Origin: a virus
Length of the DNA: 64,000 nucleotides
Virus record (IMG/VR): IMGVR_UViG_3300023174_000033
Location: 1 to 64,000 of that record
Reading direction: 5' to 3' (one strand)
Part shown: piece by piece, positions 1 to 64,000 of the stretch
How the letters are laid out: each line of letters begins with the position of its first letter
Position numbering within the stretch: position 1 is the first letter of the stretch
The notes under the pieces: model-generated
Database searches by the model: none
What the model saw: the letters and a program-made list of their open reading frames with translations, nothing else
Told to the model about the DNA's origin: nothing
Program-made: the position numbers and the translations under genes

Positions 1-207
1 GTCTGGTCCTTGGTCACCCTGGAAACCTTGTGGGCCATCTGGGCCTTGGTCGCCTTGGAAACCTTGTGGGCCATCTGGACCTTGGTCACCCTGGAAACCT
101 TGTGGGCCGTCAGGTCCTTGGTCACCCTGGAAACCTTGTGGGCCATCTGGGCCTTGGTCGCCTTGGAAACCTTGTGGGCCGTCAGGACCTTGGTCGCCTT
201 GTGGACC
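1..207. repeat. 36-bp tandem repeat coding collagen-like units
   Basis: A 36-bp unit recurs head to tail, with copies differing at a few sites (ggccatctgg versus ggccgtcagg). It encodes the [12 protein letters not shown] unit of the minus-strand fibre gene. The copies are near-identical, so repeat number could change by slippage. Confidence 0.85.
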
Positions 208-345
208 TGGTGATCCAGTAGCGCCGATTCCATCTACACTAACCCAGGATAAATTTCCCCCACTAACTCCTAAAACTTTATCATCTGAACCGGTCAAGCC
301 GGAAAGTAAAAACTTACCAAATAAATCTATCTTATCAATTCTCAT
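1..345 (-). CDS. Collagen-like fibre protein, N-terminal part (cut by window edge)
   Basis: The gene starts at the ATG at 345 on the minus strand and stays open to base 1, so only about 115 N-terminal residues are visible. After an opening [12 protein letters not shown] and a globular stretch of about 55 residues comes a Gly-X-Y tract built on the 12-residue unit [12 protein letters not shown]. Collagen-like tracts are known from phage tail fibres, where they form trimeric shafts. The opening MRID.I.L.G.F also begins the Cys/Gly repeat protein at 26753-28537, so both probably share an attachment domain. A fibre or adhesin role is inferred. Confidence 0.75.
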
Positions 346-439
346 TTTTGAATATTTTATTGATTTTAATTATATATTAATTCTTTAATTCTTAAAGTGA
401 GTTGAAACTTTTACCCGAAATTTTTATAATATTTTGACT

Positions 440-754
440 ATGAAAATTGTGACCATACTAATGTTCTTACTTACTAGTTCTGTCTTTGCACAAACTAATC
501 ACAACACAATTCTTGCCCCGAAACACGACACAATACAGAAAATTAATTTAAGACTGAAGAAAAAAGAACGGCTTGAAACCACCGGAAATATTTTATTCGC
601 AGGTGGTGTTTTATCAACTATAGTATTATATCAAACAAATCCAGTATCACCATGGCAATTTATTGCACCAGTATCCCTTTGTGCAATGGGATTTATCACT
701 ATGGGCATTGCTTCAAAGTATGAAGATGGTGTTGAAGATGAAATAAATAATTAA
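440..754 (+). CDS. Small exported membrane protein, unknown function
   Basis: A protein of about 104 residues with a clear signal peptide (MKIVTILMFLLTSSVFAQ, signal peptidase I type). The ATG at 440 is preferred over the in-frame TTG at 434 because it starts the signal peptide directly. Two further hydrophobic segments lie near residues 50-65 and 75-92, so the mature protein is probably membrane-bound. A lipoprotein gene follows 13 nt downstream, so the two may be co-transcribed. No family is recognised. Confidence 0.7.
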   Translation: MKIVTILMFLLTSSVFAQTNHNTILAPKHDTIQKINLRLKKKERLETTGNILFAGGVLSTIVLYQTNPVSPWQFIAPVSLCAMGFITMGIASKYEDGVEDEINN

Positions 755-767
755 ATTAATTCACATC

Positions 768-1193
768 ATGAAAAAAATATTTATCTTATCAATTCTTTTT
801 TTTATTCAGAGTTGTAAATCAACCGATGAATATAGAAATGAATATGCCATTGAAACAATTGATTCTACTTTTTCTGATTTGGATCAATTAAGATCAAGAG
901 CTTCCTATTATGATTCAACAATCAATAATTTTAAATTAAATGATTCAGTTCATTTTGACACATCTTATGTTAGTTTGTGTGAAAATTACGAAAAAAGAAA
1001 AAAAGAAATTCTATCACTTGACCACGATAGTATTCTTAATGTATACCATTCCATAAGAGCAAAAGACACCAAGTTAGCTTCTAATTATGCAAATGAATTT
1101 CAACATCATGTAAGAGAATTGGAATATGAAGCAATAAAATCTTATTACCTTTTTTACAGAGAAAAACAAAAAAGAAGTAAAAAAAATCCATGA
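768..1193 (+). CDS. Lipoprotein, unknown function
   Basis: A 141-residue protein beginning MKKIFILSILFFIQSCKS, a lipoprotein signal with the lipid cysteine at residue 16. The mature part is charged and probably helical, with no recognised domain. Its stop overlaps the next start by 4 nt (ATGA), which suggests translational coupling to the OMP decarboxylase gene. It may sit in the periplasm or on the host cell surface. Confidence 0.7.
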   Translation: MKKIFILSILFFIQSCKSTDEYRNEYAIETIDSTFSDLDQLRSRASYYDSTINNFKLNDSVHFDTSYVSLCENYEKRKKEILSLDHDSILNVYHSIRAKDTKLASNYANEFQHHVRELEYEAIKSYYLFYREKQKRSKKNP

Positions 1194-1954
1194 AAATGAA
1201 GATAAATGATTTAAAAAATCAAATAAAATCAAAACAATCTTTTCTCTGTATTGGTTTAGATCCTGAAATATCAAAAATAGGTTATGAAACTCCACTTAAC
1301 TTTTGTAAAAAAATAATTGATCAAACAATTGACCACGCAGTAAGTTACAAAATAAATTCTGCCTTTTTTGAATCACTCGGTTCAGAAGGTTGGTCTATGA
1401 TGGAATGCCTTTTTGATTACTTACAAAATAAAAATGTTTTCATCATCTGTGATTCAAAAAGAGGCGATATTAATTCAACATCAATACATTATTCAAAATC
1501 TGTTTATGATAAATTAAAATCTCATGCTGTAACACTAAACCCGATCATGGGACAAGACTCACTACAACCATTTCTAGATAGAGATAAGGTAAGTATTTTT
1601 CTTGGCCTAACATCAAATCCAGATGCTTCTCAAATTCTTTTAAGAAATTTCGGCGGAGAAAAAGTTTATCAGATGATTATCAATGAAACAAAAAATTGGG
1701 AAAGTAAATCAGATAAAATGTGGGTTATTGGAGCAACCAATCAAAATGAATTCAAAAATGTAAAAAAGGTTCTACCAAATGAATTCCTACTTGTACCAGG
1801 TGTTGGACACCAAGGAGGTTCTTTGGAAGAGGTTGTTGATGGATTAATGATAGACACAAACATATTGATTAATATGTCAAGATCAATCATTTATTCAAAA
1901 GATCCAAGTTCAGAAGCGAAGAAAGTAAGAGATACGATGAAAAAGTATCTCTGA
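1190..1954 (+). CDS. pyrF: Orotidine 5'-phosphate decarboxylase
   Basis: This enzyme converts OMP to UMP in the last step of de novo pyrimidine synthesis. The active-site signature CDSKRGD is at residues 87-93, the entry strand CIGLDPE at 20-26, and the phosphate-binding region GVGHQGG lies near residue 205. The 254-residue length and the LNPIMGQDSL and GLTSNPDA segments fit the type 2 PyrF subfamily. The start overlaps the preceding stop; a second ATG six bases on is equally possible. With the PRPP synthetase at 15562 it suggests the element supports UMP supply. pyrF is uncommon in phages. Confidence 0.9.
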   Translation: MKMKINDLKNQIKSKQSFLCIGLDPEISKIGYETPLNFCKKIIDQTIDHAVSYKINSAFFESLGSEGWSMMECLFDYLQNKNVFIICDSKRGDINSTSIHYSKSVYDKLKSHAVTLNPIMGQDSLQPFLDRDKVSIFLGLTSNPDASQILLRNFGGEKVYQMIINETKNWESKSDKMWVIGATNQNEFKNVKKVLPNEFLLVPGVGHQGGSLEEVVDGLMIDTNILINMSRSIIYSKDPSSEAKKVRDTMKKYL

Positions 1955-1967
1955 AAATATATAAGGC

Positions 1968-2231
1968 ATGTCGCCTTGTATATGTATTGATGAATCTAGT
2001 TCGATGTTTAAAGTAATAAAGGGTGCCCACTATTGGCAACCAGTAGTAGAACTATCAATAAGGGTGGGTGATATTATCTATTTTGAAAAAAGAAATACTG
2101 GTGTTGTATTATCCAAAACAGATAATCCAGATGATAGTTTTATATTTTTCAGTGAGTTAGAATTTGAAAAACACTTTAAAGATTTATCTGAACAAAGAGA
2201 TAATAAGATTGATGAATTACTAGATGAATAA
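1968..2231 (+). CDS. Small phage protein of a four-member paralog family
   Basis: An 87-residue protein of unknown function. Its C-terminus (DLSEQRDNKIDELL) matches the C-termini of the small proteins at 6581, 6787 and 7005: hydrophobic-S-x2-R-x2-K/Q-I/L-D/N-x-L/I-L/I. The central part looks like a small beta barrel (VGDIIYF, GVVLSK). The start may be the internal ATG at 2004 (MFKVIKGAHYW), which fits the paralog lengths better. Confidence 0.55.
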   Translation: MSPCICIDESSSMFKVIKGAHYWQPVVELSIRVGDIIYFEKRNTGVVLSKTDNPDDSFIFFSELEFEKHFKDLSEQRDNKIDELLDE

Positions 2232-2283
2232 TAGTGAAACATTAAGTGTTTTTAGAATATAAATTCCAAAAATTACCAACAAT

Positions 2284-2955
2284 ATGTGGATTTATTACAC
2301 TAATGAGAAACACCCAAGACTAAAACATAAATTTAAAGGTTCCGAAGATATTACAATTAACCACTCACAATCTGGTCAAGATATATTTACATTAATGATG
2401 CTTGATGGGAAAAGAAATGGCACATATCTTGAGATTGGAGCTCATGACCCAATTAATATTTCCAATACTTATCTATTGGAAAAATCTTTTGATTGGAAGG
2501 GACTATCAATTGATATCCAAAAAAATCCGAATTTTGAATTTGTTAGAAAAAATGATTATCTAATTGCTGACGCTTTAAAAACAGATTATAATGAAATCCT
2601 TGAAAGATTTTCTCTACCAAGTAATATAGATTACTTATCTATTGATATTGAACCAAGTATTAATACATTCACTGCTTTGAAAAAAATACCACACGATAAA
2701 TATAAATTCAACGTTATTACATTTGAACATGATTTCTATAGTGGGGATCCATACAATGTGCGAATTGAATCAAGAGAATTTCTTCAATCTTTGGGTTATA
2801 AATTAGTTGCTAGAAATTTATCTGGACTCGGCACTAATTATCCTTTTGAAGATTGGTATGTAAATCCTGATGTAATTGACCCTGAAATAATTGATAAGGT
2901 TATAAATACAAGTGATGATACTAAATTTTTTGAAGATGTAATTTTATCTATCTAA
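2284..2955 (+). CDS. FkbM-like SAM-dependent methyltransferase
   Basis: A 223-residue class I methyltransferase. Motif I is YLEIGAHDP near residues 55-63, followed by an acidic strand end (SIDI) and a second DYLSIDIE segment. The pattern matches the FkbM/Methyltransf_21 family, whose members methylate sugars or small molecules. The substrate is unknown. The host surface glycans or a phage glycan are plausible, because glycosyltransferase-like genes occur at 54002 and 57830. Confidence 0.7.
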   Translation: MWIYYTNEKHPRLKHKFKGSEDITINHSQSGQDIFTLMMLDGKRNGTYLEIGAHDPINISNTYLLEKSFDWKGLSIDIQKNPNFEFVRKNDYLIADALKTDYNEILERFSLPSNIDYLSIDIEPSINTFTALKKIPHDKYKFNVITFEHDFYSGDPYNVRIESREFLQSLGYKLVARNLSGLGTNYPFEDWYVNPDVIDPEIIDKVINTSDDTKFFEDVILSI

Positions 2956-3009
2956 ATTTACGATAAAATATCGGAGGTAAAAGTCTTTTGAAGTAAAATA
3001 CTGAAAGTT

Positions 3010-3040
3010 TTTGAAATCACCCAAACCTTTTTTATCTTTG
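3010..3040 (+). promoter_or_regulatory. Bacteroidota-type promoter
   Basis: TTTG at 3010-3013, a 19-nt spacer and TATCTTTG at 3033-3040 match the Bacteroidota -33/-7 consensus. The ATG at 3048 lies 7 nt past the -7 box, so the transcript should have almost no leader. Confidence 0.8.
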
Positions 3041-3047
3041 TAACATT

Positions 3048-3293
3048 ATGGCACAAGCAACACTTAACTTCGACCTAAACGACCCAGATGATAATATGGC
3101 ATTTATGAGAGCTGCTAAATCCACTGATATGGCTTTAGCTCTATGGGAATTCGCCCACAACACTAAAAAATCATTTCAAAGGGATTTTGATGAATCAGAT
3201 GATAAATCCTATGAACTACTTGATAAAGTATATGATAAGTTTTGGGAAATCCTAAATGATAATGGTGTTAAGATAGATGATTTGATTAATTAA
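3048..3293 (+). CDS. Conserved small phage protein, unknown function
   Basis: An 81-residue acidic protein with its own promoter. The opening (ATLNFDLNDPDDNMAF), the ALWEF stretch and the end (FWEILNDNGVKIDDLI) resemble a short protein found in many phages of Gram-positive and Bacteroidota hosts with a FDLP...ALWD...ILEENGV layout. No function is known to me for that family. Confidence 0.6.
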   Translation: MAQATLNFDLNDPDDNMAFMRAAKSTDMALALWEFAHNTKKSFQRDFDESDDKSYELLDKVYDKFWEILNDNGVKIDDLIN

Positions 3294-3373
3294 AATGATC
3301 CATAATTAACCCAAACTTTCTTAATGTTCCCAAATACCATCTATATATAGCTTATATAAAAAAACTAATAAAA

Positions 3374-5719
3374 ATGAAACTCCTAAACAGATTCCTCCCA
3401 CTTCTGTTCTTAATCCCCTTCAAAATCTTTTCTCAAATTAACATGACTACAACTAGTAGTCACACTCAAAACTTTAATACCTTATCCACAACTGGAACAA
3501 CAAACGCTTGGACTAATAATTCCACTATAAGTAGTTGGTATTCACAAAGAACAGGTAGTGGAACTACTTATGAAGCTACCGCTGGAACCGCGACTGCCGG
3601 AAATCTTTATAGCTTTGGCTCTACTTCATCCACAGATAGAGCGATTGGTTCGGTTGGTTCAAGTAATGCAGCGGCTGGTAATTTTGCACATGGAGTCTTA
3701 CTTAGGAATACCTCAGGAAATACCATCACATCTATAACGGTTAGCTATACTTTAGAACAATGGAGAAATGGTAATAATACCACACCAAATGTTATAACAT
3801 TTTGGTATCAAACTTCTGGATCTACAATATCTTCTTTAACACCAAATAACAATACGGCTTGGACACAAGTCACAACTCTTAGTACTCAAAGTCCAATTAA
3901 TACAGGCACTGCAGGATCTTTAGATGGGAACGCAACCGCTAATAAATCCACCCTAAATAATATCTCTATACCTAGTTTATCATTAGCTAATAATAGTTTT
4001 ATAATGTTGAAATGGGAAGATCCTGACCATACTGGAACAGACCATGGTTTAGGAATTGATGATGTGACTATTTCTTGGACAACCGCATCTACACCAACTG
4101 CAACTATAACGGGAGCAGCCACTACATCAGCTTTCACCACTACTTATGGAACTGAATCTACCGCACAAAGTTTTTCCATATCAGGATCAAATCTAACTAC
4201 TAGTATAACAGCAACTGCACCAACCGGATTTGAAGTTTCAAATGATGGTATAATTTTTGGAAGTACTACAACATTCACACAATCTAGTGGTAGCGCATCG
4301 GGCACATTAAGAATAAGATTAAAAGCAAATGCATCAGCCACTGGTACATATAATAGTAATAATATTGTACTTTCATCTACAGGAGCAACTAGTGTGAATA
4401 TAACAACACCATCATCAGGAAATTCAGTATCCACTAAAACATTAACTATTACTGGAATAAGTTTTAGTGATAAGGTTTATGATGCAACAACCACAGTAAC
4501 TATTACAGGAACTCCTAGTTATGTTGGATTAGTTAATAGTGAATCGTTCTCTGTATCTGGTTCGGTGACTTGGGCTTTTTCAAGTGCAAATGCTGGAAGT
4601 AGTATATCAATAACTAGAACTGGTAGTTATAATGCACCATCAACAAACTATACAGTAACCCAACCCACTGGATTTACAGCCAATATAACAAAAGCTAATC
4701 AAACTATTACATTCAATAATCTTCCTTTTAAGTGTTCATCAGATGTTGATTTTGCACCAGATGCATCTAGTAGTGCCGGATTGACTTTAACACTTACTAG
4801 CTCTAATACATCTATCGCAACAATCGTTTCAAATAAAGTACATATAGTTGGAAATGGTACTTGTACTATAACTGCATCTCAAGCTGGAAATACTAACTAC
4901 TTTTCAGCAACTAATGTAAGCAAAACACTTATAGTTAAATCACCAACATCTAGGTGGAGCTTTGAATCTATAACCGTAAGTAATACAGGAACAACTCCAA
5001 ACTTTGGTTCAACATCTCAAACTGCTGATATTGGTGACCTAACAACCAGCTCTAGTATAACTGGATTCCATTCTTCTAGTTCTACAAATTGGACATCTAG
5101 TTTTGTTGGTAATGGAAACTCTAAATCCATAAGTGCTACAAACTGGTCAGTTAATGATTATATTCAATTTCAGTTAAAGACTACATATTATGATAGTTTA
5201 TTACTTACAGTAGAACAAAATAGTAGTGGTACTGGTCCAAGAGATTTTAAGTTACAATACTCGTTGAATGGAACAAGTTATACAGATATAACACCATATC
5301 AAGTTCCATATTATGTGCCAAGTACAACAGCTTATGCTTGGTCATCAACAAACTACCAACCACAATCAGCTTTTAGTTTTGATTTAAGCTCACTAACCCA
5401 AATACATAACCAATCTTTAGTTTATTTTAGATTGGTAAATACTAGTACAACAGCTCTATTAGGTGGTGTTGTTCAACCCACAGGAACATCAAGAATAGAT
5501 AATATAACATTGATGGGGAATTATAATGCTCCACTTGATTTAGAAGGATGGATTAGAAATAATCCAAAACCTGATATAAAACCAAAGACTGTTATTGATT
5601 CCGATGTGGAAAAAGTATATTATGATTTATTGGGCAGAAGGGTATCAAAGTTTGAATTAGGTAAGGTTTACATAGAAAAATCATTTGATACACTAAGGAG
5701 GATTTTAATTGTCGAGTAA
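3374..5719 (+). CDS. Large secreted repeat protein with type IX-like C-terminal sorting domain
   Basis: A 781-residue exported protein. Residues 1-21 form a signal peptide (...LLFLIPFKIFSQ). An N-terminal Ser/Thr-rich beta domain is followed by two beta-sandwich repeats of the YDG/MBG adhesin type (KVYDATTTVTITG..., residues about 360-440; KANQTITF... about 440-520) and a further beta domain. The last ~45 residues (YYDLLGRRV, GKVYIEK, RRILIVE) have the layout of a Bacteroidota type IX secretion C-terminal domain. The product is probably moved through the host T9SS to the cell surface. A surface-masking or adhesion role is inferred. Confidence 0.7.
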   Translation: MKLLNRFLPLLFLIPFKIFSQINMTTTSSHTQNFNTLSTTGTTNAWTNNSTISSWYSQRTGSGTTYEATAGTATAGNLYSFGSTSSTDRAIGSVGSSNAAAGNFAHGVLLRNTSGNTITSITVSYTLEQWRNGNNTTPNVITFWYQTSGSTISSLTPNNNTAWTQVTTLSTQSPINTGTAGSLDGNATANKSTLNNISIPSLSLANNSFIMLKWEDPDHTGTDHGLGIDDVTISWTTASTPTATITGAATTSAFTTTYGTESTAQSFSISGSNLTTSITATAPTGFEVSNDGIIFGSTTTFTQSSGSASGTLRIRLKANASATGTYNSNNIVLSSTGATSVNITTPSSGNSVSTKTLTITGISFSDKVYDATTTVTITGTPSYVGLVNSESFSVSGSVTWAFSSANAGSSISITRTGSYNAPSTNYTVTQPTGFTANITKANQTITFNNLPFKCSSDVDFAPDASSSAGLTLTLTSSNTSIATIVSNKVHIVGNGTCTITASQAGNTNYFSATNVSKTLIVKSPTSRWSFESITVSNTGTTPNFGSTSQTADIGDLTTSSSITGFHSSSSTNWTSSFVGNGNSKSISATNWSVNDYIQFQLKTTYYDSLLLTVEQNSSGTGPRDFKLQYSLNGTSYTDITPYQVPYYVPSTTAYAWSSTNYQPQSAFSFDLSSLTQIHNQSLVYFRLVNTSTTALLGGVVQPTGTSRIDNITLMGNYNAPLDLEGWIRNNPKPDIKPKTVIDSDVEKVYYDLLGRRVSKFELGKVYIEKSFDTLRRILIVE

Positions 5720-5722
5720 TTT

Positions 5723-6538
5723 ATGGATTCTGTAAAGGATTTTGTTTTAAATAAAATAGAAACTACTGATATAAATACTTATCCGTTCTATAATCTTTAT
5801 ATCCAAGATATTTTCCCAGATGATTTCTATAAAAGGTTAAAAGATAAAATGTTGTATTTTAAATACAACAAAAATTTACAAGATAGAAATTGGGATAACC
5901 CCAATTTTATCAATAAAAGGTTTCCACTCCATGATATTAATGATACGGAAATCAGCCAAGTCAGAGAAGTATTTGATGATGTGGACATCAAAAATGCCTT
6001 AATGAAGAAATTCTATTTCAATAGTTATCCAGATGAAATGGTTTTTAATCATGATATGCAATTTGTATTTACAGATGGAATGAGATTCCAAAGTATACAC
6101 ACAGATATACCAGCTCAATTTATATCTGTTAATTTCTATCTACCTGAGGATGAGCTTACAGAAGAGCAAGAGTTAGATAATGGAACTATTCTTTATGATA
6201 AAGAATTAAACCCTTGTAAAATAGTTAGATATAGGGGAAATAGTGTTTCTTTTTTTGCTCCTCATTTTTATAGTTATCATGGTTTTAATACAACTATAAA
6301 GAATAGAAATACTTTATTATTCTTTTATGCACAGAAAGACCTTATCAAAAGGTTTTATGATAATATTAAAAATCAAAATGGTGAACAGAATCCTGATAAG
6401 TTTAAAGATGTTATCCAATGGAAATTATCTAAATATAGATTAATTGAATATGGTTCAGATGATTTGGAATTTCTAACTAAATTAATTAAAGAAAAAGGAG
6501 ATTGTAAAGTAAATACATTAAATGGTAGGATAGAATAA
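5723..6538 (+). CDS. 2-oxoglutarate/Fe(II) oxygenase-like protein
   Basis: A 271-residue protein with the double-stranded beta-helix metal motif: H126-x-D128 (IHTD), distal H186 (SYHGF) and R195, which would hold 2-oxoglutarate. This layout fits the prolyl-hydroxylase-like 2OG oxygenases common in large phages. The substrate is unknown. It begins 3 nt after the T9SS-type protein gene, so the two are probably expressed together. Confidence 0.65.
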   Translation: MDSVKDFVLNKIETTDINTYPFYNLYIQDIFPDDFYKRLKDKMLYFKYNKNLQDRNWDNPNFINKRFPLHDINDTEISQVREVFDDVDIKNALMKKFYFNSYPDEMVFNHDMQFVFTDGMRFQSIHTDIPAQFISVNFYLPEDELTEEQELDNGTILYDKELNPCKIVRYRGNSVSFFAPHFYSYHGFNTTIKNRNTLLFFYAQKDLIKRFYDNIKNQNGEQNPDKFKDVIQWKLSKYRLIEYGSDDLEFLTKLIKEKGDCKVNTLNGRIE

Positions 6539-6542
6539 AATA

Positions 6543-6574
6543 TTTGGAATTCATCCAAACCTTTTTTATATTTG
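6543..6574 (+). promoter_or_regulatory. Bacteroidota-type promoter
   Basis: TTTG at 6543-6546, a 20-nt spacer and TATATTTG at 6567-6574, six bases before the ATG at 6581. The spacer shares the ATC..CCAAACCTTTTT block with the promoter at 3010-3040, suggesting a duplicated promoter. Confidence 0.8.
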
Positions 6575-6580
6575 TATCTT

Positions 6581-6790
6581 ATGAAAGTAGTTTGTAATGC
6601 AAACACCACAATATTTAATTTTACTGAAGGTAAAATCTATGAAGTAATAACAGCACCTCACGATTATTTCTTTGCTAAATATATCATAGATGATAAGGGA
6701 TATAAAATTAAATATAGTGAATATACTGAATATATGTTCACGCCACTCGAATCAATAAGACAAGATAAGTTAAACCAATTAATAAAATGA
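6581..6790 (+). CDS. Small paralog family protein A
   Basis: A 69-residue protein; the ATG at 6581 just after the promoter is preferred to the in-frame TTG at 6572. The middle has a small-barrel look (TEGKIYEVI...DDKGYKIKYSEY), and the end LESIRQDKLNQLIK carries the family C-terminal motif. It is first in a three-gene tandem of paralogs that overlap by 4 nt. Function unknown. Confidence 0.7.
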   Translation: MKVVCNANTTIFNFTEGKIYEVITAPHDYFFAKYIIDDKGYKIKYSEYTEYMFTPLESIRQDKLNQLIK

Positions 6791-7008
6791 AAGTATCTCT
6801 TAAAAAAGTAGTATTTATGCCAGATACAGATGATATATATCATCCATTGGAATTAACCCCTAATAAAGTATATGATGTGATTAAAATCGTAAATGAAATC
6901 TTCTATCAGATTAAATCAGATGATGGTGAATTGAGAACCTATTATAACTCATTCTTTGAAGATATAAGTAAAATCAGACAAGAAAAAATAGACCTATTAC
7001 TAAAATGA
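6787..7008 (+). CDS. Small paralog family protein B
   Basis: A 73-residue protein overlapping its neighbours by ATGA at both ends, so translation is probably coupled. LTPNKVYDVIK, SDDGELRTYY and ISKIRQEKIDLLLK align with the same segments of the genes before and after, which marks a tandem duplication. Function unknown. Confidence 0.7.
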   Translation: MKVSLKKVVFMPDTDDIYHPLELTPNKVYDVIKIVNEIFYQIKSDDGELRTYYNSFFEDISKIRQEKIDLLLK

Positions 7009-7292
7009 AAATGAAAGCTGTATTAAATCATGAAGATGATTTATTTACAATGGATAAACCTATTACTCAAATGAATGTTGTATTCACACCAACAGATAAT
7101 AGATTTCCAAATGGTTGGTTGACTATTGGGAAAACCTATGAAGTTATACAAACCCTTTCAGAAAGATATCCATCTGTAAAAAATTATTACCAAATACAAA
7201 ATGATAAAGGTGACCAACATTCCTATTTCACAGAAAACTTTACTGAATTAAGTGAGTATAGGAAAAATCAGATAGATAAGATTATTTATTAA
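7005..7292 (+). CDS. Small paralog family protein C
   Basis: A 95-residue third member of the tandem set, longer at the N-terminus. Family segments are LTIGKTYEVIQ, NDKGDQHSYF and LSEYRKNQIDKII. The GKxYEVI...DKGxxxxY pattern is widespread in small phage proteins with an SH3-like look, but I know of no assigned function. A start at 7011 is also possible. Confidence 0.65.
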   Translation: MKMKAVLNHEDDLFTMDKPITQMNVVFTPTDNRFPNGWLTIGKTYEVIQTLSERYPSVKNYYQIQNDKGDQHSYFTENFTELSEYRKNQIDKIIY

Positions 7293-7305
7293 TTAAAATA
7301 CAATT

Positions 7306-7764
7306 ATGAAAATAGATTTAAATAAACTAGTTGATATAAGGAATAAATCGGCCACCTATGAATTCGAAATCCTTGATAAAATGACTGCTGGGATTGTACT
7401 TACAGGAACTGAAATTAAATCTATTCGCAATCAAAAAGTAAATGTACAAGATAGTTTCTCCCAGTTTAAAGGTTCAGAATTATATCTAGTGAATTTACAC
7501 ATTGGAATTTATAAAGAAGGAACTTATAATAACCACATCCCAAAAAGAGAAAGAAAACTTCTACTTAAAAAATCAGAAATTAAAAAGTGGAAAGGAAAGA
7601 TGGAAGAGAAAGGATTAACCATTGTACTAACTAGATTGTTTATAAATGAAAGTGGAAGATGTAAAGTTGAAATTGCACTTTCAAGGGGCAAGAAGCTACA
7701 CGATAAAAGAGCGAGTATTAAAGAACGAGATCTTGATAGGGAAATAAGAAAGAATTTGGAATAA
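7306..7764 (+). CDS. smpB: SsrA-binding protein SmpB
   Basis: A 152-residue protein matching SmpB along its whole usual length. Signature segments are AGIVLTGTEIKSIR (about residues 27-40), YNNHIPKRERKLLL near 78-91, GLTIVLTRLFINE, and the C-terminal GKKLHDKRASIKERD, which in SmpB enters the decoding centre. SmpB carries tmRNA to stalled ribosomes in trans-translation. I saw no tmRNA gene here, so it would have to work with host tmRNA or one elsewhere. It may rescue ribosomes stalled on damaged mRNA. Confidence 0.9.
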   Translation: MKIDLNKLVDIRNKSATYEFEILDKMTAGIVLTGTEIKSIRNQKVNVQDSFSQFKGSELYLVNLHIGIYKEGTYNNHIPKRERKLLLKKSEIKKWKGKMEEKGLTIVLTRLFINESGRCKVEIALSRGKKLHDKRASIKERDLDREIRKNLE

Positions 7765-7781
7765 GTTAAATTATTTCTTAA

Positions 7782-8279
7782 TTATAGTTTTTCTATTATA
7801 TTAACTAACTTAGCATAATCCTGACTCATCAACCATTTGAGTCCAAAGTGTAAAGGTTGTGGTAAATTATCCAATTCAGTCCAAGTGAATTCCTTAGTTT
7901 CCCAGTTTAATTTAGGTGTAAATTCTTCATCTACTATCGCTAAGAAGTTATAGTATCTAAACGAATCTTTTTGAAATATAGATAGTGGTACCATTTCTAC
8001 CTTACCACTATATCCAGCTTCCTCTGTTAATTCTCTTTTGGCTGAAATTTGTGGATCTTCATCACTATCAATCGCACCCCCCCAAACACCCCAAGTGTTC
8101 GGCTCTAATACATATGATGATCGTAATGGTAAAAGAAATCTTTTTGTTACCCTACATAGGATTATACAACCAGCGCCTTTTTTACCCCAAAATCCAGTAT
8201 CAGATAAAGCCTTACGGTGGTCTTCATCACTTTCCTTCAAAAATTTTTCAAATGATTCAAATTTGAATAAATGTTTCAT
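7782..8279 (-). CDS. NUDIX hydrolase with capsid-targeting-like leader
   Basis: A 165-residue protein. The NUDIX box is complete, from G68 to Y90: G-x5-E-x7-REL-x-EE-x-G-Y. NUDIX enzymes cleave nucleoside diphosphates linked to another group, such as oxidised dNTPs, NAD derivatives or RNA caps. Residues 1-10 (MKHLFKFESF) are the leader shared by many genes here, with LKE at 14-16 as a possible processing site. It overlaps the upstream gene at 8276-8944 by 4 nt. The leader suggests head packaging and action on entry, by inference. Confidence 0.85.
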   Translation of the reverse strand: MKHLFKFESFEKFLKESDEDHRKALSDTGFWGKKGAGCIILCRVTKRFLLPLRSSYVLEPNTWGVWGGAIDSDEDPQISAKRELTEEAGYSGKVEMVPLSIFQKDSFRYYNFLAIVDEEFTPKLNWETKEFTWTELDNLPQPLHFGLKWLMSQDYAKLVNIIEKL

Positions 8280-8944
8280 ATTATATTATTTTCTAAACAC
8301 CATTCATCCAAGACTTTTAAAGCCTCCTCCCTTGGTAAATCTCTTACCACTCTACCATTCTCCTTATAGAACTGTGCCCTCATTTGATTATCTATCCCAC
8401 GCTCAGTGAAATCTTCATCCTTTAGGACTGGTTCAGACTTATATGATCTAGGAATTCTAGGAACTTTAGTAAATAATCCCTCACTAGCTTTATCTTTTAA
8501 TAATTGCTCCAAACCTTTAAATGGGTTTTTATCACTTTCCTCACATATAAAATGTCCCATAGCTTTTGTATAATCAGTAGCCCTTGTATTGGGTGCAAAT
8601 ATAGAAACCACAAAACCAATACCACCTTGATCGAATGGTTTGATTAATATAATGTGATCAGTCTCCTCACATCGACAAATCAAAACCTTTAGAACATCTT
8701 TATCACTATATTCATATTGACGATCAAATTCAGCACTAAATGAAACATCACCTATAATAGATTTACACAACTCTTCTATCTTATTAAAAAATCCGTTTGA
8801 TTTCTTATCATCATCCCAAACGAGATACTTATCCCCCATTAACCAACTCTCCCTCCAAGTATTATATTGTTCCGCACTTATCTCTTCATAATAAGTTGAA
8901 AAGTAATCAGTATCAAAATCTTCAAATAATTTTAAGTGTTTCAT
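8276..8944 (-). CDS. Leader-tagged protein with duplicated C-terminal module
   Basis: A 222-residue protein of unknown function beginning MKHLKLFEDF (leader, LFE at 6-8). The last ~55 residues (from YKSEPVLKDEDF through LPREEALKVLDEW) are nearly the same as the C-terminus of the gene at 17280-17969, while the bodies differ. The shared tail is therefore a mobile module. It is translated ahead of the NUDIX gene with a 4-nt overlap. Confidence 0.7.
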   Translation of the reverse strand: MKHLKLFEDFDTDYFSTYYEEISAEQYNTWRESWLMGDKYLVWDDDKKSNGFFNKIEELCKSIIGDVSFSAEFDRQYEYSDKDVLKVLICRCEETDHIILIKPFDQGGIGFVVSIFAPNTRATDYTKAMGHFICEESDKNPFKGLEQLLKDKASEGLFTKVPRIPRSYKSEPVLKDEDFTERGIDNQMRAQFYKENGRVVRDLPREEALKVLDEWCLENNII

Positions 8945-8960
8945 ATTTTATATATTTATT

Positions 8961-8992
8961 TTTGGATTACAATTATATTATTGATATTTTTG
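8961..8992 (+). promoter_or_regulatory. Bacteroidota-type promoter
   Basis: TTTG at 8961-8964, a 20-nt spacer and TATTTTTG at 8985-8992, four bases before the ATG at 8997. Confidence 0.75.
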
Positions 8993-8996
8993 TCTT

Positions 8997-9221
8997 ATGA
9001 CATACCAAGAAGCTTACGACCTAGCACTTAAATCAAAATGGATTGCAACACCCTGCTTTGTAGGGGAATCCTGTTGGTGTAATATAATCACACCAGAAGT
9101 CCCAATCTTTTATGGCGAAGAAGATAACGAAGAAGTCCAAATAGTTTCATCAGGCGCCATTAATAAACAAATAGCAGAGCATATAGTAAAAGTCCATAAC
9201 CAATCCCTTGAATCAAAATGA
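8997..9221 (+). CDS. Small acidic protein, unknown function
   Basis: A 74-residue protein expressed from the promoter just upstream. It has three cysteines close together (PCFVGESCWC) and ends EHIVKVHNQSLESK. The 3' end of this gene is repeated as a remnant at 15491-15553, before the PRPP synthetase gene. It overlaps the next gene by 4 nt. Confidence 0.65.
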   Translation: MTYQEAYDLALKSKWIATPCFVGESCWCNIITPEVPIFYGEEDNEEVQIVSSGAINKQIAEHIVKVHNQSLESK

Positions 9222-9457
9222 TGAATGAATATTATAAACCCCTAATAGTTTTCCTCATAGGTGGTATCATAGGAATTTCTATTCTCATTTTAAAAACACC
9301 CAGTAAAAAATACCCAGTGACAGTTCAATGTTATTGGGAAACAAAAGGTTATCAATCATATCCCACTTTTGAGTGTGATTCTATTAAAGGTGATACTTGT
9401 TATAAAGATGGTAATGTGATTATAACAAAGAATATTATTAACGTTAGTTTTAATTAA
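9218..9457 (+). CDS. Small single-pass membrane protein
   Basis: A 79-residue protein with one transmembrane helix (about residues 8-26, IVFLIGGIIGISILIL) and a short outside or periplasmic domain holding three cysteines. Coupled to the previous gene by a 4-nt overlap. No family recognised. Confidence 0.6.
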   Translation: MMNEYYKPLIVFLIGGIIGISILILKTPSKKYPVTVQCYWETKGYQSYPTFECDSIKGDTCYKDGNVIITKNIINVSFN

Positions 9458-9458
9458 A

Positions 9459-9490
9459 TTTGGTTTACAATTATTTTATCCTTACCTTTG
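9459..9490 (+). promoter_or_regulatory. Bacteroidota-type promoter at the head of the cassette array
   Basis: TTTG at 9459-9462, a 20-nt spacer and TACCTTTG at 9483-9490; the ATG follows 4 nt later at 9495. It lies just before the first array ORF, so it could serve the downstream genes as the Pc promoter of an integron does. Confidence 0.75.
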
Positions 9491-9494
9491 TCTT

Positions 9495-9662
9495 ATGAAT
9501 AACACAAAAGTTGAAAGAGCAATCTACCTACAAAAAAAGGCGAACGACCAAATAGATACTTATGGTGAAGCATCCCATGATGTTGTAGATGAACTAATGG
9601 AAATTGTAGATTCCTTAAATGAAGGGGAACAATCACTTATGTTAGAACTTTATTACAAATAA
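9495..9662 (+). CDS. Small helical protein, first ORF of the array
   Basis: A 55-residue, mostly helical acidic protein (starts MNNTKVERAIYLQKK, ends QSLMLELYYK) placed directly behind a strong promoter. Its stop codon TAA overlaps the TAAC of the first attC-like site, as is typical of cassette ORFs. Function unknown. Confidence 0.6.
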   Translation: MNNTKVERAIYLQKKANDQIDTYGEASHDVVDELMEIVDSLNEGEQSLMLELYYK

Positions 9663-9751
9663 CGGTTGGGTGTATATGTAGGTTTTTAAATAAATACTCT
9701 AATATATACTATTGAACTAAATGAAAAACTTACATATACACCTTGTTATGT
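9657..9751 (+). other. attC-like site 1
   Basis: TAAC at 9660-9663, five bases (GGTTG), an arm GGTGTATATGTAGGTTTTT, a long loop, the matching arm (18 of 19 paired), TT, and GTTATGT at 9745-9751. It shares its left arm family with site 7 and with the half site at 10535. Confidence 0.65.
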
Positions 9752-9806
9752 GTTAGTAAAAAAAATAAAAACTTATTATGAAACAAAAATTATACAAATT
9801 AAAAAT

Positions 9807-10019
9807 ATGAAAATTAAAGACTTAAAAGATTGGTTGGATACACTAACAAAAGAACACGATGAATGCGAAATTGTGTTTAGAAAAATTGTTGGTAAAGATA
9901 ATAAGGATTATATGATTGCGAAGGATAATAGCATTGATGCTTGTGGAATAGACACAGACAATAATGAGGTTTATTTTTGTGATGAAACGACACACAACAT
10001 TATTGAGAAAAACTCATAA
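9807..10019 (+). CDS. Cassette ORF, unknown function
   Basis: A 70-residue acidic protein (MKIKDLKDWLDTLTKEHD...). I chose the ATG at 9807 over an in-frame GTG at 9750, because the leader before it (TTATACAAATTAAAA) recurs before other array ORFs at 10120, 10986 and 11915. It lies between attC-like sites 1 and 2. Confidence 0.6.
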   Translation: MKIKDLKDWLDTLTKEHDECEIVFRKIVGKDNKDYMIAKDNSIDACGIDTDNNEVYFCDETTHNIIEKNS

Positions 10020-10034
10020 TTTTTGTTTTATTAC

Positions 10035-10088
10035 TTATAACGTCCGATGATAAACAATCGTTTTAATGTTGTTTATCATTTGTTAGGT
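10035..10088 (+). other. attC-like site 2
   Basis: TTATAAC at 10035-10041, spacer GTCCG, arm ATGATAAACAA, an 11-base loop, arm TTGTTTATCAT, TT, GTTAGGT at 10082-10088. The last heptamer fits the attC core GTTRRRY exactly. It is nearly identical to site 5 at 11818-11871. Confidence 0.7.
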
Positions 10089-10119
10089 TTAGTATCAAAA
10101 ATTTTATACAAATTAAAAT

Positions 10120-10443
10120 ATGAAAGCAAGAATTAACGAGAATGAAACAAAAGAACTGAATCCAACAGAGATTGGAGAAAGGTTCATCAATGTAATGAAT
10201 AAATTACAAGAATTAGGTGTTTTTTATGGTGAAAACTATGGTGGTAAATACGAAGAAAAATATCCACATAGTTGTTATATGTTTAATATTAGATTGGATA
10301 GACATCGTTCTGGTTTTGAAAGTTTAATTGAAGATGGGTGTGGTGATAACACAGAAGAAGTTGAAGTTGCAAGAGAAGATACATCAGTTGAAGAATTATT
10401 GGTTCTTTTGGAAAAGACTTTCGATAAACTAAAAAACTCATAA
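10120..10443 (+). CDS. Cassette ORF, unknown function
   Basis: A 107-residue acidic protein (starts MKARINENETKELNPTEIG, ends EKTFDKLKNS) between attC-like site 2 and two half sites. Its leader has the TTATACAAATTAAAA block shared with other array ORFs. No domain recognised. Confidence 0.65.
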   Translation: MKARINENETKELNPTEIGERFINVMNKLQELGVFYGENYGGKYEEKYPHSCYMFNIRLDRHRSGFESLIEDGCGDNTEEVEVAREDTSVEELLVLLEKTFDKLKNS

Positions 10444-10459
10444 AATTTTTGATATTGAA

Positions 10460-10482
10460 TATAACTAGCGGCTACACGCAGG
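10460..10482 (+). other. attC-like left half site
   Basis: TATAAC, spacer TAGCG and an arm-like GCTACACGCAGG look like the left side of an attC-like site. The expected reverse-complement arm with TTGTTA is not found downstream, so this is probably a truncated site. No ORF lies between it and the next half site. Confidence 0.4.
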
Positions 10483-10534
10483 TTTATTGTGTATATACAA
10501 CAAATTAAAAAACTCAAAACAATAATTTAATTGA

Positions 10535-10560
10535 ACCTAACGGTTGGGTGTATGAGAAGG
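10535..10560 (+). other. attC-like left half site
   Basis: ACCTAAC (an exact RYYYAAC box), spacer GGTTG and arm GGTGTATGAGAAGG repeat the left side of the site at 12501-12594. The right arm is missing. A promoter lies right after it. Confidence 0.5.
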
Positions 10561-10567
10561 TTTTTTA

Positions 10568-10599
10568 TTTGGAAATCTCGAAATTTATACCTACCTTTG
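10568..10599 (+). promoter_or_regulatory. Bacteroidota-type promoter inside the array
   Basis: TTTG at 10568-10571, a 20-nt spacer and TACCTTTG at 10592-10599. It lies where the right arm of the preceding half site should be and would drive the ORF at 10664 and those after it. A 13-codon ORF starts 1 nt past the box; it may be leader sequence only. Confidence 0.7.
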
Positions 10600-10663
10600 T
10601 ATGAGTAGTGTGGCTTTGCACATACTTTCAACTTACAGATAAACTTTATAAACAGTTTTTACT

Positions 10664-10879
10664 ATGGAAGAATTTACACAACATGATTGGAATCACATGC
10701 ACGATTGTATATTACATGCAACTTGGAATACCACGAAGAAGAAATCTACAAGAGAAGAACTTGTGGAAATTTTCAATAAACTACCAGAAGACTTAAAAGA
10801 AGATGCTTACGAATGGGGTATGTCAGATACGTTGTGGAGAGATAAGTTTATTGAATGGTATGAGGAAAATTGTTTATAA
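10664..10879 (+). CDS. Cassette ORF, small acidic protein
   Basis: A 71-residue protein rich in Trp, His and Glu (starts MEEFTQHDWNHMHDC, ends FIEWYEENCL). Its stop TAA overlaps the TAAC of the following attC-like site. No function recognised. Confidence 0.65.
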   Translation: MEEFTQHDWNHMHDCILHATWNTTKKKSTREELVEIFNKLPEDLKEDAYEWGMSDTLWRDKFIEWYEENCL

Positions 10880-10958
10880 CGGTCGCAAATATGAGAAGTA
10901 AATCTTTTCATTAAAAATTAGGCAAAGTAAGATTTATTTCTTATATTTGTTGTTATAA
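10874..10958 (+). other. attC-like site 3
   Basis: TTATAAC at 10874-10880, spacer GGTCG, a 21-nt arm starting CAAATATGAGAAG, a long loop, the matching arm ending TTATATTTG (19 of 21 paired), TT, GTTATAA at 10952-10958. The right arm contains the promoter-like TATATTTG. Confidence 0.7.
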
Positions 10959-10985
10959 GTAGTAAAAACTAAAAAAATTATACAA

Positions 10986-11201
10986 ATGGAACAAAAACTC
11001 GAATTAAATTACAAGGAACAAATTGATTTTCTAACTTCAAAAAGAGATATAGAGTTGGAAAAATTGGATAATATGTTAAAAAGTAATTCAGATAGATTAA
11101 AAATAGAAAATCAATTTGATACACTCATGAAAGAACAAAATCAACTATCACTTACAATAGGTGCTAATAGAGTTTTTGTTAATAGTAGATATGGTAAATA
11201 A
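10986..11201 (+). CDS. Cassette ORF, coiled-coil-like protein
   Basis: A 71-residue, highly charged helical protein with a coiled-coil look (KRDIELEKLDNMLKSN). First of two ORFs between attC-like sites 3 and 4; 17 nt separate it from the next. Function unknown. Confidence 0.6.
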   Translation: MEQKLELNYKEQIDFLTSKRDIELEKLDNMLKSNSDRLKIENQFDTLMKEQNQLSLTIGANRVFVNSRYGK

Positions 11202-11218
11202 TTTTAAAAATTAAACAA

Positions 11219-11440
11219 ATGAAAAGAACTAAATTAACAGATTTTATTTTGAAAAACTTACGATGGACTAGTATATTTTTGTGGAATCAAATATATTTTA
11301 ACAGATTAAGTAAAGCGTTAGAAGAATTTAAAAACAATTCAGATGTGGAAACTATTTCACACAAAAATAATGATGTAATTAAAAGTTTTTCAAAAGAAAA
11401 TTTAGGTGATAGTACTATATATAAAGTTGAGGTAGTTTAA
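11219..11440 (+). CDS. Cassette ORF, unknown function
   Basis: A 73-residue protein with an amphipathic, Trp-containing N-terminal half (FILKNLRWTSIFLWNQI). Second ORF of a two-gene cassette. Function unknown. Confidence 0.55.
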   Translation: MKRTKLTDFILKNLRWTSIFLWNQIYFNRLSKALEEFKNNSDVETISHKNNDVIKSFSKENLGDSTIYKVEVV

Positions 11441-11456
11441 TTTTAGTTTTTATTAC

Positions 11457-11541
11457 TTATAACTGTTGCAAATATGAGAAGTAAATCTTTTCATTAAAAA
11501 ATAAACAAAATAAGATTTATTTCTTATATTTGTTGTTATAT
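11457..11541 (+). other. attC-like site 4
   Basis: TTATAAC at 11457-11463, spacer TGTTG, the same arms as site 3 (CAAATATGAGAAG...; TTATATTTG), TT, GTTATAT at 11535-11541. It is close to a copy of site 3, so this pair flanks a two-ORF unit like direct repeats. Confidence 0.7.
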
Positions 11542-11579
11542 TAGTTAAATTATTGTTTTACAGATTAAAAAAGAAAAAA

Positions 11580-11801
11580 GTGAAAGAACAAATTATTGAA
11601 ATTTTAGGAAAAAACCACACCACTCCAATACAATTTGATGAATTTAATGGTTTTTATGGACTATATACATATAAAAATGGTGTATATGTGTTTAAGGAAG
11701 GTGAAGATATTGATTATGATGATATTAATGATAGTGATAAAAATAAAATATTAAAAGTGGTTTTGTCTAAAAAATGGAAATTAAATAAATCTCTACAATA
11801 A
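11580..11801 (+). CDS. Cassette ORF, unknown function
   Basis: A 73-residue protein (KEQIIEILGKNHTTPIQFDE..., ends KLNKSLQ). I chose the GTG at 11580; a TTG at 11553 is in frame upstream. An Asp-rich stretch (DIDYDDINDSDK) lies near the C-terminus. Function unknown. Confidence 0.5.
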   Translation: MKEQIIEILGKNHTTPIQFDEFNGFYGLYTYKNGVYVFKEGEDIDYDDINDSDKNKILKVVLSKKWKLNKSLQ

Positions 11802-11817
11802 ACAATAATTTAATTGA

Positions 11818-11871
11818 ATATAACGTCTGATGATAAACAATCGTTTTAATGTTGTTTATCATTTGTTATAA
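11818..11871 (+). other. attC-like site 5
   Basis: ATATAAC at 11818-11824, spacer GTCTG, arms ATGATAAACAA and TTGTTTATCAT around TCGTTTTAATG, TT, GTTATAA at 11865-11871. It differs from site 2 by one spacer base and the last heptamer. Confidence 0.7.
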
Positions 11872-11914
11872 GTATGTAAAACAAAAATTATACAAATTAA
11901 AAAAAAATAAAATT

Positions 11915-12148
11915 ATGAGTTGGAAATTAAACACAGAAGATGAAAATCCATTATGGAGACAATATATGGATGAACTTGAAAAAATGAATCCAGAGGAATC
12001 AAGAAAATGGGAGGTAGTAAGAGAATTACCAGTTGAATTACCATTTAAGACAACAACGACATCCAATTATTCAGAAGATGAATTTTTGGAAAAATTGAAA
12101 ACTGATGAGGACTTTAATAAGAGATGGGGTAAATTAAAAAACTCATAA
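11915..12148 (+). CDS. Cassette ORF, unknown function
   Basis: A 77-residue protein (starts MSWKLNTEDENPLWRQYMDE, ends RWGKLKNS). The ATG at 11915 follows the shared TTATACAAATTAA leader. The 3' flank (AACTCATAATTTTTGTTTT) is the same as that behind the ORF at 9807, so cassettes share ends beyond the palindrome. Confidence 0.6.
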   Translation: MSWKLNTEDENPLWRQYMDELEKMNPEESRKWEVVRELPVELPFKTTTTSNYSEDEFLEKLKTDEDFNKRWGKLKNS

Positions 12149-12163
12149 TTTTTGTTTTATTAC

Positions 12164-12217
12164 TTATAACGATTGCAAATATATTGTCGTTTTAATGCAA
12201 TATATTTGTTGTTATAG
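12164..12217 (+). other. attC-like site 6
   Basis: TTATAAC at 12164-12170, spacer GATTG, perfect arms CAAATATATTG and CAATATATTTG around TCGTTTTAATG, TT, GTTATAG at 12211-12217. The loop is the same as in sites 2 and 5 although the arms differ. The right arm holds TATATTTG. Confidence 0.7.
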
Positions 12218-12252
12218 GTAGTTTATTAATTTTCTAAAACGGATTAAAAGAT

Positions 12253-12495
12253 ATGACACACGAATACATAAATGAATTATTAGAAAGACAGGGTGAAAAT
12301 CCTGTTTTGTTAGATAGATGTGTATTAAACATCACTGATGGTAGAAGTATAATTTACACACTTTGTGGTGATACTGATTATGAACAACGAGAACTTGAAA
12401 TATGCTATGCTGATAAACATAGTGATGTTATTTGGAAAGGTATCGTTAAAACAAAACAGGAATTGGAAAAGGTAGTTTTAGAAAATTTAAAATAA
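12253..12495 (+). CDS. Cassette ORF, unknown function
   Basis: An 80-residue acidic protein (starts MTHEYINELLERQGENPVLL, ends VVLENLK) with three cysteines. It lies between attC-like sites 6 and 7. No family recognised. Confidence 0.65.
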   Translation: MTHEYINELLERQGENPVLLDRCVLNITDGRSIIYTLCGDTDYEQRELEICYADKHSDVIWKGIVKTKQELEKVVLENLK

Positions 12496-12500
12496 ATTAC

Positions 12501-12594
12501 ATATAACGGTTGGGTGTATGAGAAGGTTTGCTTTGATGAACTTTCAAATTATCACCAATGCTGATAGCAAACTTTCTTATACACCTTGTTATAA
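12501..12594 (+). other. attC-like site 7
   Basis: ATATAAC at 12501-12507, spacer GGTTG, arm GGTGTATGAGAAGGTTTG, a long loop, arm CAAACTTTCTTATACACC, TT, GTTATAA at 12588-12594. It shares its arm family with site 1. Confidence 0.7.
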
Positions 12595-12702
12595 CCAGTA
12601 CGGTAAAATTGCACAAATGTTTGATTGAAATACTGAACAAAAACTTTTAAAAATGTGCGGTGGGAATTTTAAAATTGAATATTTATATATAAAGTAAAAA
12701 CT

Positions 12703-13200
12703 ATGAGTGAAGATATACGCAAAATGATTGATAAAGTTAAGAAATTTAAACAATTTATTAGCGAAAGTAATACTACAAATTATATCAATTGGAGTGATTT
12801 ACCAATCCAAGTAAAAAATGACATAACTGAAAATTTGAGAGATAATATACGATATATTAAAGAAGAATATTGGAATAGTGAAGCGTTGAGAGATTCTATT
12901 GACGATTCTATTAATAAACCAATTTTTAAAATAGAATATAAAAATGTTGATGTTTTGTATAACGAACTTATACAAATTGGTTGGGGTATTAGTGAAGACA
13001 ATGTTAAAAGATTAATTTCTGCTCTAAAAAATGGTGCTGAACTTGACCCAATTATACTTGAAAACGGTAAATTTTTTGATGGTGGTCATAGATTGACTGC
13101 ATACAAAAAAATGAAAAAAGAATTAATACCTACAATTGATATTGGATTTTTGATGAATTTCGATTGGGAAAAATGGGACAACGGACAGGCTGATTTTTAA
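12703..13200 (+). CDS. ParB/sulfiredoxin-like domain protein
   Basis: A 165-residue protein. The C-terminal third holds a ParB-like nuclease-fold core (DPIILENGKFFDGGHRLTAY), in which GGHR matches the usual G-x-HR motif. Such domains occur in DNA-binding, nuclease and kinase-like proteins. Near the N-terminus KKFKQFISES resembles the leader found on other genes here, with ISE as a possible processing site, but up to 14 residues precede it (seven if the start is the ATG at 12724). Another ParB-like gene is at 21086. Confidence 0.65.
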   Translation: MSEDIRKMIDKVKKFKQFISESNTTNYINWSDLPIQVKNDITENLRDNIRYIKEEYWNSEALRDSIDDSINKPIFKIEYKNVDVLYNELIQIGWGISEDNVKRLISALKNGAELDPIILENGKFFDGGHRLTAYKKMKKELIPTIDIGFLMNFDWEKWDNGQADF

Positions 13201-13305
13201 AAGTTTTTGAAAAAAAATGCTAAATAGAACGTATAATGTAATATTGGTTATAACTAACATATATCTACAATAACCTGTTTTTCCACCTTTTAAACAAACT
13301 GGCAA

Positions 13306-13830
13306 GTGAAAAAAACCAACTATTACGAAATTTGTAAAACAAAACTGCAATACCTAAACTACTCACCCAAAACCCAATCTACCTATTTACACTATGTAGA
13401 GCAATTCCTAAACGCAACCAAAATACCACCTACAAGGCTTACCTCACAAGATTTTCAATCCTATCTTGATAACTTTAATTTCACCTCAACATCCCAACAA
13501 AATCAAGTAATAAATTCAATCCGATTTCTATATAAGTTTGGACTGAATAAGAAATATGATAAGGTTTCTTTCAAAAGACCTAAATCAGAAAAAAAACTAC
13601 CTAAAGTAGTTGATTCCGATTTTATACTCAATAAACTTGACCAAATAGGTAATATCAAACACAAAACTATACTAACACTAACCTTTTCTGTGGGTCTTAG
13701 AGTATCTGAAATAACTAACCTTAAAATTGAAGATATTGACTCTAAACGAATGATAATCCATATCAAAAATGCGAAAGGTAGAAAAGATAGAATAGTCCCA
13801 CTTTCACAAAAAGTCTATTTCAAATTATAA
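13306..13830 (+). pseudogene. Tyrosine recombinase, N-terminal fragment
   Basis: About 174 residues in frame from a GTG start. An N-terminal SAM-like DNA-binding domain (TYLHYVEQFL) is followed by the start of the catalytic domain (TFSVGLRVSEITNLKIEDID, then KGRKDRIVPLS), with the first catalytic Arg in GLR and the Lys in KGRKDR. The ORF ends after LSQKV, where the inserted GIY-YIG gene begins. The central H-x-x-R region is missing, so the gene is not functional as it stands. XerC/D-like and integron integrases both fit the visible part. Confidence 0.85.
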
Positions 13831-14600
13831 TCTTCTAAATATCTAAAATTAGTATTATTTTTTATTTGTCCTAAAAGTTTAGCTTTTAAGGTTCTTACCT
13901 TTATTCCCATTGAATCGGCTGCTTCCTTTTTACTCGGAAAAATTTCTCCAGTTTCAATGTTTATAATTGGTCTTTTATTATGAGCTACTTTTCCTTTATT
14001 CGATTCACTTATTTTTTTCTTTGTTTCACCTGAATGTTTTTTACCCGACATTGGTTTATGATGAGCATGATTTTTACTAATTTTTTTTCTTATATCATCT
14101 GTAAGTTTTACACCCTTTCTATTTGAATTGCCCTTAGTGAAATTATTACCTAATAACCAACCATTTTCTAAATATGATTCCAATTGATTTACACATACTA
14201 GAATACACTCATTATCTTTATAAATCCATTTTTTACCAAATTGTGGATTTTTTTCATTACTGAAATCAGCTCTATTCATTTTCATTAATAACTTAGTATA
14301 ATCAGACATTATATAACTATCACCACCCTCCCTCAAATTTAATCCAATGTCACTATTAAAGCTATTAAACTCTGCTATGTATTTTTTCTCTAAAAAATTT
14401 AATTCATCTCTTTCACATTCTACAAGAATAGAAAATTCATGATTTTCCCAACCATATTTTTTTATAGAATTATATAAAAAAGTTTGTTCTATGCATTTTT
14501 CCGATTTATATGATCTAATTCTTCTCTTTATATCAATTGATTGTCCTATATAAATTCTACCAGATGGAGAAACTATTTTATATATACCACATATTTTCAT
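13815..14600 (-). CDS. GIY-YIG homing endonuclease with NUMOD motifs
   Basis: A 261-residue protein. The GIY-YIG nuclease domain is at the N-terminus (GIYKIVSPSGRIYIGQS, residues 5-21; catalytic R near 27; the YIAEFNS segment). C-terminal DNA-binding pieces follow: a NUMOD3-like segment (SGKKHSGETKKKISES) and a NUMOD1-like helix-turn-helix (FPSKKEAADSMGI). It lies antisense within a tyrosine recombinase gene and has replaced part of it. It may spread by cutting uninterrupted copies of that gene. The base composition is as AT-rich as the flanks. Confidence 0.9.
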   Translation of the reverse strand: MKICGIYKIVSPSGRIYIGQSIDIKRRIRSYKSEKCIEQTFLYNSIKKYGWENHEFSILVECERDELNFLEKKYIAEFNSFNSDIGLNLREGGDSYIMSDYTKLLMKMNRADFSNEKNPQFGKKWIYKDNECILVCVNQLESYLENGWLLGNNFTKGNSNRKGVKLTDDIRKKISKNHAHHKPMSGKKHSGETKKKISESNKGKVAHNKRPIINIETGEIFPSKKEAADSMGIKVRTLKAKLLGQIKNNTNFRYLEDYNLK

Positions 14601-14633
14601 TAAAAACTAATTAATTTACATTATATATTAAAA

Positions 14634-14735
14634 ATGATAATCCAAAAAATAGCAGGTCACTCAAATGTTAAAACAACTGAAATATATACACACGTCTCAA
14701 ATCAATTACTAAGTAAAGTAAATCTACCCATATGA
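14634..14735 (+). pseudogene. Tyrosine recombinase, C-terminal fragment
   Basis: Reads IIQKIAGHSNVKTTEIYTHVS and then to a stop, the standard end of the tyrosine recombinase catalytic domain with the second active His (GHS) and the nucleophile Tyr (IYTHVS). It continues the fragment at 13306 after the GIY-YIG gene; roughly 70-80 codons including HxLRH are absent. Its stop overlaps the next ATG by 4 nt, which was probably the original operon joint. Confidence 0.85.
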
Positions 14736-15076
14736 AAGTAATTATAGCAGGCTCAAGAAACTTTAATGACTACAACTTACTAAAATCAAGTTGTGATAAC
14801 CTACTTACACAATTCACTAATATAGAAATAGTTAGTGGAACCGCCAGAGGTGCAGATAAACTTGGTGAAAAATATGCAAGGGAGAAAGGTTATGATATAA
14901 AACAATTCCCAGCTAATTGGAATTTGGGTAAAAGTGCTGGATATATTAGAAATGATGAAATGGCACAGTATGCAGATATGTTAATTGCGTTCTGGGATGG
15001 AACAAGTAGAGGAACTAAACATATGATTGATTTGGCTAATAAAAGAAGTTTAAAGGTTGAAATTGTAAGATATTAA
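14732..15076 (+). CDS. SLOG-family protein (DUF2493-like)
   Basis: A 114-residue Rossmann-like protein. It opens MKVIIAGSRNFNDY and contains VSGTARGADKLGEKYA, the glycine-rich signature of DUF2493/YspA SLOG proteins, then FPANW and GYIRNDEMAQYAD. SLOG proteins are thought to bind nucleotides or nucleotide-derived ligands; the exact role in phages is unknown. It overlaps the recombinase stop by 4 nt. Confidence 0.8.
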   Translation: MKVIIAGSRNFNDYNLLKSSCDNLLTQFTNIEIVSGTARGADKLGEKYAREKGYDIKQFPANWNLGKSAGYIRNDEMAQYADMLIAFWDGTSRGTKHMIDLANKRSLKVEIVRY

Positions 15077-15104
15077 AATAAATAAGTTTTTATATATATC
15101 ACAT

Positions 15105-15479
15105 ATGGAACACTTATGTGATTTTTTGGATTTTGTAGAACTTCTTGAAGAATCTAATGACCCAAAAGTAGGAACTGGTAAAAAACCTAAAGGTTCCAGT
15201 AGAAGACTTTACACAGATGAAAACCCGAATGATACAGTATCAGTTAAGTTCAGAACTAAAGAAGATGTTCAACAAACAATCAATAGCCAATCATTCAAAT
15301 CTAAATCACATAAAAGACAATCACAAATACTAAACCTTATTGAACAAAGGTTAAGAGTGGCTCATAAAAGAGCAAAAGATACAGATACAAAAGAAAGATT
15401 GAAAAGAGCTCACGATTATATAAAATCAAAATGTGAAGCATCTAAAAAGAAAACCCAAAGGTTAAAAGAAATTGGGTAA
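15105..15479 (+). CDS. Leader-tagged basic protein (DUF5872-like)
   Basis: A 124-residue basic protein. After an N-terminus with leader character (MEHLCDFLDFVELLEES) comes KVGTGKKPKGSSRRLYTDEN and NDTVSVKFRTKED, a pattern I associate with the DUF5872 phage family, then a Lys/Arg-rich helical end. Nucleic-acid binding is likely. The last ~35 bp of the gene are repeated at 16531-16570. Confidence 0.65.
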   Translation: MEHLCDFLDFVELLEESNDPKVGTGKKPKGSSRRLYTDENPNDTVSVKFRTKEDVQQTINSQSFKSKSHKRQSQILNLIEQRLRVAHKRAKDTDTKERLKRAHDYIKSKCEASKKKTQRLKEIG

Positions 15480-15480
15480 G
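15439..15480 (+). repeat. Direct repeat flanking prs, copy 1
   Basis: CATCTAAAAAGAAAACCCAA... runs over the 3' end of the DUF5872-like gene. It matches 16531-16570 over about 32 nt with one mismatch, then a 4-nt gap. Confidence 0.8.
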
Positions 15481-15490
15481 TTTTATCGGG

Positions 15491-15553
15491 GTAAATAAAC
15501 AATTGTCTGAGCATAAAGTAAAATTACATAACCAATCCCTTGAATCAAAATAA
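15491..15553 (+). pseudogene. Remnant of the 3' end of the gene at 8997
   Basis: In frame this reads NKQLSEHKVKLHNQSLESK and stop, against NKQIAEHIVKVHNQSLESK in the gene at 8997-9221. About 20 codons are conserved and no start is present. It shows that pieces from the 9 kb region were copied here. Confidence 0.75.
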
Positions 15554-15561
15554 CTAATTAT

Positions 15562-16518
15562 ATGAAAATATTCACCGGTTCAAATAACAATCAATTAAGT
15601 CAAAAAATATCAAATAGCTTACAATCTATTTCAAATGGGTATTATACTGACTCATTCGATAGTCTTAAAATAGAGAAGTTTTCAGATGGTGAAATACTTC
15701 CACTCTTTACCGAATCTGTTAGAAATCAAGATGTTTATTTTATACAAAGTTTAGTAAGCAGTGATGCAATAATGGAAACCTTACTCGTATCAGATGCCGC
15801 TAAAAGAGCAGGTTGCTTATCTTTTAATCTAATATCACCTTATATGGGATACTCAAGACAAGATAAAACAGATCACCTAAGATCTTCTATTGGCTCTAAA
15901 GTTATCGCTGATATATTTGAAAAAATAGGAGTTAATAATTTATTCACTATCGACCTACACGCATCCTCTATTCAAGGATTCTATAACATACCAGTTATAC
16001 ATTTAAATGGTAATAAAATATTTATTGATTACTTAAAAGATCTAAACATTGATGATATTTGCATCGTAGCACCAGATCAAGGTGCGGTTAAAAGAGCCTC
16101 GGATTACTGTAAAGCTTTCCCAGATTCTACATTCGCAATGATTAATAAAAAAAGAACTAAACCAAATGAAGTTCATTCAATGGAGCTAGTTGGTGATGTT
16201 AAAGATAAAAACGTTGTTATCGTTGATGATATAGCAGATACCCTTGGAACTTTGAAAAAAGCATCAGAACTTGTTAAATCACACGGGGCCAAATCAGTTA
16301 GAGCAATTTGTACTCACGGAATCCTTTCCTCAAGTGCTATCAAAAATCTTGAAGAATCCCCTTTAATAGAATTATTGGTTTCAGATAGTATAGAATCTGT
16401 TATTGATAAAGCAACTTGGAGTAATAAGTTAAGAGTCGTAACTTGCGCTGATATCCTATCCAAAACAGTTATAGCAGTCCACCATAAGAAAAGTGTACAC
16501 GAAATAAACATAATCTAA
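15562..16518 (+). CDS. prs: Ribose-phosphate pyrophosphokinase
   Basis: A 318-residue enzyme that makes PRPP from ribose 5-phosphate and ATP, feeding nucleotide and NAD synthesis. Visible motifs are FSDGE (residues 41-45), YMGYSRQDK, DLHASSIQGF (near 133-142), PDQGAVKRA and the PRPP-binding loop VIVDDIADTLGT (near 220-231). The length equals that of bacterial Prs. The flexible loop and allosteric residues are somewhat diverged, so feedback control may be weakened; this is inference. Short direct repeats lie on both sides. Confidence 0.93.
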   Translation: MKIFTGSNNNQLSQKISNSLQSISNGYYTDSFDSLKIEKFSDGEILPLFTESVRNQDVYFIQSLVSSDAIMETLLVSDAAKRAGCLSFNLISPYMGYSRQDKTDHLRSSIGSKVIADIFEKIGVNNLFTIDLHASSIQGFYNIPVIHLNGNKIFIDYLKDLNIDDICIVAPDQGAVKRASDYCKAFPDSTFAMINKKRTKPNEVHSMELVGDVKDKNVVIVDDIADTLGTLKKASELVKSHGAKSVRAICTHGILSSSAIKNLEESPLIELLVSDSIESVIDKATWSNKLRVVTCADILSKTVIAVHHKKSVHEINII

Positions 16519-16530
16519 TCATTAATCTTT

Positions 16531-16570
16531 CATCTAAAAAGAAAACCCAAAGATTAAAAGAAGGTAAGTA
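16531..16570 (+). repeat. Direct repeat flanking prs, copy 2
   Basis: A detached copy of the 3' end of the gene at 15105, lying 12 nt after the prs stop. Together with copy 1 it brackets the remnant at 15491 and prs. Confidence 0.8.
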
Positions 16571-16573
16571 ATT

Positions 16574-17278
16574 TTAAAATAGTTTTTCCTTGTAAGACTT
16601 ATGACATTGTAATTCTAACCCATTAGAGATACGTCTTACAGTTGCAATGTGCTTACCCCCATCAAAAAAATGATAAAACATTAAACCAATATCTCTAATA
16701 CAAGGATACAATCTGAATAACTCTAAAAACTTCTCATAATCTATTTCTTTAGACTCAGAATCCAATTCCCTTAAAGGTGATTTAAGTAAACTCAACATCT
16801 CCTCATTATCATTGTAAGGAGTTGTCTTTTCAGCCCACTCTTCAAACCCATCCCATCCATCTATAATACAATATAAAGTAACCATTGCAATAGATTCACT
16901 TTCAACCCTTGTTGGAAATACTACAGGAACATTTACCTGTATAACAAAATAATCATCATTATAAAAATTAATACGAAAATCAGGCTCTATTCCAACTTCA
17001 GTCTTATAATATAATGTAAGTACATTTGGCACTAGTTTTGAAGAAACACCATTAAACTCAATACCAGTAACTTCTGGTTTTAAGTAACCATTTAAAATCT
17101 TTAATATCCTTTGCTTATCACCTTCAGTTATTTTGTGTCTACCTTTTATTTCTTGTAAATCATCCATCATATAATCATACTCATCCTCATCTAAATCCAT
17201 ATAGGTTTTATTCTGCCTATTGAATATATCCCATAGTTCAGATTCGTTTAATTGATTAAATGATTTTAAGTGTTTCAT
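16574..17278 (-). CDS. Leader-tagged protein, unknown function
   Basis: A 234-residue acidic protein beginning MKHLKSFNQLNESE; LNE at 10-12 would fit the processing consensus. The middle is beta-rich and the C-terminal part contains FYHFFDGGKHIATV. No family recognised. It begins 1 nt after the gene at 17280-17969 in the minus-strand direction, so the two form an operon. Confidence 0.7.
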   Translation of the reverse strand: MKHLKSFNQLNESELWDIFNRQNKTYMDLDEDEYDYMMDDLQEIKGRHKITEGDKQRILKILNGYLKPEVTGIEFNGVSSKLVPNVLTLYYKTEVGIEPDFRINFYNDDYFVIQVNVPVVFPTRVESESIAMVTLYCIIDGWDGFEEWAEKTTPYNDNEEMLSLLKSPLRELDSESKEIDYEKFLELFRLYPCIRDIGLMFYHFFDGGKHIATVRRISNGLELQCHKSYKEKLF

Positions 17279-17279
17279 A

Positions 17280-17969
17280 TTATTTATTATTCATATCCCA
17301 TTTATCCAAAACCTTTAAAGCTTCTTCTCTGGGTAAATCCCCTACCTCCTTACCATGTTCCTTGTAAAACTTAGCCTTCATTTGATTGTCCATTCCACGC
17401 TCGATAAAATGTTCATCCTTTAAGATTGGTTCAGACTTATAAGCTTTTGGTTCCTTTTTAATCTTCTTATGTAAACAAGGCGATTCAGTCCAAACGTGTA
17501 ATGTAACACCTTCTTCCTTAGACATCTGAATCAATTCTTCATAAGACAAGGATCCAACCATACCACTATCAATTAACTGCTGTTGATACTCAACTATTGG
17601 TAGATAATCCCAATTCTTAAAGAAAAGTTGCCCAAGTCCACCACTGCCTATTTGTTTTGTAAACCCAAATCTAGCACCTTCTTGTGGTATTATCTCAAAT
17701 GCATTTCCAAACTTATCATAATTATTATCAGCCGGTCTGAAAAACATATGTACAGATTTAGTAGGGTCTTGTATTCCAAACTTAGTTGACCAGTTAGTCA
17801 TGAATTTTCTATAATTTTCATCATACCACATATCCCCTAAATGAACCTTTCTTTGACTAGGGTCATCTATGTATTCATCCTTATCTGCCCTTGAACCTCT
17901 TATCAAGGTTTTGTTGAATACATCTGGGAAATTAGATTGGAAGTTTTCGAATAGTTTAATATGTTTCAT
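17280..17969 (-). CDS. Leader-tagged protein with duplicated C-terminal module
   Basis: A 229-residue protein beginning MKHIKLFENF. The segment KTLIRGSRADKDEY near residue 20, followed by a beta-rich region, is faintly like ADP-ribosyltransferase openings (xRGS), but the rest is not convincing. The last ~55 residues repeat the C-terminus of the gene at 8276-8944 (YKSEPILKDEHF ... LPREEALKVLDKW). Confidence 0.7.
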   Translation of the reverse strand: MKHIKLFENFQSNFPDVFNKTLIRGSRADKDEYIDDPSQRKVHLGDMWYDENYRKFMTNWSTKFGIQDPTKSVHMFFRPADNNYDKFGNAFEIIPQEGARFGFTKQIGSGGLGQLFFKNWDYLPIVEYQQQLIDSGMVGSLSYEELIQMSKEEGVTLHVWTESPCLHKKIKKEPKAYKSEPILKDEHFIERGMDNQMKAKFYKEHGKEVGDLPREEALKVLDKWDMNNK

Positions 17970-18018
17970 GATATTATATATATTCGCATCCTTTAATGAA
18001 TTCTTTTTATATAATTAT

Positions 18019-18591
18019 TCACTCATATAACCCTAAACCCATATACTTATGAAATGAGATAGAATATCTTTCTTCAGTTATCGTTTCATCTTGTTCTACA
18101 TCATGAGTAAATTCTGATTGGAATTCCCCACCCATATGAACCATTTCACCCATCACTAAAGGTATATCTTTTACTTTAATATCTGTGGTTTTATCAAAGA
18201 CTCTAAAGTTTCTCAACCCACCATAAGATATTAATAAGACGCCATTTAGTGGGTGGTTTTGACTATCAGAATGTTTTTCAATATATTGTGAACCATCTTT
18301 ATAATAGTTTATTATTATACCATTATAATCTGAATTAAACCTAACATTAATAAAATCAAGGATTTCTTTTAAAGCGGGTGTTAACTTTTGGGATTTGCAC
18401 ACCCTAAACTTCCCATACATATAATCTTCTGTAATAACATCAGAAAAGAAGCTAACCTTTCTGGTTGTAACATCTTCTAACTTATCTTTACACTCTTCTA
18501 TACACCTATCAAGTAAGTCAGTATTATTAACGGCATAGATGTTTAAAAAAGATGAATTGGTTTTAATCACTTCACTTTTCAACTGTATCAT
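18019..18591 (-). CDS. AlkB-like 2-oxoglutarate/Fe(II) dioxygenase
   Basis: A 190-residue protein matching AlkB. NYYKDGSQYIEKHSD holds H107 and D109, the distal histidine is H163 (EFTHDV), and R175 (ERYSISFH) would bind 2-oxoglutarate. AlkB enzymes remove alkyl groups from DNA or RNA bases, so it may repair phage DNA or modify RNA. It has no leader, unlike its neighbours, which suggests synthesis and action inside the infected cell. Confidence 0.85.
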   Translation of the reverse strand: MIQLKSEVIKTNSSFLNIYAVNNTDLLDRCIEECKDKLEDVTTRKVSFFSDVITEDYMYGKFRVCKSQKLTPALKEILDFINVRFNSDYNGIIINYYKDGSQYIEKHSDSQNHPLNGVLLISYGGLRNFRVFDKTTDIKVKDIPLVMGEMVHMGGEFQSEFTHDVEQDETITEERYSISFHKYMGLGLYE

Positions 18592-18633
18592 ATATTATAT
18601 ATGATTTTAGTTAAGAAATGTCTGATTTAAAGT

Positions 18634-19236
18634 TTATTTTTTTCTGAAATCATCACTCCTTGAATAATAAGTTAATCCAGAGTTATCATGCCTAACATAA
18701 CCATAAAATGATAAGATTATACTAAATAAACCCCATACAACAAAACCCAATATCATGCCCAAAAAAGCTGTAACCTTAAAATCAAGAACCATAGTTGTTG
18801 AGAATAAACTTGTTAATAAATTTATTATTACCGCATTTGGAATACCACCAGTAAATAAGTTTATTTTACCATACTGCTTCAAACTATACATAATTTTCAC
18901 AGCTAAACTCTCACCATCCTTTAATTCATCTATATAGTATAATTTTTCATTTTTCATTTCTATACCTAAAATGCTAGACATCTTCATAAAGTTCTCCTTG
19001 GTTGGCTTTACTTCTGTTGTACCAAAATTCTCTTTTAGAAAATCTCTTATATTCTGAACCTCTTCTTCTGGTAACTCTAACTTACTTCCAAACTTAGATA
19101 CCATACTACTAATCATAGATTTACTTGATGAAAGTAAATCGCTTAATACTTCACCAGAATGTTTTACTACATCGGTTGGTAAAAATCCCATTTCAACCTC
19201 CTCGTTGAATTTTTTATAATTTGATAAGTGTTTCAT
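18634..19236 (-). CDS. Leader-tagged membrane protein, paralog 1
   Basis: About 200 residues from the ATG at 19236 (MKHLSNYKKFNEEVEMG); an upstream in-frame ATG at 19257 would place the leader inside. It has a helical N-terminal half and two or three hydrophobic segments near the C-terminus (AVIINLLTSLFS; FLGMILGFVVWGLFSIIL). It is a paralog of 32775-33410, sharing KFNEEVEMGxLPxDVVKHxG and FGTxxxxxxKENxMK. A head-packaged protein that inserts into the host membrane is one possibility. Confidence 0.7.
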   Translation of the reverse strand: MKHLSNYKKFNEEVEMGFLPTDVVKHSGEVLSDLLSSSKSMISSMVSKFGSKLELPEEEVQNIRDFLKENFGTTEVKPTKENFMKMSSILGIEMKNEKLYYIDELKDGESLAVKIMYSLKQYGKINLFTGGIPNAVIINLLTSLFSTTMVLDFKVTAFLGMILGFVVWGLFSIILSFYGYVRHDNSGLTYYSRSDDFRKK

Positions 19237-19279
19237 AGAAGTAATTTTTTTTAACACTTTATATATTATTTTTTAAACC

Positions 19280-20005
19280 CTAAATATATTTAATAATCCC
19301 TAACCACCCCAATAACCTAATAATAGGATAAGTAGGGTCAAATTCAAACCATTTAACCCCAAAATTAGCCCTATTAGGTAGTTTGTGGTGGTTATTTTGA
19401 TATAACTCACCCATCATTAGAACATCAATAGCTAAAGAGTTCCTACTCTTATCATTATTGTCAAAGTTCTGATATCCATACATATGTCCAGACCAATTAA
19501 CTATAGCTCCATGTACCGGACCCATTAAGAAATGTATAGGTAATAATAAAAACAAATACCACATATCAGTTGGTACAAAACCCATATAAACCACTGTGTA
19601 AAATGTCCCCCACAAAACCCTACTGATCCAAGTATCTCCAATCCTTTCTATTAAGTTCCAAGAAGGTAAGTCTTTAGTTAGACTCCTATCTACTTCTTTA
19701 CCGTTTAATATACTATGATAAATATCCTTGGTCTTCCACATCATAGAAAATACATTACTTGATTCATGTGGTGTATGTGGATCCCTATCAGTATCCGAAT
19801 ACTTATGATGCATTCTATGTAGGACACCATAAGCCCTTGGACTTAAGTAAGATGAGCCTTGGGTTATATAGGTAAATATGTAAAAGAACTTCTCCCAGAA
19901 CTTATTCATTTTAAACATACCATGTGCGCCATAACGATGTAAGAAAAAGGTTTGGGAGAATAGGGATAGATACCAGTGGAGGATAAAGAATAAAATTATA
20001 ATCAT
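19280..20005 (-). CDS. Fatty-acid (acyl-CoA) desaturase
   Basis: A 241-residue integral membrane enzyme. The three histidine boxes for the di-iron centre are present: HRYGAH (23-28), HRMHH (63-67) and NNHHK (204-208), with extra His residues at 165 and 174. Hydrophobic stretches between the boxes fit the stearoyl-CoA desaturase fold. It would introduce a double bond into acyl chains and change membrane fluidity. It is shorter than many bacterial relatives, mainly at the ends. An acyl-CoA thioesterase gene is at 60597. Confidence 0.9.
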   Translation of the reverse strand: MIIILFFILHWYLSLFSQTFFLHRYGAHGMFKMNKFWEKFFYIFTYITQGSSYLSPRAYGVLHRMHHKYSDTDRDPHTPHESSNVFSMMWKTKDIYHSILNGKEVDRSLTKDLPSWNLIERIGDTWISRVLWGTFYTVVYMGFVPTDMWYLFLLLPIHFLMGPVHGAIVNWSGHMYGYQNFDNNDKSRNSLAIDVLMMGELYQNNHHKLPNRANFGVKWFEFDPTYPIIRLLGWLGIIKYI

Positions 20006-20100
20006 AATCTTATATAATTATTGATACAACCTACCTTTTGACTATTTTTATTATTGTAAAGGTGGAAACAAAATTTGATTTAAGAATATAATTAACCTAT

Positions 20101-20661
20101 ATGGCAAACGATTGTTGGAATAAGGTAGTTATCACAGGAAGTGATGAAACCTTGGAAAAAATTAAAACCCGTTTTACTAGTTCGGAAAATGGTGTGTTCA
20201 CAATGAATAATTACCAAACCCTCTTTGATTCAGACGTATCTGATATGAGTGAGGATGATTTTGGTTCTAAACGATTTTCTCCTTCCGTTGAAATAGATGA
20301 TAAAAAATTGTATATCTCTGGCGATTCTGCTTGGTCTCCTATGACTGGATTATTTGAAAGAATCTGTGTTGAATATGGAGTTGAAGCCACTCTTGAATAT
20401 GATGAAATGGGCTACAACTTCGCCGGTAAAATTTCTTGGGATACAAATGGTGTTGAGAAAGAAAACATTGAATGGACTTATTGGGAAAAACAATACCTTT
20501 ACGATCAAGAAAATTTCTGGGAAGAAATGGAATGGAGATATGAGGAATATGATACATTTGATGAACTAGTTGAAAACTTTGAATTGGATAAATGGGAAAA
20601 TCCCCAAATCCTTGATTTGGATAAACTAAAAGAACAATACGAATCTGTTAATGACCTATAA
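20101..20661 (+). CDS. YubB/DUF1281-like protein
   Basis: A 186-residue acidic protein. The opening MANDCWNKVVITGSDE, the middle WSPMTGLFERICVEYGVEA and the Trp/Glu-rich end resemble DUF1281/YubB ferredoxin-like fold proteins of plasmids and phages (MANWCxNxLxIxG). The function of that family is not known to me. A bidirectional terminator follows directly. Confidence 0.65.
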   Translation: MANDCWNKVVITGSDETLEKIKTRFTSSENGVFTMNNYQTLFDSDVSDMSEDDFGSKRFSPSVEIDDKKLYISGDSAWSPMTGLFERICVEYGVEATLEYDEMGYNFAGKISWDTNGVEKENIEWTYWEKQYLYDQENFWEEMEWRYEEYDTFDELVENFELDKWENPQILDLDKLKEQYESVNDL

Positions 20662-20665
20662 AAAC

Positions 20666-20690
20666 AAAACCCATCCTCAAGATGGGTTTT
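20666..20690. terminator. Bidirectional terminator
   Basis: AAAACCCATC and GATGGGTTTT form a perfect 10-bp stem with a 5-base loop, A-run on one side and T-run on the other. It serves the convergent genes at 20101 and 20677. Confidence 0.85.
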
Positions 20691-20973
20691 TGAATAAATG
20701 AGGATTGAGTGGTTTACAACAATTCTTTATCAAACCTACAAGTCTTTCAACTACCTCAAAATCTAAATCAGTAACCTTACCCTCTGAATGTGTTGAGATT
20801 TTTATCCTCACTGTTTTACCTTCTAAACAAAAATAATCTGGATGATGATCTAATTCATTGAATACATCACAAGACTTTTTAATGAATTCCATAGCCTCAT
20901 AAATATCCTTGAAGTTGAAACTTTCCTCTAAAACAAGTCCATCTTTATCAAAAAATTCTTTCAAATATTTCAT
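20677..20973 (-). CDS. Pterin-4a-carbinolamine dehydratase with leader
   Basis: About 98 residues from MKYLKEFF at 20973. The PCD/DCoH signature is intact: ELDHHPDYF, then VRIKISTHSEGKVTDLD, including the paired histidines and the TH. PCDs dehydrate 4a-hydroxy-tetrahydropterin and so recycle pterin cofactors; in bacteria they accompany aromatic amino acid hydroxylases. No hydroxylase gene is in the window. The leader replaces the usual N-terminal helix region. LEE at residues 15-17 could be a processing site. Confidence 0.85.
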   Translation of the reverse strand: MKYLKEFFDKDGLVLEESFNFKDIYEAMEFIKKSCDVFNELDHHPDYFCLEGKTVRIKISTHSEGKVTDLDFEVVERLVGLIKNCCKPLNPHLFKNPS

Positions 20974-21085
20974 AATCCTACCAATCATTTATTGAATAGT
21001 TTTCAAACTTTTTTAAATATATGATTAAGTATATATTTCATTTAAGAAATAATTAATATATAGATTTATAAAATTTTTTATAATC

Positions 21086-22237
21086 ATGATATATTTAAAA
21101 ACATTCAAAAATATACAAAAGCTTAATGAAGCCGAAACACCTACAACAGAAAAAGAGATTGGTGTAAAAACAAAACCGGAAAAGGGACCAGATGTTCCAG
21201 TGACTAGACAAGATATTGAAAAAGTTGGTAAAATGTTAGATGCGGATTATGATTCCTTCATAAAAGCATTAACTGGAGTATCAGGAATTCCATCATCTGA
21301 AACAGTAGCTGAAATTGACCCAAAAGTAAAAGCTGTTTTGAATATGGGACGTAGAGATAAAAATCTACAAGATGAAATTATTAAGTATAGCACACCACAA
21401 TTGAATGTTAAAGATCTTAAACCAACTCAATCACAAATCGGACTAGCAGATTCAATTGGGTTTATAGCTTTCAAAGATCCAAATGGTGCTAAAAGTTCTC
21501 TTTCAGGCGCATCCAACTTCGGTGGTGGTGCAATTTTAACTGCCGATAATAAATATATCCTAGACGGACATCATAGATGGAGTCAAGTATTTATGATAAA
21601 TCCTGATGCTACAATTCCTTGTGTGAATATTAATCTTAATGTTAGTAGTGGTGAAGAAGCACTGAAAGTTATTCAATTGGCAATCGCAGCTACTTATGGA
21701 GATCCAGATAAACCTGGCTCCTTATTTATGAAACCAGCAAGTGCAGTCACTGATTTATTTGACGATAGTATTACTGGACAAAAAGGTGAAAAAATACCTG
21801 AACTACTCAAAAGAATATTTAAAGGAGATCCCAAAGTTGTAAAAATGCCAAAGGGTGGAAATTTAGACAATGTTTCAATTTTTATGGATATATTGAAAGA
21901 AGCTTGGGATACAGATGATGATGGTGTTGTTGAAAAGTTAGCCAAACACGCAACGATGATTAAATCCTATAGACCAGAAAATGCACCAGCAAGGGCTATT
22001 ATGCCACAACCATCTGATACCGCTGATAAGTTGGGTAAACCAACCGATGATGGTCCGGGTAAAATGCCAGCTGCTGTTATTAATAAATTAACATCTGGTT
22101 CTTTGAATTTTAAGCAACCACTTACACCAGAAGATAGTACAAGAACACGTCAACAACTTGGACTAAAACAAAAATATGGAACTAAAACAGATCAAAAAGT
22201 AGTTGATAATTTCAACACCTTTCTTAAAAGAAATTAA
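21086..22237 (+). CDS. Leader-tagged ParB-like domain protein
   Basis: A 383-residue protein beginning MIYLKTFKNIQKLNEAE, with LNE as a possible processing site. A ParB-like core lies at about 117-185 (ILTADNKYILDGHHRWSQ, G-H-H-R motif at 161-164). A charged helical C-terminal region follows. ParB-like folds may bind or cut DNA or hydrolyse nucleotides. If packaged, it could act on host or phage DNA at entry; that is inference. Confidence 0.7.
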   Translation: MIYLKTFKNIQKLNEAETPTTEKEIGVKTKPEKGPDVPVTRQDIEKVGKMLDADYDSFIKALTGVSGIPSSETVAEIDPKVKAVLNMGRRDKNLQDEIIKYSTPQLNVKDLKPTQSQIGLADSIGFIAFKDPNGAKSSLSGASNFGGGAILTADNKYILDGHHRWSQVFMINPDATIPCVNINLNVSSGEEALKVIQLAIAATYGDPDKPGSLFMKPASAVTDLFDDSITGQKGEKIPELLKRIFKGDPKVVKMPKGGNLDNVSIFMDILKEAWDTDDDGVVEKLAKHATMIKSYRPENAPARAIMPQPSDTADKLGKPTDDGPGKMPAAVINKLTSGSLNFKQPLTPEDSTRTRQQLGLKQKYGTKTDQKVVDNFNTFLKRN

Positions 22238-22241
22238 AATT

Positions 22242-22267
22242 AAAAACCCACTTTAAAGTGGGTTTTT
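22242..22267. terminator. Bidirectional terminator
   Basis: AAAAACCCACTTT and AAAGTGGGTTTTT form a 13-bp perfect inverted repeat between convergent genes, flanked by A and T runs. Confidence 0.85.
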
Positions 22268-22268
22268 T

Positions 22269-22949
22269 TTATTTTGAAAAATTTATAAACCCCTCAAATG
22301 TCATAACCTTTCTCTCGGTTACATTTGACAACATCGGAATCATTTTTTCCATCTCACCAATTGTTTCAACAGAATTCTTATGAAGGATTGCACTTCCACC
22401 AGCAGCAGTAAATACATTTACATACTTTGGTCTATCATCAATTAATAAACAACACTTATCCTTAACCACAGAAGCCTTATCAGTAGTTATAATAATCTTA
22501 TCAACCATATCACCAAAATTACTTTTAACCCAATCCTTTTTCTCTTGAACAGATGGATTACTTGGATCATTCTCATCACCAACTGGTGAAGAAAGAATAT
22601 TAGGTAATTGACCAGTTAACTCCTTAGCCTTCATAACCATTTCTTTAGCACCTTCCATTAAAGGTAAATTAGCATAAAAACCAGGCTTTGCAGCTATTGA
22701 AAATACTTTTGAAGTGTATTTATTGAAAGCCTTCTTTAATTCCTTTACAGGACTCTCTGGGTTTTTCTCTAACTCCGATTTGAACTTTGACTTGATATCA
22801 TCATCAACCAACCCTTTATAATCTTGAAACTTTGCTTCAATCAAATCATCCAATATCTTCCTTAAATCAACTAATTCTTTATTCTGCATTAACCCACCTT
22901 GCATATCGGCTAACACACCATCTAAATCAAAATAAACTATAACTTGCAT
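22269..22949 (-). CDS. HAD-family phosphatase, 5'(3')-nucleotidase-like
   Basis: About 226 residues from the ATG at 22949; the 14 residues before it in the longer frame are not needed. HAD motif I is DLDGVLAD at residues 8-15, the motif II region is ILSSP, and motif IV is LLIDDRPKYV. The layout resembles the 5'(3')-deoxyribonucleotidases of phages. It starts 1 nt after the 2H phosphoesterase stop. Its C-terminus (VMTFEGFINFSK) resembles the N-terminal leader of other proteins but at the wrong end. Confidence 0.75.
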   Translation of the reverse strand: MQVIVYFDLDGVLADMQGGLMQNKELVDLRKILDDLIEAKFQDYKGLVDDDIKSKFKSELEKNPESPVKELKKAFNKYTSKVFSIAAKPGFYANLPLMEGAKEMVMKAKELTGQLPNILSSPVGDENDPSNPSVQEKKDWVKSNFGDMVDKIIITTDKASVVKDKCCLLIDDRPKYVNVFTAAGGSAILHKNSVETIGEMEKMIPMLSNVTERKVMTFEGFINFSK

Positions 22950-22950
22950 C

Positions 22951-23460
22951 TTATTTAAAATCATTTTTAGTAATATCCCCAATTGAACCAAATGAATCAG
23001 CTACACCAGGCATTTTCTTGTTCTCTACATTATTAGCGATTGTCATATGAAAAAACCTTTCTGGTTCTGGATTATCAATTCCTAAACGAGAATAAATCTC
23101 ATCTACATACTTTTTCAATTCTTCTTGATTTAATACCGCAACAACAAAACTCTTTTTTGAAGCTTCTGGCCTTTCAGCAATCGTCACATCACCCAATTCA
23201 ATCCTAGGTGGTTGAATATCCTTTGGTAAATCCGACTTTAAAACCCCCTTTATATCTTTACAAGACTTGATACTAGTTAATGTAATGTGCAATTTATCTT
23301 CTGGTAAAGCAAATAAATCACTGATGTTAGCTTCCTCTAGTATCTTCAATGCAGCTTCTTTTATTGAATTATCAACTTTTAAAAGTAAAGCCGCTTCAAA
23401 TATCAAATCAGTACCCATGCCACTTGACTCAAATAATTTGAATGATTTTAAATGTCTCAT
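22951..23460 (-). CDS. 2H phosphoesterase / 2'-5' RNA ligase-like, leader-tagged
   Basis: A 169-residue protein beginning MRHLKSFKLFESS (LFE at 9-11). Two H-x-T motifs (HIT at 58-60, HMT at 138-140) define the 2H superfamily. Members cleave cyclic phosphates or 2'-5' linkages, and some viral ones remove 2'-5' or cyclic-nucleotide signals. A packaged 2H enzyme could blunt a cyclic-nucleotide immune signal early in infection; this is a hypothesis. It forms an operon with the HAD gene. Confidence 0.8.
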   Translation of the reverse strand: MRHLKSFKLFESSGMGTDLIFEAALLLKVDNSIKEAALKILEEANISDLFALPEDKLHITLTSIKSCKDIKGVLKSDLPKDIQPPRIELGDVTIAERPEASKKSFVVAVLNQEELKKYVDEIYSRLGIDNPEPERFFHMTIANNVENKKMPGVADSFGSIGDITKNDFK

Positions 23461-23500
23461 TTTTATAATTAGTTTTATTTATATATATATAATATAGACT

Positions 23501-24061
23501 ATGAAAAAGTTAATGAAATTTGAATTATATAAATCCACTTATATGTCTGCTGCTGATAATTTAGAACAAGGACATAAAAAGAGGTCAGAGGAATTAAAAA
23601 AACATGCTGCTGAAAAAGGCATAAGTGCTTTCGCTGGCAAAGAAGGATTTGATAGAATTTACGGACATCCGTTTGTTTTTCAAAATCAGTTTCCAAATAG
23701 AGAAAAATTCCTTGGTAAGTTTTTTATAACAGATTTTAAAGATCAATTATATGGTCGTTATAATCAATCATATCATGGTATAGGTGTTGTAATGAAATCT
23801 GATTATGGTAATACAATTCAGATTGATGTTGTTACTTCCCCAGATAAAGAATGGGTTAAAATGGATTTACAATATCAAATCGGAAATAGTGATAGGACAA
23901 CAGAAGAAAAGAATTTCCTTTTTGAAAATAGAAAAGATGCTTTGGAGTTCAGAAAATCACTTTTAGAATATGTGGAAGATGAATTATATGACTATGATGA
24001 AGCTTCTGAATATTTCAATTTAAAAACTATACCAATAAATAAACTCTATAAAACTGTATAG
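23501..24061 (+). CDS. Possible leader-tagged protein, unknown function
   Basis: A 186-residue protein (MKKLMKFELYKSTYMSAAD...). The leader match is weak. A helical basic N-terminal part (QGHKKRSEELKKHAAEKG) is followed by a beta-rich middle. No family recognised. It is divergent from the 2H gene across a 40-nt AT-rich gap. Confidence 0.6.
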   Translation: MKKLMKFELYKSTYMSAADNLEQGHKKRSEELKKHAAEKGISAFAGKEGFDRIYGHPFVFQNQFPNREKFLGKFFITDFKDQLYGRYNQSYHGIGVVMKSDYGNTIQIDVVTSPDKEWVKMDLQYQIGNSDRTTEEKNFLFENRKDALEFRKSLLEYVEDELYDYDEASEYFNLKTIPINKLYKTV

Positions 24062-24184
24062 TAACCTATTCACTTTAACCATCAGGTCATAAAGTCAGTG
24101 AACTCTTCTGATATACCTTTCCTTGCAAAATATAACCTATTAAGAATTCCTTAAGTTTGTTGAATTATTATCAAATCCAAATTT

Positions 24185-26743
24185 TTAAGGTGGGCAAGTT
24201 CCCCATACTGGTTTTGGTAATGTCCATGCTGCCCCAGGTCCGGAGAATAATGATGGCACTGAAGGTATTAATGAAACACACCAGCCACTCAGATCTCTAT
24301 TGAATGCGCTTGCAAGAAAGAACATATTATCCATGTTTGTTACATTAGACGTATCCCAATTACCTATATTCTGATTGAAAATACTCGCACCCACAAACAT
24401 ACCATACATTGTAGTTACATTTGATGTGGTCCAAGAACCAATATTCTGATTGAAATTGGTTGCACTAGCAAACATATCACTCATACTTGTAACTTGTGAG
24501 GTGTTCCAAGAACTAATGTTACCATTAAATGATGGTGCCTGAGAGAACATTTCACTCATATCTGTAACTTGTGATGTGTTCCAACTATTAAGAGTATTAT
24601 TAAATGCGTTTGCACTATAGAACATACGACTCATGTTTGTAACAGACGAAGTATCCCATCCACTTATGTTTTGGTTGAATACATCAGCACCCTCGAACAT
24701 ACCACTCATATTTGTTACATTTGAAGTAGTCCAACTTCCAATATTTCTGTTGAACGATACTGCATTATTAAACATCCCACTCATATTATTTATGGTTGAT
24801 GTGTTCCAATTTCCGATATTCCCATTGAAACTTGAGGCGTTCCAAAACATGAGACTCAAATCAGTGACCTGACGAAGATTAGGGGCGTCCGTAGCTGAAT
24901 AAGTCATATTAACACAATCAGCAAAAGCCCCGTTAAGAGATCCTTTCCAATGATTGGTTCCCCATTGAACTATGTCAGTAACTTTGACCGCATCCGAGGA
25001 TCCAGCAAATTGTATTGATGGAAATACTTTAGTAATGCTGATACTAAATTTACTTCCAGTTGCAAAATTTATTGTATGATTTCCAGTGAGTCCTCTAACA
25101 GATCCCTTATTGCCTGATGTGATCAAATCCTGCCAAGTTACATTGTATCTGTATGAGTATCCGTATTGGTCGTAAGTCGGTATAGTGAAGTTTGAACCAC
25201 TACCTAGTGCAGTGTCAATATTGAAAATAAATGGACTTTGTGATGCTGAAAAGCCCCAATTTGGTTTTTGTAAGCCCCACGCTGAAGCTCCCGTTTTGAA
25301 ACCATCCGGTTCGGTCAACTTATTAGGAACCGACCATAAACTGAGATCTTGATTGAATGATGAAGCTCCATTGAACATACCATCCATATATGGTCCAGTA
25401 GCACCTTTTGAAACATCCCAGTATCCTATATCTTGATTGAATGAACTTGCACCGGAGAACATACCAAAAAAACTGGTACTTTTTGAAACTGTCCATCCGC
25501 TGATATCTTGATTGAATGATGGTGCATTGGAAAACATGCCAATCATGTTATTGGCTTGAGTTGTGTCCCAATTTGATATATCACCATTGAAAGCAATTGC
25601 TCCCGAGAACATATTTTGAAAGTTAAGGGTATTACTTGCAGTATATAAATTCCAAGTATTCAAATTTTGATTGAATGATTCTGCATTATAGAACATTCGG
25701 AAGAAACTTGAAACTTTTGTGACATTCCAAGCACTTATATCTTGGTTGAATGATATTGCTCCCTCAAACATAGCACTTACAGAAAAAACATTAGATACTG
25801 TCCAAGTTCCGATAGGCTGGTCAAATATAGAACATTCTTGGAACATATTGGCCAAAGTTACAGCACTTGTTAGATTCCAGTTACTGATATTTTGATTAAA
25901 CGATGAGCAACCATAGAACATTCCAGAAAATGTGTTAACATTACCAACATCCCAAGAACTCAAAGGTTGATCGAACGAGCTACATAAATAGAACATAAGT
26001 CCCATATTTTGTACAGAAGATACATTCCAAGAATTCAAAGGTTGATCAAACGAGCTACACAAATAGAACATTGATTGCATGGATGCAACATTTGAAACAA
26101 TCCAGCTAGAAATATCTTGATTAAACGGTATACATCCATAGAACATTTGTTCCATTAACGTTACACTTGAAACGTCCCAAGTTGTCACATCACCATTGAA
26201 TAAACTACATCCAGAAAACATACTAGTCATATCAGTGATCGTACTTGTGTCCCAACCACTCAAATCTGGATTTGTTATAGAACTACAATTTAAAAACGCT
26301 TCCACCATGCTAGTAACATTGGATAAATTTGGGTAATCTATAGCTGTAATTGTCATATTCAAACAACCAGAAAATGCACTGTTAAAACTTTCCCATACTA
26401 TATTGCCCCAATTTTCTATTCTAGTTAATTTTAGACAACTACCAGTATTTGCAAATTTTACAGATGGGTAGGTACCCGTAATTTTTATTCTCCATATACC
26501 TGGATTTGGTAAAATAAAATTAAGTCCACTATTTTGATTTGTATATAAACCATTATTTGATGGATTCCCAACCTCCTCATAGTATAGGTCAAAAAGATAT
26601 GTTAGTGTGTTATCATAAGGAATATCCAAACTTGGATTACCATCTCCCAAACTAGTATCAAATCGCATTACGAATTCTGGTCCAACATAAGGAGGTTCCT
26701 CTGAGGGACTAGAATCTATAATGCCGTGTAATAGTGAAATCAT
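24185..26743 (-). CDS. BspA-like (DUF285) repeat protein, fibre or adhesin
   Basis: An 852-residue protein made almost wholly of ~23-residue repeats of the form M-x-x-M-F-x-x-A/C-x-x-F-N-Q-x-I-S-x-W-x-T-S-x-V-T, the DUF285/BspA-like pattern. There are two repeat arrays (about residues 110-470 and 590-840), each preceded by a similar beta domain with FxIxIT/KITxTYPSVKFA motifs, which suggests an internal duplication. BspA-like domains mediate surface binding. It has no signal peptide and lies next to another fibre-like gene, so a receptor-binding tail role is likely. Confidence 0.8.
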   Translation of the reverse strand: MISLLHGIIDSSPSEEPPYVGPEFVMRFDTSLGDGNPSLDIPYDNTLTYLFDLYYEEVGNPSNNGLYTNQNSGLNFILPNPGIWRIKITGTYPSVKFANTGSCLKLTRIENWGNIVWESFNSAFSGCLNMTITAIDYPNLSNVTSMVEAFLNCSSITNPDLSGWDTSTITDMTSMFSGCSLFNGDVTTWDVSSVTLMEQMFYGCIPFNQDISSWIVSNVASMQSMFYLCSSFDQPLNSWNVSSVQNMGLMFYLCSSFDQPLSSWDVGNVNTFSGMFYGCSSFNQNISNWNLTSAVTLANMFQECSIFDQPIGTWTVSNVFSVSAMFEGAISFNQDISAWNVTKVSSFFRMFYNAESFNQNLNTWNLYTASNTLNFQNMFSGAIAFNGDISNWDTTQANNMIGMFSNAPSFNQDISGWTVSKSTSFFGMFSGASSFNQDIGYWDVSKGATGPYMDGMFNGASSFNQDLSLWSVPNKLTEPDGFKTGASAWGLQKPNWGFSASQSPFIFNIDTALGSGSNFTIPTYDQYGYSYRYNVTWQDLITSGNKGSVRGLTGNHTINFATGSKFSISITKVFPSIQFAGSSDAVKVTDIVQWGTNHWKGSLNGAFADCVNMTYSATDAPNLRQVTDLSLMFWNASSFNGNIGNWNTSTINNMSGMFNNAVSFNRNIGSWTTSNVTNMSGMFEGADVFNQNISGWDTSSVTNMSRMFYSANAFNNTLNSWNTSQVTDMSEMFSQAPSFNGNISSWNTSQVTSMSDMFASATNFNQNIGSWTTSNVTTMYGMFVGASIFNQNIGNWDTSNVTNMDNMFFLASAFNRDLSGWCVSLIPSVPSLFSGPGAAWTLPKPVWGTCPP

Positions 26744-26752
26744 ATTATTATT

Positions 26753-28537
26753 TTATGCTTTTAAGTCTCCAAATACATACCAGTTATCGGTGCTTAGTTT
26801 GATTAGAGTTGCAGCTGAATATTGAAAATTCAAATTTAAATATCCTTGAGCCGAATTTACCGTTACAACTCCACCACCAGTCACACCTAACTCACCAGTA
26901 CCAGACCTTATGATTACCAACTGTGTTCCATTAGGAAATGGTACAGTACTATCTTGTGGTATGGTTAAGTTTTCATTTGAACCAGATGTTAAATCAATTA
27001 CTTTCCCCTCATCACTTTGTACTAATGTGTAACTTGTTGATTGAGGATTTATACCAAGTACTGAAAGATTCCTCCATTTCATTTTCAATGAGTTAGCTTC
27101 ATCCCAAACTAAAACTTTATTTAGTGTGTCATCATTTGATGCTGTAGCCACTTTAAGTTCTGGAACATAAACAAGATTTGGTTCACTATTTAAAAATAAG
27201 TTACTACCACCTAAAATAACAGATTGTGCTGATGAATTCAAACAATTTTGATATCCACCAATTATTGAAGAATTACAAGAATTGTAACTCATAGTATTAC
27301 CCTTACCGCCAATTATTGACGAATAATCAGCATTTCCACAAATTAAATTATCACGTCCAGCAAAAATCCCCGAGCTGTTATCACTCGAACAAAGAGTGTT
27401 CCGATAACCACCAATGATTGATGAATTACTAGAATCATAAATTATATTACAACATCCAGTAACTACTGATGAATTATATGATGAATAGCAAACTTTATTA
27501 CAAATTCCAGAAACAACTGCGGAACATGCAGCACAAATATAATTACGATAACCACCAATCAAAGGGGATGAACCACTATTAAAAATACGGTTGCAAGTTC
27601 CACCTGAAATTATAGAATAGACACTCGATGAAACTTTATTACAGAACCCACCACCTATGGAAGAGCCCCAAGATAAACAAGTAATTTCATTACACCTACC
27701 GCCTAATATCGTTGATTGATAAGATTGAAAATATATTTTATTATATTTACCAGAAACAATTGAATCACAAGAGTTGTCAGAAATTATATTTGAACACCCA
27801 CCAATTATGGTTGATTGACAAGATTGAGTTGCAATTGTATTACAAAATCCACCAACTATTGAAGACCTACAAGAATAAGATTGAATTGTATTAGAAATAC
27901 CCCCAGTTATTGATGAATTAGAAGAATTACACTGAAGTGTATTACACTGACCCCCAATTATTGATGAATAATTAGATTGAGTTGCAATTGTATTACAAAA
28001 TCCCCCAACTATTGATGAATAAGGATTAAATTGAAGTGTATTACACATACCCCCAACTATTAAAGATCTAGAAGAACATTGAAGTGTATTACACATACCC
28101 CCAACTATTGATGAATAACGAGATTGACACTTAAGTGTATTACAAAAACCACCAACTATTGTTGAATCATAAGAATTAGATTGAAGTGTGTTAGATTGAC
28201 CACCAATAATTGATGAATGAGTTGAATAAAGATCTATAGTATTACCCCAACCCCCAATTATTGAAGACCTAGAAGAACCACACTGAAGTGTATTACACAC
28301 CCCCCCAACTATTACAGAATTACAAGAACTTATATCAATTGAACTTGATTCAGCAACCTTTAAATTTTTGTAAGTTGAATTAAATGTAAATACATCACTA
28401 GATACTATACCAGTACCATTACCAAATCCTATTTCACCTGATGGTAAAGCAGCTGAACCACTACCCCCACCAATTAAACTAACCGTCACCCCATTTACCG
28501 TGAAATCTCCAATTAAATCAATATTATCAATCCTCAT
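26753..28537 (-). CDS. Cys/Gly-rich repeat fibre protein
   Basis: A 594-residue protein. It opens MRIDNIDLIGDFTVNG like the collagen-like gene at 1-345. Residues about 65-430 hold some twenty repeats of ~17-20 residues of the type SSIIGGxxNTLQCxSxx, with Gly-Gly turns and frequent Cys, as in the head repeats of trimeric adhesins. The C-terminal ~120 residues form a separate domain ending DNWYVFGDLKA, typical of Bacteroidota phage fibre tips. The stop lies 9 nt before the BspA-like gene. Confidence 0.8.
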   Translation of the reverse strand: MRIDNIDLIGDFTVNGVTVSLIGGGSGSAALPSGEIGFGNGTGIVSSDVFTFNSTYKNLKVAESSSIDISSCNSVIVGGVCNTLQCGSSRSSIIGGWGNTIDLYSTHSSIIGGQSNTLQSNSYDSTIVGGFCNTLKCQSRYSSIVGGMCNTLQCSSRSLIVGGMCNTLQFNPYSSIVGGFCNTIATQSNYSSIIGGQCNTLQCNSSNSSITGGISNTIQSYSCRSSIVGGFCNTIATQSCQSTIIGGCSNIISDNSCDSIVSGKYNKIYFQSYQSTILGGRCNEITCLSWGSSIGGGFCNKVSSSVYSIISGGTCNRIFNSGSSPLIGGYRNYICAACSAVVSGICNKVCYSSYNSSVVTGCCNIIYDSSNSSIIGGYRNTLCSSDNSSGIFAGRDNLICGNADYSSIIGGKGNTMSYNSCNSSIIGGYQNCLNSSAQSVILGGSNLFLNSEPNLVYVPELKVATASNDDTLNKVLVWDEANSLKMKWRNLSVLGINPQSTSYTLVQSDEGKVIDLTSGSNENLTIPQDSTVPFPNGTQLVIIRSGTGELGVTGGGVVTVNSAQGYLNLNFQYSAATLIKLSTDNWYVFGDLKA

Positions 28538-28663
28538 TCTGACAAATTTATTTTATTATCTATATATAAAATTCACAATCCAATATAATTACCTTGATTT
28601 GACTCAATTTAAAAAATTTTTTTCACCATATAAACAAAAAGAAAAATTATAATACATGATTTT

Positions 28664-28837
28664 ATGGGCGGTTTAATTGCACTAATCATTATGGGACTGA
28701 TTTATTTCATCCCAACTATTATAGCTAATAATAGAAATCATAAACAATTCACAGCTATCTTTATCCTAAACCTATTCGCAGGCTGGACAGGCCTAGGATG
28801 GCTCGCAGCACTCATTTGGTCAGTAACAAACGATTAA
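28664..28837 (+). CDS. Superinfection immunity protein (T4 Imm-like)
   Basis: A 57-residue membrane protein. The two halves, LIYFIPTIIANNRNHKQ and FILNLFAGWTGLGWLAALIW, match the superinfection immunity (Imm) family, which has an N-terminal helix, a short polar loop with Asn/His, then LNxxxGWTxxGWxxALxW. In T4, Imm blocks DNA entry of superinfecting phages at the inner membrane. The gene stands alone on the plus strand after the fibre genes. Confidence 0.85.
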   Translation: MGGLIALIIMGLIYFIPTIIANNRNHKQFTAIFILNLFAGWTGLGWLAALIWSVTND

Positions 28838-28851
28838 ATTTATATAAAACT

Positions 28852-29067
28852 ATGGCAAAATTAATGTGGGTAACCAATACAACAACCTGGTATGAATTTG
28901 AACTCTCACCAGAAGAAAAAGAAGAGTATCTCCAAGATGAAGATGCATTCATGGAAAACTATGATGTCTTCGGTTCTGCTGAAATCGTTAGAGAAAAAGT
29001 CCTTGAAGCCGATCAGATTGACTTCTATGATGATGATGATGACGAAGAAGAAGATTATGAAGATTAA
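28852..29067 (+). CDS. Small acidic protein
   Basis: A 71-residue protein from the ATG at 28852 (MAKLMWVTNTTTWYEFELSP); the longer frame overlapping imm is not needed. The last ~17 residues are almost all Asp and Glu. Acidic tails of this kind occur in DNA mimics and in small phage regulators; the function here is unknown. A terminator follows 2-4 nt after the stop. Confidence 0.65.
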   Translation: MAKLMWVTNTTTWYEFELSPEEKEEYLQDEDAFMENYDVFGSAEIVREKVLEADQIDFYDDDDDEEEDYED

Positions 29068-29068
29068 T

Positions 29069-29101
29069 AAAAACCCCACTCTAAAAAGGTGGGGTTTTTT
29101 T
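29069..29101 (+). terminator. Rho-independent terminator
   Basis: AAACCCCAC and GTGGGGTTT form a stem with a 9-base loop and a T-run, right after the acidic protein gene. Confidence 0.85.
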
Positions 29102-29130
29102 ATAACTGAATAATTTTTTATATATACTTT

Positions 29131-30369
29131 ATGAGGCATATACACACTTATAAAGGGTTTATTAAAGAATCAATCAAGGCAATTGATAAACAAACCCTTA
29201 TCATTGAAAAACAATTATACAAACATTTCTCATCAAACTTCTGGAGACTTTGTAATAACTCTACCGTATTTACAATAGAAGAAAAAAAACTTATTAATAA
29301 TCACCTTATTCAAGAAAGAGTTGATTTATTAAAAGAAGAATGGAAATTCCTTGATAAAGCAGTTGATTACTTCAAAGATAAATCAAAAGAAATTAAAGAT
29401 AAATTCACCGCTAAATTAAAAGATATTAAAGATTCAATTGGTTCATTCGTAACATCAGTTAAAGAATTTGCTAAAAAGATATTTTTTGCCCTAGTTGATG
29501 GAGTTAGATCAAAAGCTAATGAAGTTTTTAAACAACATAAAGATAAATTTGAAGAAAAAATAAAAGCTCTTGATAAACTAAAACTTAACGAAGAAAAGAA
29601 AAAACTAATTGAAACCTTTTCCTGGTGGGGTTATCTTTCAAAAGGAGTTGATGACCTACTAAAAGCAAAACCCATTCCTAATTCTGCAGCAAGTAAATCC
29701 ATATCTTCAAAAATTGATTCAACCCAATCAAATGTAGAATCAGAAACTCAAAAAAATATCAGTGATGCTGAAAAAGAAATGGAAGAAGTGAAGAATGAAT
29801 CCTTTGAAAGCATTCTTAATTCTACTAATGATGATGTTCTTTTAAGCTTCTATCTCTTAAAAGAACAAGAAGAAGTCAAAGAGGGCAAAATTGATTCTTG
29901 TATAACTTGGTTACTTAAATTCCTTGAAGTTGAGAAATTAGATCCAGAAGTTAAAACAGGTAAAAAACTCCTATGGTGGGGTAAGTTATTCTTGAAAATC
30001 CTTCAAGCTTGTTTAAATCCTATTGTAATATTTGTAGAGAAAGTTATAGTAAAGAATGCTTTAACCGCCACATCTTGGTTTACTCAATGGTTAGGTGGAC
30101 CTGGTCCTTATGAGTTTGTTTTGCTCGGTGGAGTAGCTGCTGGTTTGTTTGGAGTAATAGCTGACTTTGGTTTAATCTTCCCAACTGATAATCCTTTTAT
30201 CCAATCCCTTGGATTTGTTAAATCTTGGTTATCCCATGCTTTAGAAAATGCCGGTGGTTTTTTTCCAGCTTATGAAACAATTAAAACCTTTTTAAAGTTA
30301 TTCTGTTTAGCTATGGCTATGTTTCATTTATCCCATGCTATACACGAATATGAAGAAAGTAAAGAATAA
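29131..30369 (+). CDS. Leader-tagged membrane protein with long helical domain
   Basis: A 412-residue protein beginning MRHIHTYKGFIKESIK (IKE at 11-13). Residues about 60-260 are Lys/Glu-rich and helical with coiled-coil character. The C-terminal third has hydrophobic segments (about residues 290-308, 325-350, 385-402: LLGGVAAGLFGVIADFGLIF). Its build resembles the other tagged membrane proteins at 18634 and 32775. An injected membrane protein is one idea; no family recognised. Confidence 0.65.
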   Translation: MRHIHTYKGFIKESIKAIDKQTLIIEKQLYKHFSSNFWRLCNNSTVFTIEEKKLINNHLIQERVDLLKEEWKFLDKAVDYFKDKSKEIKDKFTAKLKDIKDSIGSFVTSVKEFAKKIFFALVDGVRSKANEVFKQHKDKFEEKIKALDKLKLNEEKKKLIETFSWWGYLSKGVDDLLKAKPIPNSAASKSISSKIDSTQSNVESETQKNISDAEKEMEEVKNESFESILNSTNDDVLLSFYLLKEQEEVKEGKIDSCITWLLKFLEVEKLDPEVKTGKKLLWWGKLFLKILQACLNPIVIFVEKVIVKNALTATSWFTQWLGGPGPYEFVLLGGVAAGLFGVIADFGLIFPTDNPFIQSLGFVKSWLSHALENAGGFFPAYETIKTFLKLFCLAMAMFHLSHAIHEYEESKE

Positions 30370-30398
30370 ATAAAATTAAATATTAATTTAAGTAAGAA

Positions 30399-30740
30399 AT
30401 GAATAAACCAGAAGTAAGAATAATTGAACCTCAATTTGAAGAAAGTAAAGAAGTTCAAACAAGTGATTGGGAAAAACAACAATTATTAGCTAAATATGGT
30501 TGGAGTTCAAATCAAACTATAACCCAACCTACATATCATAACCCAGACCAAGAATTATCATTTGAAGAACTATGTAGAAGAGAAGAACTAAAACAAGAAG
30601 AATTAAGAAATAGAAATAGAAAACCAAAAGTTAATGTTTATTCAATAGATCCTAATTCAGTTAGATATACAGAAGAAAAATACTCTGGCGATGGTGACCT
30701 AGGTTTTAAAGTTCAAATAGTATCCGATATGAAATTCTAA
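30399..30740 (+). CDS. Small charged protein, unknown function
   Basis: A 113-residue hydrophilic protein rich in Glu, Gln and Arg (SFEELCRREELKQEELRNRN). It follows the tagged membrane protein by 29 nt in the same direction. No domain recognised. It abuts the convergent ART-like gene with no gap. Confidence 0.6.
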   Translation: MNKPEVRIIEPQFEESKEVQTSDWEKQQLLAKYGWSSNQTITQPTYHNPDQELSFEELCRREELKQEELRNRNRKPKVNVYSIDPNSVRYTEEKYSGDGDLGFKVQIVSDMKF

Positions 30741-31310
30741 TTAAATCTTCTTGTAATCTTTAATTGACTGCTCACTAAATATAGCAACATTCTCACTACC
30801 CCTTTCAATAACTATAAACCCATCATATCCTCTTTCCTTTATTGATTCAATTATAGGACCCGACTCAATAACCCTCCAAGCACCATTCTTAATCCTCCAT
30901 AGATAAAAGTAAACAGCTTCTGATTTACCATTAATCTCAAACTCCTCATTTGTATCAGGATTATAACCTTTTAATTTTGATGAAAACTCCAAGAAGGTTG
31001 TACCATTTACTGGATCTATATACTTCTCATCAATCATCTTTTGTATAGTTCCCTTTAAGTCTAAATCAATAATCACCTTCCTATCCATAGGATTACATAA
31101 CTTTAAACCTTCTTTTAACTCAACCTCCCATACAGCACCATCAGGAAACTCATCACCATCATTCATTCCAGCAAAGTCTTTAGCAAAATCTAAATTAGTA
31201 GTTAAGAAAATAGCCCCAGAAAACCTTTTCTTCTCTGGTGGGAAATCTCCTTTTCTATTCCCATGGTATAACTTCTTTCCAAATGATTCAAATAACTTTA
31301 AGTATTTCAT
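30741..31310 (-). CDS. ADP-ribosyltransferase-like protein with leader
   Basis: A 189-residue protein beginning MKYLKLFESF (LFE at 6-8). It continues KKLYHGN (residues 12-18), GAIFLTTNLDFAKDFAG and a beta strand VWEVELK, the order of elements in compact H-Y-E type ADP-ribosyltransferase folds. T4 Alt, an ADP-ribosyltransferase injected with the DNA, also carries an N-terminal capsid-targeting sequence, so leader plus ART fold is a meaningful pairing. The catalytic Glu is not certain. Confidence 0.6.
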   Translation of the reverse strand: MKYLKLFESFGKKLYHGNRKGDFPPEKKRFSGAIFLTTNLDFAKDFAGMNDGDEFPDGAVWEVELKEGLKLCNPMDRKVIIDLDLKGTIQKMIDEKYIDPVNGTTFLEFSSKLKGYNPDTNEEFEINGKSEAVYFYLWRIKNGAWRVIESGPIIESIKERGYDGFIVIERGSENVAIFSEQSIKDYKKI

Positions 31311-31344
31311 TCATTATATATTTTTATTTCTCCCTAAACTTTAT

Positions 31345-31352
31345 TACCTTTG
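31345..31352 (+). promoter_or_regulatory. Promoter -7 box
   Basis: TACCTTTG, four bases before the ATG at 31357. The upstream -33 element is only T-rich. Confidence 0.6.
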
Positions 31353-31356
31353 TCTT

Positions 31357-31824
31357 ATGATTCACTCGTACTCTTCATCTGATTTCATTCCAGGATATAA
31401 GAATTCCCTTATCGCCAAATCCGAGACTAATGATTGTGTGGTTCGGTCATTTGCTTCAGCTTTTAAAGTCACCTATGATGAATCCCACCAGTTTGTTCAA
31501 ATTAAATTCAATCGGAAGAATAGAAAAGGAACCGCTAGGTTCGTTACTATAATGAATAATATGGCTAATCACGAAACTATCCTATGGGACAAATCCCTTA
31601 AAAGATTGGGCGATGGCAAATCAAAAAACTCAATGACCTATATTGATAAAGGCGTTCAAAGAAAAATGACAACTTTTCAGTTTATTAAAAGAAATCCAAA
31701 AGGAACTTTTATGGTTACAGTAAGTGGACATGCTTTCACCATCTGTAATGGAGCTATCTTTGGTAACCACGAAGATGTTCTTAAAACAAAAAAGGTTATC
31801 CTTCACGCTTGGGAAGTTATCTAA
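31357..31824 (+). CDS. Cysteine-peptidase-like protein
   Basis: A 155-residue protein. The segment ETNDCVVRSFASAF (Cys near residue 27) and the later VSGHAFTICNGAIFGN (His near 127, then Asn) give the Cys-His-Asn order of papain-like peptidases. Similar small proteins are found in many phages. Substrate unknown; an inactive fold is possible. It has its own promoter and is followed by a DNA methyltransferase gene. Confidence 0.55.
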   Translation: MIHSYSSSDFIPGYKNSLIAKSETNDCVVRSFASAFKVTYDESHQFVQIKFNRKNRKGTARFVTIMNNMANHETILWDKSLKRLGDGKSKNSMTYIDKGVQRKMTTFQFIKRNPKGTFMVTVSGHAFTICNGAIFGNHEDVLKTKKVILHAWEVI

Positions 31825-31856
31825 TCAACCACTAACTAATATTTGATATAATTACT

Positions 31857-32732
31857 ATGTCTCACTTCTTACAAACAGATTGGAATAAATTCCACCTTAT
31901 TGATTTAATTGAAGGTATGGAAAAAATCCAATCCGAATCAGTTGATATCATTATCATTGATCCACCCTATAATATCGGCAAAGACTTTGGAGAATGCAAA
32001 GATAATCTTTCTTTAGATGAATATCTCACTTGGTGTGATAAGTGGATTACTCAATCCATAAGAATCCTTAAACCAACCGGTTCAATATTCATCTATGGAT
32101 TCAGTGAAATATTAGCACATATATCAGTTAGACTTAAACTTGATAAAAGATGGTTGATTTGGCACTATACAAATAAAACAGTTCCAAGTTATAACGGTTG
32201 GCAAAGAAGCCACGAAAGCATAATCTATGCTTGGAAAACTAAACCACAATTCAATAGAGATGTGGTTAGAGTTCCTTATACAGATACATTCCTAAAAAAC
32301 GCAGCCGGTAAAAAAAGAAAAGGAAGCGAAACCGCTAGGTTCGGTAAAAGTAGTGATACAATCTATCAAGCCCACGAAGGAGGTGCACTACCCAGGGATG
32401 TATTCACCGATATATCAACTTTAGCCGGTGGTTCTGGTAGAGAAAGATACTTTCTTTATGATGGTGAGGTTTATCCAGGAAAAGATATAAGTAATTTTGA
32501 TGTAAGTAAGTGTTTGAAACATCCCACACAAAAACCAAGTAAACTAACCGAAAGATTAATCCTTTCCGCTAAACCCAATTCAAATTGCAAAGTAGTAATT
32601 CCTTTTGGTGGTTCCGGTACAGAAGGTGTCGTGTGTAAAAGACTTGGAGTTGATTTCATTGGGTTTGATATTAATCAAGATTATATCAAATTGGCTAATG
32701 GAGCTTTAGAAAAATATTTAGATATATTTTGA
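31857..32732 (+). CDS. DNA methyltransferase, beta-class (N4/N6)
   Basis: A 291-residue enzyme with the catalytic motif DPPYNIG at residues 35-41 and the SAM-binding motif PFGGSGTEG near 258-266, giving the beta-class order (catalytic first). HPTQKP and a target-recognition region with HESIIYAWK lie between. It would methylate adenine N6 or cytosine N4. No restriction partner is next to it, so it is probably an orphan enzyme protecting phage DNA. Confidence 0.9.
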   Translation: MSHFLQTDWNKFHLIDLIEGMEKIQSESVDIIIIDPPYNIGKDFGECKDNLSLDEYLTWCDKWITQSIRILKPTGSIFIYGFSEILAHISVRLKLDKRWLIWHYTNKTVPSYNGWQRSHESIIYAWKTKPQFNRDVVRVPYTDTFLKNAAGKKRKGSETARFGKSSDTIYQAHEGGALPRDVFTDISTLAGGSGRERYFLYDGEVYPGKDISNFDVSKCLKHPTQKPSKLTERLILSAKPNSNCKVVIPFGGSGTEGVVCKRLGVDFIGFDINQDYIKLANGALEKYLDIF

Positions 32733-32741
32733 TTAAAAGAA

Positions 32742-32767
32742 AAAACCCAGTTTAAAGACTGGGTTTT
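32742..32767. terminator. Bidirectional terminator
   Basis: AAAACCCAGT and ACTGGGTTTT form a 10-bp stem between the methyltransferase gene and the convergent gene at 32775. Confidence 0.85.
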
Positions 32768-32774
32768 TTTATTA

Positions 32775-33410
32775 TTAGAACTTATTTCTAATATCTTTTT
32801 GAGGATTATAACTACCAATACCAGCAATATCATCATCAGAATTATATCCAAACATTTTCATAATCAAGTCAAACATAAAAAGTGCAGCCCAACCTGCAGC
32901 TGCAAGTTCAATTGTTGTCATTAAACTAACATCCACAGCTAGAGATGTATTCATGGGTAATTTACCTAAAACGTGTAATGCATATGTAAGTATGATAGCT
33001 AAACCCATACCAGCTGACCCAGCAACATTAATCCCTAGAGCTTGTTTTATCCTACCAATAATCTTAACAGCCATGTTTTCATTTTCTTTAAAGTTTTCTG
33101 AAATGGTCTCTAATCCAAGTGCTTTAGTTAATTTCATAACATTCTCCTTGTTCATTTCTGGATTAACAGTACCAAATGTTTTCTTCATAAACTGCGCAAT
33201 CTTTCCAGCATCTTTATCAGATATGCCCTTGAATGAATCTTTGACTTCTTCAATCTTATTTCCTATTTTATCCACAAGATCACTATATAAGTCAGATATA
33301 CCAGCAAAAACATCCTTATAAGCATCACCAGCATGTTTAACAACATCTACTGGTAACATACCCATTTCTACTTCTTCATTAAACTTATTAAAGTTTCGTA
33401 TGTGTTTCAT
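32775..33410 (-). CDS. Leader-tagged membrane protein, paralog 2
   Basis: A 211-residue protein beginning MKHIRNFNKFNEEVEMGMLP. It shares the N-terminal block and the FGTxxxxMNKENVMKL block with 18634-19236. Two hydrophobic segments lie at about 131-150 and 160-180. The soluble N-terminal half is helical (amphipathic, Lys/Asp-rich). Function unknown. Confidence 0.7.
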   Translation of the reverse strand: MKHIRNFNKFNEEVEMGMLPVDVVKHAGDAYKDVFAGISDLYSDLVDKIGNKIEEVKDSFKGISDKDAGKIAQFMKKTFGTVNPEMNKENVMKLTKALGLETISENFKENENMAVKIIGRIKQALGINVAGSAGMGLAIILTYALHVLGKLPMNTSLAVDVSLMTTIELAAAGWAALFMFDLIMKMFGYNSDDDIAGIGSYNPQKDIRNKF

Positions 33411-33457
33411 ATTTATATCTATATCTTTTTTTATATATTATTTTCTAATCCCAAAAA

Positions 33458-34888
33458 TTATTTAGAAAAGAACTTTTTGATTTTAGAAAAAGTTGAAGTC
33501 TTTACACCACCCAATAATGTTTTTATCTCACTCATTAGTTCTTTACACTTTGAAATAGTCTCATTAACATCTTGTGGTTTACAATTATCTATGAGTTTAC
33601 TTATTTCCTTTGAATTTTCCCCAACAACAGAACTTACTTTACTATCCTTAATCTCATAAGCTGAATAACCTAGATAAGTAAAAAAGTCATTTATATTTGA
33701 TTTATCATATACTTTTGAACCTTTCATATTAGTTTCTACCCAATTAACTATTGATGAATATGTTGGTTCTTTTGTGAGTTCAGAATTTAATTTAGTCTCT
33801 ACTCTTCTTTTAGTTTCTCTATATTTCTTATCTTCTAACTCTCTTTCCCTTTCCCTTTTAATATCACCTTGCTCTTTCCATTTCTTTTGATTTTCCTTAT
33901 CTATAACTTCTTGTTTAGTCTTCTCTTCCTTTGATCTATTCTCTTTTTCAGTATTCTTTTGATTCCCTTTTTCAACTTCCTCAGCCCTTGAAATCTGTTT
34001 CGTCTGTTCATCATATTTCTCACCTAAATCTTTTAATAATTTAACCTTGTAATTGGCTAAAGAGTCTAACAAATCCTGTTGTGAACTACTCAACTTAATA
34101 CCAGGTAACTTATTATGTTTGGTTGTCTTATCTTGAATATCAAAAGTTATACCCGAAGCTAACTCTTTTATCTTATGAAAAAACCACCAGTTCCATAAAC
34201 AAATTAATAATTGAGACCCAAGAATAGCATTTCCAGCCCTACTACTACCAGTAAACTTTTTAATACTACTAAATATCTTACTGAAATTTCTCTTCAAATC
34301 CTTATCCAAGGACACTAAACTATAAAGTGATTTTTCAAAAAACTCACTATTTACAAAATCCCCCCAAGGTAAACTCTGAGTAGTCTTCTTACCAGAACTT
34401 AATTTGATGCCATCATTCTTCATAGTGACCTCATTATATCTAACCCCAAGTATAACCTCATCAAATATAACCTGTATCCTAGTAATGTATTTTTTAACAT
34501 TTACTATATCAGAAGTACACCTTTCCTCAAACTGTGAGTTATTAACTGTATCTGATTTACTTCTAGCATCACTCCAAGGAACTATCTTATACTTCTCCTT
34601 TAACTTATCAGAATCAAAATGAATGATAATCCTAATGGGTTCTTCAACACCATCTTGTATTCCAGCAAGTTGGTCCCTTGTTAAATATTGTCTACAAAAT
34701 GATATTGATTTATCTGCTACCTTACTCCACTCACCACTAGATGAATCACCAACATATCTAGCTATCATTCTATCCGATTTAAGAATCAAATAAAGATTTG
34801 ATAGGGTAGTATAATGATATAAGGTTTGTTTTGAAACCTCCTCATTTACCTTATCAAAATAATCTGAAAACCCATCTAAATATTTCAT
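33458..34888 (-). CDS. ADP-ribosyltransferase-like protein with leader and coiled coil
   Basis: A 476-residue protein beginning MKYLDGFSDYFDKVNEE. Residues 23-37 (LYHYTTLSNLYLILK) and SISFCRQYLT near 60 match the start of a phage ART-like family with the order LYHYT...ISFxR...; FEERC near 118 may hold the catalytic Glu. A hydrophobic helix near 225-245 and a long Lys/Glu coiled coil (about 285-360) follow, then a helical C-terminal domain. Two parts, an enzyme and a scaffold-like tail, seem joined. Confidence 0.6.
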   Translation of the reverse strand: MKYLDGFSDYFDKVNEEVSKQTLYHYTTLSNLYLILKSDRMIARYVGDSSSGEWSKVADKSISFCRQYLTRDQLAGIQDGVEEPIRIIIHFDSDKLKEKYKIVPWSDARSKSDTVNNSQFEERCTSDIVNVKKYITRIQVIFDEVILGVRYNEVTMKNDGIKLSSGKKTTQSLPWGDFVNSEFFEKSLYSLVSLDKDLKRNFSKIFSSIKKFTGSSRAGNAILGSQLLICLWNWWFFHKIKELASGITFDIQDKTTKHNKLPGIKLSSSQQDLLDSLANYKVKLLKDLGEKYDEQTKQISRAEEVEKGNQKNTEKENRSKEEKTKQEVIDKENQKKWKEQGDIKRERERELEDKKYRETKRRVETKLNSELTKEPTYSSIVNWVETNMKGSKVYDKSNINDFFTYLGYSAYEIKDSKVSSVVGENSKEISKLIDNCKPQDVNETISKCKELMSEIKTLLGGVKTSTFSKIKKFFSK

Positions 34889-35006
34889 ATAATTTTTATA
34901 TATTATTTTTTTATACCAAAACTTCTATTACCTTTGTCTTATCATTGAATTTTTTTAGAAAAACTTCTTATAATTATTCCGATATATACGAAAAATAAAA
35001 ATCTAA

Positions 35007-35963
35007 ATGAACCTTAAAGAACAACTACAAAACCAAATTAAGTTAAAGGGTGGATGGGTTAATACTCACGCACACTTTGATAGAGCTTTCTCATTAGATG
35101 GAGAATCTATCAATCACATTTATTCTCCTCTTAAAGAGAAATGGTCTTTAGTTGATTCATTAAAAAAGTTATCCTCTGTTGAGGATATTTTTTTGCGTAT
35201 GGAAAAAGCTACCCAACTAATGAATCAACAAGGATGCCAAGCAATCGGATCATTCATTGACGTGGATGAAGCTATTGAAGATAAAGCAATACTAGCCACA
35301 GAAATGCTAAAATCTAAATGGGGCGATAAAATCAAAATGAAATTTATGAATCAAACCCTTAAAGGAGTTATTGAAAAAGAAGCTAGATATTGGTTTGATA
35401 AATCCTCTGAATATGTAGATATAATAGGAGGACTACCAGGCAAAGATGGTGGTAGAGAAAAACAACATTTAGACATAATCTTATCTACAGGCAAACGATT
35501 AAATAAAAGAGTTCACGTTCATGTAGACCAACTAAATACCGATATGGAATGTGAAACTGAACTTCTAGCAAAGAAAACAATTGAATGGGGTATGGAAGGT
35601 AAAGTCACCGCAATTCACTCAATATCACTAGCTTGTCATAAAAAACCAAAAAGAGACCATATCTATAAACTAATGAAACAAGCTGACCTATCAGTTATCG
35701 CTTGTCCTATAGCTTGGATTGACCACCCTAGAACTGAAAGATTATCTCCTACACATAATGCAATTACACCAGTAGATGAAATGATTGAATGGGGTATTAA
35801 GGTAGGTATTGGCACTGATAATATAAATGATATTTATAAACCCTTTGGCGATGGCGATATGTGGACCGAACTTAAAGTATTACTAGAAGCTTGTAAGATT
35901 TATGATATTGATACGTTGGTGGATATATCAACTAAAAACGGATTAGAAATATTAGGACTATAA
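35007..35963 (+). CDS. Amidohydrolase, cytosine-deaminase-like
   Basis: A 318-residue metal-dependent hydrolase. Visible metal ligands are HAHFD (residues 21-25), HVHVDQ (near 172-177), AIHSIS (near 207-212) and GTDNINDIY (near 271-279), which is the amidohydrolase order of HxH, H, H and D. The NTHAHFDRAF opening resembles CodA/cytosine deaminase and N-isopropylammelide hydrolases. Cytosine or a related base is a fair guess for the substrate. It would fit with pyrF and prs in pyrimidine supply. Confidence 0.8.
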   Translation: MNLKEQLQNQIKLKGGWVNTHAHFDRAFSLDGESINHIYSPLKEKWSLVDSLKKLSSVEDIFLRMEKATQLMNQQGCQAIGSFIDVDEAIEDKAILATEMLKSKWGDKIKMKFMNQTLKGVIEKEARYWFDKSSEYVDIIGGLPGKDGGREKQHLDIILSTGKRLNKRVHVHVDQLNTDMECETELLAKKTIEWGMEGKVTAIHSISLACHKKPKRDHIYKLMKQADLSVIACPIAWIDHPRTERLSPTHNAITPVDEMIEWGIKVGIGTDNINDIYKPFGDGDMWTELKVLLEACKIYDIDTLVDISTKNGLEILGL

Positions 35964-35971
35964 GTTTATTT

Positions 35972-36000
35972 AAAACCCCACCAGTTCTGATGGGATTTTT
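35972..36000 (+). terminator. Rho-independent terminator
   Basis: CCCA-C-CAG and CTG-A-TGGG pair with one mismatch, then ATTTTTT. It follows the amidohydrolase stop. Confidence 0.6.
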
Positions 36001-36036
36001 TATTCTATAATAATAGGATTAAACCAAAAAAATAAC

Positions 36037-36044
36037 TATATTTG
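36037..36044 (+). promoter_or_regulatory. Promoter -7 box
   Basis: TATATTTG, six bases before the ATG at 36051. No clear -33 TTTG is seen. Confidence 0.6.
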
Positions 36045-36050
36045 TATACT

Positions 36051-36635
36051 ATGTCAAACAACAGCCAAACATTATCTGAACTCTTTAATGAATCATTTTA
36101 TCTACCAGTTTATAAGAGGTGGAGAGTTGATAAGGAAAAAGCAGGTAAAGATATCGTAGGTGAAGAGTATGAGAAATTCAGAAAGAATTACTATACACAA
36201 AAAGGTTTAAAAGCCCTTAAAGGTAAAAGAGTCTTTGGTGATATGAATCCTGACCTGGTTGTATATAAAGGTGATGAAATTGTTATTGTTGAAGAATGTA
36301 AGGGACATTACGTTGATAAATGTTTCCTTGAAAGAGCTATAGGTGATGCTGTTAAAATCTTCAGATGGTGTTTAGAGAATAAAAAATCAATGCCTTATTT
36401 TGTTTTGAGTTGTGCTACTAATCTAAAGACTTTCAACCCAATCTTCAATCATATCGTTGATAACTATAGGAAAGATTTATCCGATATCCTTAAAGAGAAG
36501 TTTGTTTACCTACCACTATGTGACCACGGCAGATTACCTAAAAATAGTTATTTCACTAACCCAGATAATAACTTTAAAATTGATCAAAACCTTGTAGATA
36601 AACAAGAAGAGATTATCTCAAATATTACAAAGTAA
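36051..36635 (+). CDS. Putative PD-(D/E)xK nuclease, possible restriction enzyme
   Basis: A 194-residue protein. MNPDLVVYKGDEIVIVEECK (about residues 63-82) has the PD-(D/E)xK order: Asp, then E-x-K at the end of the next strand. The gene is convergent with a DNA methyltransferase gene and overlaps it by 11 nt, so a type II restriction-modification pair is plausible. It starts at the ATG at 36051, right after a promoter. Known restriction families were not matched by eye. Confidence 0.5.
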   Translation: MSNNSQTLSELFNESFYLPVYKRWRVDKEKAGKDIVGEEYEKFRKNYYTQKGLKALKGKRVFGDMNPDLVVYKGDEIVIVEECKGHYVDKCFLERAIGDAVKIFRWCLENKKSMPYFVLSCATNLKTFNPIFNHIVDNYRKDLSDILKEKFVYLPLCDHGRLPKNSYFTNPDNNFKIDQNLVDKQEEIISNITK

Positions 36636-37680
36636 TATAATCAAAACTCTCTCCAATTGACAAAACCTTTTTAATTCTTGGTTTTGTTATTGATTCACAT
36701 ATATTTGATTCGTTATTCGTAACCAGAATAAACTTACGGTTTGATTCTGGATTTTCTCTATTGTATTCCAATACAGCCTGACCTAAAGTACCACTACCAG
36801 CAAAAAAATCCAATATAACCGAATCATTCCTAGATGCAATCTCTATAATCCGTTTAATTAGTTTAACTGGTTTAGGATAAAGGAAACTAGCTTCAACCTT
36901 TAGAATATCTTCTAAATCCTTTGTACCATCTTGAGTATATCCAACATCTTGACCTAACCAAAGGTTTCTAATACCCCTTCCTTTAGAATTCCCTAGAAAA
37001 GTTTTCTTGGTAGGACAAGAATCACCTTTCTCACCCCAATAGATTAGGTTTTCCTTAACTAATGTGTTATACCATTCTTCTTCAGAGTAATTCCAACCTT
37101 TAGTCCACTTAACACCAGTGGGAGATTCAACTGTATAAACCTTCTTGGTTTTCTTTTTAAATAACTGAACTCCTTTCCTCCAAGGCCCCCTAGGATCATT
37201 ATCCCAATTCTTATATACTTTAGCGTATTCAGGATCTAATGGATCATTATTGATAATTACTTTCTTTGGATTCTTACAGTAAACCAAAATTGATTCTGTT
37301 TGACTAGATATACCTTGTTTATCATTTGATACGGTGTATTTACATTGCCAAACTATAGTGGATAAATGATTCTTTATATCAAAAATAGTATCACAAAGAA
37401 TCCTCAAATAAGGAGCATTCTTATCATTTATATTGATGAATATAAGTCCATCCTCGGTAAGCAATTCTTTGGATAATTCAAGTCTTGGTTTCAAGAAGTC
37501 TAACCAAGATTGCATACCATTAAATGAGTCTTTATACTTACCCATTTTTTTACCAGTGTTATAAGGGGGATCTATACTGATTAACTGTATCTTTCCCTTT
37601 AATTCCTCTCTGAATTTATTTAGAAAATCTAAATTATCAGAATTGAATAAATAATTCCTATTCAAATTAATCATACTCAT
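36625..37680 (-). CDS. DNA methyltransferase, beta-class (adenine-type)
   Basis: About 351 residues from the ATG at 37680; a start at 37674 is also possible. DPPYNTG is at about residues 37-43 and the SAM motif LDFFAGSGTLGQAV near 303, as in type II/III Mod-like adenine methyltransferases. A target-recognition region with many Lys and Trp lies between. A promoter precedes it. The tail-to-tail nuclease-like gene at 36051 may be its restriction partner. Confidence 0.88.
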   Translation of the reverse strand: MSMINLNRNYLFNSDNLDFLNKFREELKGKIQLISIDPPYNTGKKMGKYKDSFNGMQSWLDFLKPRLELSKELLTEDGLIFININDKNAPYLRILCDTIFDIKNHLSTIVWQCKYTVSNDKQGISSQTESILVYCKNPKKVIINNDPLDPEYAKVYKNWDNDPRGPWRKGVQLFKKKTKKVYTVESPTGVKWTKGWNYSEEEWYNTLVKENLIYWGEKGDSCPTKKTFLGNSKGRGIRNLWLGQDVGYTQDGTKDLEDILKVEASFLYPKPVKLIKRIIEIASRNDSVILDFFAGSGTLGQAVLEYNRENPESNRKFILVTNNESNICESITKPRIKKVLSIGESFDYITL

Positions 37681-37687
37681 TATATCA

Positions 37688-37719
37688 CAAATATAAGCTA
37701 ATGTCTGGTTTTTTACAAA
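37688..37719 (-). promoter_or_regulatory. Bacteroidota-type promoter (minus strand)
   Basis: On the minus strand, TTTG (37719-37716), a 20-nt spacer and TATATTTG (37695-37688), seven bases before the ATG at 37680. This decides the methyltransferase start. Confidence 0.75.
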
Positions 37720-37747
37720 ATATATTTTAAAATCCATAAAATATCAT

Positions 37748-37755
37748 TATCTTTG
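37748..37755 (+). promoter_or_regulatory. Promoter -7 box
   Basis: TATCTTTG, seven bases before the ATG at 37763. It lies back to back with the minus-strand promoter at 37688-37719. Confidence 0.65.
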
Positions 37756-37762
37756 TATTCAT

Positions 37763-38077
37763 ATGTTTATACTAATCTCTTCCATAATAATCCTTTTAAT
37801 TTCAAGGAAATACTTTCCAACCTATAAAGACACCATCAATAAGATAGTAATTGTTCTATCTGTTTGGTTGACTCTAGGAACAATCTTGAAACACTTTCTA
37901 GCTGATGAACCTAGTAGAAAATACACAGACGTGGAAATGGCCCAGAACTTGATTAAAGAAGATCCAGAGTTTAAGAAAGCTAAAATGAAGATCCTTGATG
38001 ATGGAAGTGTTAAGATCAGTGTTAAAAAGAAAAAGTGGTTTCTTTTGAAAGATGGCGTATTGACCAGTTTGAGATAA
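37763..38077 (+). CDS. Small membrane protein
   Basis: A 104-residue protein with two hydrophobic helices (residues 1-14 and about 27-43), then a soluble basic C-terminus (KISVKKKKWFLLKDG). It has its own promoter. No family recognised. Confidence 0.65.
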   Translation: MFILISSIIILLISRKYFPTYKDTINKIVIVLSVWLTLGTILKHFLADEPSRKYTDVEMAQNLIKEDPEFKKAKMKILDDGSVKISVKKKKWFLLKDGVLTSLR

Positions 38078-38099
38078 ATAAATAAATTTTGTTATAAAA

Positions 38100-38354
38100 A
38101 TGGCAACATTAGAAACACAATATAAAAATTGGTTGGAAAACAATGAACCAATTGAATACTCTGAATGGTTAGAAAAATTCAGTGAGATACATCATCTGGA
38201 TAAGATTATCAAGAAACCTTGTAAGATGGATCATAATGGAGAATGTTTAATATGTGATTGTTGGCCATCTAATTGCGCCTATAAAAGATATCTCAACCAG
38301 GATTATAAATATGAATCAAAAGAAGAGTTAGAAAAAATGTTTAAGGATTTATAA
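38100..38354 (+). CDS. Small Cys-rich protein, possible zinc binder
   Basis: An 84-residue protein. Residues about 41-62 contain C-x3-H-x3-E-C-x2-C-x-C-x4-C (CKMDHNGECLICDCWPSNC), which could bind zinc. The N-terminal part is acidic. Function unknown; it follows the membrane protein by 22 nt. Confidence 0.6.
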   Translation: MATLETQYKNWLENNEPIEYSEWLEKFSEIHHLDKIIKKPCKMDHNGECLICDCWPSNCAYKRYLNQDYKYESKEELEKMFKDL

Positions 38355-38492
38355 TCATTCAAACCACCCATCCATAATTCCAAGTTTGATATCTGAATAG
38401 GAATTAAGAATATAAAAAGTCAATAAGATGACTAAAATAACTTTCCAATTATTTCTGAATAAGCTTACTATATCTGTTAATAAATTTCTCAT
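38355..38492 (-). CDS. Short single-pass membrane protein
   Basis: A 45-residue protein reading MRNLLTDIVSLFRNNWKVI..., one transmembrane helix (about 17-31) and an end SDIKLGIMDGWFE. The D-I-K-x-G-I-x-D-G-W ending recurs in short phage membrane proteins I have seen in Bacteroidota phages. It ends exactly at the stop of the convergent gene. Function unknown. Confidence 0.6.
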   Translation of the reverse strand: MRNLLTDIVSLFRNNWKVILVILLTFYILNSYSDIKLGIMDGWFE

Positions 38493-38506
38493 TGATAATT
38501 AAATAT

Positions 38507-38893
38507 TTAAATCTTTCCTTTAACCATATCCAAATCAACTGGCTTATCCATATTATCCATTGCCATAATGATATTACCATCTTCATGTAGAACAGCAATT
38601 AATTTATCCTCCTCTTCGATAAGGGTCATTTCTCTTTCCCCTTTAACATAAGCATCCCAATACTTCTTAGTCTGCTCATCGTTTCTAACGGATAAACTCC
38701 ATAATACAGGCTGTCCATGTTCCTTAGACCACTGATGAACTGCACCAACAAAAGCTGCAAAGTCATCGGGATAATATGTATCTGGTCCTAATTCAGGATA
38801 AACAGTTTCTTTATCATACATACCACCATCTGGCATTCTTACCATATCCTCGGGCATATCACTTTCAAATACTTTGAATGTTTTAAATCTCAT
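38507..38893 (-). CDS. Leader-tagged acidic protein
   Basis: A 128-residue protein beginning MRFKTFKVFESDMPED (VFE at 8-10). The body is acidic with Met and Trp (FAAFVGAVHQWSKEHGQPV) and has a mixed alpha/beta look. No family recognised. It ends close to the small membrane protein gene at 38355 on the same strand. Confidence 0.65.
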   Translation of the reverse strand: MRFKTFKVFESDMPEDMVRMPDGGMYDKETVYPELGPDTYYPDDFAAFVGAVHQWSKEHGQPVLWSLSVRNDEQTKKYWDAYVKGEREMTLIEEEDKLIAVLHEDGNIIMAMDNMDKPVDLDMVKGKI

Positions 38894-38914
38894 AATATTT
38901 TCTTTTTTATATTA

Positions 38915-39092
38915 TCACCATAGTGATTTATATAGATTTTCTTTAATGTAAGTGCATAGTTTCCCTCTTATGGGTTTAATACCATTTTTTAAATTGCTCC
39001 CATTTGTTTCTCTATTCGGTATCCTATTTCTTCTAAAGTTACCTAAATCTACTTGTTCACATTCTCCAGTCTTATCTGTGCCACTAATGTGG
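38915..39092 (-). pseudogene. Possible decayed coding fragment
   Basis: On the minus strand a frame reads ISGTDKTGECEQVDLGNF and about 40 more residues to a TGA at 38915, but no start codon is present and a stop lies just upstream. This 280-nt gap otherwise shows no gene. It may be the end of a lost gene; the evidence is weak. Confidence 0.25.
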
Positions 39093-39172
39093 ACTTATTT
39101 GTGCTAGTGCTACTATTCAAATCAAATAACTGTAAGTATATATTATTAATTAATAATATGTTTTTTCTAAAA

Positions 39173-39385
39173 TTAAAGATTCTCGGATGCTTGTCTGGCT
39201 TCTTCTAATGTAGAGAAACACTGCCACTCACTATTATTTTCAAAACGAGTTCTAGCACATTCATCAAGTGGCCCACCAATTGCCCAAGTTTCTGTTTCTT
39301 GAATTGTTAATTGTCCACATATAAACTTTTTTTCTTTTACTTTTTGGTAAACCTCACCACTCGCTAATACATATATCTTTGCCAT
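39173..39385 (-). CDS. Small protein, unknown function
   Basis: A 70-residue protein (MAKIYVLASGEVYQKVKEKK... ending FSTLEEARQASENL). Two beta strands and an amphipathic helix at the end can be guessed. No tag and no family recognised. Confidence 0.6.
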   Translation of the reverse strand: MAKIYVLASGEVYQKVKEKKFICGQLTIQETETWAIGGPLDECARTRFENNSEWQCFSTLEEARQASENL

Positions 39386-39447
39386 TTTAGAATCTATATT
39401 TAAATCTATATATTATTTGGTGAAAATTAATATATAGATCTATCCAT

Positions 39448-39819
39448 ATGAAATACCTAAAAATATTTGAAAGTTTTACAAGTGATAAATTTGAAGATCA
39501 AATTGAAGATTTATTTATTGGAATAACTGATGAATTAGGATCAGATATAGGTATTCATGTGGTTATGGATCTATTTGATGTTGGTCCAAGAACTGAACGA
39601 CTACAAGTAAAGATATTCTTTCCACATGGATATGAACCATCACCTATGGATGTTTATTATAAAATAAGAAATGAACTGGTACCAATCCATAACAAAATAA
39701 TGAAAGATTATGGATTAAAGTTCAGTGGTTGTTCACAATTATATAGACGTGGTGACCCTAAATACTATGGGGTGATGAATTTAATTTATTATAAGAATGA
39801 AGTATCTGAAGAAGTTTGA
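39448..39819 (+). CDS. Leader-tagged modular protein, cluster gene 1
   Basis: A 123-residue protein beginning MKYLKIFESF (IFE at 6-8). The body (EDQIEDLFIGITDELG ... VKIFFPHG) resembles the N-terminal third of the next gene (LEDIEDLFLEFADEGK ... VSVRIFPQT), so the two are probably related. It overlaps that gene by 23 nt. It opens a run of seven tagged genes up to 44022. Confidence 0.7.
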   Translation: MKYLKIFESFTSDKFEDQIEDLFIGITDELGSDIGIHVVMDLFDVGPRTERLQVKIFFPHGYEPSPMDVYYKIRNELVPIHNKIMKDYGLKFSGCSQLYRRGDPKYYGVMNLIYYKNEVSEEV

Positions 39820-40654
39820 GGGGTTTGACTATCATGGTCCACAATATGCAAAGACTATTTGTGATGGTTGGGGTATTGATTTAGAAGACATAGAAGACCT
39901 TTTTCTTGAATTTGCAGATGAAGGTAAAGTTCTTATTCATCCTATGATAGTAAATAAGGAGTTACGGGTTACTATCCATTCTATTTGGAAAGATTTAAAT
40001 GATTCTGATTGGTTATATAATCCTCTTTGGGATGGGAGGTTTGGGTCTATTAAAAGAAGGTTGAGACAAATGGGTCTTGATATGAACTTAGAGACTAAAA
40101 ACTTACCACAAAGATTTGTTAGTGTTAGGATTTTTCCACAAACTGAGAGAAAAAGAACCTACACTAAAACTGATATAGTTACAGAATCATTTGGTAGATT
40201 TCAATTGGATGAAATCAGCAAACAAGAATATTATTCGATTTTGGATAATAATCCTTTGGTTTATATGCCAGAGAGTAAGGTTTTAGAATTTAAAAGTAAG
40301 CTATCAAAAGAATATAAATTACTTTATGCTCGTGGTGATAAAAAAGATACTGTGGAATACTTCCGAGCTGAATATGAAACAGAAATAGATTATCATTTTA
40401 CCTGCAAAAATTTTAGTATAAAAAAGAAATCCCAAGGTCAAGGTGTGGATGAATCTTGTTATATAATGTTCTACAATTACGAAGAGTTTACATCACACGC
40501 AGCTCCCAAATCTCATATTGAAACACTACCCGACCAACAACGAATAAGTTTTCAAAAGAAATTTTACTTTAGATTTGAAGAATCTGACTTCAATCAAATG
40601 TGTAAAAACCCACAAATCCTTTTGGATTACTTAAATAATTTAGACTTATCATGA
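39797..40654 (+). CDS. Leader-tagged two-module protein, cluster gene 2
   Basis: A 285-residue protein beginning MKYLKKFEGF. The first ~125 residues pair with the gene at 39448. Then TESFGRFQLDEISKQEY (near 134-150) looks like a second, internal leader joint, followed by a module ending FRFEESDFNQMCKNPQILLDYL. That second module matches residues 10-140 of the 553-residue protein at 41568. The protein is thus a fusion of two tagged units. Confidence 0.7.
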   Translation: MKYLKKFEGFDYHGPQYAKTICDGWGIDLEDIEDLFLEFADEGKVLIHPMIVNKELRVTIHSIWKDLNDSDWLYNPLWDGRFGSIKRRLRQMGLDMNLETKNLPQRFVSVRIFPQTERKRTYTKTDIVTESFGRFQLDEISKQEYYSILDNNPLVYMPESKVLEFKSKLSKEYKLLYARGDKKDTVEYFRAEYETEIDYHFTCKNFSIKKKSQGQGVDESCYIMFYNYEEFTSHAAPKSHIETLPDQQRISFQKKFYFRFEESDFNQMCKNPQILLDYLNNLDLS

Positions 40655-41097
40655 AACATTTAAAACTATTTGAATCATTTGGTGGTGAACCTTACTTTAG
40701 AATTGAGGTTGCTGAATTCAATCAAGATGATAAGTGTGAATTATTTAATACTAATGAAGTTTCAAAGATTATAGAATTACTAAAAGGATTTGGATATGAA
40801 GTAGAACTAGAAAATATCTTCTATAATCCAACAGAAAACCCAAATAAATCATTTAGGATTAGAGGTAAAAAAACATCACCTTTAGCTAAAGGTGATGGAT
40901 ATTATAAAGATGAAGTTATTCTGTATAAAGTGGAAGATGAATACTTTGATGTGTTTGTAAAGAAGATTACCGGAATACCAGAACAATCAAGATTAGAAAG
41001 ATTGAGAGGTCATAAAGCTATACCACTAACAGATATGGATTATTTAAGGGCAGACCAGTTAGATGGGTTAGAAGAATTATTTAAGGATAGATTATAA
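40651..41097 (+). CDS. Leader-tagged modular protein, cluster gene 3
   Basis: A 148-residue protein beginning MKHLKLFESFGGEPYF. Its C-terminal half (EDEYFDVFVKKI ... YLRADQLDGLEELFKDRL) carries the E-D-E-[FY]-x-V ... [DC]-Q-[FL]-D-G-L module seen in three further cluster proteins. It is coupled to the previous gene by a 4-nt overlap. Confidence 0.7.
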   Translation: MKHLKLFESFGGEPYFRIEVAEFNQDDKCELFNTNEVSKIIELLKGFGYEVELENIFYNPTENPNKSFRIRGKKTSPLAKGDGYYKDEVILYKVEDEYFDVFVKKITGIPEQSRLERLRGHKAIPLTDMDYLRADQLDGLEELFKDRL

Positions 41098-41100
41098 GGT

Positions 41101-41553
41101 TTACTTTTTTACATTATCCTTCTCAACCTTTTCAACTATTTCATTTGAAAACTTCTCAAAGTTCTTAATAATACCCATTAAATCTTGAAGTTCCATTCTG
41201 ATGTGAATACTAGTTAATTGCATATCAGTTCCTATAACATTGTAATCAACTAAACACAATACATAAGGCGTGTCATCTTGGACCCCTCTAATAAGAAATG
41301 TTGCAATAAAAATAACCCTTCCAATTTTAGTTTGTTTATTCCAATTCAAAATTATTTGAGTAGGATGCTCACCACCTATTTGATTGGTTCTCATTCCATT
41401 ACGATTTGCATTCAATGCAAAAGCTTGATAAATCTTTCCACTAAAACCAACTCTTTGAGTATTCTTATAAGACTGATCAAACTTCCATTTTGGAACAAAC
41501 TCAAGTTCAAAATCCCCAGTTTCAAATTCCTCAAATACTTTTAAGTATAACAT
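41101..41553 (-). CDS. Leader-tagged protein, antisense member of the cluster
   Basis: A 150-residue protein beginning MLYLKVFEEFE (VFE at 6-8). It is the only minus-strand gene in the cluster. The body is beta-rich (RVIFIATFLIRGVQDDTPYVLCLV) and unlike its neighbours. No family recognised. Confidence 0.65.
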   Translation of the reverse strand: MLYLKVFEEFETGDFELEFVPKWKFDQSYKNTQRVGFSGKIYQAFALNANRNGMRTNQIGGEHPTQIILNWNKQTKIGRVIFIATFLIRGVQDDTPYVLCLVDYNVIGTDMQLTSIHIRMELQDLMGIIKNFEKFSNEIVEKVEKDNVKK

Positions 41554-41567
41554 ATTAATATATATTA

Positions 41568-43229
41568 ATGATGAAATACCTTAAACTATTTGAATTATTT
41601 GGTGGATTTCAATTGGATGAAATCACAAGAAAACAATACATTGATATCCAGGTCAGTAGAGAGGATGAGATTATTAATTATGGAAGTCTTCAGTTGATGG
41701 GGGAAAACTTGGATAAAAAGTATGAACTAAAACATACTGGTGTTTGGTTTAAGATTGAATGGGTAGATATACTAAACGGTAATGTTGAGATTCAAACAGA
41801 AATATTTGTGGATAAAGTTTCTCAATATGGAGATGAACCATTTTATACTTTAAAATATTACTATGATGTTTCTCAAGGTAGTAAATATAGTGATAGGTAC
41901 CATTTCTTTAGATTTGAGGAATCTGATTTTGACCAGATGTGTAAGAACCCACAAATACTAATTGATTATCTTAAAGATAATTATTTTGATGAGTCTATTA
42001 TTCAAAGGGATGGGGTAGTTGATGAGGCATTTGGTTTCTCTAGGGGGATTAATCCAGATATACTAACACGGGAACAATTTGAAAGTTTATCAAGACAATG
42101 TATTCATATGAGGTTTAGTAGTAAAACCACAGTAGGACTTACTATGAATATTAGAAAGACTGATATAAATATCAACTATGATTCAAAGGTAAAACAACAT
42201 ATAATGTTTTATTTTAATTATAGTTATTTGGATGCTAAAATGGTATTCAATACCAAGTTTTCTATTATGAAGATTGAAGGTGATGAGCCTTTTGTTTATT
42301 TTGATGCTCGATATGGTTATAGAAATATTGGAACGGATTATTGGGAATACCAAAAATATCCACATGATGAGAGCATCTATGGTAGAATGGAGGTAGAGGA
42401 GTTTGATATGATTATCAAAAATCCAAGACTATGGAAAGATTGGATGGTTGATAAAACTTTTGAACTAGACCAACAGACACATAAGATATTAAAAGAATCT
42501 TTATTTGATGTACCAGAACCAGAACTCATGGATGTAAATGAATGGGATGAAGAAGTAACTAATGCTAAAGAAGTTGATTTCAATCAAAAGGAAAAAGAAT
42601 TATTCATTTCTTTGAGTGATACCATCAGTGTAAAAAACAAAAGGTATATGCCAGAAATCGGTAAATCTAGTTTATTTTTTCAGATGATTAATGGGGATAT
42701 AAATCCTAAATTAAAAGAAACAACTCCTATAAGAAATATTTCAACTTACAAAAATGATGATGAATTTTATTATGTAAATATTTGGGGAAGAGATGCTGAT
42801 GATAAGGTATATCGTTGTGATGGTTATGAATGTTGGGAAAAGTTTTTAAAAGAAATATTCCAAGGATATAGAGATTTGATTAATAACCAAACTAAAACCA
42901 ATGAATCATTTGGTGGGTATTATTATAAGGAAATGGGAGGTTCTGATTATTTCAGGGCAACAAATCATAGATTCACTGATAGTGAGATAAAAGAGTTATC
43001 TAATATCGCAGAACAAAAAGGTGGTGAAGTTCAAAAGTATCCAGGTGATTTAATGGCTACTATTAAAATTCCAAGGGATAAAGGAACTGTAACGATGATA
43101 GAACATACTAGTGTAAAGAAAGTAGAGGATGAGTTTTATTATGTGGCATTTGATATAATGAATCAAAAGAAATATTATGAAGCAGATCAGTTTGATGGGT
43201 TAATAAAATTACTAGAAGATATACTATGA
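41568..43229 (+). CDS. Leader-tagged multi-module protein, cluster gene 4
   Basis: A 553-residue protein beginning MMKYLKLFELFGGFQLDEI. Four units can be traced: a FQLDEI...FRFEESDFDQMCKNPQILIDYL module (10-140); a related module ending MIIKNPRLWKDW (about 160-300); a unit after LKESLFDVPEPE (about 307-440) like the gene at 43600; and a unit after TNESFGGYYYKEMGG (about 445-553) like the gene at 40651. Each joint resembles the leader's ES-F-G part, so tagged genes seem to have fused head to tail. Confidence 0.75.
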   Translation: MMKYLKLFELFGGFQLDEITRKQYIDIQVSREDEIINYGSLQLMGENLDKKYELKHTGVWFKIEWVDILNGNVEIQTEIFVDKVSQYGDEPFYTLKYYYDVSQGSKYSDRYHFFRFEESDFDQMCKNPQILIDYLKDNYFDESIIQRDGVVDEAFGFSRGINPDILTREQFESLSRQCIHMRFSSKTTVGLTMNIRKTDININYDSKVKQHIMFYFNYSYLDAKMVFNTKFSIMKIEGDEPFVYFDARYGYRNIGTDYWEYQKYPHDESIYGRMEVEEFDMIIKNPRLWKDWMVDKTFELDQQTHKILKESLFDVPEPELMDVNEWDEEVTNAKEVDFNQKEKELFISLSDTISVKNKRYMPEIGKSSLFFQMINGDINPKLKETTPIRNISTYKNDDEFYYVNIWGRDADDKVYRCDGYECWEKFLKEIFQGYRDLINNQTKTNESFGGYYYKEMGGSDYFRATNHRFTDSEIKELSNIAEQKGGEVQKYPGDLMATIKIPRDKGTVTMIEHTSVKKVEDEFYYVAFDIMNQKKYYEADQFDGLIKLLEDIL

Positions 43230-43603
43230 AACATTTAAAACTGTTTGAATCATTTTTTGGTGAATATGAGAAGGTTGATGCTGAAACTTGGAATTCATTT
43301 GGAAAGATTACTCGTTTTGGAGATTCTAAAATTAATCAAATAGAAAAACTAATCCATACCAAAGGTTATGGACATATGTTTATTACAGATAAAATAGGAA
43401 CAATTGGGGTTAGTAAGGAATTAATCAATTTTGTTAAAAGGGATAATAAATTATTCACCAAAATCTTAGTAGTATCTCTAGAAGATGAATGGTTTAAAGT
43501 TAGAATAGAAACAAGTAAGAAAACTCAAGTAACATATGATAAACAATATTACATATGTGATCAGTTTGATGGGTTAATAAAATTTATAGAAGAAGTCTTA
43601 TGA
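43226..43603 (+). CDS. Leader-tagged modular protein, cluster gene 5
   Basis: A 125-residue protein beginning MKHLKLFESFFGEYEKVD. Its end (EDEWFKVRIETSK ... YYICDQFDGLIKFIEEVL) is the shared Q-F-D-G-L module. Overlaps by 4 nt at both ends. Function unknown. Confidence 0.7.
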   Translation: MKHLKLFESFFGEYEKVDAETWNSFGKITRFGDSKINQIEKLIHTKGYGHMFITDKIGTIGVSKELINFVKRDNKLFTKILVVSLEDEWFKVRIETSKKTQVTYDKQYYICDQFDGLIKFIEEVL

Positions 43604-44022
43604 AATACTTAAAACTATTTGAATCTATGTTTGATGAAGTGCCAGAACCAAGAAGTCTTCTTGATGAAAATGGAGATTATATCATAGGTTCATCAAGACT
43701 CCATCAAAATTTAGTTGAACCGTTCAATCAGCAAGAAAAGGTATTCATCAATGAACTTTTAGAAACCTTAAATGAAGATTATATTTCAACTAACTTTAGT
43801 GATCCAGCTCAATTCATATTAGCAATGGGTGAGATGGGTGAACCTACACACTTTTTAAAAGTTATAAAAATGGAGGATGATTATTATCAGGTTGAGTATG
43901 TGAACTATGTAGATTCAGATGATGAGTATATAGTTTCAGAATGTGATGGGTTTGAGTGTTTATCTAAACTTCTAATTGAACTCTTTGGGAAAATTAAAAC
44001 GGATTACGATGGTGGTGAATGA
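43600..44022 (+). CDS. Leader-tagged modular protein, cluster gene 6
   Basis: A 140-residue protein beginning MKYLKLFESMFDEVPEP. FNQQEKVFINELLETL and EDDYYQVEYVNY...SECDGFECLSKLLIELF parallel residues ~340-430 of the 553-residue protein (FNQKEKELFISL; DDEFYYVNIWGR...RCDGYECWEKFLKEIF). A recent duplicate of that module is likely. Confidence 0.7.
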   Translation: MKYLKLFESMFDEVPEPRSLLDENGDYIIGSSRLHQNLVEPFNQQEKVFINELLETLNEDYISTNFSDPAQFILAMGEMGEPTHFLKVIKMEDDYYQVEYVNYVDSDDEYIVSECDGFECLSKLLIELFGKIKTDYDGGE

Positions 44023-44043
44023 AAATGACTATATGATTTACCA

Positions 44044-44310
44044 TTAAAAATTAATCTTTCCCTTATAAACAGATTTAATATTATCCAAATATTCTTTAAT
44101 TCCAATCATACACTGACGATAATCAATCTCTTCCCCAAAATTAAATCTAATATTCTCTTCTTCTCTCTTAAATAAATTAATAATGGAACTATTGATATCA
44201 GATAATATCTCTTGATAAATTCTCTCCTTATCTCTATTGTCCCTAAGAATAGATTTTATCTCAAAAATCTCTCCCTCTAATTCCTGTATTTTATTCTTCT
44301 CATATTCCAT
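44044..44310 (-). CDS. Small coiled-coil protein
   Basis: An 88-residue charged helical protein (KNKIQELEGEIFEIKSILRD...), a likely coiled coil over its first half. It is convergent with the tagged cluster. No family recognised. Confidence 0.6.
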   Translation of the reverse strand: MEYEKNKIQELEGEIFEIKSILRDNRDKERIYQEILSDINSSIINLFKREEENIRFNFGEEIDYRQCMIGIKEYLDNIKSVYKGKINF

Positions 44311-44361
44311 TTTACAAAGATAATTAATTTCCTATAAAAATTAGATAATAAAAAAATAGAT

Positions 44362-44392
44362 TTTGTTGTAGAGAATAATTGTTATATCTTTG
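44362..44392 (+). promoter_or_regulatory. Bacteroidota-type promoter
   Basis: TTTG at 44362-44365, a 19-nt spacer and TATCTTTG at 44385-44392, six bases before the ATG at 44399. Confidence 0.8.
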
Positions 44393-44398
44393 TCTTAT

Positions 44399-44671
44399 AT
44401 GGAAAAAGTTATTAATTTTATTAAAATGTTCATCCCAGCATATGTAGAGTTTCGTTCTTTATATTGGATACAATATAGGGCTAAAATGGATTCAGCCCTA
44501 ATTGAAATCTTCAACTCTATTGATGAAGACCAATATGAAAAAGCTGATAACCTAATTGCAGAATTCGAATCAAAGTTTAACCAAAGTACTGGTCCAGAAT
44601 GGGTAGGTATGAAGTATGCTGAGATATACAAAGCAAAGAGTATGTTAGATTTTCTTAAAGCAACTAGATAA
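44399..44671 (+). CDS. Small helical protein, unknown function
   Basis: A 90-residue protein from the ATG at 44399 (MEKVINFIKMFIPAYVEF...). It looks fully helical, with an acidic stretch (NSIDEDQYEKADNLIAEFE). It is first in a three-gene operon running to 45217. Function unknown. Confidence 0.65.
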   Translation: MEKVINFIKMFIPAYVEFRSLYWIQYRAKMDSALIEIFNSIDEDQYEKADNLIAEFESKFNQSTGPEWVGMKYAEIYKAKSMLDFLKATR

Positions 44672-44677
44672 AAATTT

Positions 44678-44872
44678 ATGAAAAACTTAAAAGATTTAAT
44701 TGATCGCCTTTCAAATAAGGCAGACTTCACTACAAACATATTAAAGGGTCATATTGAAGACTATTTGACTTGGTCTAATAGAGATGGATATAACCAAGCA
44801 TTGGAAGACGCAATCACTAAAATTACTGATGTCAAAACTATTGAGATCTTAAAAAGTATGAAAAAGAATTAG
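44678..44872 (+). CDS. Small helical protein, unknown function
   Basis: A 64-residue protein (MKNLKDLIDRLSNKADFTT..., ending IEILKSMKKN), 6 nt after the previous gene. No family recognised. Confidence 0.6.
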   Translation: MKNLKDLIDRLSNKADFTTNILKGHIEDYLTWSNRDGYNQALEDAITKITDVKTIEILKSMKKN

Positions 44873-44884
44873 GTTCTTAATAAA

Positions 44885-45217
44885 ATGATTGAAATTAAAG
44901 GATTTGATATATATAGAGATGGTGGGACTATAAAAATAACCACCAATGAAGGAATTTTCTGCTTTGATAATAGGTTAATGTCTACAACTAAAGGTAGATT
45001 ATATTATGGTTATCCAATGGATGATGATAGTAATATAATAGAAAATTCAGAAGAACTTGAATATAAGATTATTAAATCACTTAAATCCCATAAAAATGAG
45101 ACTTACCAAAAATCATTTTTAGTAAGTCTCGAGACTTACCAAAAATCAATTGACCATTTTGTAAAATCAAAACTACATTTGCTTAGAGATGATATTATTG
45201 AAGATATACTAAATTAA
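44885..45217 (+). CDS. Small protein, unknown function
   Basis: A 110-residue protein with a beta-rich N-terminal part (IYRDGGTIKITTNEGIFCF) and a helical C-terminus with a short internal repeat (ETYQKSFLVSLETYQKS). Third in the operon from the promoter at 44362. Confidence 0.6.
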   Translation: MIEIKGFDIYRDGGTIKITTNEGIFCFDNRLMSTTKGRLYYGYPMDDDSNIIENSEELEYKIIKSLKSHKNETYQKSFLVSLETYQKSIDHFVKSKLHLLRDDIIEDILN

Positions 45218-45265
45218 TTTAGGCAATAAAAAATCAGTCCAACTTTAATCTCTTTTTTAAAGAGA

Positions 45266-45297
45266 ATTGGATATTCCAACATAAATGTTTACCTTTG
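45266..45297 (+). promoter_or_regulatory. Bacteroidota-type promoter
   Basis: ATTG at 45266-45269, a 20-nt spacer and TACCTTTG at 45290-45297; the ATG is at 45302. Confidence 0.7.
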
Positions 45298-45301
45298 TAA
45301 T

Positions 45302-46096
45302 ATGAAAACACGAGTAGCTCCATCACCTACGGGTCAATTCCATCTAGGCACCTTACGTACCGCACTTCTTAATTATCTAATGGCCAAGTCCAATGGTGGT
45401 GAGTTTATACTTCGTATTGATGATACCGATCAAGAAAGAAATAAACAAGAGTATATTGATTATATCTATGATCAAATGAAGGAATTTGGTCTAGATTTTG
45501 ACTTAACATTCAAACAGTCTGAAAGATTGGATCGTTATGCAGATGTGTCTCAAAAGATTGGAACACCCACCGAAAATGGATACGAACTTGATATGGGTGA
45601 TTATAAGATGGTTATTCTTAGAAATAATGGATATCCAACTTATAACTTCTGTTCTATTCTAGATGATTATGATTATGATATTACTCATATCGTCCGTGGA
45701 GTAGATCATATTGCTAACCTAGATAAACAAAAAAGAATCTGGGATGAAATCTGTAAAGTTGAAGGTGATAAACCATTTCCAGAAGTTATTCACGCTGGAT
45801 TGCTTTTCGAAGGTGGTAAGAAACTATCAAAAAGAAGTGGCAATGGAACAACACAAGACTACAAAGATGTTAATAAAAAAGCCCTTTTGAATTGGTTGCT
45901 TAAATTTGGATGGTCACACCCAGATCCTAACTTTGATAGTAAACATAAAACTCTGAGTATGGGGGAAATGATCCAACTTTTCAATGATGGTAATATCTCC
46001 AATCGAAATTGTGGAATTGATAAGAATAAACTTGCCTTCTTAAATAAAACTTGGAATAAAAAAGACTCCATAAAGGATAGACAATTTGTTTATTAA
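45302..46096 (+). CDS. Truncated glutamyl-tRNA synthetase-like protein
   Basis: A 264-residue class I aminoacyl-tRNA synthetase catalytic domain. It has the HIGH motif (APSPTGQFHLGT, residues 6-17), RIDDTDQER (39-47), HIVRGVDHI (near 137-145), and the KMSKS motif as KKLSKRSG (near 178-185). Bacterial GluRS is about 470 residues; here the anticodon-binding domain is missing. Gluq-RS (YadB) is similarly short but the sequence looks closer to GluRS. A tRNA-Trp gene lies 15 nt downstream, which is not a GluRS substrate. Confidence 0.85.
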   Translation: MKTRVAPSPTGQFHLGTLRTALLNYLMAKSNGGEFILRIDDTDQERNKQEYIDYIYDQMKEFGLDFDLTFKQSERLDRYADVSQKIGTPTENGYELDMGDYKMVILRNNGYPTYNFCSILDDYDYDITHIVRGVDHIANLDKQKRIWDEICKVEGDKPFPEVIHAGLLFEGGKKLSKRSGNGTTQDYKDVNKKALLNWLLKFGWSHPDPNFDSKHKTLSMGEMIQLFNDGNISNRNCGIDKNKLAFLNKTWNKKDSIKDRQFVY

Positions 46097-46111
46097 AACA
46101 ACTTCGAATAC

Positions 46112-46183
46112 GCATCCATAGTGAAATTGGTATCACGACGGTCTCCAAAACCGTTATTCTACGTTCGAATCGTAGTGGGTGTG
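46112..46183 (+). tRNA. tRNA-Trp (anticodon CCA)
   Basis: A 72-nt cloverleaf. The acceptor arm is GCATCCA with TGGGTGT (two G-U pairs); the D arm is GTG/CAC; the anticodon stem ACGGT/ACCGT has loop CTCCAAA with anticodon CCA at 46145-46147; the T arm is CTACG-TTCGAAT-CGTAG. The 3' CCA is not encoded, so it depends on a CCA-adding enzyme such as the one at 58901. The G-U pairs mark it as diverged from a typical chromosomal tRNA. Confidence 0.88.
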
Positions 46184-46256
46184 CAAATATGAACGAAATA
46201 TTAGATTACATAGACAAAATGACAGACCAACATATTGAATTTGGTCACGAAATAAA

Positions 46257-46288
46257 TTTGGAATCCTCAACCCAAATGATTACCTTTG
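46257..46288 (+). promoter_or_regulatory. Bacteroidota-type promoter
   Basis: TTTG at 46257-46260, a 20-nt spacer and TACCTTTG at 46281-46288; the ATG of the ATPase gene is at 46298. Confidence 0.75.
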
Positions 46289-46297
46289 TATTCACTT

Positions 46298-46987
46298 ATG
46301 AAGATATCCATTAACAAACGATTTGACATCCTCCAAGATCTCACCACCCTCGTCACCAGACGTATCATGCCTTCACTGGTTGTTACCGGTGGACCCGGTA
46401 ATGGTAAGTCCCATACCATCATTAAAACCATTCAAGAAGGGGGTTTAACCGAAGGGGAGAACTATGTAGTATTTAAAGGTTATTCAACCGCCCGTGGTCT
46501 TTATAACACCTTATATGACCATAATGGTAAACTAATCATATTTGATGATTGTGATTCAGTCCTAGAAGATAAAACCTCACTCAATATCCTAAAGTCAGCT
46601 TTAGACTCCTATGATAAACGTACTATCTCTTGGATGGCTAAACTTGGTAAGTCTGATGAATATCCTAATCAGTTTGACTTCACTGGTAGAATCATCTTTA
46701 TTTCAAATAAGGATAAAGGGGATATGGATGAAGCAATTCTATCCAGGTCACTCTCTGTTGACTTATCTATGACTGGTGATGAAAAGATCCAACGTATGGT
46801 TCATGTGTTGCCACAAATCCTCCCAGATATTGATATCCGTATTAAACAAGATGCACTTGACTTCCTTAGAGCTAATAAGGATAAAGACAGTGTGAACTTG
46901 AGGAGTCTTATAATGGTGAGTAAGATCCGTAAGGAATTCCCAAGGAAATGGAGGGGGATTGCTGAATATATGTTGGAAGGGGCTTAA
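46298..46987 (+). CDS. AAA+ ATPase
   Basis: A 229-residue protein from the ATG at 46298. Walker A is GGPGNGKS (31-38), Walker B LIIFDDCDS (79-87), the sensor 1 region GRIIFISN, and an arginine-finger-like AILSRS. The C-terminal helical lid is short. It is a single-domain AAA+ protein of the kind found in phages; the partner is unknown. It has its own promoter. Confidence 0.8.
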   Translation: MKISINKRFDILQDLTTLVTRRIMPSLVVTGGPGNGKSHTIIKTIQEGGLTEGENYVVFKGYSTARGLYNTLYDHNGKLIIFDDCDSVLEDKTSLNILKSALDSYDKRTISWMAKLGKSDEYPNQFDFTGRIIFISNKDKGDMDEAILSRSLSVDLSMTGDEKIQRMVHVLPQILPDIDIRIKQDALDFLRANKDKDSVNLRSLIMVSKIRKEFPRKWRGIAEYMLEGA

Positions 46988-47047
46988 TAGTCCTTTTTTT
47001 TACACTTGATTTAATATATACCCATATGAATTCAAAATTAATCAAAG

Positions 47048-47485
47048 ATGAATATTATTGGGGGTATAATAATTTGTCAACTTGCGCCAAAGCACGAATC
47101 AATTTATAACTTTGTTGGAGAATATCTAGATATAATATTTGATTTAGAGGAATATTTAACTAATCCTACTATAAATCAAATGGTTGCTATTAAGGATAAT
47201 AAACTAATAGGTGCTAGAATGTTTAGAATTAATGATGGGTTTATTCATCTGAGCTACACTGCAGTCACACCAGAAGAACGTGGTAAGGAAATAAACCATC
47301 TTATGTTACTGGAAATAGAAAAGATTGCAGTTACAAAAGACATCCATAAAATCACATCATCTGCAAGAGTGAGTAATAATTCATCTATAAGGTCACTGGA
47401 GAAATCTGGGTTTATCTTTGATTGGGAGAAAGAGTCTTTTTATAATTGTGGTGAAAGGAAACTACATTACTTCAAGTTTATTTGA
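47048..47485 (+). CDS. GNAT-family acetyltransferase
   Basis: A 145-residue protein. IHLSYTAVTPEERGKEINHLML (about 78-99) is the GNAT motif A region, where the usual R-G-x-G-x-G/A has become R-G-K-E-I-N, so acetyl-CoA binding may be altered. SNNSSIRSLEKSGFIF (about 117-132) is the standard motif B. Substrate unknown. The first ~20 nt of the gene may be in another frame, since an ATG at 47027 opens a short unrelated frame. Confidence 0.7.
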   Translation: MNIIGGIIICQLAPKHESIYNFVGEYLDIIFDLEEYLTNPTINQMVAIKDNKLIGARMFRINDGFIHLSYTAVTPEERGKEINHLMLLEIEKIAVTKDIHKITSSARVSNNSSIRSLEKSGFIFDWEKESFYNCGERKLHYFKFI

Positions 47486-47504
47486 AAAATTAGATATATA
47501 TGTT

Positions 47505-47594
47505 ATGAATAGAATTAAACCATATCAACAATTTATCAGTATTCCATCTGATGAAGATGATTTTAATTCACCAGGATACGGTGATAGATGGTAA
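47505..47594 (+). CDS. 29-residue leader-like microprotein
   Basis: A short ORF reading MNRIKPYQQFISIPSDEDDF and nine more residues to a stop (…GYGDRW). Its start has the K-x-[YF]-x-x-F-I layout of the capsid-targeting-like leaders, followed only by a short acidic tail. A terminator follows 5 nt after the stop, which supports a real transcript end. It could be a remnant or a packaged peptide. Confidence 0.45.
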   Translation: MNRIKPYQQFISIPSDEDDFNSPGYGDRW

Positions 47595-47598
47595 AAAG

Positions 47599-47632
47599 AA
47601 AAAACCCACTTAAATAAGGTGGGTTTTTTTTA
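47599..47632 (+). terminator. Rho-independent terminator
   Basis: AAAACCCAC pairs with GTGGGTTTT (one bulge), followed by a T-run. Confidence 0.8.
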
Positions 47633-47638
47633 ATTTTA

Positions 47639-47670
47639 TTTGTTTCTATCAAATCTTTTCCGTATCTTTG
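47639..47670 (+). promoter_or_regulatory. Bacteroidota-type promoter without an obvious gene
   Basis: TTTG at 47639-47642, a 20-nt spacer and TATCTTTG at 47663-47670. No ATG follows at the usual 4-9 nt. The next gene has its own promoter at 47760-47790. Confidence 0.7.
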
Positions 47671-47672
47671 TA

Positions 47673-47740
47673 TTGTCATTGAAACACTGTGACAGAAGCC
47701 AGATACAATGGAAGGTTAATCGGAAGTGGCTCGCTTAAAA
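47673..47740 (+). ncRNA. Possible small RNA or 21-codon microORF
   Basis: The region behind the promoter at 47639-47670 is more G+C-rich than the flanks and can be read as an RNA. It also has a 21-codon TTG-start frame (SLKHCDRSQIQWKVNRKWLA) starting 2 nt after the -7 box. I cannot tell which is right, and no known RNA family is recognised. Confidence 0.35.
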
Positions 47741-47759
47741 AAAAATTAAATAAAATTAT

Positions 47760-47790
47760 TTTGTTATAATAAAACTTTATATTATCTTTG
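47760..47790 (+). promoter_or_regulatory. Bacteroidota-type promoter
   Basis: TTTG at 47760-47763, exactly 19 nt, TATCTTTG at 47783-47790, and the ATG at 47795. Confidence 0.85.
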
Positions 47791-47794
47791 TATT

Positions 47795-48361
47795 ATGAAA
47801 AATATTATCACAATTCTACTAATCATCATTTCAAGATTTACTTTTGGTCAAACTTCTTCAACCGAGTATAAATTGGATCAATACAAAAAAAGGGATAAAA
47901 AAGAGAAGTATAGTAAAATACAAATGGGCGATTCAGCAAGGTTGGGTCAAATTTACGCATTCCAAAGCTCTGAATATTGGGGTTGGGACTATGGACAACT
48001 AGTTGATATTAATAATAATAAGTACCTTTTGGAAACCTATCCAGTGAGGGGTTTTAAAAAAATAGTGAAGTTGAGATTTAATAGCATATATAATGTTGAT
48101 ACTAATCAGAAAAATCTGAACCAAACTGTTAATCTAAAGATGAATGATTATTTAGACAAAGCTGGTAGTAATGTACAAGTAGGTAGTTTATTACTTGGGG
48201 CTTTGGTTGCTAATATAATTTTCTACCCACAAATCTTCAAAATAGAGTCCAAAGATGATTTAATCCTATATAATGTTCTAAATGGTGGGTTAGCCCTTGG
48301 AACAGTAATATCCTTTAGTTCAGCTGGTATGAACCTTAAACTTGCATCAAAAACAAAATAA
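47795..48361 (+). CDS. Exported protein with C-terminal membrane helices
   Basis: A 188-residue protein with a signal peptide (MKNIITILLIIISRFTFGQ). The middle is soluble with aromatic residues. Hydrophobic segments near 128-145 and 155-180 suggest membrane anchoring. It is first in an operon with two lipoprotein genes. The build resembles the exported protein at 440-754. No family recognised. Confidence 0.65.
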   Translation: MKNIITILLIIISRFTFGQTSSTEYKLDQYKKRDKKEKYSKIQMGDSARLGQIYAFQSSEYWGWDYGQLVDINNNKYLLETYPVRGFKKIVKLRFNSIYNVDTNQKNLNQTVNLKMNDYLDKAGSNVQVGSLLLGALVANIIFYPQIFKIESKDDLILYNVLNGGLALGTVISFSSAGMNLKLASKTK

Positions 48362-48367
48362 AATAAT

Positions 48368-48625
48368 ATGAAAAAGCTAATCTTCACCCTAATCACCCTT
48401 TTCGCCCTAACTTCTTGTGGTAAGGAATATTGTTGGAAATGTACAGTTACCAGTAAAAGACCAATTTCTAATTCTACATACGATTCAACTAAAATAACCA
48501 CAGTTGTTTGTGATAAAACTCAAAATGAAATAGAGGATTATGAAGAATCCGGACAAACCACAACCATTACCTCCAATGGAATTCCGGTTGTAACTACCAC
48601 TGATTGTGAAATTAAATATAATTAA
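48368..48625 (+). CDS. Small lipoprotein, tandem copy 1
   Basis: An 85-residue lipoprotein: signal MKKLIFTLITLFALTSC, lipid Cys at 17. The mature part has CWKCT, a second VVCD and an end TTTDCEI; four cysteines keep the same order in the next gene. Function unknown. Small phage lipoproteins often mask receptors, which is a possibility here. Confidence 0.7.
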   Translation: MKKLIFTLITLFALTSCGKEYCWKCTVTSKRPISNSTYDSTKITTVVCDKTQNEIEDYEESGQTTTITSNGIPVVTTTDCEIKYN

Positions 48626-48637
48626 ATTAAATTAAAT

Positions 48638-48883
48638 ATGAAAAAGCTAATCTTCACCCTAATCACCCTTTTCACCTTTACATCTTGTGAAAAGAAACAA
48701 TGTTGGAAATGTACTATATCCGCCCAAGCACCAGGATATGTCAATACACTTAACCAGACGACCACAACTGTCTGTGACCAAACCCAAACTGAAATTGAGG
48801 ACGTTGAGAAAGCTGGAACTATGACCACCATCAGTAATGGTATCAGAGTAGAAACCACAACAGATTGCCAGTCCAGTCAATAA
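48638..48883 (+). CDS. Small lipoprotein, tandem copy 2
   Basis: An 81-residue paralog of the previous gene. The first ~35 nt are identical and CWKCT, TVCDQTQTEIED and TTTDC are shared, while the middle has diverged. The signal sequence ends in TSCEKK. A terminator follows. Confidence 0.7.
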   Translation: MKKLIFTLITLFTFTSCEKKQCWKCTISAQAPGYVNTLNQTTTTVCDQTQTEIEDVEKAGTMTTISNGIRVETTTDCQSSQ

Positions 48884-48907
48884 CCCATCACCAAACCACA
48901 ACCTAAT

Positions 48908-48952
48908 AAACCCACAGAATATTCCTAAAAGTGATATCTTGTGGGTTTTTTT
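48908..48952 (+). terminator. Rho-independent terminator
   Basis: AAACCCAC and GTGGGTTT with a long loop and a T-run after the lipoprotein operon. Confidence 0.65.
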
Positions 48953-49044
48953 ATTTATCATTTAAATATATTTAATATTTTTTGATTTTATATATAAACA
49001 AGAATTAATATTTTATATATAAATAAAAAATAATAATAATAATT

Positions 49045-50301
49045 ATGTCGTACACAGTAAAAACAATTAATGTCTCTCAGGACTTACCAAATAAAAATGG
49101 TGGAAGAGCTAATGGATTTGACTTGAAATCCTCTATTATGGAAAAAATTGATAACTCTATAGATGCTGGCAACAGATATGTTTCAATTAAAATAGATACA
49201 CAACTTGGTAAGACTATCATATTCAACAATGAGAGTGGTTTAGATATCCATCAAATTGAAACTTTTCTTGGAATTGGAAAATCAGGAACTTATAAATCAA
49301 AAAACATTGGTAATTTTGGATTTGGTGCATTTATGGCTCTAACTTTTTTGGGTGAGAATGGGAATGTACAAATAAACTCAGTTAAAAATAATGAAAAAAT
49401 TAAAGTGGAATTGGACTTCAATACCGCTAAACCGATGGATTACAAATTTTATGATCCAATCAAAGTTTCTGATTCTGATATGTTAGAGATTATATGTACT
49501 ACAAAAAGTTTTGATATTTTTGATCATGTAGATAGTTTAGCAAATGATCTAGGAGCTCACTACCATGATATTCTAACAGAAAAAGATGAAAATGATAATC
49601 CAAAATTTATTATTTTTCTGGAAGTAGACAACCATAATACAAAACAAATCCAACCTATTGACCCATTCTATAAAACATCCCCAAATACAATTCCTTGGGT
49701 TGATTCCAAAACTTATGATTTGAAAATAGGAACAAACATTTTCAAAGTAGATTGTGATGGATATTTTATATCAAGGAACACTGATAAAAATGAACTTGAT
49801 AAGAAAGGTAGAAAAGGATTCCCACATGAATATCAAGGAATCTATATTAAGCTTAATGGTAGGATACTTAAACTTGGGAATGGTTGGGGAATTGAAGGAA
49901 CTAATAACAAATGGGTTGGTGGAAGATTGGAAATAAAAATAGATACTGCAAATTTACATAAAAGTGATAAAGAAAATGTTCTTAAATATTTTGGAATAAC
50001 ATCAAATAAAAATAATCCTAACTTACAAATTTCAGAAAAATCTTTGGATAAAAAAGAACTCAGAGATATTATTAAATCATTTAGAGGTTGGGTAGATAAT
50101 CAATATGATAGATTTAACAGTGAGAAAAAATCATCTAAGCCAAGTAAAACAAACCCAATTGAAAATATCCTAAATCTAAAAGTTTTCAATATAGACTTGA
50201 AAACTATAAAGAATGGACAACTAATTGAAAGAATGTGCCCAGATGTATTTGAAGCATTGGAAGAAATTCAAAATATGAAAAATACATTAAGTGAGTCTTA
50301 A
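49045..50301 (+). CDS. GHKL-type ATPase (HSP90/topoisomerase-like)
   Basis: A 418-residue protein with a Bergerat ATP-binding fold. The N box is EKIDNSIDAG (33-42), the G1 region NNESGLD (61-67) and the G2 region GNFGFGAFMA (89-98). A second domain with KLNGRILKLGNGWG and a charged C-terminal helical part follow. MORC-like and topoisomerase VI-B-like proteins have this N-terminal layout. It could act in DNA handling or in defence; no partner nuclease is next to it. Confidence 0.75.
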   Translation: MSYTVKTINVSQDLPNKNGGRANGFDLKSSIMEKIDNSIDAGNRYVSIKIDTQLGKTIIFNNESGLDIHQIETFLGIGKSGTYKSKNIGNFGFGAFMALTFLGENGNVQINSVKNNEKIKVELDFNTAKPMDYKFYDPIKVSDSDMLEIICTTKSFDIFDHVDSLANDLGAHYHDILTEKDENDNPKFIIFLEVDNHNTKQIQPIDPFYKTSPNTIPWVDSKTYDLKIGTNIFKVDCDGYFISRNTDKNELDKKGRKGFPHEYQGIYIKLNGRILKLGNGWGIEGTNNKWVGGRLEIKIDTANLHKSDKENVLKYFGITSNKNNPNLQISEKSLDKKELRDIIKSFRGWVDNQYDRFNSEKKSSKPSKTNPIENILNLKVFNIDLKTIKNGQLIERMCPDVFEALEEIQNMKNTLSES

Positions 50302-50306
50302 CTAAC

Positions 50307-50906
50307 TCACCAAACCACCACCCACTCACAACCCAGAACACCCTTATAAACATCCTTATAAGTCTCTGTATGAATATCACCACCCACCAGGCGTGCAACC
50401 TCTAAGGACAACTTAGATGATGGAGTTCGGAACATCTGAACTCCATCTTTTGTTTTATAACAGTCTGTACTTAATAACCCAGTCAAGATGTCATATGGTA
50501 TGAACTCTTGGAAAAGAGGATTGTGAACTATACCATAACTAGATAAATCAGACACCATCTGACTAGATGTAATCTTTAGTTTGAGTTTTCCCTGGTCTGA
50601 TTTCTCTATAGGATAGTTACTATTCAGTTTAGTCTTAATGTCTTTTAAGGTTTGTTCATCTGACCTAACTATGATGGTATGGTCATTTTGTATGAATGAG
50701 GTAGCAACCATCTGACCCAGTGTGATTAATTTGTCTGGTGTGAGTGGTGAGGTGAAGTAAGAATGGTCCAATGAATACTTCTGATTCTTACAAGTTTTAG
50801 AACAGTGGAGTATTGGACGCTTGTCGATATAGTAGGAATTGTTTATGGGAAAGGGGTTCCCACAGGTAAGACAAGTTCGGATTAATTTGACCTGACGAAT
50901 AGTCAT
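50307..50906 (-). CDS. Possible LAGLIDADG-like endonuclease with zinc finger
   Basis: A 199-residue protein. CLTCGNP near residue 12 and HCSKTC near 34 form a likely zinc finger. LGQMVATSFIQNDHTIIVRS (about 64-83) and DILTGLLSTDC (about 140-150) have the spacing and local pattern of two LAGLIDADG-type helices, the second followed by MFRTPSSKLSLEVARLV. The catalytic acids are not both clear. An intergenic homing endonuclease is the best guess. Confidence 0.45.
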   Translation of the reverse strand: MTIRQVKLIRTCLTCGNPFPINNSYYIDKRPILHCSKTCKNQKYSLDHSYFTSPLTPDKLITLGQMVATSFIQNDHTIIVRSDEQTLKDIKTKLNSNYPIEKSDQGKLKLKITSSQMVSDLSSYGIVHNPLFQEFIPYDILTGLLSTDCYKTKDGVQMFRTPSSKLSLEVARLVGGDIHTETYKDVYKGVLGCEWVVVW

Positions 50907-51041
50907 AGAGTATTTATCGGTTTTTTACGGTCTCATAGGCTATCAATCACAACTAACAAAATTTTCAAAAAAATCAACATTATCAAATTTTATTTTTAGT
51001 AATATCTTCTTCTTTTTTTTTTCAGAATATATATACTCTAT

Positions 51042-51413
51042 ATGAAATACATTAGAATATACGAAAAGTATTCGGACTGGGTAGATATTAAAAGGTCTGA
51101 ATCAGACAAAATAGTATCACTGCCTGGATACGATTTATATAGAAGTAACATATTAGGGTATTATGGTGTAATTGGTAGGAGGGAACAATTGTCTATGGAG
51201 AACTTGACCATACGAAAGGAAAGTGATGGAAGTTTCATATTAGATATAAGGAGGTCTCCTGGTTATTTCAAGGGTCTTATAGCAGCTGGTCAAAAGGGAT
51301 GGGAAGAGGATTGGTCAAGGAGGGAGTTTGATTTGAAATTTAATTTTGATGATATAAACGAGTTAATTAAGTTTTTAACTGAGTATGATGGGTGGTATGA
51401 TTTGAAGTATTGA
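51042..51413 (+). CDS. Possible leader-tagged protein, unknown function
   Basis: A 123-residue protein beginning MKYIRIYEKYSDW, a diverged leader with IYE at 6-8. The body is rich in Arg, Trp and Tyr. It stands alone between stretches that share GTATTTATCGGTTT (50908 and 51427). Confidence 0.6.
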   Translation: MKYIRIYEKYSDWVDIKRSESDKIVSLPGYDLYRSNILGYYGVIGRREQLSMENLTIRKESDGSFILDIRRSPGYFKGLIAAGQKGWEEDWSRREFDLKFNFDDINELIKFLTEYDGWYDLKY

Positions 51414-51509
51414 TTTTAGAACATAGGGTATTTATCGGTTTCATATAAGATGTTCAATACGTGGGTCTTATAATCCAAAAAAATTTTTTTAAAAACTCGG
51501 AATTATTCA

Positions 51510-51517
51510 TATCTTTG
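51510..51517 (+). promoter_or_regulatory. Promoter -7 box
   Basis: TATCTTTG, seven bases before the ATG at 51525; the -33 region is T-rich. Confidence 0.65.
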
Positions 51518-51524
51518 TATCCAT

Positions 51525-52049
51525 ATGAAAAAAATATTATCACTTATCATCTTGGGTTTAATTATCCCAATGACTCAAACTTTCTCACAGAATATAAAAG
51601 TTGAGACTGATCACAATTTTGGAAATGTACTTGAAGGAACAATGGTTTCCTATGAATTCAATCTGAAAAATCTATCATCGGAAAAAATTCTGATTAAGAA
51701 CGTTCAGCCATCTTGTGGTTGTGTTAGTCCACATTTCACCAAAGAAATATCACCGGGTAAAACTGGTTTAATTAAGGCTACATTTAATTCAAAAGGTAGA
51801 TTAGGTGTTTTTGAAAAAACACTTAGAGTTTATTTGTATCCTAGTGATTCTGTGGTATTATTAACCATTAGAGGTAATGTGCTCGGTAATACTGATTATG
51901 TTCAGAATCAAAAGGTAGATACTGTTATTACTAATTTTTTGAAACCAGTATCCGATACATCTATAAAATCAACTGAAAGAATCTATTATAGAGGACCTAG
52001 GGGTGGATTATATTATTACAACAGTAAAGGGAAAAAAGTATATAAATAA
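51525..52049 (+). CDS. Exported DUF1573 protein with basic adaptor-like tail
   Basis: A 174-residue protein: signal peptide (1-22, ...MTQTFSQ), then a DUF1573 Ig-like domain with NFGNVLEGTMVSYEF and the conserved PSCGC (62-66) and SPGKTG. The end, RGPRGGLYYYNSKGKK, resembles the short basic G-P-R-G-G-x-Y-Y adaptor seen in PBCV-like virus proteins. DUF1573 proteins are common exported proteins of Bacteroidota, so a host origin is likely. It heads an operon of exported proteins. Confidence 0.75.
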   Translation: MKKILSLIILGLIIPMTQTFSQNIKVETDHNFGNVLEGTMVSYEFNLKNLSSEKILIKNVQPSCGCVSPHFTKEISPGKTGLIKATFNSKGRLGVFEKTLRVYLYPSDSVVLLTIRGNVLGNTDYVQNQKVDTVITNFLKPVSDTSIKSTERIYYRGPRGGLYYYNSKGKKVYK

Positions 52050-52058
52050 TAAAAAATT

Positions 52059-52511
52059 ATGGCGTCATCAAGAATATACAAAACTAGAAAACTATCTGAT
52101 GGTTCTACATATAGGGAATCATATTCGTATTCGGAATATTATTTTTACAAATTTATAGGTTGGGTTTTTGATTTGTTCATCTTAACAATATTCACCCTCC
52201 CATACTATATTTTCGTAAAGATACCATTTCTAATCATAGTAAAAACACTATCGATCATACCCAAAACATCTGAATTTTCGAAGAGGATTGGTGATAAATC
52301 TTATTCAATAAATCAATTTAAAACCAATACTATTATTTACTTGTCTATAATTGTTGGTATAATGTCTATAATGATTTGGACTGATAAAAATTCAAAAATG
52401 AATTCCACACTTGATAGAAATCAGGTAGATACTACAAAGGTAGTTTCTAAAGTAACCCACTCGAAACATAAAAAACATCATAAAAAATTAAAACATCATA
52501 AATCAAATTAA
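52059..52511 (+). CDS. Membrane protein with Lys/His-rich tail
   Basis: A 150-residue protein with two hydrophobic regions (about 30-62 and 90-108) and a strongly basic tail of Lys and His (HSKHKKHHKKLKHH). An RDD-like look is possible in the first part. Function unknown. Confidence 0.6.
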   Translation: MASSRIYKTRKLSDGSTYRESYSYSEYYFYKFIGWVFDLFILTIFTLPYYIFVKIPFLIIVKTLSIIPKTSEFSKRIGDKSYSINQFKTNTIIYLSIIVGIMSIMIWTDKNSKMNSTLDRNQVDTTKVVSKVTHSKHKKHHKKLKHHKSN

Positions 52512-52514
52512 AAT

Positions 52515-53228
52515 ATGTCATTAGTACAATCATTCATTAATCAAATAGGCAGGGAAATAGGCAGGGATGTTTATAATTCTGTTATCAACAACAAAAATGT
52601 CAATACTTATTATGGTTCCAAAGCTTCTACTACTTGGGATCAGTTAAGGGATTTCAAATTATCTTCTTATGATAAGTTGACTATGAATAATTTAGTTAAT
52701 CTCGTTGAATCTGTATCAAACTTAAGTCCGAACAATTTTACTAATCTTGAGTATTTCATCACTATGGATGAAAAGATTGATTTTTGTAAAGAGCATTTAG
52801 ACAAAAAGTATTTGGAGAAATTAGAAGATTTGGATAACACCAATAAAGAGAATTTCAAAGCTTTTTTATTTGACCACAAGATTTACATTGCTGATTGTCA
52901 TGATAAACTTGAGGAAAAGATAAACAATTATAAGGAGCCTAATAAGTGGTTACGTCGTTTGACTAATTTTTGGGCAATTCTATGGATTATTTGTGGTGTA
53001 TGGATTTCAACTAAATATGATTCTTTACATTACAATGATGGAAAAGAGATTCCTGGTAATTGGATGTTTTGGGCATTAGAAGGAATTCTTTTATTTTGTT
53101 GTTTTTTTCCATCTGTTATTTTCCGTGAGGCTTCTATTGAAGATACTATTACAAATCATAAAAAAGATCGTGAGGCTTTGGAAGCTTTGGAGGATTATTT
53201 TACTAAAATATCAAACATAAAATTTTAA
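52515..53228 (+). CDS. Membrane protein, unknown function
   Basis: A 237-residue protein with a helical soluble N-terminal domain (1-145), then two transmembrane helices (about 153-170 and 187-205) and a charged helical end. It follows the previous gene by 3 nt. No family recognised. Confidence 0.6.
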   Translation: MSLVQSFINQIGREIGRDVYNSVINNKNVNTYYGSKASTTWDQLRDFKLSSYDKLTMNNLVNLVESVSNLSPNNFTNLEYFITMDEKIDFCKEHLDKKYLEKLEDLDNTNKENFKAFLFDHKIYIADCHDKLEEKINNYKEPNKWLRRLTNFWAILWIICGVWISTKYDSLHYNDGKEIPGNWMFWALEGILLFCCFFPSVIFREASIEDTITNHKKDREALEALEDYFTKISNIKF

Positions 53229-53229
53229 T

Positions 53230-53988
53230 ATGAAACAAATTTTACCCTTTTTAATTCTCTTACTATTTGGATCTTGTCAGAAAGAGGAGAATCCTGTTCC
53301 CACTATAAATCCTTATGGTAAGAACACTTTAATTGGTTATACTGGGGCTTATGATTATATGAGTCCGGATAGTAATTCAAATGGTGGGATTTTAGCAAAG
53401 GTTATGAGTGGTAATCAGGTAATAGCCACGGGTATTACTGATAGTTTAGGTAAGTTTGAGATTTTTGATTTAGATGTTGGTACATATGATATTGTTATAA
53501 CTAGGGAGGGTTGGGCTCAATACAAGACTAAGTCTGTATTTTGTGGGCCTGGTCCGAGTCCTACTACTGTTTATTTTGAGAATGACAATGCATATGGTTA
53601 TAGGGTTAATCCTTTAGTTAGGAGAGTTTATTCTGATATAGTATCTGTTGAGATGGACAGTATAAAAAGTGGTACGGCTTACTTTTGTATGACTATAAGT
53701 CCTAATCAGTTAGATTTAGTTGATAGTTTAAAGATTGGGTTAATTGATAATTCTAAATCAGACGAGAGGCTAGTATATTTTTGTTATGGTCCTAAAGTAA
53801 TTAGCACTAGTAAACTTATTTTCAGTGTTGGTTATTATAATCAATGGAGAGGTATAAATAAATTTGATTTTGTTTTATTTCCATATTTAGACTATGCGAT
53901 GTGTGGATCTATACTAAACAGTAGGGGTAATTTTGAGGTTACCAATGCTCATAAGATTTTGCAGGATGTTTTGGTAGTTTTCCCGTGA
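53230..53988 (+). CDS. Lipoprotein with carboxypeptidase-regulatory-like domain
   Basis: A 252-residue lipoprotein: MKQILPFLILLLFGSCQKEEN, with lipid Cys at 16 followed by QKEE, which fits the Bacteroidota surface-export signal for lipoproteins. Residues about 30-110 (TGITDSLGKFEIFDLDVGTYDIVI) look like a carboxypeptidase-regulatory/CNA-B beta sandwich. It is probably on the outer surface. Function unknown. Confidence 0.7.
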   Translation: MKQILPFLILLLFGSCQKEENPVPTINPYGKNTLIGYTGAYDYMSPDSNSNGGILAKVMSGNQVIATGITDSLGKFEIFDLDVGTYDIVITREGWAQYKTKSVFCGPGPSPTTVYFENDNAYGYRVNPLVRRVYSDIVSVEMDSIKSGTAYFCMTISPNQLDLVDSLKIGLIDNSKSDERLVYFCYGPKVISTSKLIFSVGYYNQWRGINKFDFVLFPYLDYAMCGSILNSRGNFEVTNAHKILQDVLVVFP

Positions 53989-54001
53989 TAGATATTTTAA
54001 T

Positions 54002-54847
54002 ATGTCTGTATTTTTGTCTTCGTATCCAATCGGAAAGAAAGTAGGTTTATCAAACTATTTAAAATCTATTTTTTCTTGTTACAGGTTAAATCAGATTTAC
54101 AACAAGGGATTAGTTCCTTGTGTATATGGTTTTAACAATGATAATTTCAAGACCTTATTTGATTGTGATAATTTAGTTTATAATGATTCTTTAGAGTTTA
54201 AATTACATTCTTTAGATTCATTTGATAAAGTAAGGGATTTAGTGGGAGTGGGAGTAAGTCCTTATATCTTATCTTTTACTTGGAGGTTTTATTTAAGTGA
54301 TGAAGATAGGGTTAATTGTAAGCCTTTTGGGAAAGAGTGGTATTATTGGGATGATCCAAATTCAATTGATTTCAAATTCACTTCAATTCCACAAAATATG
54401 ATTGATCTTTATTTGGGGGTAATTATTAATTTTCCTATAAGGAAGAAATTGCTTGATTGGGTTGATCATTTAAGTCATGGGATTGGAGAGGTAAGGTTAG
54501 GGGTTCACATAAGGACTTGGAGGGGTGAGGATACAATTTATAATAACAGGTTCAATCATTATTTATCAACTAAACAAGAAATAATTGATTCAATCAATCA
54601 ATCGGATCATAAGAAGGTTTTGATATGTAGTGATGATTTGATTGAGGTTGGGGATTTAGTTAAGTATATAAGTGGGAAAGAGTTTTTCTTTTATATTAAT
54701 CGTAAAGACTTTACTCAATTAGAGAATGATTTTTGTGAGTTATTATTATTATCAAGGTCAATGGATTTCATAGGGAGTTTAAATTCAACTTTCTCTGAAT
54801 TAGTTTGGTGGTATGGTGGTTGTCAATTGGGTGTTAAGATTATTTAA
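54002..54847 (+). CDS. Fucosyltransferase-like glycosyltransferase
   Basis: A 281-residue protein. GVHIRTWRGE (about 170-179) and the C-terminal LLLSRSMDFIGSLNSTFSELVWWYGG (position about 248-273) match the H-x-R and S-x-F-S motifs of the O-fucosyl/alpha-1,2 and NodZ-like fold. The donor would be GDP-fucose; the acceptor is unknown. The gene uses more G-rich codons (GTTAGG, GGGG) than the region before 50 kb, which may mean recent gain. Confidence 0.65.
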   Translation: MSVFLSSYPIGKKVGLSNYLKSIFSCYRLNQIYNKGLVPCVYGFNNDNFKTLFDCDNLVYNDSLEFKLHSLDSFDKVRDLVGVGVSPYILSFTWRFYLSDEDRVNCKPFGKEWYYWDDPNSIDFKFTSIPQNMIDLYLGVIINFPIRKKLLDWVDHLSHGIGEVRLGVHIRTWRGEDTIYNNRFNHYLSTKQEIIDSINQSDHKKVLICSDDLIEVGDLVKYISGKEFFFYINRKDFTQLENDFCELLLLSRSMDFIGSLNSTFSELVWWYGGCQLGVKII

Positions 54848-54855
54848 GAATAAAT

Positions 54856-54886
54856 TTTGAACTTTTAGTTAAAAATGTTATATTTG
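54856..54886 (+). promoter_or_regulatory. Bacteroidota-type promoter
   Basis: TTTG at 54856-54859, 19 nt, TATATTTG at 54879-54886; the ATG is at 54891. Confidence 0.8.
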
Positions 54887-54890
54887 TATT

Positions 54891-55472
54891 ATGTTTAAAT
54901 CATTAGTACCTCATATTGAACAAAGGTTAAAGAAACACCACGAATTATATAGTGGTCAGTGTAAGGCTGAATTATGGGAAGAGAATTGTCACCATGCTTT
55001 AGTAGCTGCTGGTTTTGGTTCAGATTGGAAGCCAGATTTCAATCATCAGTCGGGAGCTGATATGAGGATTATTGCAGGTGATAGGATTAGTAATAAAGGT
55101 GGTCAGATTGATTCAGAGAGTTTAACTTTTTCTGGTTTTCGTACAACAAAGTATAAAACGCTTACTGACAAGTTAGAATTCCTTAAAGATAAAAAAGATG
55201 ATTATGTATTTTGTTTAGCTACCAATAAGAATGAGTGGGAATCTGGTAAAAAGATTTATCATTTCATTGTAGTTGATAGTAATAAGCTTGATTATCATAA
55301 TCAAGAGTGGGTTGATACTTTTGGGAAGAAAGGAACTGGTAAAGACAAACACAATGGGTATTCTTGTAAGAATGAAGTATTTGAGGCAAAAATATGTTTT
55401 AGTATGTCGGATCAGCTTTGGACAACAATCAAATTAAATGAATGTAACGAACATTATACAATAACAGTATGA
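54891..55472 (+). CDS. Possible restriction-endonuclease-like protein
   Basis: A 193-residue protein. The order of elements (CKAELWEENCHHALVAAGFG, then HQSGADMRI, SNKGGQIDSESLTFSGFRTTK, and YVFCLATNK) resembles type II restriction enzymes of the PD-(D/E)xK fold, with possible active residues E30, D60 and K72. It has its own promoter. No methyltransferase is adjacent. Confidence 0.4.
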   Translation: MFKSLVPHIEQRLKKHHELYSGQCKAELWEENCHHALVAAGFGSDWKPDFNHQSGADMRIIAGDRISNKGGQIDSESLTFSGFRTTKYKTLTDKLEFLKDKKDDYVFCLATNKNEWESGKKIYHFIVVDSNKLDYHNQEWVDTFGKKGTGKDKHNGYSCKNEVFEAKICFSMSDQLWTTIKLNECNEHYTITV

Positions 55473-55549
55473 AGAATTTATTTTAACTCTGGTGAAAACC
55501 TTTAGTTTTTTACGAAAAAACTTTATTGGTTTTTTGAGATATATATAAA

Positions 55550-56083
55550 ATGAGTAGTGTTATTAAGTTTTTTATCTTTTTTTTATTAGTTAGTCAATCT
55601 GTTTTCTCTCAAGATTCCACTGTTATTTTAAATCATGTTGTAGGTCCATTAGGTATTCAATCCATAAAGCGGCCTGATTTAGATTTGGTGCATGGTGTGT
55701 TAAGTTCAAGGAGATTAACTGATGATTTTGAAAAAAGGGTTACAGAGGAATTGAATAGATTGAACATGAAGGGTTATAGGACTGATGTAGATAATATTTA
55801 TGTTAGGACTTATGTTAAGGGAAACAAGATTATCACTGAAAGTTCTTGTGATATTATTGAGTCAAGGGATGGTAGGTCTTATGTTGTATTTACTACTAGG
55901 GGAAGTATTGGTAGGGGTTATAAGCAAAGGCATGATAAGCAGATACAGGGATTAGAATCTTGGTTAAGTTTTTACTATCGTGGGTATTGTAAGAAGATAA
56001 AGACTATATTAGTCAATTTCAAGTTAAGGGGTGGTGTTATAAATTATAAGCAAAGTTTTTTTGTTGTGGCGAGGGGTTATTAA
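55550..56083 (+). CDS. Exported protein, unknown function
   Basis: A 177-residue protein with a signal peptide (1-20, ...FLLVSQSVFSQ). The mature part is basic and looks mostly beta. No family recognised. Confidence 0.65.
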   Translation: MSSVIKFFIFFLLVSQSVFSQDSTVILNHVVGPLGIQSIKRPDLDLVHGVLSSRRLTDDFEKRVTEELNRLNMKGYRTDVDNIYVRTYVKGNKIITESSCDIIESRDGRSYVVFTTRGSIGRGYKQRHDKQIQGLESWLSFYYRGYCKKIKTILVNFKLRGGVINYKQSFFVVARGY

Positions 56084-56109
56084 AGAATTTTCTAAAAAAA
56101 TTAGAAATT

Positions 56110-56143
56110 TTTGTAACTATTACCAAAAAAAGTCGTATATTTG
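56110..56143 (+). promoter_or_regulatory. Bacteroidota-type promoter
   Basis: TTTG at 56110-56113, a 22-nt spacer and TATATTTG at 56136-56143; the ATG is 4 nt later at 56148. Confidence 0.7.
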
Positions 56144-56147
56144 TATT

Positions 56148-56339
56148 ATGAAAAATGTAATGAACTTCTTTAGGAAAAATTTCGCTGTTGTGTGGTTGAT
56201 TGGTGCTATCCTTTATTACCTTCTCGGTGTTAAAGATATTGCTTTCAATCTGATGGTCCTCTTTGTTATTGAGGATTTGTGTGATAGGGTTGAGTGGTAT
56301 ATGAGTAAAAAATCTCTTGATAAAAAATCAGGGGTTTAA
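56148..56339 (+). CDS. Small membrane protein
   Basis: A 63-residue protein (MKNVMNFFRKNFAVVWLIG...) with two hydrophobic helices (about 13-27 and 31-44) and a basic end. The ATG at 56148 is set by the promoter; the longer frame from 56061 is unlikely. A terminator follows. Confidence 0.65.
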   Translation: MKNVMNFFRKNFAVVWLIGAILYYLLGVKDIAFNLMVLFVIEDLCDRVEWYMSKKSLDKKSGV

Positions 56340-56342
56340 ATT

Positions 56343-56371
56343 AAAAAGGGTCCAAATATGGACCCTTTTTT
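56343..56371. terminator. Bidirectional terminator
   Basis: AAAAAGGGTCC and GGACCCTTTTT form an 11-bp perfect stem around a 6-base loop, between convergent genes. Confidence 0.85.
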
Positions 56372-57081
56372 TATTTCTTTCTAAATACTCTATTATGACC
56401 TACACAAATTAGTTCTTCATATTCTGAATTAAATTCTAAAAAGTTTTTAATTGCCAAGGATACTTCGTAATGGCCAGAAAACCTTTGATTATTCTGAATA
56501 AGACCTTTGAAGTAAGAACTATCGTCAAAAACTACAAGAGATCCAGATTTTGCCAAGTCTGGTAGTAAGCTAATATCTGAAACTACCGCATTATAATCAT
56601 GTCCACCATCAATATAGATAAGGTCAAACTTACCAAGGGATTTTATTTTTTCAATAATATGTGAGTCGTTTGATAATCCTTTGATAATATTTTTATTGAT
56701 ATCAAATTCCAAATTTAAATCTTTAAATAATTTGGTGATTATCTCGGAATAGTTTTCTTTTCCATATTGTGAGTATTTATCACCGGTATCATCAAGTGGA
56801 GTTACTCCAATAAATTCAACCACTTTATTTGTTTTATCAGCAAGAGATTTAACAAGACTTAAAACTTGTGCTTTATAAACACCGATTTCAATAAATCTAA
56901 ATTGTTCTGGCATAGAATTTACTAGCTCCCTCCATAAAACGTGAAATGGTCTTTCACCAAATCCCAAGTTATTTTCTTCAATGAATAATCTATGATTTTT
57001 TAGAAAATCATCTTGGTAGAACTCATTTGAAAAGATTTCGTAAATTTGATTTACTTCTTTGTTTCTGTGCAATTCAATCAT
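56371..57081 (-). CDS. SAM-dependent methyltransferase (Methyltransf_24-like)
   Basis: About 236 residues from the ATG at 57081. Motif I is FRFIEIGVYKAQ (near 62-73), and FDLIYIDGGHDYNAV (near 145-159) carries the D-G-x-H-x-Y motif typical of Methyltransf_24 sugar or cephalosporin-hydroxylase-like proteins. It probably acts on a sugar. A gamma-glutamylcyclotransferase-like gene precedes it on the same strand. Confidence 0.7.
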   Translation of the reverse strand: MIELHRNKEVNQIYEIFSNEFYQDDFLKNHRLFIEENNLGFGERPFHVLWRELVNSMPEQFRFIEIGVYKAQVLSLVKSLADKTNKVVEFIGVTPLDDTGDKYSQYGKENYSEIITKLFKDLNLEFDINKNIIKGLSNDSHIIEKIKSLGKFDLIYIDGGHDYNAVVSDISLLPDLAKSGSLVVFDDSSYFKGLIQNNQRFSGHYEVSLAIKNFLEFNSEYEELICVGHNRVFRKK

Positions 57082-57082
57082 T

Positions 57083-57481
57083 TTAATTTTTTTTATTTCT
57101 ATTATAAAAGTAGGATTGGGCATAACCTAAATCCTTTACCAATATTTCTTCTCTTACATATGCGTCAGTTTCATATTCATCAAGGATAAGAAGTTCCTCA
57201 TTAGTTACTTCAATAACTTGACCAACAACGCATCCAGCGGAATGAGGGAATAATCTCGGATAAGCGGTTCCTTCCACATTCCAATCACGCAGAAGAATGT
57301 AATTATCAATTAATCCAAACTTACCTTCACAAACCCGACCAAGTAAATCCAATTGAACATTTGGATCAAGTAAAGTTCCATAGATGAAAAGTTTTTCCAC
57401 TGAATGTATAGTCCAAGAAATATCAAAAGTTGAATATTGTTCTTGGGTTTTTAAAGGTTGAGTTCTTAAACCAATCTTCAT
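57083..57481 (-). CDS. Gamma-glutamylcyclotransferase-like (AIG2/GGCT) protein
   Basis: A 132-residue protein. KLFIYGTLLDPNVQ near residue 31 is the GGCT substrate loop (YGTL), and ILDEYETDAY near 107 holds the likely catalytic Glu with the DxYE pattern. These enzymes release 5-oxoproline from gamma-glutamyl amines. The first ~25 residues overlap the next upstream gene and may not be translated; a start near VEKLFIYG is possible. Confidence 0.75.
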   Translation of the reverse strand: MKIGLRTQPLKTQEQYSTFDISWTIHSVEKLFIYGTLLDPNVQLDLLGRVCEGKFGLIDNYILLRDWNVEGTAYPRLFPHSAGCVVGQVIEVTNEELLILDEYETDAYVREEILVKDLGYAQSYFYNRNKKN

Positions 57482-57761
57482 AAAAGTAATGTAGGTTTGA
57501 ACATTGAATTAGGAAATTTTCAACTTGTGTTTGTGTTAAATCAAACCATTCACCTGATACCTTTCTATCCCCATAATTTCTATGCAATTGTGCTTCAATT
57601 TTTGTGGCCCACTTTGATTCAAAAATAGTTTCAACAGTTAATTCTTGATGGTTTCCGGTTTTCAACTGTTTGAGTCTTTGGTCAATTGGTTTTTTCGTAA
57701 AACCAATTTTATATTTTTTACCATCTACATCACCACAAGAAATTAAATAAACTTTGGACAT
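57423..57761 (-). CDS. T5orf172/GIY-YIG-like protein
   Basis: A 112-residue protein. YLISCGDVDGKKYKIGFTKKP (positions 5-25), QLKTGNH and the E near WATKIEAQLHR follow the Mug113/T5orf172 form of the GIY-YIG fold. Such small genes are widespread in phages and may be nucleases. It overlaps the cyclotransferase-like gene by 59 nt. Confidence 0.75.
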   Translation of the reverse strand: MSKVYLISCGDVDGKKYKIGFTKKPIDQRLKQLKTGNHQELTVETIFESKWATKIEAQLHRNYGDRKVSGEWFDLTQTQVENFLIQCSNLHYFYEDWFKNSTFKNPRTIFNF

Positions 57762-57829
57762 ATAAACGATATATATTCATTTAATTTTTCCCAAGTGGAT
57801 AACTTTTAAACAAAAAATTGAATAATATT

Positions 57830-58729
57830 ATGGATTTATCAAAATTTATAATAGGTGAAAATTTAAAAGACCTATCCACTATTAGTATCAATTTCACTAA
57901 TCATCAACAAAAAAGAAATTATAGTAGAAACAATATAGTTTTTTGTAAAACTGATTTAGTTTTAATGCTTTTCAATGAAGTAAGTAATCTTGACATCAAT
58001 ATCATATTAATAACCCATCAGTCTGATTATGAAGTAAATAATATGAATCCTTTGATTGATGGTTCTGGAAATTTATTAATTGATTGGACTAGGCCAGCAG
58101 AGGGAAATACACCAGCTTTATATAAAATTAAACCACCTCAAATAAAAAAATGGTTCGCTCAAAATGTCAATCATAAAAGTGACAATTTAATACCGTTACC
58201 AATTGGACTTGAAAATCATCATGGTCCATCAAGGGGTGGATCAATTGATCCAAATTACTTGGAAGGATTGGAGGATATAAATACTGATAATATTTGTAAA
58301 GAAGGAAAAGTAACTGATAAAATTTATTTGAATTTTGGTAAAACTCATAATAATAGAGAAAATGTTAGAAATTTTCTTATTGAATCTAAACTTTCCTTTA
58401 TTGAAAATGAAAAACTCTCTTATACAAATTACTTGAAAAAAATAAGTGATTTTTTATTCATAGCTTCCCCTAGGGGAAATGGTATTGATACCCATAGAAC
58501 TTGGGAAGCTCTTTATATGGGATCAATACCAATTGTAGAAAAACATCATATGTATGATACTTATAACCTTCCAATCTGGCAAATTGAATCTTGGGATGAA
58601 GTAACTAACGAATCAAAAAGAAATTATTGGATTGAAAGATATAAATCTGGCAATTTATTCAAAAATATTGACCAACTATTCATGGAATATTGGAAAAATA
58701 GAATTTTGGATGAATACAATAAACTTTGA
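57830..58729 (+). CDS. Exostosin-like glycosyltransferase
   Basis: About 299 residues from the ATG at 57830. The C-terminal part has the exostosin-type nucleotide-sugar motif: FIASPRGNGIDTHRTWE and ALYMGSIPIVEKHH (about 209-240). Members transfer sugars in polysaccharide synthesis. Together with the fucosyltransferase-like and FkbM-like genes it suggests the element alters a glycan. Substrate unknown. Confidence 0.7.
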   Translation: MDLSKFIIGENLKDLSTISINFTNHQQKRNYSRNNIVFCKTDLVLMLFNEVSNLDINIILITHQSDYEVNNMNPLIDGSGNLLIDWTRPAEGNTPALYKIKPPQIKKWFAQNVNHKSDNLIPLPIGLENHHGPSRGGSIDPNYLEGLEDINTDNICKEGKVTDKIYLNFGKTHNNRENVRNFLIESKLSFIENEKLSYTNYLKKISDFLFIASPRGNGIDTHRTWEALYMGSIPIVEKHHMYDTYNLPIWQIESWDEVTNESKRNYWIERYKSGNLFKNIDQLFMEYWKNRILDEYNKL

Positions 58730-58730
58730 A

Positions 58731-58874
58731 TTACTTACCTTGTCCTTTGTATTTCTTCTTATACATTTTGGATCCTTTAGCTGATGAATTCTTTTTAGCG
58801 TGTCTTTTCAGTCTCTTTTTGGATCTCTTTTTGAAAAGAATTGAGGTAGATGATTTTGTAGGTTTAGCTGCCAT
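58731..58874 (-). CDS. Short, highly basic protein
   Basis: A 47-residue protein starting MAAKPTKSSTSILFKKRSKK, with about 20 Lys/Arg residues in total. It is almost surely a nucleic-acid binder, and might be packaged with DNA or bind RNA. It sits between the glycosyltransferase gene and the CCA-adding enzyme gene. Confidence 0.6.
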   Translation of the reverse strand: MAAKPTKSSTSILFKKRSKKRLKRHAKKNSSAKGSKMYKKKYKGQGK

Positions 58875-58900
58875 TTTTGAATTATATATTTAATTCAAAA

Positions 58901-60070
58901 TCAATTTTTTGATAGAAAATTATCAACCTCAATCCTTCTTATTTCCCTACCTAAATCACCTTTTTTAAAACCCTTTCTAATCAAATCTTGCACATTCGTC
59001 ACTGGCATCCAATTAGAAAACTTTACTATATTTTTACTTTTTAAAATATTTCCCCATTCTAAAATTGTAGAATTATCAATCTTTGATTGTAGTTTTTCTT
59101 TATAATAATCATAAACTAAATTTAAATCAAATTTTGATATTTTTAAGAGAAATACAACCTTTTTAGCAATTTCAATTTCAATCTTATATACTTGAACCAT
59201 TTTATTTTCAAGGTCAAATGGATTCTCAAATAAAAACAAATTTGATAGAATTAAAACAAAATTATCACTATTGATAAGTTTTGTATTTATTTTTGAATTT
59301 GGGAATAATTCTACCCACATATCATATTCTGTGATTAGACTTAAAAAGAAATTAAAATCTTCAGATTGTTTCCAAGCTTTAGTAAATTCACTCCAAATCC
59401 TTTCTTGGGATATTCTTTTCTCTTTATTTGTATCTAAATCAATTGTTGTTAATTTGTTTTTATTTTTGATTGCTTGTTTGGTAGACTCGTCTAATTCCGA
59501 TTTATATCTTGAAGCAAATCTAAAAGCTCTTAATATTCTCAAGGAATCTTCATCAAATCTCTCTGATGCGTTTCCAACCATCTTTATTATGTTTTTATTC
59601 AAATCTTCTTTACCTCCGGTTAAATCTACAATTTCTTTTGTATCTAAATCGTAGAATAAAGCATTGAATGTTATGTCTCTTCTTTTTACATCATCTTCAA
59701 TTGTCACTCCCAATTTAACTTGTGGGTTTCTACCCTTTGAAATATCTTGTCTGAATGTGGTTATTTCAATTCCATCTGGTTGATCATCGGTATATACAAC
59801 TATAGTTCCATAAGCTTTTCCTTGTATATTAGTATTGTATCTATCTTGTAAAAAACTTAATACTTCATCAGGCAGGGCGTTTGTGGTTAAATCAAAATCT
59901 TTTGGATCATCTCCTTTAAGGAAATCTCTAACAGCACCACCGACTATATAAAGTTTTTTACCTTGTTGATTGAATATTTTATGTATATCTTTTATAGATT
60001 TTGGTATAATTGACCATAGATCCATTTGACTTGATTCAACCAAGAAGTTTTTAAAATTTAAAATACGCAT
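58901..60070 (-). CDS. CCA-adding / poly(A) polymerase-type nucleotidyltransferase, leader-tagged
   Basis: A 389-residue class II tRNA nucleotidyltransferase. IVGGAVRDFL (42-51) and DFDLTT (58-63) form the GG-DxD catalytic core, RRDITFNAL the metal or base region, and RILRAFRFASR the template-like region. The N-terminus MRILNFKNFLVESS is a leader (LVE at 10-12). The tRNA-Trp at 46112 lacks an encoded CCA, so this enzyme could mature it. Packaging would let it repair host tRNA ends early; that is inference. Confidence 0.88.
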   Translation of the reverse strand: MRILNFKNFLVESSQMDLWSIIPKSIKDIHKIFNQQGKKLYIVGGAVRDFLKGDDPKDFDLTTNALPDEVLSFLQDRYNTNIQGKAYGTIVVYTDDQPDGIEITTFRQDISKGRNPQVKLGVTIEDDVKRRDITFNALFYDLDTKEIVDLTGGKEDLNKNIIKMVGNASERFDEDSLRILRAFRFASRYKSELDESTKQAIKNKNKLTTIDLDTNKEKRISQERIWSEFTKAWKQSEDFNFFLSLITEYDMWVELFPNSKINTKLINSDNFVLILSNLFLFENPFDLENKMVQVYKIEIEIAKKVVFLLKISKFDLNLVYDYYKEKLQSKIDNSTILEWGNILKSKNIVKFSNWMPVTNVQDLIRKGFKKGDLGREIRRIEVDNFLSKN

Positions 60071-60154
60071 TAATTATATATTAGAAACAAATATAAATAT
60101 CTTTTATATAAAAAGAAAAGTAAATCCTTGTTTTTTTGTGGAAATTTACCTTTT

Positions 60155-60385
60155 ATGGAATTAGGTTTTATACAAACAGATGAAAACCTATGGGTCAAAT
60201 ACACCGATCAAAAAGTATCAGTCCCACATTTCATAATATCAACTACAATAAATCCTGTATCTCAAACTTTTGTTTTGAAGAATTTATTAAAAAATGAAAC
60301 AATGTCAACTAATTCATTTGATAAGATAAGAGAGGTGGTTATTTCAGGTCAAAGGGAGTTTAAATTAAATCAATTATTCCAGTAA
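60155..60385 (+). CDS. Small protein, unknown function
   Basis: About 76 residues from the ATG at 60155 (MELGFIQTDENLWVKYTDQK). Just upstream TTACCTTTTATGG looks like a weaker promoter box. No family recognised. It precedes a short gene and the thioesterase gene. Confidence 0.6.
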   Translation: MELGFIQTDENLWVKYTDQKVSVPHFIISTTINPVSQTFVLKNLLKNETMSTNSFDKIREVVISGQREFKLNQLFQ

Positions 60386-60417
60386 ACTTAAATTCAAGCA
60401 AACATATAATCAAAACT

Positions 60418-60597
60418 ATGAAAACTTTAAAGAAAAATGGAACCATCGTCAGAGTTACAGATAAGGAAGCTGATGATAAAATTAAATTCGGTTGGGAGTT
60501 TTGTCCTAAACATGAGTGGAAAACTAATGTGAGAGATTTTGGCAAGACTAGTAAGAAATCCAAAAAGAACGATGAAGAAACTGTTTCAGAAGATTAA
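60418..60597 (+). CDS. Small charged protein, unknown function
   Basis: A 59-residue protein reading MKTLKKNGTIVRVTDKEADD..., then KFGWEFCPKHEWK and a Lys/Glu-rich end. The T-D-K-E-A-D-D-K ... G-W-x-F-C-P-K pattern looks conserved, as I recall it from other Bacteroidota phage proteins. Its stop shares one base with the start of the thioesterase gene (TAATG), so they are coupled. Confidence 0.65.
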   Translation: MKTLKKNGTIVRVTDKEADDKIKFGWEFCPKHEWKTNVRDFGKTSKKSKKNDEETVSED

Positions 60598-61040
60598 TGG
60601 AACTTATATCAACACATATTTGCAAAGCATCTGAAACTGGTCTTCATCAGAATATGTTCGGAGGCCATATGTTGAGTCTTATTGACGAGTCAGCGGTGGT
60701 CTATGCAATGCAATTGTGTGATACTCCTCGGATGGTCACTGTGATGATTGACCAATTAGTTTTCAAAAAACCAGTAAAAGTTGGTAACTTAATTAAAATC
60801 TATGGTAAAGTATCTGATTTCGGCACGACTTCAATTAAATTGTATATCGAAGTTAGAAAACATAATGTTTACACTGGAAATCAAGAGATAGTTACCCACA
60901 CTAATATCAAATTCGTAAGGATTGATGAAGAAGGAAACCCCTTATCCATTTCTGACCGGGTCAAATCACGTTACTTTGAGAGACTCGGCAAATATGGAAA
61001 GGGGTTACTTTCTATTGATGAAAAAAATATTAAAGAGTAG
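60597..61040 (+). CDS. Acyl-CoA thioesterase (hotdog fold, YciA-like)
   Basis: A 147-residue protein. NMFGGHMLSLIDESA (19-33) is the central hotdog helix with the catalytic Asp region, and VMIDQLVFKKPVKVGNLIKI the following strands. YciA-type enzymes release fatty acids from acyl-CoA. With the desaturase at 19280 it suggests remodelling of host lipids. Overlaps the convergent nuclease gene by 11 nt. Confidence 0.85.
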   Translation: MELISTHICKASETGLHQNMFGGHMLSLIDESAVVYAMQLCDTPRMVTVMIDQLVFKKPVKVGNLIKIYGKVSDFGTTSIKLYIEVRKHNVYTGNQEIVTHTNIKFVRIDEEGNPLSISDRVKSRYFERLGKYGKGLLSIDEKNIKE

Positions 61041-61932
61041 GACCTGCATCAACTATAGATTCCAATGTAGCTTCAGTTGCATCTGGAAGAGCTGAAAGGA
61101 TATCATATCCAGTCGCTGCTTCGATATCATCTACTGTTGTTCTATATCCAGCCCAAGTAGAAGTTACAATAGTTTGTGTATTAGGTGTATTTACAGCAAT
61201 AACTCTTGTAGCTGTAGTAACTCTTGAGATATCGTTTGTTCCCTGTGGTATGACTAATACTACTTTCCAAATATTTGATGGAACTGTGACTCTACCACCA
61301 TCCAATGTTGTTTTATATCCAGCAGAACCAGTTCCACCAACACCATAAGAACCACAGATGATGTAACACTCATTACCTTGAGTTACAAGTTTTCTACAAT
61401 AAGCCTCTAATTTTTCCCAAGTTTGTTGATTATTATTAGGAGCTTGAGGCATCATATTTGTCATTAAAAAAGTCTCTCTGTTATCAGTAGAGTTTAAGGT
61501 TCTATCGCCAGAGGGACAGTTATGACCTCTATCGAAACCAGAACCTGTGTAAGATGTAGTACTAACCCGATACCATGTAGATGGGAGAGTTGCGTCAGAT
61601 GAAAAACAATCACATCTAGTGGCCGAACCCAACCAAGTATTATCCAAGTGCCAAGAAACCCAGTTTGGTTTTCCCTGAACAGAGTTATAGCTTAGAGCGA
61701 ATCCAGTTTTTTGCATTAAATAGTTTGTGTTGGCAACTGTTGAAGTTGTTGCATTGCTTGGATTTCCCATTAAAATATTATCAGAATCGGTTCTAAAAGC
61801 ATATTGACCTTCCTCTTGTTGAGGAGGTGTTGAGGTGACCATTGGTTGAATTGGTTCGTCTTTCTCACATGATGAGAAAAAAATCCCAACGAAAAGAATA
61901 AAGACTTTGATAAAGTTATCTAACATAATCAT
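61030..61932 (-). CDS. DNA/RNA non-specific endonuclease, surface lipoprotein
   Basis: A 300-residue lipoprotein: a signal peptide ending FFSSC with lipid Cys at 22, followed by EKDEP, fitting Bacteroidota surface lipoproteins. The nuclease motif FDRGHNCPS is at 133-141 (H137 would be the general base) and NMMPQAPNNNQQTWE lies near 158-172, with the N of the metal site. This is the bacterial NUC1/EndA fold. It would degrade DNA or RNA outside the cell. No immunity protein is seen. Confidence 0.88.
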   Translation of the reverse strand: MIMLDNFIKVFILFVGIFFSSCEKDEPIQPMVTSTPPQQEEGQYAFRTDSDNILMGNPSNATTSTVANTNYLMQKTGFALSYNSVQGKPNWVSWHLDNTWLGSATRCDCFSSDATLPSTWYRVSTTSYTGSGFDRGHNCPSGDRTLNSTDNRETFLMTNMMPQAPNNNQQTWEKLEAYCRKLVTQGNECYIICGSYGVGGTGSAGYKTTLDGGRVTVPSNIWKVVLVIPQGTNDISRVTTATRVIAVNTPNTQTIVTSTWAGYRTTVDDIEAATGYDILSALPDATEATLESIVDAGPTL

Positions 61933-61998
61933 AAGTTTTTTTTTATTATATATTCCAATATATTATATTGAAAAAACTAATAAATAAAAGAATTCATC

Positions 61999-64000
61999 TT
62001 ATTCAATATCAGTGTCGACGATGTTGTGGTAATAGTTGTAGAAGGCAGAATTATCATTATCAATATAATTGAATTCCGATAAATATATGTAAGTATTACT
62101 GTAGTCAACTGGCTTTTCGGGTATAGACAGAATTTTACAACGCTTTACCACCGATCCAGCTTGAAATTGGGGTATACCAGAATTCGGATAAGATCTTTTA
62201 TCGATGAAAGAATTCTCAAGACTACCAGCAAACGGGTTAGGTGTCCAATCACCAACGAACCAAAGATTTCTAATCACAGAGGCAGTTCCAACTCCACAAT
62301 CTTTCATAATTTTATTACAAGAACCTATTTTCAGATTTTCAATTCTTATATTATCTAGTTTATTACTCGAAGAAGTGTAAACTTGGAAAGCCTCATCACA
62401 AGAAATAGCCTCAATATCCTTATACCAACCACTTATATTGATGCTATTTGCACCCCCAACAAATGTGCTTTTGAAAAAATGTCCTGTGATTGATCCCGCT
62501 TTTATCTTTTGATAGGTCCCATCAAATTTACCACTAGACACAAAACAATCACCGCTAACATTACCTACTTGAATATTTTCAAAAAAATTATCTGAAGAAT
62601 CAAAAGATCCCGAAGTAAATACGTCACCCAGACAGTCTCCAAGCGTTATATTTCTAAATTTTCTTCCAATTATTTGATCTCCGAAAAATGCCTGTCCTGC
62701 AATATTTCCGGTCTTCACATCATAAACATCACAATTTAGTTCTTGGTCTGCTACAAAAAAGTTAATACCTAGGTTATTAATATTAATATTCCTGAAACTA
62801 CCCTCAATATTTCCAGCACTTGAATGAAAACAATAATTTCCAACATTTCCACCATAAATGTTAGAAGCGGTACAGGAGGTAAAAGCTTGAGTGTCACAAA
62901 AATCATAACAACTCTCAAATATTAAATTTTCAATCTTTCCATATAAGCTTTCTGCCTTTATACAATTTGTTACATTACCAATTATTATATTTTGAACACC
63001 GATCCCCAAGTAAACAGTCGATTCTAAAAACGAATTAAAAGTACCAAGAAATTTAGAATCTTTAATTGTTGCTGTGGTGGTATCTGCCACAAAACAATTA
63101 GTATTCAATGTATTTATGTCACTGAACGTACCTATAATTGTGAGTGAGTTGAATATGGATAAGCTATCCACATTGATATTTTCAAAGACTCCAAGGATTG
63201 TACTCGGGCAATTTAAAACTGTACTACTACTAGATTGTAAAACTGTCAAATCTTGAATTTGCCCCGAAAAATAATTTACGGACAGTACTGATGAAGTTAT
63301 GTTTTTAAGGTTTATATTTTTTAAAGTTCCACTCATAGTATAAATTGAATAGAAAACATTTTCAGCTCCATCAACTTGAATATTTTCAAAGTATCCATCA
63401 TTAAGTCCAGTAATACCAGGTTCAAAAATAGTACTAACATTCTTGAATTTCATATTCTTAAACTTTCCAGTGATTATCCTTGATGAAAATATAGTTGTAT
63501 TGGAATTATTTATTTCGATGTTTTCGAAGGTTCCTATTAAACTAGCTATAGAGGAAAAAGAATCATAGGTCGATGTGGTTACTTCACCTATAAATATATT
63601 ACTAAAAGTTCCTGCAATTGTATTACCGCCGGTAAATAACGTATCGACACTTTTGGCACTAATGTTGGTGAATTTACCATCAATTGAAGTTTGAGCAAAA
63701 AAAGCATTCGCGCCATCTTCTATAATTATATTTGTATACTCACCCCTAATATCACTCCAAAAATTTGTTATATCGAATGTAATACCACCAAAAGCAACAT
63801 TTTTCCATCTAGGATAAGACTGATCAATTGCATAACAAGATCCGTCGCCTGGTAAATAAATGTTTTCCAATCCAAAATCAAAACCAGTACTATCTCTAAC
63901 AACTGGCCCACCTATGGTATTTCTCAAAACCGTGTGATATGGATTACTTGACAACCCGATGTAATCAGTGAACCCTACCGGAATTAATTCGCTTGTAGTG
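61999..64000 (-). CDS. Beta-helix-like fibre protein (5' end outside window)
   Basis: At least 667 residues, open to the window edge on the minus strand, with no start codon needed inside. It is built from irregular ~20-30-residue repeats of the type GTFxNIxIGNVxxxxF, as in parallel beta-helix fibres (G-x-F-x-N-I, I-x-N-x-S). The C-terminus (SVVKRCKILSIPEKPVDYSNTYIY, positions about 640-663 of the visible part) differs from the repeats. A tail fibre or capsule-binding role is likely. Confidence 0.7.
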   Translation of the reverse strand, partial: TTSELIPVGFTDYIGLSSNPYHTVLRNTIGGPVVRDSTGFDFGLENIYLPGDGSCYAIDQSYPRWKNVAFGGITFDITNFWSDIRGEYTNIIIEDGANAFFAQTSIDGKFTNISAKSVDTLFTGGNTIAGTFSNIFIGEVTTSTYDSFSSIASLIGTFENIEINNSNTTIFSSRIITGKFKNMKFKNVSTIFEPGITGLNDGYFENIQVDGAENVFYSIYTMSGTLKNINLKNITSSVLSVNYFSGQIQDLTVLQSSSSTVLNCPSTILGVFENINVDSLSIFNSLTIIGTFSDINTLNTNCFVADTTTATIKDSKFLGTFNSFLESTVYLGIGVQNIIIGNVTNCIKAESLYGKIENLIFESCYDFCDTQAFTSCTASNIYGGNVGNYCFHSSAGNIEGSFRNININNLGINFFVADQELNCDVYDVKTGNIAGQAFFGDQIIGRKFRNITLGDCLGDVFTSGSFDSSDNFFENIQVGNVSGDCFVSSGKFDGTYQKIKAGSITGHFFKSTFVGGANSINISGWYKDIEAISCDEAFQVYTSSSNKLDNIRIENLKIGSCNKIMKDCGVGTASVIRNLWFVGDWTPNPFAGSLENSFIDKRSYPNSGIPQFQAGSVVKRCKILSIPEKPVDYSNTYIYLSEFNYIDNDNSAFYNYYHNIVDTDIE

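Follow-up and report, generated by a model that had tools for sequence, protein, structure and literature searches.

Organization of the locus

The analysed window, a stretch of 64,000 nucleotides corresponding to positions 1 to 64,000 of the 464-kb phage record IMGVR_UViG_3300023174_000033, contains an array of hairpins and small genes, followed on the same strand by a broken gene for a XerA-like tyrosine recombinase (Table 1). The viral identity of the record is based on a terminase match, its presence in IMG/VR and some PHROGs matches; the Phage_capsid profile PF05065 had no match in the record. Of the 24 array-bearing records, 14 have a terminase match (12 above the cut-off), this one among them.

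Table 1. Features of the cassette array and the adjoining recombinase region (window coordinates)
Feature	Position	Strand	Remarks
55-aa ORF, outermost unit or array edge	9495..9662	+	stop TAA falls inside first TAAC
attC-like hairpin 1, GGTGTATATG family	9660..9748	+	opens cassette 1, ORF about 9808-10019
attC-like hairpin 2, 48-nt type, ATGATAAACAA arms, loop TCGTTTTAATG	10038..10085	+	opens cassette 2, ORF 10120-10443
Left half-site (TAACTAGCGGCTACACGC...), right half missing, decayed	10462..10490	+	arm of repeat I4
Left half-site, GGTGTATGAGAAGG family, right half missing, decayed	10538..10565	+	family D2; followed by ORF 10664-10879
attC-like hairpin 3, CAAATATGAGAAG family	10877..10955	+	opens cassette with ORFs 10986-11201 and 11219-11440
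attC-like hairpin 4, CAAATATGAGAAG family	11460..11538	+	opens cassette, ORF about 11580-11801
attC-like hairpin 5, 48-nt type	11821..11868	+	opens cassette, ORF about 11915-12148
attC-like hairpin 6, 48-nt type, CAAATATATTG arms	12167..12214	+	opens cassette, ORF 12253-12495
attC-like hairpin 7, GGTGTATGAGAAGG family	12504..12591	+	opens last cassette, ORF 12703-13200
165-aa cassette ORF	12703..13200	+	homologues in cassettes of L028, L034, L054, L065; weak ParB-like match, E 0.02
attI-like fixed end (TAACTAACATATATCTACAATAACC)	13251..13275	+	conserved 5' of recombinase in relatives
XerA-like tyrosine recombinase, N-terminal part, 174 aa, GTG start	13306..13830	+	cut off before box II (HxxR)
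GIY-YIG / group I intron-type homing endonuclease gene, 261 aa	13815..14600	-	splits recombinase
Recombinase C-terminal remnant, 33 aa (...KTTEIYTHVSNQLLSKVNLPI)	14634..14735	+	about 70 residues missing between pieces relative to L011

A first-pass annotation had described an integron-like cassette array built on seven complete palindromes of the form TAAC-N5-arm...arm-TT-GTTA. All seven were recovered, with a five-nucleotide left spacer ending in G and a TT on the right in 7/7 sites, confirming the proposed inequality of the spacers. The arms fall into the four families described there (GGTGTAT.., ATGATAAACAA, CAAATATGAG.. and CAAATATATTG), and small same-strand ORFs alternate with the sites as reported. 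Searches of Pfam, NCBIfam and PHROGs gave no confident function for the cassette ORFs of the window. The array had been drawn to 13260, but its last unit ends at about 13254, and the GTTRRRY-like end was found at 10082 (GTTAGGT) but not at the other six sites; among sites in general, GTTRRRY (e.g. GTTAGGT/GTTAGGC) occurs in a minority, and the flanks pair within the unit.

The broken recombinase

The array does end at a tyrosine recombinase gene, as claimed, but that gene is present as a fragment and a distant tail, and a search of the 464-kb record for an intact copy returned these two fragments only. A CALIN is defined by at least two attC sites that lack an intact integrase in their vicinity; set beside that definition, the record has seven attC-like hairpins and the two recombinase fragments. 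The homing-endonuclease gene interrupts the recombinase, and the local array is therefore probably frozen.

The best family model for the recombinase was XerA (NF040815), at 167–197 bits against a family cut-off of 220 bits. The best structural match was 5hxy (E 1.7e-14), with IntI4 (2a3v) close behind (2.5e-14). In the recombinase tree, the XerC/XerD references were represented by a single usable row. Integrons have been defined as carrying an integrase with an IntI-specific domain near patch III (PMC9668308). Ten relatives of the recombinase scored 133–164 bits on TIGR02249 (cut-off 265) with the alignment broken in two, while true IntI proteins gave a continuous match at 394 and 494 bits; the IntI-specific inserted region was absent from the alignment of both the phage recombinases and the neighbouring bacterial ones.

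Specificity and folding of the hairpin sites

A strict scan, in which AAC and GTT are built-in prerequisites, found nothing in the window beyond the seven sites, and a looser scan of the remaining 400 kb of the source genome yielded two weak, chance-like matches and no other array. Applied to 1.02 Mb of related loci, the strict scan returned 189 sites, compared with 4 in a reversed-sequence control. The sites are concentrated on the plus strand upstream of the recombinase (218, as against 8, 8 and 14 in the other three classes).

Each strand of the sites folds better than its own shuffles, the plus strand better than the minus strand by virtue of G-T pairs. The fold leaves central spacers of 5 and 2 nt unpaired and carries loops ranging from 11 nt to long. 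Canonical attC sites possess extrahelical bases in the L box of the recombining strand (PMC2727003). Folding the bottom strand in search of such bases had been proposed as a check; that strand beats its shuffles, but no extrahelical bases were found in the L box, as the arms pair bulge-free with mismatches only at arm positions 8 and 13, which are G:T on one strand and A:C on the other. Compensatory arm changes are evident: among sites picked by loop motif, arm covariation was 0.505 versus 0.150 in shuffled sets, and two-sided changes were seen in 10 of 11 arm pairs.

Exchange of units between related phages

Recombinase relatives were found in 80 IMG/VR loci (L-numbered below), the records being metagenome assemblies. 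Dozens of IMG/VR contigs show the same array layout, placed directly 5' of a related tyrosine recombinase gene. A nucleotide search of annotated phages provided one useful relative, LR756500.1, which carries an array; the recombinase motif was absent from the 45 kb examined. The sequence preceding the recombinase is conserved (TAACTATTATATATAAAC-like) and constitutes a fixed, attI-like end: 70 of 77 loci have AAC(N1-7)ATATA no more than 110 nt 5' of the recombinase gene, with variable sequence before the motif. The TAACTATTATATAT-like motif beside the gene is likewise conserved, and swap junctions fall there. Contigs of four lineages, L003/L006 (99.8% over 8565 bp), L005/L007/L009, L031/L032 and L034/L037, are near-identical downstream of the attI-like TAAC and unrelated upstream of it.

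Exchange extends to single units, each consisting of a hairpin and an ORF, and homology between phages starts and stops at TAAC. A 419-bp unit (97.9% identity) is common to L034 and L060 from TAAC to TAAC, and a 960-bp cassette (99.9%) that adjoins attI in L025/L026 is flanked by other cassettes on both sides in L031. This reordering could be an assembly artefact caused by a 48-nt hairpin that is present more than once; the swaps at attI are harder to explain in that way. For segments of at least 96% identity, to which the test of recent exchange was limited, 19 of 25 edges are no more than 10 nt from TAAC, compared with 1.17 expected (p about 7e-21). Homologies of at least 80% show slight enrichment (5 starts and 6 ends of 97 near TAAC, about 2.5 expected for each), a weak test, since the ends of ancient homologies fall at any position and some long hairpins that recur had not been included among the sites. 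The prediction that units in related phages are gained, lost and reordered exactly at the R-box-like TAAC is thus borne out, and comparative evidence places the cutting of cassettes, as units, at the R' box.

Of 139 units, 74 have ends that are complementary to each other over 4 nt; the corresponding count is 6 when the two flanks of one hairpin are matched and 7.2 in shuffled sets. A cassette with a circular intermediate should show this pattern. The longest unit ORF is on the plus strand in 189 units and on the minus strand in 6, and the genes run towards the attI-like end, opposite to those of canonical integrons. Cargo in phage arrays includes a few methyltransferases, a restriction-alleviation protein and nucleases. 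Long hairpins share leader peptides (for example MKDLKHIKRFNESEENLNISDV) with many different genes, and hybrid hairpins exist (L022:1888, L039:4461); together these indicate that hairpin and ORF can also re-join by a route outside the model proposed below.

Alternative explanations

The strongest competitor, though an unlikely one, is a canonical IntI-type integron or CALIN derived from a bacterial chromosome and moved by a host IntI, with the adjacent recombinase unrelated. The attC-like architecture is compatible with this origin. Clusters of attC sites have been described in phages, and most of those tested can be recombined by IntI1 (PMC9892861); the hairpins of Polaribacter phage P12002L are similar in architecture. 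Related hairpins also occur in Bacteroidota chromosomes, where a 48-nt hairpin model had matches in 10 of 297 genomes, the best with CAAC/GTTG ends, and where arrays lie beside XerA-like recombinases of 360–396 aa (L111, L144, L129, L137). However, the XerA-like recombinase is tied to the array across its clade, with the fixed end directly before it, and the IntI region is missing. In addition, 745 of 821 phage ORFs lie on the strand of the site (76 opposite) against 12 of 150 bacterial ORFs (138 opposite), and a typical phage arm, TAACGGTTGGGTGTATGAGAAGG, had no match in 396 Bacteroidota genomes with up to two mismatches allowed.

Terminators or riboswitches, MITE/REP elements and a shufflon were considered and rejected. 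It is very improbable that the hairpins act at the RNA level, as terminators, regulators or processing sites that lie between small phage genes and were dispersed through ordinary recombination. Such elements would account for the better fold of the plus strand and for intergenic sites on the transcribed strand, but an Rfam search of the array gave only a chance microRNA match and the T-run of a terminator is absent; moreover, exchange boundaries fall at TAAC rather than anywhere, complementarity joins the two ends of a unit and not the flanks of a hairpin, and the fixed site adjoins a recombinase. Small MITE- or REP-like transposable palindromes inserted between genes, which would explain the association of the same hairpin families with different genes and the hybrid hairpins, are more improbable still: hairpin and gene travel as a single unit, there is one site per unit in one orientation and the other 400 kb of the genome are free of them, and the boundaries are common to the fixed site next to the tyrosine recombinase. 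A shufflon- or invertase-type switch, for which the juxtaposition of a tyrosine recombinase and repeated sites might speak, is scarcely credible when all sites and nearly all genes point in one direction and units are gained, lost and relocated with none seen inverted.

A proposed model for cassette exchange

The array works like an integron yet is not canonical: it has no IntI domain, no extrahelical bases and ORFs directed towards attI. The data presented above lead us to propose, with considerable confidence, that it is a phage-encoded integron-like platform in which a XerA-like recombinase joins and swaps hairpin-plus-gene units at an attI-like site, the window copy probably being frozen. 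Each unit would comprise a folded-hairpin, attC-like recombination site and a small same-strand gene. The recombinase encoded at the 3' end of the array would join circular units into TAACTATTATATATAAAC, just 5' of its own start codon, and units would be swapped between TAA and C. As at integron attC sites, recombination would probably involve just one strand of the hairpin in its folded form. The linkage seen for this recombinase is to cassette exchange, and together with the position of the fixed end this points to it as the actor, a role that a host recombinase could play instead. The array may benefit huge phages, whose hosts are probably Bacteroidota, by allowing them to gain, lose and reorder accessory genes; in the window, where a homing-endonuclease gene appears to have replaced part of the recombinase, the array would be mobile only in trans.

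On a broader reading, which we favour somewhat, these arrays belong to a sister class of integrons with XerA-like recombinases that have no IntI domain. Huge phages would own a reversed-polarity branch that is active now and trades accessory genes, including counter-defence genes, between phages as hairpin-tagged circles, with long hairpins also giving the captured gene its start codon and a common leader peptide at the N terminus. The definition of an integron rests on IntI. If the proposal is correct, structure-specific cassette capture is possible without the IntI domain and phages own a dedicated gene-trading device. Since the same recombinase type occurs in Bacteroidota chromosomes, a cassette pool missed by IntI-based searches is suggested. 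The origin of cassettes and hairpins, through leader-coding and hybrid hairpins, and the manner in which gene polarity relative to attI is set become testable.

Comparison with known systems

The phage recombinase differs from XerA and other Xer proteins in scoring below the family cut-off and in its linkage to a cassette array rather than a single dif site. Arrays in Bacteroidota chromosomes share the recombinase type without the IntI domain and similar hairpins, including the CGTTTTAATG loop (L218); unlike in the phages, the array lies downstream of the recombinase, the genes are opposite the hairpin strand (canonical polarity) and the recombinase has an N-terminal extension.

The first-pass annotation knew of few integron-like arrays in phages, yet phage-borne integrons and CALINs have already been reported, e.g. 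in Polaribacter phage P12002L, one site of which recombined with attI1 via IntI1 (Qi et al. 2023, PMC9892861). Those cases, with bacterial-type IntI or no integrase (PMC9892861), resemble the present arrays in their clusters of attC-like sites and small genes; what sets the present arrays apart is the recombinase of a phage clade beside them and the visible traces of recent exchange. The phage-encoded, non-IntI, reversed-polarity and recently active version appears to be new.

With integrons (IntI/attI/attC; class 1 and Vibrio superintegrons) the phage arrays share a tyrosine recombinase next to a fixed attachment site, a succession of cassettes with one gene each, complementary unit ends, and hairpin sites that combine AAC/GTT boxes with an unpaired spacer and a variable loop. 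They differ in a recombinase without the IntI-specific domain, in hairpins with G:T (A:C) pairs at two arm positions instead of extrahelical bases, in genes that point towards attI, and in their residence in a phage genome.

Cassette array of the window

The window covers positions 1-64,000 of an IMG/VR virus record of 464,605 bp, in which a terminase match lies at 263 kb. Seven palindromes of one frame, alternating with ORFs on one strand, had been claimed in the first-pass annotation, and this description was borne out: seven hairpins alternate with small plus-strand ORFs, and at two sites (9660 and 10877) the TAA of TAAC is the ORF stop codon. A hairpin scan revealed no similar hairpins in the window outside the array, and only two weak matches in the 400 kb scanned of the rest of the genome. 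The tyrosine recombinase gene said to end the array does sit there, but it is broken by a homing endonuclease gene, and its HxxR-motif part is absent. The homing endonuclease gene took the place of the recombinase core and apparently left the array frozen; the cassette system of this genome is probably inactive. A 25-bp direct repeat flanking array and recombinase may be the mark of a larger exchange or of a gene-end duplication.

Features of the window
Feature	Position	Strand	Remarks
Seven hairpins	9660-12591	all plus	TAAC, a 5-nt spacer whose last base is G, two complementary arms around a loop, then TT and GTTA
Partnerless left halves of sites	10462, 10538		
Array end (TAAC)	13251		55 nt before the tyrosine recombinase gene
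Recombinase remnant	13306-13830		174 aa
Homing endonuclease gene	13815-14600	minus	GIY-YIG/group I-type; between the two recombinase remnants
Recombinase remnant	14634-14735		33 aa
25-bp direct repeat	9195-9219, 15527-15551		CATAACCAATCCCTTGAATCAAAAT
ORF	15562-16518		putative PRPP synthetase
tRNA-Trp	46112-46184		
tRNA nucleotidyltransferase gene	58901-60070		

Arrays in other phages

A scan of IMG/VR with the window's recombinase fragment yielded 80 loci with relatives of 45-81% identity. A strict search of the recombinase loci found 189 hairpin sites against 4 in the reversed-sequence control, while a looser one counted 218 plus-strand sites upstream of the recombinase and 30 in the other three classes together. 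Arrays of up to ~13 sites lie immediately before the recombinase, and no site was present in the next 20 kb upstream in 11 of 13 records. Terminase matches occur in 14 of 24 array-bearing records, 12 of them over the cut-off. Units have a median length of 412 bp (209 units), with the longest ORF on the plus strand in 189 and on the minus strand in 6. The 196 cassette proteins fall into 176 clusters, and the few Pfam matches among the 139 scanned are to DNA methyltransferases, RNA ligase, exonuclease, GNAT acetyltransferase, a Lar-like restriction-alleviation protein and YopX. The public 462-kb phage record LR756500.1, which has DNA in common with the window's array, contains six array-like sites (loose scan, ~392567-409084); the recombinase motif was not found in the 45 kb examined.

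Unit exchange

In 70 of 77 loci a conserved sequence resembling TAACTATTATATATAAAC lies ahead of the recombinase, and all DNA upstream of its TAAC is variable. From this TAAC onward, loci L003 and L006 share 99.8% identity over 8565 bp and L005 and L009 100% over 2651 bp, and L007, L031/L032 and L034/L037 are likewise near-identical, all being unrelated before it. Because contigs match after this TAAC and differ before it, we regard it as the attI-like end. In the L025/L026/L031 lineage, two contigs have a 960-bp unit (99.9%) adjoining the fixed end and the third has it flanked on either side by another unit, while L034 and L060 have a common 419-bp unit (97.9%) bounded TAAC to TAAC. Among all shared segments of at least 96% identity, 19 of 25 edges fall within 10 nt of TAAC (1.17 expected, p ~7e-21), as anticipated if relatives gain, lose or reorder cassettes at the hairpin boundary; the enrichment is slight with older homologies (80% and up). 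Since shared-segment edges and swaps fall at TAAC, the unit consists of a hairpin and the following ORF.

Within a unit, the bases that follow GTTA are complementary to those that precede the next TAAC. This match of start and end is exact over 4 nt in 74 of 139 units, compared with 6 when the flanks of a single hairpin are paired and 7.2 in shuffled controls. In some units complementarity spans 20 nt, and position 7 is almost always G:T. These sequences appear to imply a circular cassette form, in which the two unit ends would form the R-box pair of a single hairpin; the R boxes of an integron attC arise likewise in the excised circle (PMC2727003). The ATCGTTTTAATG loop also lies within gene-less GTTA...TAAC inverted ends (GTTATGGCATCGTTTTAATGTGCCATAAC), near 285 in L006 and just before the recombinase in L027 and L041, perhaps representing an empty unit.

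Hairpin structure

Both hairpin strands fold better than shuffled sequences. Arm positions 8 and 13 are G:T pairs on the plus strand, which keep its arms unbroken, and A:C mismatches on the minus strand. Extrahelical bases, which canonical attC sites possess (PMC2727003) and which the first-pass annotation proposed as a check, are absent from the folded phage hairpins. The 48-nt type was analysed in 20 sites, of which 17 had been picked by loop motif independently of pairing: two-sided changes occur in 10 of 11 arm pairs, and arm covariation scores 0.505 vs 0.150 in shuffled controls. Two hybrid hairpins (L022:1888-1935 and L039:4461-4508) join left and right arms of different families to the same TCGTTTTAAT loop.

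A start codon lies inside 61 of 89 long hairpins (for example L011:6841-6970, L016:17-147, L027:3703-3831 and L010:1774-1912) and in none of 129 shorter ones; the reading frame crosses the right arm and continues into the gene of the cassette, and GTT is read as a codon in 48 of the 61. One leader, with NLNISDV at its end, occurs on 13 different proteins. The hairpin-encoded leader is possibly a targeting or propeptide leader.

Recombinase family and bacterial relatives

Full-length phage relatives (~267 aa) carry the catalytic R, K, HxxR, H and Y and score 167-197 bits with the XerA-type model NF040815 (cut-off 220). With the integron integrase model TIGR02249 (cut-off 265), phage relatives score 133-164 bits, compared with 394 and 494 for true IntI proteins. 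Alignment showed no IntI insert between the conserved K and HxxR of the phage recombinases; IntI is taken to be defined by this inserted domain (PMC9668308). Structure prediction (pLDDT 86) places the phage recombinase closest to XerA (5hxy, E 1.7e-14) and IntI4 (2a3v, 2.5e-14). A quick tree unites the phage proteins and a few MAG contigs that resemble phage fragments in one group (95, starred) beside Bacteroidota proteins, with the window fragment inside a 44-row all-phage set (99, starred).

In one scan of GTDB genomes most relatives belonged to Bacteroidota, with further ones from Nitrospirota, Ignavibacteria and other groups. At these loci 47 attC-like sites were counted vs 2 in the control, usually downstream of a recombinase itself devoid of the IntI insert. 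Flanking ORFs are opposite to the site in 138 cases and on the same strand in 12, whereas in phages 745 share the strand of the site and 76 oppose it; by this difference, the cassettes of phages have the reverse orientation to their hairpin and face attI. XerA-like recombinases lacking the insert lie beside attC-like arrays on the Bacteroidota chromosomes L111, L144, L129, L137, L127 and L162, as well as at L089, L091 and L104; L144 has up to 10 sites in ~8 kb. Gene polarity is canonical in these bacterial arrays, an integron type that searches based on IntI would miss.

Comparison with integrons

Searches of the open-access literature turned up neither integrons described from huge phages nor cassette systems that lack IntI. 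The reading of the array as integron-like holds for unit exchange at TAAC and for the fixed end, and the phage array seems to work like an integron. It lacks two tested defining features, the IntI domain and extrahelical bases, and reverses a third, gene polarity. Integrons and attC clusters in phages were already reported by Qi et al. 2023, who found that IntI1 recombined 5 of 6 tested sites (PMC9892861); the hairpins of their phage P12002L are similar in build to those of the huge phages.
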